Source of the DNA: Pseudomonadota bacterium
GTDB taxonomy: Bacteria > Pseudomonadota > Gammaproteobacteria > SZUA-229
Length of the DNA: 7,310 bases
NCBI GenBank assembly: GCA_015222915.1
Contig: JADFWE010000347.1
Location: forward strand, 1 to 7,310
Direction: 5' to 3'
Shown: one piece after another, positions 1-7,310 of the stretch
How positions within the stretch are numbered: the stretch's first letter is position 1
Layout of the letters: the number at the start of each line of letters is the position of its first letter
The notes under the pieces: model-generated
The model's database searches: none
What the model was told of the DNA's origin: nothing
What the model saw: only the letters and a program-made list of their open reading frames with translations
Translations under genes and position numbers: made by a program

Positions 1-624
1 CAGTCACTGGTCAGCGGCGTCAGCGCCAGGGGTCTCGACCTGAAAGCCAACGCTACCAGCGATATCGAGCTGCCGGTTACTTTGAAATTTAAAGATCTGA
101 AAAAACTTTCCGGTGAGCTGTGGAATAAAGAAAAGCTCAGCTACCAGCTGAACACTACTTTCAATATCAAGCTTCCGGTCATCGGTAACTATGCCATCCC
201 CGTCAGCAAACAGGGCGAAGTGCCGGTACCGAAGATGCCGAAGGTAAAACTGAAAAATGTGAAGCTGAAAGATCTGGGGTTCACCAGTGCAGATATCATC
301 GCGCGCGTCGAAGTTGATAATCCCAATGCTTTCCAGCTGGGCATGAGTAACTTCAACTACCAGCTGAAGATCAATGACCAGGACTGGGGACAGGGAAAAC
401 TCAAAACGGCAAAAGCCATCCCGGCTAAAAGCAGTGGCATGATCGAGATCCCGCTATCGCTCAACCTGATGAATATGGGGCAGAGTGCCTACGCTATACT
501 GACGGGTAATGCACCGCTGGATTATCAACTGAATGGCAGCATGACAGTGGATACCGGCATCGAGATGATGAAGGCAATAAACGTACCGCTGGACGTCAAA
601 GGCAGCACTTCCCTGAATAAATAA
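1..624 (+). CDS. LEA type 2 / WHy-domain protein, 5'-truncated by the window edge
   Basis: The reading frame is open from base 1 to the TAA at 622-624, giving 207 visible residues. The TTG at codon 28 lies inside the protein and is not a credible start, so the true start is upstream of the window. Two WHy-like units are visible. The tail of the first contains YQLN at residues 48-51 and then a proline-rich stretch (LPVIG, AIPVS, VPVPKMP). The second spans roughly residues 78-200, with the hallmark NPN turn at 107-109 (VDNPNAF) and a matching YQLN at 175-178, 127 residues after the first. In this family (LEA-14, water stress and hypersensitive response domain) bacterial members are often lipoproteins or envelope proteins linked to stress or desiccation, but their molecular role is poorly defined. 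Any lipobox or signal peptide would lie outside the window. Family assignment is fairly firm; function is not. Confidence 0.8.
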   Translation, partial: QSLVSGVSARGLDLKANATSDIELPVTLKFKDLKKLSGELWNKEKLSYQLNTTFNIKLPVIGNYAIPVSKQGEVPVPKMPKVKLKNVKLKDLGFTSADIIARVEVDNPNAFQLGMSNFNYQLKINDQDWGQGKLKTAKAIPAKSSGMIEIPLSLNLMNMGQSAYAILTGNAPLDYQLNGSMTVDTGIEMMKAINVPLDVKGSTSLNK

Positions 625-664
625 GCATGAATAAGTAAATTATGAATAAAGTTATAAACGACTG

Positions 665-1207
665 ATGAAAATAGACATCACCACCGGTCTGATCAAAAAT
701 AGCAATCTATGCATCTCTCCTAACAGGGATCAGCGACCGCAAGATACCGACATCGACCTTATCGTCATTCATTCCATCAGCCTGCCGCCGGGGCAGTACG
801 GCGGTGATGCCATAGAACAATTTTTCCAGAATAAACTCGACAGAGACCAGCACCCTTATTTTGCAGAGATACATGAGATGCAGGTCTCCAGCCATGTGCT
901 GATCAAACGTGACGGTGAGATCGTGCAGTTCGTGCCTTTTCATGAACGCGCCTGGCATGCCGGACAATCGGATTACTGCGGCCGCAAGCACTGTAATGAC
1001 TTTTCCATCGGTATCGAACTCGAAGGTACCGACACAGATAAATTCGAAGAGATTCAGTACGCAAGATTATCTCAACTCATCGCTGCTCTGAAAACGGCAT
1101 ATCCGGCTATCACCGAAAACATTACCGGCCACAGCGATATTGCCCCGGGACGAAAAAAAGACCCCGGCACCGGTTTCGACTGGGAGCGCCTGCAACTAAA
1201 AAAATGA
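665..1207 (+). CDS. ampD: 1,6-anhydro-N-acetylmuramyl-L-alanine amidase AmpD
   Basis: This cytoplasmic zinc amidase of the N-acetylmuramoyl-L-alanine amidase type 2 fold cleaves the bond between anhydro-MurNAc and L-alanine in muropeptides imported during cell-wall recycling. Its activity keeps the inducers of AmpR-controlled beta-lactamase low. The 180-residue length matches the family (about 180-190). By comparison with Citrobacter and E. coli AmpD, the zinc ligands are H36 (in VIHSISLPPG), H156 (in TGHSDIAPGRK) and D166 (in KDPG), with catalytic E118 (in IGIELEGTD) and K164. Family signatures AWHAG (96-100) and CNDFSIG (110-116) are also present, so the enzyme looks intact. The ATG at 665 gives the expected N-terminus, but I see no Shine-Dalgarno sequence before it. 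A TATAAA at 653-658 sits unusually close to the start. ampE follows after a 219-base gap. Assignment is very secure. Confidence 0.97.
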   Translation: MKIDITTGLIKNSNLCISPNRDQRPQDTDIDLIVIHSISLPPGQYGGDAIEQFFQNKLDRDQHPYFAEIHEMQVSSHVLIKRDGEIVQFVPFHERAWHAGQSDYCGRKHCNDFSIGIELEGTDTDKFEEIQYARLSQLIAALKTAYPAITENITGHSDIAPGRKKDPGTGFDWERLQLKK

Positions 1208-1225
1208 GAGTCGTGAAAGCTATAC

Positions 1226-1294
1226 TCTCGCAAAGGCGCGAAGACGCTAAGAAAGATGCAAAGGATTTGTATCTTTCTTAGCGTCTTTGCGAGA
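1226..1294. repeat. Long imperfect inverted repeat made of octanucleotide units
   Basis: The left arm begins with CTCGC at 1227-1231 and then three 8-base units: AAAGGCGC (1232-1239), GAAGACGC (1240-1247) and TAAGAAAG (1248-1255). The right arm at 1271-1293, read in reverse complement, is CTCGC followed by only two units, AAAGACGC and TAAGAAAG. Pairing therefore leaves exactly one octamer unpaired on the left. The stem continues inward (1258-1262 with 1266-1270, one G-T pair) to a three-base loop at 1263-1265, and T1226 pairs with A1294, giving about 29 base pairs. No T-run follows on either strand, so I do not call it an intrinsic terminator. A related unit array occurs at 7268-7296, which points to a dispersed repeat family. 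The remaining bases to ampE (1295-1426) are AT-rich and show no clear gene. Confidence 0.85.
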
Positions 1295-1426
1295 AAAATT
1301 CCAAATTATCCGTGTATACCCCGGAGTCATTATCTGATCGATCGAAAACATCATATCCACAGCATTTTTGAACAAAAAACGCTATAGTCAATCAAGAATT
1401 CCCAATAATAATAACAATCTCGAATT

Positions 1427-2269
1427 ATGGCGCTAATCTCCATCATCATCGGTCTGTTCCTCGATCGTACATTTCGGCACCTGCACGATCTGCGCGACAT
1501 GGCATGGTTCGAATTCTATACCCAGAGCATACAACGCCTCACCGGCAAACGTGTGCCGCCGCTGCAGTTTATTATCATCCTGACACCACCCGTTTTTGTA
1601 CTGTTGAGCATCCAGATACTGCTCAACGATTTCCTGTTTAACATTCCTGGCTTCATCTTCGGCGTAGTTGTCTTCATCTATTGCCTCGGCCCGACCTGCC
1701 TGAGCACCGAGATCGAGGCCTATATCCATGCCCGCACCATCGGTGACGAAGATGAAGCCATGCACTATGCCGGCAGCATCATGGAAGACGCTGCCTCTAC
1801 ATCGCCCGACCGGCAGATCAACGATGTGACCCGCGCTATATTATATGTCGCCAACGAACGTATCTTCTCTACCATCTTCTGGTTCATCATCCTCGGTCCC
1901 TTCGGTGTCATGCTCTACCGTCTGATATCACAGCTGAGCAAACATATCGAAACCAGTGAGCTGGCTTCTTTCGCTGAATTCGTACATTCACTTATGGCGT
2001 GGATCCCTGCGCGTATGCTGGCAGCGGGTTATGCGCTGACGGGTAACTTCGACGGCGCCTATCATGCCTATAGAGATCGTACCCACGCCATAGATTTCAC
2101 CCAGAGCAATTATGAAGCACTGGTCGCCACCGGCCTGGGTGCCATGCGCAACCTCGAGGTCGAAAATGAGATCGTCCGCATACACACGGCGCAGGCTCTG
2201 GTGATGCGCAGCATCATCGTCTGGGTGTCCATCCTCGCGGTAATGACGCTGGGCGGTATCTTTAATTAA
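1427..2269 (+). CDS. ampE: Inner-membrane protein AmpE (regulatory signalling modulator)
   Basis: The 280-residue protein matches AmpE in length (284 in E. coli), position after ampD, and layout. The N-terminus MALISIIIGLFLDRTF parallels MTLFTTLLVLIFERLF of E. coli AmpE, which supports the ATG at 1427 although no Shine-Dalgarno sequence is visible. Hydrophobic segments lie at about residues 46-66, 70-88, 146-164 and 259-279. The block NERIFSTIFWFIILGPFG (143-160) corresponds to the conserved third-span region (FWxI...GPxG...YR). AmpE is an integral inner-membrane protein co-transcribed with ampD in enterobacteria and proposed to act in signalling of beta-lactamase induction; its biochemical activity is not established. 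The block around 130-165 also recalls the CobD/CbiB membrane family as I remember it, so distant kinship is possible. Here ampD and ampE are separated by 219 bases instead of being tightly coupled. Assignment is secure. Confidence 0.93.
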   Translation: MALISIIIGLFLDRTFRHLHDLRDMAWFEFYTQSIQRLTGKRVPPLQFIIILTPPVFVLLSIQILLNDFLFNIPGFIFGVVVFIYCLGPTCLSTEIEAYIHARTIGDEDEAMHYAGSIMEDAASTSPDRQINDVTRAILYVANERIFSTIFWFIILGPFGVMLYRLISQLSKHIETSELASFAEFVHSLMAWIPARMLAAGYALTGNFDGAYHAYRDRTHAIDFTQSNYEALVATGLGAMRNLEVENEIVRIHTAQALVMRSIIVWVSILAVMTLGGIFN

Positions 2270-2303
2270 ACGGCATACATGAAAAAAATTTTGAACACAC
2301 GAC

Positions 2304-2307
2304 GAGG
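2304..2307 (+). promoter_or_regulatory. Ribosome-binding site (GAGG) of the histidine phosphatase gene
   Basis: GAGG lies 3 bases before the ATG at 2311 and 6 bases before the adjacent ATG at 2314. The 6-base spacing is closer to the usual optimum, so 2314 is preferred as the start. The two choices differ by one methionine only. Confidence 0.65.
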
Positions 2308-2313
2308 TAGATG

Positions 2314-2907
2314 ATGACGACTTATATCGATGTCATCCGGCACGGTGAGCCCGTCGGCGGCAGACGTTACCGAGGTTATAGTATAGATGACCCGCTCACC
2401 GAAAAAGGCTGGGCACAGATGCGGGCAGCCGTACCAGAAAACCCAGCATGGCAACATATCGTCAGCTCCCCCCTGCTGAGATGCCGTGCATTCAGCGAAG
2501 AACTGGCAGATGATCTGCAGATAACTTTTACTATCGATGATGACCTGAAAGAGATTGGCTTCGGTGCCTGGGAAGGAAAGACCCCTGAAGAGATCCTCGC
2601 AGAAGACAGGGAGGCACTGGATCACTTCTATGCTGACCCGGTACACAATCGACCGGAAGGTGCAGAACCACTGGATAGTTTTTCACAACGTGTATGGAAC
2701 GCCTATCTTAAGATCGCTGAAGAGCATCGGGATAAACATGTGCTGGTCGTGGCGCACGCCGGGGTCGCCCGCGCCATTACTGCCAACATCCTGCATATGT
2801 CACTGGATGATGTATACAGCCGTCTCCGTGTCGAGTACGGTGCCATCATCTGCAGCTCTATCGATGAAGGTACACCGCCGAAATTAATTATTAAAGCGGG
2901 TCGTTAG
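2314..2907 (+). CDS. Histidine phosphatase family protein, alpha-ribazole phosphatase-like
   Basis: A 197-residue branch-1 histidine phosphatase (phosphoglycerate mutase-like fold). Numbered from the ATG at 2314, the motif IRHGE carries the catalytic histidine H10 between R9 and G11. SSPLLRCRAF supplies the second phosphate-pocket arginine (R58). EIGFGAWEG holds the likely proton-donor region (E80, with E87 following in WEG). AHAGVARA holds the second catalytic histidine, H148. The ExxFGxWEG pattern and length resemble CobC-type alpha-ribazole phosphatases, which dephosphorylate alpha-ribazole 5'-phosphate in cobalamin lower-ligand assembly. The family is functionally broad, and no cobalamin gene is visible here, so I give no gene symbol. 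The start is taken at 2314 for RBS spacing; 2311 would add one Met. It begins 44 bases after ampE and ends inside a hairpin (2899-2952), which suggests co-transcription with ampE. Family is secure, substrate unknown. Confidence 0.9.
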   Translation: MTTYIDVIRHGEPVGGRRYRGYSIDDPLTEKGWAQMRAAVPENPAWQHIVSSPLLRCRAFSEELADDLQITFTIDDDLKEIGFGAWEGKTPEEILAEDREALDHFYADPVHNRPEGAEPLDSFSQRVWNAYLKIAEEHRDKHVLVVAHAGVARAITANILHMSLDDVYSRLRVEYGAIICSSIDEGTPPKLIIKAGR

Positions 2908-2952
2908 TCGTTGGTCGTTCGTCTTTTTACGGACGACTGATGGCCAATGACC
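2899..2952 (+). repeat. Heptanucleotide-unit hairpin overlapping a stop codon
   Basis: The left arm (2899-2922) is a run of 7-base units of the form GTCGTTN (GTCGTTA at 2900-2906 by period, then GTCGTTG and GTCGTTC). The right arm (2929-2952) is a diverged inverted version. Aligned without gaps, 23 of 24 positions can pair as RNA: 17 Watson-Crick, 6 G-U and one A-C mismatch (2906/2945), around the loop CTTTTT at 2923-2928. The many G-U pairs mean the fold is much better in the + strand transcript than in its complement. The left arm contains the phosphatase stop codon TAG (2905-2907), and the right arm ends 27 bases before the next gene's ATG. The only T-run afterwards is four bases (2960-2963), so a terminator role is doubtful. 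It could be an intercistronic RNA structure or a copy of a dispersed short-period repeat. Confidence 0.75.
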
Positions 2953-2968
2953 AGCGACCTTTTAAAAA

Positions 2969-2974
2969 AGAGAG
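2969..2974 (+). promoter_or_regulatory. Purine-rich ribosome-binding site deciding the large gene's start
   Basis: AGAGAG ends 5 bases before the ATG at 2980. The upstream in-frame ATG at 2947 has no such site, lies within the right arm of the 2899-2952 hairpin, and would put eleven polar residues (TSDLLKKRVS) before a signal peptide that otherwise starts cleanly at 2980. Confidence 0.6.
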
Positions 2975-2979
2975 TATCT

Positions 2980-5900
2980 ATGAAACAATATAAATGGACA
3001 TTACTTGTATTTTTACTTCTCACTAAAACGGTATTTGCCAGTAATGCATTCACCGATACCGGCAGCATACCCGAGCCGCTTCAGCAATGGATACCGTGGG
3101 TACTAAAAGACAATCCCGACATACAGTGCCCGATAAGTTATAACGAAAACGAACACTACTGCGCCTACCCCGGTTCTCTCGACATAAAGTTAACAAAAGA
3201 TGCCGGCAGCTTTCAGCAACGCTGGGATGTCTTTGCCGAGTCATGGCTTACCCTGCCCGGCGACATCAACAGCTGGCCGGTAGATGTAACCGTTAATAAA
3301 AAAGCACGGCCAGTGATCAACCGCCATAACAGACCGGCAATTCTCCTGCCCGCAGGCAACTACCGGATCACAGGGAAGTTCATGTGGCGGCAACCACCAC
3401 GCTCTATCGCCATTCCTCATGAGACCGGGCTACTCTCGCTGATCATCGACAACGAACAGGTGTTGACACCCGACCTTCGCAACGGCCAGGTCTGGTTAAA
3501 CACCACTACAGAACAGGTCCAGCAGGACAATCGCCTTGAACTTCAGGTCTTCCGAAAGATCAATGACACAATACCACTGCGCGTCGACACCCGGATAAAA
3601 CTCGATGTTTCAGGGCAGCCACGCGAGATTACTCTGCAGGGTGCGATACTGGACGGCTTCCGCGCCAGTGCGATCAACAGCCACCTGCCGGCACAGTTAA
3701 ATACAGACGGCACACTAAAAGTTCAGGTGCGGCCCGGACAGTGGAGCATCACCGTTTCAGCCATCAATACCAGGCCGCTGACCTCTATCGCACTGTCATA
3801 TGCTGGAGAATCGGAGACCGCTACAAAGTCACCGATGGTTCCATGGCCGTCTGAAGAGATATGGGTACTACAGCAACAGCCACAGTTACGACTGATAAAA
3901 GTCGTCGGCAAAAACAGTATCGACCCGAACCAGACGCAGATACCGCAGAACTGGAAAAACCTGCCGGCCTATAACATGCAAGCGGGTGAAAACCTGAGCT
4001 TCGAAGTGATCAAACGCGGTGATCCCGAACCGGAACCCGACCAGTTAACATTAAATAAAGAGATATGGCTGGATTTTGATGGCGACGGTTTTACCGTGAA
4101 TGACAGGATCAGCGGCAAGCTGTCACGGCAATGGCGGCTGAACGTCAATGATGAGCTCGCTCTGGGGCAGGTGAAAATAAACGGCAAACCACAGTACATC
4201 ACCCGTAACCAGCAGGGAAAGACCGGCGTCGAAGTCCGCCACGGTGACCTGAACCTGTCGGCAGACGGTCGTATCGAAGCGGACCAGCGCACCCTGTCAG
4301 CATCCGGCTGGGATATCGACTTCAACAGCATGAAAGCATCACTTAACCTGCCTGCCGGCTGGGTGCTGCTGGCGATCGACGGTGCCACGGCGAACAATAC
4401 CTGGCTGCAGCAATGGTCACTTCTGGATCTGTTCATGGTGCTTATCACGGCCATCGCCATCTATAAACTATGGGGAATCAGGTGGGGTGCCGTCAGCCTG
4501 CTGGCGCTGACCCTGTCCTGGCACCAGTTTTTCGCACCACAGTTTATCTGGATCAGTCTGATCATCGCCATCGCGGTATTACGCGCACTGCCGCCGGGAC
4601 GTTTTTACAAACTGGTGTTCAGTTACCGCGTCATCACGTCGATAACATTAGTGCTGATCGTCCTGCCTTTCATCGTCAACCAGGCGCGTACGGCACTCTA
4701 CCCCCAGCTCGAATCATTCAATATCGGTATCGATAATTCATACCTGGAAGAGATCGCCCCCATGGTCGCCGGCACACCGGACGCTTACATCAAAGAAGAA
4801 GGTGAGTCCCCGCAGCTCGAACAGCGGCTCAAACGCAAAGCCCTGCCTTCCAGGGTAATGTCGATGTCCAGCAGCCCGGCTACTTTAGAAAATGATCTAT
4901 TCTCATCCGGCTCCGTTCCGACGAATGCCGCCCTGAAGGCGGCCGCCGCTGCCCGTGAGATGAACATAAAAAAACTGGCCGCAGTCGATCCGGATGCGAT
5001 GATTCAGACCGGTCCGGGATTGCCCTCGTGGCAGCTGAACACCTATTACCTGACCTGGGACGGCCCGGTATCACGCGAGCAGACGATATCACTCACCCTG
5101 CTCTCACCTGCCATGCATTCATTACTGAACGTGCTTCGTATCCTGCTGATCCTGCTGATGTGCTGGCGGCTGCTCGATCTTGCTTCGTTTAGATTACCCG
5201 AACCGGAAAAACCGAAAACCGGTGACGGCAATACCGCTGCCACGCTGGCCTCTATCATGGCAGCATTGTTGATCGGTGCCACACTCGGCCTGTCACCGAC
5301 CGGTGCCGACGCAGCTTACCCGACACAGGAGCTGCTGGAACAGTTACGCGAAGAACTGATACAGCCGGCGGAATGTCTGCCGCAGTGTGCCAGTATCGCG
5401 TCCATGTCGATCGATCTGTCAGCCAAAAAGCTGCAGATATCATTGCGCGCACATGCACAGGAAGACCTGTTAATCCCTCTACCACTGCCCATCAAACAAT
5501 GGACACCGGGCGCGATAAAAATCGATGGCAAACCGGCAACAGCACTCTTCCGTAAAGAGGGAACGCTGTGGCTGCAACTGAACAGAGGCTCACACCGCAT
5601 CGATATCGATGGCCGGGTAAACCACCTCAACCAGCTGCAATTTTCGCTGCCTCTAAAACCGTATCATATCGATGTATCGGCAACAGGCTGGACAGTTGAA
5701 GGTATGGACAAACAGGCTGTAAAAATCAGGGGACTGACCTTCCTTCGTGAAGCAGATAAAAACGATAAAGCGACGGATAAGCAAACGGCAAAAGATAGCC
5801 TCATCAGCACCTTACCGGTTTATGCAACGCTGAACAGGAACATCGAGCTGGGCCTGGACTGGCAGCTGAGAACACAGCTACGCGCAATCTCCGGCACCGA

Positions 5901-7176
5901 CTACCCGATCACTTTTTCGATTCCATTGTTAGACGGTGAATCGATCCTCAGCGATCACATAAAAGTCAAAGACAAGCATGCCATCATCACGCTGACCGCA
6001 AAGAACCGCTCGGTCAGCTGGCAGTCCAGACTGCAGAAAACAGATCAGATTAAACTCACCGCCATCGACTCACAACAGCTGACCGAAACATGGTCACTCA
6101 ATACCAGTGCGATATGGCATGTGCAACTGTCCGGCATCCCGGTCATCTACCATCAGCGTCGCAGCCGGGACGGCAGCTCACTATGGTTACCTCGCTGGCA
6201 GCCATGGTCTGGTGAAAGTATCACCATCGATGTCACCAGGCCCCAGGGAATCAAGGGCCGAACCGTCACCATCGACAGCAGTACACTGTCGCTGGTACCC
6301 GGCGAACAGATCACCGCTGCCAGACTTAACTTCAACCTGCGCAGCAGTCTCGGCGGGCAACACACGATTCGGCTGCCGGAAAACATAGAACTGCAGAGCG
6401 TGAGCATCAATGGACAGAACATGCCGATCAGGAACGCGGCTAGCGGTATCGCCCTGCCGATATCACCGGGCAACCAGGACATAGAGATCAAATGGAACGA
6501 ACAGCGGGGCATATCACCGTTCTACCAGAGTTCGAGCATCGATCTCGGCACCGACAGCGTGAATCATGCCATCGAGATAGAACCGGGATACGACCGCTGG
6601 ATACTGATCACCCGCGGTCCGGTGATGGGCCCCGCTGTTTTATTCTGGGGCATGCTCGGTGTCATCCTCATCATCGCCTACGCCCTCGGCCGCATCAAAC
6701 AGACACCGCTCAGCACACTGCAGTGGCTACTGCTGGGCATCGGCCTGAGTGCGTCCGAACCATGGGCATTAATCATCATCGCCGGCAGTATCCTTGCGTT
6801 GCGCGCTCGTGGCATGATAGACACCGTTGCCATGAGCCGTTTCAAGTTCAACCTGTTCCAGATCTTCCTGGTGCTGTTCATGTTCTTCACCATCAGCACA
6901 TTACTCAGCGCCATCCAGCACGGACTACTTGGCTCACCCGACATGCAGATAACCGGCAACGGCTCAAGTATCTATGGACTGAACTGGTACAGTGCGAGAA
7001 TAGACGAAGCCACTCCTACTGCCACCCTGATCTCGGTTCCGGTCTATATCTATCGCATCATGATGCTGATCTGGTCGATCTGGCTGGCCTTTGCCCTGAT
7101 CAAATGGGCACAGTGGGCATGGAATAACTTCACCAGGGGTGAATACTGGCGCAGCAAAGTTAAAAAAGAGCAATAA
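2980..7176 (+). CDS. Large uncharacterised envelope protein with two duplicated periplasmic-plus-membrane halves
   Basis: 1398 residues from the ATG at 2980 (a longer 2947 start is less likely; see the RBS entry). Residues 1-20 form a typical signal peptide (MKQYKW, hydrophobic core, VFA before SN). Half A has C50 and C61, then a beta-rich domain to about 480, four likely spans (482-498, 502-518, 520-537, 551-567), a loop of about 140 residues and a span at 711-732. Half B opens with a signal-peptide-like span (753-772, ending ADA/AYP), then C799 and C803, a beta-rich domain to about 1215, spans near 1217-1236, 1246-1259, 1262-1275, 1292-1312 and 1350-1374, and a basic C-terminus. Basic residues fall in the predicted cytoplasmic loops, so the topology is self-consistent with both big domains in the periplasm. 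A DxDxDG loop (365-370) occurs only in half A. I recognise the pattern LPAGWVLL...TWLQQWSLLDLF from unnamed bacterial membrane proteins but know no function. No enzyme motif is visible; a structural, binding or envelope-stress role is conceivable. Confidence 0.8.
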   Translation: MKQYKWTLLVFLLLTKTVFASNAFTDTGSIPEPLQQWIPWVLKDNPDIQCPISYNENEHYCAYPGSLDIKLTKDAGSFQQRWDVFAESWLTLPGDINSWPVDVTVNKKARPVINRHNRPAILLPAGNYRITGKFMWRQPPRSIAIPHETGLLSLIIDNEQVLTPDLRNGQVWLNTTTEQVQQDNRLELQVFRKINDTIPLRVDTRIKLDVSGQPREITLQGAILDGFRASAINSHLPAQLNTDGTLKVQVRPGQWSITVSAINTRPLTSIALSYAGESETATKSPMVPWPSEEIWVLQQQPQLRLIKVVGKNSIDPNQTQIPQNWKNLPAYNMQAGENLSFEVIKRGDPEPEPDQLTLNKEIWLDFDGDGFTVNDRISGKLSRQWRLNVNDELALGQVKINGKPQYITRNQQGKTGVEVRHGDLNLSADGRIEADQRTLSASGWDIDFNSMKASLNLPAGWVLLAIDGATANNTWLQQWSLLDLFMVLITAIAIYKLWGIRWGAVSLLALTLSWHQFFAPQFIWISLIIAIAVLRALPPGRFYKLVFSYRVITSITLVLIVLPFIVNQARTALYPQLESFNIGIDNSYLEEIAPMVAGTPDAYIKEEGESPQLEQRLKRKALPSRVMSMSSSPATLENDLFSSGSVPTNAALKAAAAAREMNIKKLAAVDPDAMIQTGPGLPSWQLNTYYLTWDGPVSREQTISLTLLSPAMHSLLNVLRILLILLMCWRLLDLASFRLPEPEKPKTGDGNTAATLASIMAALLIGATLGLSPTGADAAYPTQELLEQLREELIQPAECLPQCASIASMSIDLSAKKLQISLRAHAQEDLLIPLPLPIKQWTPGAIKIDGKPATALFRKEGTLWLQLNRGSHRIDIDGRVNHLNQLQFSLPLKPYHIDVSATGWTVEGMDKQAVKIRGLTFLREADKNDKATDKQTAKDSLISTLPVYATLNRNIELGLDWQLRTQLRAISGTDYPITFSIPLLDGESILSDHIKVKDKHAIITLTAKNRSVSWQSRLQKTDQIKLTAIDSQQLTETWSLNTSAIWHVQLSGIPVIYHQRRSRDGSSLWLPRWQPWSGESITIDVTRPQGIKGRTVTIDSSTLSLVPGEQITAARLNFNLRSSLGGQHTIRLPENIELQSVSINGQNMPIRNAASGIALPISPGNQDIEIKWNEQRGISPFYQSSSIDLGTDSVNHAIEIEPGYDRWILITRGPVMGPAVLFWGMLGVILIIAYALGRIKQTPLSTLQWLLLGIGLSASEPWALIIIAGSILALRARGMIDTVAMSRFKFNLFQIFLVLFMFFTISTLLSAIQHGLLGSPDMQITGNGSSIYGLNWYSARIDEATPTATLISVPVYIYRIMMLIWSIWLAFALIKWAQWAWNNFTRGEYWRSKVKKEQ

Positions 7177-7186
7177 AGGAATACTC

Positions 7187-7207
7187 ATGCAGCGCGAACG
7201 TGTCTGA
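7187..7207 (+). other. Six-codon ORF behind a good ribosome-binding site
   Basis: AAAGGA (7175-7180, overlapping the previous stop) is followed after 6 bases by ATG, then QRERV and TGA at 7205-7207. The spacing is ideal, but the product would be six residues. Dropping one base near 7202 would continue the frame through SDHKPDICYRHKGDIHKD to a TAA at about 7257, still only about 23 residues. It may be the worn start of a former downstream gene or a chance arrangement. Nothing else resembling a gene lies in 7177-7267. Confidence 0.2.
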
Positions 7208-7267
7208 CCACAAACCTGACATCTGCTACCGACACAAAGGCGACATCCACAAGGATTAAAAAACTTC

Positions 7268-7310
7268 ACCGCCGAGGCGCAGAGACGCCGAGGAAAAGCT
7301 TTTAGTTTTC
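7268..7310. repeat. Second octanucleotide-unit repeat, cut by the window end
   Basis: After ACCGC (7268-7272) come three 8-base units: CGAGGCGC (7273-7280), AGAGACGC (7281-7288) and CGAGGAAA (7289-7296). They follow the same NNAGRCGC-type period as the left arm at 1232-1255: 17 of 26 aligned bases are identical, and the mismatches concentrate at the first two positions of each unit. GAAAA (7293-7297) can pair with TTTTC (7306-7310) around an 8-base loop, so the window probably stops five bases into an inverted right arm. Confidence 0.65.

Follow-up and report, generated by a model that had tools for sequence, protein, structure and literature searches.

We show here that the 1398-amino-acid protein encoded in the window (the whole stretch of DNA analyzed, 7,310 nucleotides) consists of two halves which, judging from profile comparisons, are homologous by duplication, and that the stretch between them resembles an internal signal peptide of the Sec type. 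On balance, we consider it slightly better than an even bet that this protein represents a fused duplication with a leader that is likely cut by signal peptidase I, and that the two resulting proteins are likely paired as a periplasmic binding scaffold.

Gene, database copies, and homologs

2980..7176, + strand, gene for the two-half protein of 1398 amino acids (open reading frame and choice of start)

The longest open frame begins at 2947, 33 bases upstream of the ATG at 2980. The latter start was chosen because it is preceded by a GAGAG stretch and because a database copy, P0001, also comprises 1398 amino acids. P0001, which served as the reference row of our profiles, differs from the window protein at two residues, 735 and 755. 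The window protein matched no Pfam family at E ≤ 1, and NCBIfam and PADLOC searches with it were likewise without a match; given the PADLOC result, a role in anti-phage defence was rejected. Searches of the PDB returned only weak, NPC1-like matches with the single protein sequence (best E = 0.85) and nothing at E ≤ 1 with the profile. Among 33 homologs compared with Pfam, 13 weak and scattered families were detected, and ribophorin was not one of them.

Of the 7995 candidates that were scored, 1427 were homologs at E ≤ 1e-3, and the best 120 of these protein matches were used. Relatives on genome contigs numbered at least 546, the best 80 of which were kept. A 269-row alignment was assembled from genome-contig relatives with an open frame of at least 1100 amino acids and from listed proteins of 1200 to 1650 amino acids. 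The gene was present in 40 of 276 genomes of a class-level sample and in 22 of 397 genomes of a phylum-level sample, 13 of the 22 belonging to other classes. Relatives were found in Gammaproteobacteria and several other groups, including records named Desulfobacter, Desulfuromonas, and Polyangia. Methylotuvimicrobium buryatense 5G and Methylomonas sp. LW13 are among the carriers. Of 17 relatives in the genus of the window genome, only one carried the gene, many of these genomes being incomplete.

The two halves are homologous

The near-complete internal tandem duplication proposed in the initial annotation was borne out by profile-profile alignment with hhalign, which was significant with all three homolog sets: 120 homologs (residues 21-745 versus 780-1398; probability 97.4, E = 1.1e-11, 476 columns), 206 sequences (E = 1.5e-12), and 269 sequences (probability 98.8, E = 4.1e-17, 474 columns). 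In the first control set, reversed half B gave E = 0.25, reversed half A E = 0.14, and 10 column shuffles E = 0.043 to 0.64; with 269 sequences, reversed half B gave E = 0.26, and the lowest of 20 column shuffles was E = 0.016. One might suspect that the resemblance merely reflects convergence of beta-rich, Trp- and Pro-rich periplasmic sequence, since plain BLASTP matches between the halves were weak and partly out of register (best E = 0.001, placing the third domain of half A on the first domain of half B). However, the reversed and shuffled controls have equal composition, a membrane bundle is inserted in domain 3 of both half models alike, and a leader-like stretch and a Cys pair mark the start of each half. 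We therefore regard convergence as extremely improbable.

All 29 landmark letters on which the duplication had been proposed were read back as stated. Of 12 paired positions, nine coincided exactly with the alignment, residue 534 paired with 1272 rather than 1274, and residues 677 and 689 lay beyond the aligned range. When aligned alone, the membrane bundles (E = 0.023; 0.047 in another run), the post-bundle segments (E = 0.24; 0.2 in another run), and the leaders plus mature start (E = 0.5) were not significant by sequence. Support for the correspondence of the post-bundle segments is structural. AlphaFold models, in which each half was modeled on its own, have the same strand order, and the predicted structures of the halves agree, as judged by common matches and secondary structure. 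The M1 aminopeptidase chain 4pw4 was matched by both models over the same range, 13..189 for half A and 13..190 for half B; the corresponding protein residues are 351..708 and 1093..1353, respectively. The offset derived via this chain is 742 where the match begins and 645 where it ends, in keeping with the values originally claimed (742, then 648 past the bundle).

Architecture of each half

2980..3048, + strand, half A predicted N-terminal signal peptide, residues 1-23 (approximate)
3112..3474, + strand, half A beta domain 1, residues 45-165 (AlphaFold strands; hhalign to half B domain 1, E = 8.9e-13)
3127..3162, + strand, half A conserved Cys pair C50/C61 (Cys in 261/269 at each position)
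3475..3933, + strand, half A beta domain 2, residues 166-318 (AlphaFold strands; hhalign to half B domain 2, E = 4.4e-7)
3967..4404, + strand, half A beta domain 3, first part, residues 330-475
4420..4698, + strand, half A predicted four-helix membrane bundle, residues 481-573 (four model helices; hydropathy)
4726..5016, + strand, half A-specific long low-confidence loop, residues 583-679 (pLDDT < 50 at 583-652 and 665-679)
5038..5103, + strand, half A closing strands completing domain 3, residues 687-708 (model strands; within the range aligned with the M1 N-domain)
5107..5172, + strand, half A last membrane helix, residues 710-731 (model; hydropathy)
5347..5724, + strand, half B beta domain 1, residues 790-915 (model; hhalign)
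5374..5388, + strand, half B conserved Cys pair C799/C803 (Cys in 265/269 at each position)
5782..6195, + strand, half B beta domain 2, residues 935-1072 (model; hhalign)
6196..6609, + strand, half B beta domain 3, first part, residues 1073-1210
6643..6930, + strand, half B predicted four-helix membrane bundle, residues 1222-1317 (model; hydropathy)
6976..7041, + strand, half B closing strands completing domain 3, residues 1333-1354 (model; M1 match range)
7042..7134, + strand, half B last membrane helix, residues 1355-1385 (model; hydropathy)

Both models fit the order of beta-rich region, four helices, loop, and last helix originally described for each half, except that the post-bundle "loop" holds strands that complete the third beta domain. 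The four-helix bundle is therefore predicted to be inserted in beta domain 3 of each half. Profile comparison indicates that the first and third domains of a half are related to each other, and that domain 2 is weakly related to the other beta domains of its half; with the 269-sequence alignment, only 7 of 15 domain pairs gave E ≤ 1.5e-4 in one direction or the other, and E was 0.0059 when the pair formed by domains 1 and 3 of half A was compared in the reversed control. C50 and C61 of half A likely form a disulfide, and so, likely, do C799 and C803 of half B. At the N terminus, a loose AxA-like site precedes the conserved P31 in 248 of 258 homologs examined.

A putative internal leader between the halves

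5173..5313, + strand, linker and internal signal-peptide-like leader, residues 732-778, with a predicted signal peptidase I site after 778 (conserved motif)

The leader-like stretch ahead of half B had escaped the initial annotation. It displays features of signal peptidase I substrates, namely, small residues at -1 and -3, a hydrophobic core, and a positive n-region, the latter being net positive in 94% of 260 homologs. A778 (-1) is conserved in 260 of 269 homologs, A, V, S, or T occupies position 776 in 243 of 269, and 237 of 269 combine both. Positions 776 and 778 were the top-scoring AxA column pair of an alignment scan (0.89), with pairs in the Ala-rich bundle helices scoring nearly as high (0.86 and 0.79 at columns 493 and 532). 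From this pattern we infer that cleavage by signal peptidase I after residue 778 is likely. The presence of such a leader before half B implies that the duplicated unit was probably a whole gene together with its leader.

Alternatively, the internal leader could be kept as a membrane helix. An uncut protein with an ordinary membrane helix at this position might operate as a pseudo-twofold transporter or channel of the RND type. Its layout, a helix, a large periplasmic part, and further helices, twice over, indeed resembles that of RND transporters, which also arose by internal gene duplication and carry large periplasmic loops after TM1 and TM7 (PMC8277102). The initial statement that no described system is built this way thus needs to be qualified, as RND transporters such as AcrB and MmpL likewise repeat a unit whose large periplasmic portion precedes the membrane bundle (a predicted topology in the window protein), though with a different fold. 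Also in favor of an uncut protein, both halves lay in one open frame in all 22 phylum-sample matches. In contrast to the alpha/beta porter subdomains of RND proteins, however, the modeled periplasmic parts consist of strands almost throughout. A cleavable-looking leader precedes each half, and loss of the N-terminal one would leave fewer than 12 helices; in an uncut protein, conservation of the -1/-3 motif at 778 would lack an evident explanation. Moreover, no RND or other transporter family was detected for the window protein in Pfam and NCBIfam or for the 33 homologs in Pfam. We thus consider an uncut, transporter-like protein unlikely, although it is the alternative that we take most seriously.

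Homologs containing one half, a search for which the initial annotation had suggested, were found in two forms. In one genome, G068, the halves are encoded by separate genes, the sole such pair seen in its genomic context; the gene was present in 33 of 42 genomes of the family of G068. Furthermore, some records comprise a lone half B starting at the signal-peptide-like leader. Among 120 of 185 half-length matches that were listed, 16 have a hydrophobic stretch before the start of half B, and three of the 16 (P0241, P0264, and P0305) start farther upstream, within the final half A helix. Misplacement of the start in a broken gene may account for others among the lone halves.

Structural relatives

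Solved chains of Ost1/ribophorin I and of the M1 aminopeptidase N-terminal domain were matched by both half models over the same ranges, and Ost1 chains ranked first in Foldseek for each model (E = 2.2e-7 and 5.9e-8). Whole-chain TM-scores to Ost1 were low (0.13 to 0.29) and the rmsd was mostly 15 to 30 Å, presumably because domain orientations differ. The beta domains of the halves are predicted to adopt the Ost1/M1 N-domain fold. Ost1 itself has a pair of similar beta domains on the luminal side and one membrane helix (PMC7226087). Tandem M1 N-domain-like beta domains before a membrane helix were found in both half models; yet, unlike Ost1, the window protein is made of two halves, each with three predicted beta domains and with a four-helix bundle placed within the third of them, and it lacks a Pfam sequence match to ribophorin. 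The likeness to M1 aminopeptidases (PF17900, including leukotriene A4 hydrolase) concerns their N-terminal beta domain, whereas the inserted membrane bundle sets the window protein apart. The window protein lacks the HExxH zinc motif that characterizes M1 peptidases, and 2 of 269 homologs have it.

A bacterial beta-sandwich resembling the leukotriene A4 hydrolase N-domain occurs in the DUF4424 protein lpg2210, for which a catalytic partner was suggested (PMC3848476); in contrast to the window protein, lpg2210 has one soluble domain of this kind together with a YARHG domain. Profile comparison with DUF4424, represented by two sequences only, gave probabilities below 9. The leading open-access literature matches on duplicated inner-membrane, internal-signal-peptide, or Ost1/M1-like bacterial proteins contained no description of the family. 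A precedent for the proposed processing is FbcH of Bradyrhizobium, a cytochrome b/c1 polyprotein encoded by one gene and split at an internal signal sequence; its parts, however, are different proteins rather than duplicates. No paper on the FbcH polyprotein was among the leading open-access literature matches.

Gene neighborhood and co-occurrence

Upstream in the window, an AmpD-like Amidase_2 protein and an AmpE-like protein are encoded, and in 9 of 87 loci, methanotrophs among them, the gene directly upstream on the same strand is Mpl-like. This raises the possibility of a sensor-regulator of envelope stress or the cell wall, similar to CreD or IgaA and tied to peptidoglycan recycling. Most loci have other neighbors, however, and no sizeable cytoplasmic domain that could pass a signal on is predicted. 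A relation to CreD was rejected, as profile comparison with 23 CreD (PF06123) sequences gave a probability below 3 every time, and co-occurrence with CreD was not significant (7 of 40 carriers versus 19 of 236 non-carriers, p = 0.076). A sensor of this kind therefore appears quite improbable.

More generally, no gene family occurred within six genes of the gene in more than 12 of the 87 loci, a few of which overlap and many of which have short flanks. Neither these neighbors nor co-occurrence with STT3, CreD, and exosortase identified a partner gene. STT3 is the catalytic subunit and partner of Ost1; unlike Ost1, the window protein does not co-occur with it, STT3 (PF02516) being found in 1 of 40 carriers and 4 of 236 non-carriers, and it was rejected as a partner. 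Exosortase was found in 21 of 40 carriers and 73 of 236 non-carriers (p = 0.011, uncorrected, one of three families tried), but was rejected as a dedicated partner, as 19 of 40 carriers lack it.

Proposed mechanism and significance

For the fused and processed duplication that we favor, the ancestor would have been a single gene with its own leader. Tandem duplication followed by fusion would have left a signal-peptide-like leader between the halves. Each half is predicted to have three beta domains in the periplasm, the third of them interrupted by the four-helix membrane bundle, followed by one more membrane helix. Signal peptidase I would cut the fused product after residue 778, and the two products would stay together, likely as a pair. 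By analogy to Ost1 in the oligosaccharyltransferase complex, their beta arrays might bind a glycan or polypeptide on behalf of a partner in the membrane and have no enzyme activity of their own. More specifically, and here our confidence falls just short of even, the gene may encode a polyprotein, widespread in bacteria, that yields two homologous five-helix proteins in equal numbers, forming a six-domain Ost1-like scaffold with membrane-proximal domains threaded by four helices.

Not represented in the Pfam and NCBIfam libraries as searched with the window protein, this family would bring predicted Ost1-like arrays to bacteria, along with a beta domain that accommodates a membrane bundle. Should cleavage at the internal leader occur, one gene would give rise to two homologous membrane proteins in a fixed ratio, to our knowledge a rare case in bacteria. 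It also suggests a route by which tandem gene duplication leads to a fused protein that retains its processing signal.

Gene and family distribution

The gene considered here is the following:
2980-7176, forward strand: gene of the 1,398-residue protein, intact

Its longest open frame starts at 2947, and the start at 2980 was preferred because a GAGAG stretch precedes it and because the database copy has the matching length. The protein belongs to a conserved family, with 1,427 related database proteins at an E value of ≤1e-3 and at least 546 relatives on genome contigs. The gene was present in 40 of 276 genomes of the class and in 22 of 397 genomes of the phylum, 13 of the latter 22 being from other classes; in the window's own genus, where many genomes are incomplete, 1 of 17 relatives had it. 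Named carriers among the contig relatives listed include Methylobacter, Methylomonas, Thiothrix, Oceanisphaera, and Crenothrix, and further named records with relatives include Sulfuriflexus, Beggiatoa, Desulfobacter, Desulfuromonas, and Polyangia. The half-length matches listed contain a partial record from Thermoanaerobaculia. Relatives are widespread, and the protein is not recognized by the libraries searched: it matched no family in Pfam, NCBIfam, or PADLOC at an E value of ≤1, and 33 homologs yielded only 13 scattered weak Pfam matches (best E value, 0.029).

Duplication and internal repeats

The initial annotation described the protein as an almost complete internal duplication, with halves so dissimilar that a routine search might miss it. 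Both statements held: the best BLASTP match between the halves had an E value of 0.001 and was out of register, whereas the profile-profile alignment proposed beforehand as a check, applied to residues 21 to 745 (half A) and 780 to 1398 (half B), was significant with 120, 206, and 269 sequences (E values of 1.1e-11, 1.5e-12, and 4.1e-17), with reversed and column-shuffled controls at 0.016 or worse. The annotated pairing was reproduced exactly for nine of 12 tested landmark positions, while residue 534 was two positions off and residues 677 and 689 lay beyond the aligned range. The drop in offset from 742 to 648 noted in the annotation is mirrored in the predicted models, in which the offset of the third domain, in protein residues, is 742 at its start and 645 at its end. 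The duplication is real, and the architecture of the protein is unusual.

Each half was cut into three beta domains (A1 to A3 and B1 to B3), and all 15 pairs were compared by profile, in 30 comparisons with reversed controls. Seven pairs had an E value of at most 1.5e-4 in one direction or both, comprising the same-position pairs A1-B1 (8.9e-13), A2-B2 (4.4e-7), and A3-B3 (1.4e-4) and the cross-position pairs B1-B3 (9.5e-8), A1-B3 (2.7e-7), A2-B1 (6e-5), and A1-A3 (1.1e-4). The other eight, including A3-B1, B2-B3, and A2-A3, fell short in both directions, and none of the 30 reversed controls scored better than 0.0059. Thus, the protein is probably a two-level repeat, in which a beta domain was repeated inside a unit and the unit was duplicated; on these profiles, domain 2 is tied in weakly. 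B3 also showed weak similarity to the M1_N family in one of eight comparisons (E value, 3.6e-4; reversed, 0.17).

Predicted structure and possible role

AlphaFold models of the halves, built from 66-row alignments, had mean pLDDT values of 82.6 (half A) and 86.3 (half B). When mapped by sequence alignment, their secondary structures agreed for 300 of the 392 soluble-part residues, compared to a mean of 46.7% and a maximum of 70.7%, at a shift of one, in 120 shifted control alignments. Both predicted models matched the same solved structures, those of Ost1/ribophorin I and of the M1 aminopeptidase N-terminal domain. The range matched to the M1 aminopeptidase chain 4pw4 (330 to 687 in A and 339 to 599 in B, model numbering) spans in both models from the part before the four-helix bundle to the strands after it, suggesting that the third beta domain contains the bundle as an insertion and, in both halves, would close only behind it. 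Single-domain matches of the predicted models to M1 N-domains had an rmsd of ~2.9 Å over 140 to 150 residues. Against Ost1, whole-chain TM-scores were low (0.13 to 0.29) and rmsd was mostly high, presumably due to differing domain orientations.

The homologs do not conserve the zinc motif on which M1 catalysis depends. Ost1, a subunit without catalytic activity, has two luminal beta domains that resemble each other; it is reported to bind glycosylated peptides, and the same review describes its fold as not chaperone-like (PMC7226087). For DUF4424, a bacterial soluble domain of the M1-N/Ost1-type fold, an enzyme partner has been suggested (PMC3848476). By analogy, the protein would most likely serve in the periplasm, near the membrane, as a scaffold or platform for binding without being an enzyme. 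In its duplicated layout it is similar to RND transporters (PMC8277102). However, the periplasmic domains in our models consist almost entirely of strands, a cleavable-looking leader precedes each half, and no match to RND families was found.

Genomic neighborhood

Within six genes of the homologs at 87 loci, no gene family occurred in more than 12. At nine loci, including the methanotroph loci L018, L020, L046, and L058, the gene directly upstream on the same strand was similar to that of Mpl, a protein of peptidoglycan recycling; TrpE- and TrpG-like neighbors occurred at 8 loci each. Upstream of the gene, window positions 1-2907 encode a partial LEA_2 domain protein, an AmpD-like protein with an Amidase_2 domain, an AmpE/CobD-like membrane protein, and a histidine phosphatase close to alpha-ribazole phosphatase. 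In the class sample of 276 genomes, exosortase was somewhat more common in carriers (21/40) than in non-carriers (73/236; P = 0.011, uncorrected), and co-occurrence was not significant for CreD (7/40 versus 19/236; P = 0.076) or STT3 (1/40 versus 4/236; P = 0.55). Profile comparison showed no relation to CreD.

Halves as separate genes

Homologs with a single half, sought as had been proposed in advance, do exist. Genome G068 carries a half A gene (713 amino acids), ending just past the last helix, and a half B gene (685 amino acids) starting with its own signal-peptide-like leader, on different contigs and each flanked by other ORFs. This split looks secondary, since 28 of 33 matched genomes of the family to which G068 belongs have both halves in one frame. 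Among database proteins, P0188 adds a second case of half B alone, with 82% identity across its full length, and the half-B proteins P0256 and P0258 each begin at their own leader. Of 120 half-length matches listed, 16 passed a filter for a leader ahead of half B, 3 of which start further upstream; some of these are probably gene-calling artifacts.

Other apparent splits were rejected as frame changes (near residue 835 in G242, locus L099, and around residue 1157 in G064, locus L106), contig ends (G300, G303, G713, and G718), or an insertion (G719, locus L171). At L171, ~1.1 kb (4703-5796) separates two homolog parts near residue 485, perhaps a mobile-element insertion, and the second part equals P0201 of Thioflexithrix psekupsensis in length. 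Downstream of the full gene at locus L172 (G721), a short segment with similarity to the protein's C-terminal part (970-1209) is a possible partial duplication.

Predicted internal leader and probable origin of the fusion

The linker behind the last helix of half A shows poor conservation up to a hydrophobic stretch, after which come P773 (84%), a small residue at 776, Ala778 (260/269), and Pro781 (267/269). The combination of Ala778 with A, V, S, or T at 776, found in 237 of 269 homologs, gave the top value (0.89) among the column pairs scanned, although two in Ala-rich bundle helices came near it (0.86 and 0.79). In 94% of 260 sequences, the segment leading up to the hydrophobic core carries a net positive charge. 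These features are the marks of a predicted Sec signal peptide and signal peptidase I site. Half A starts alike: a leader of cleavable appearance, seen in 248 of 258 homologs, precedes a conserved Pro and then a Cys pair. Aligned alone, the two leaders gave no significant match (E value, 0.5), being too short.

A bacterial precedent is FbcH (cytochrome b/c1), whose gene product is divided at a signal peptide inside the chain; the protein is assigned neither to FbcH nor to the RND transporters. In the simplest reading, a whole gene including its signal peptide would have been duplicated and then fused in frame, and the leader would have been kept between the halves. Among the new claims, the putative processing of the product into two proteins is the one most open to testing.
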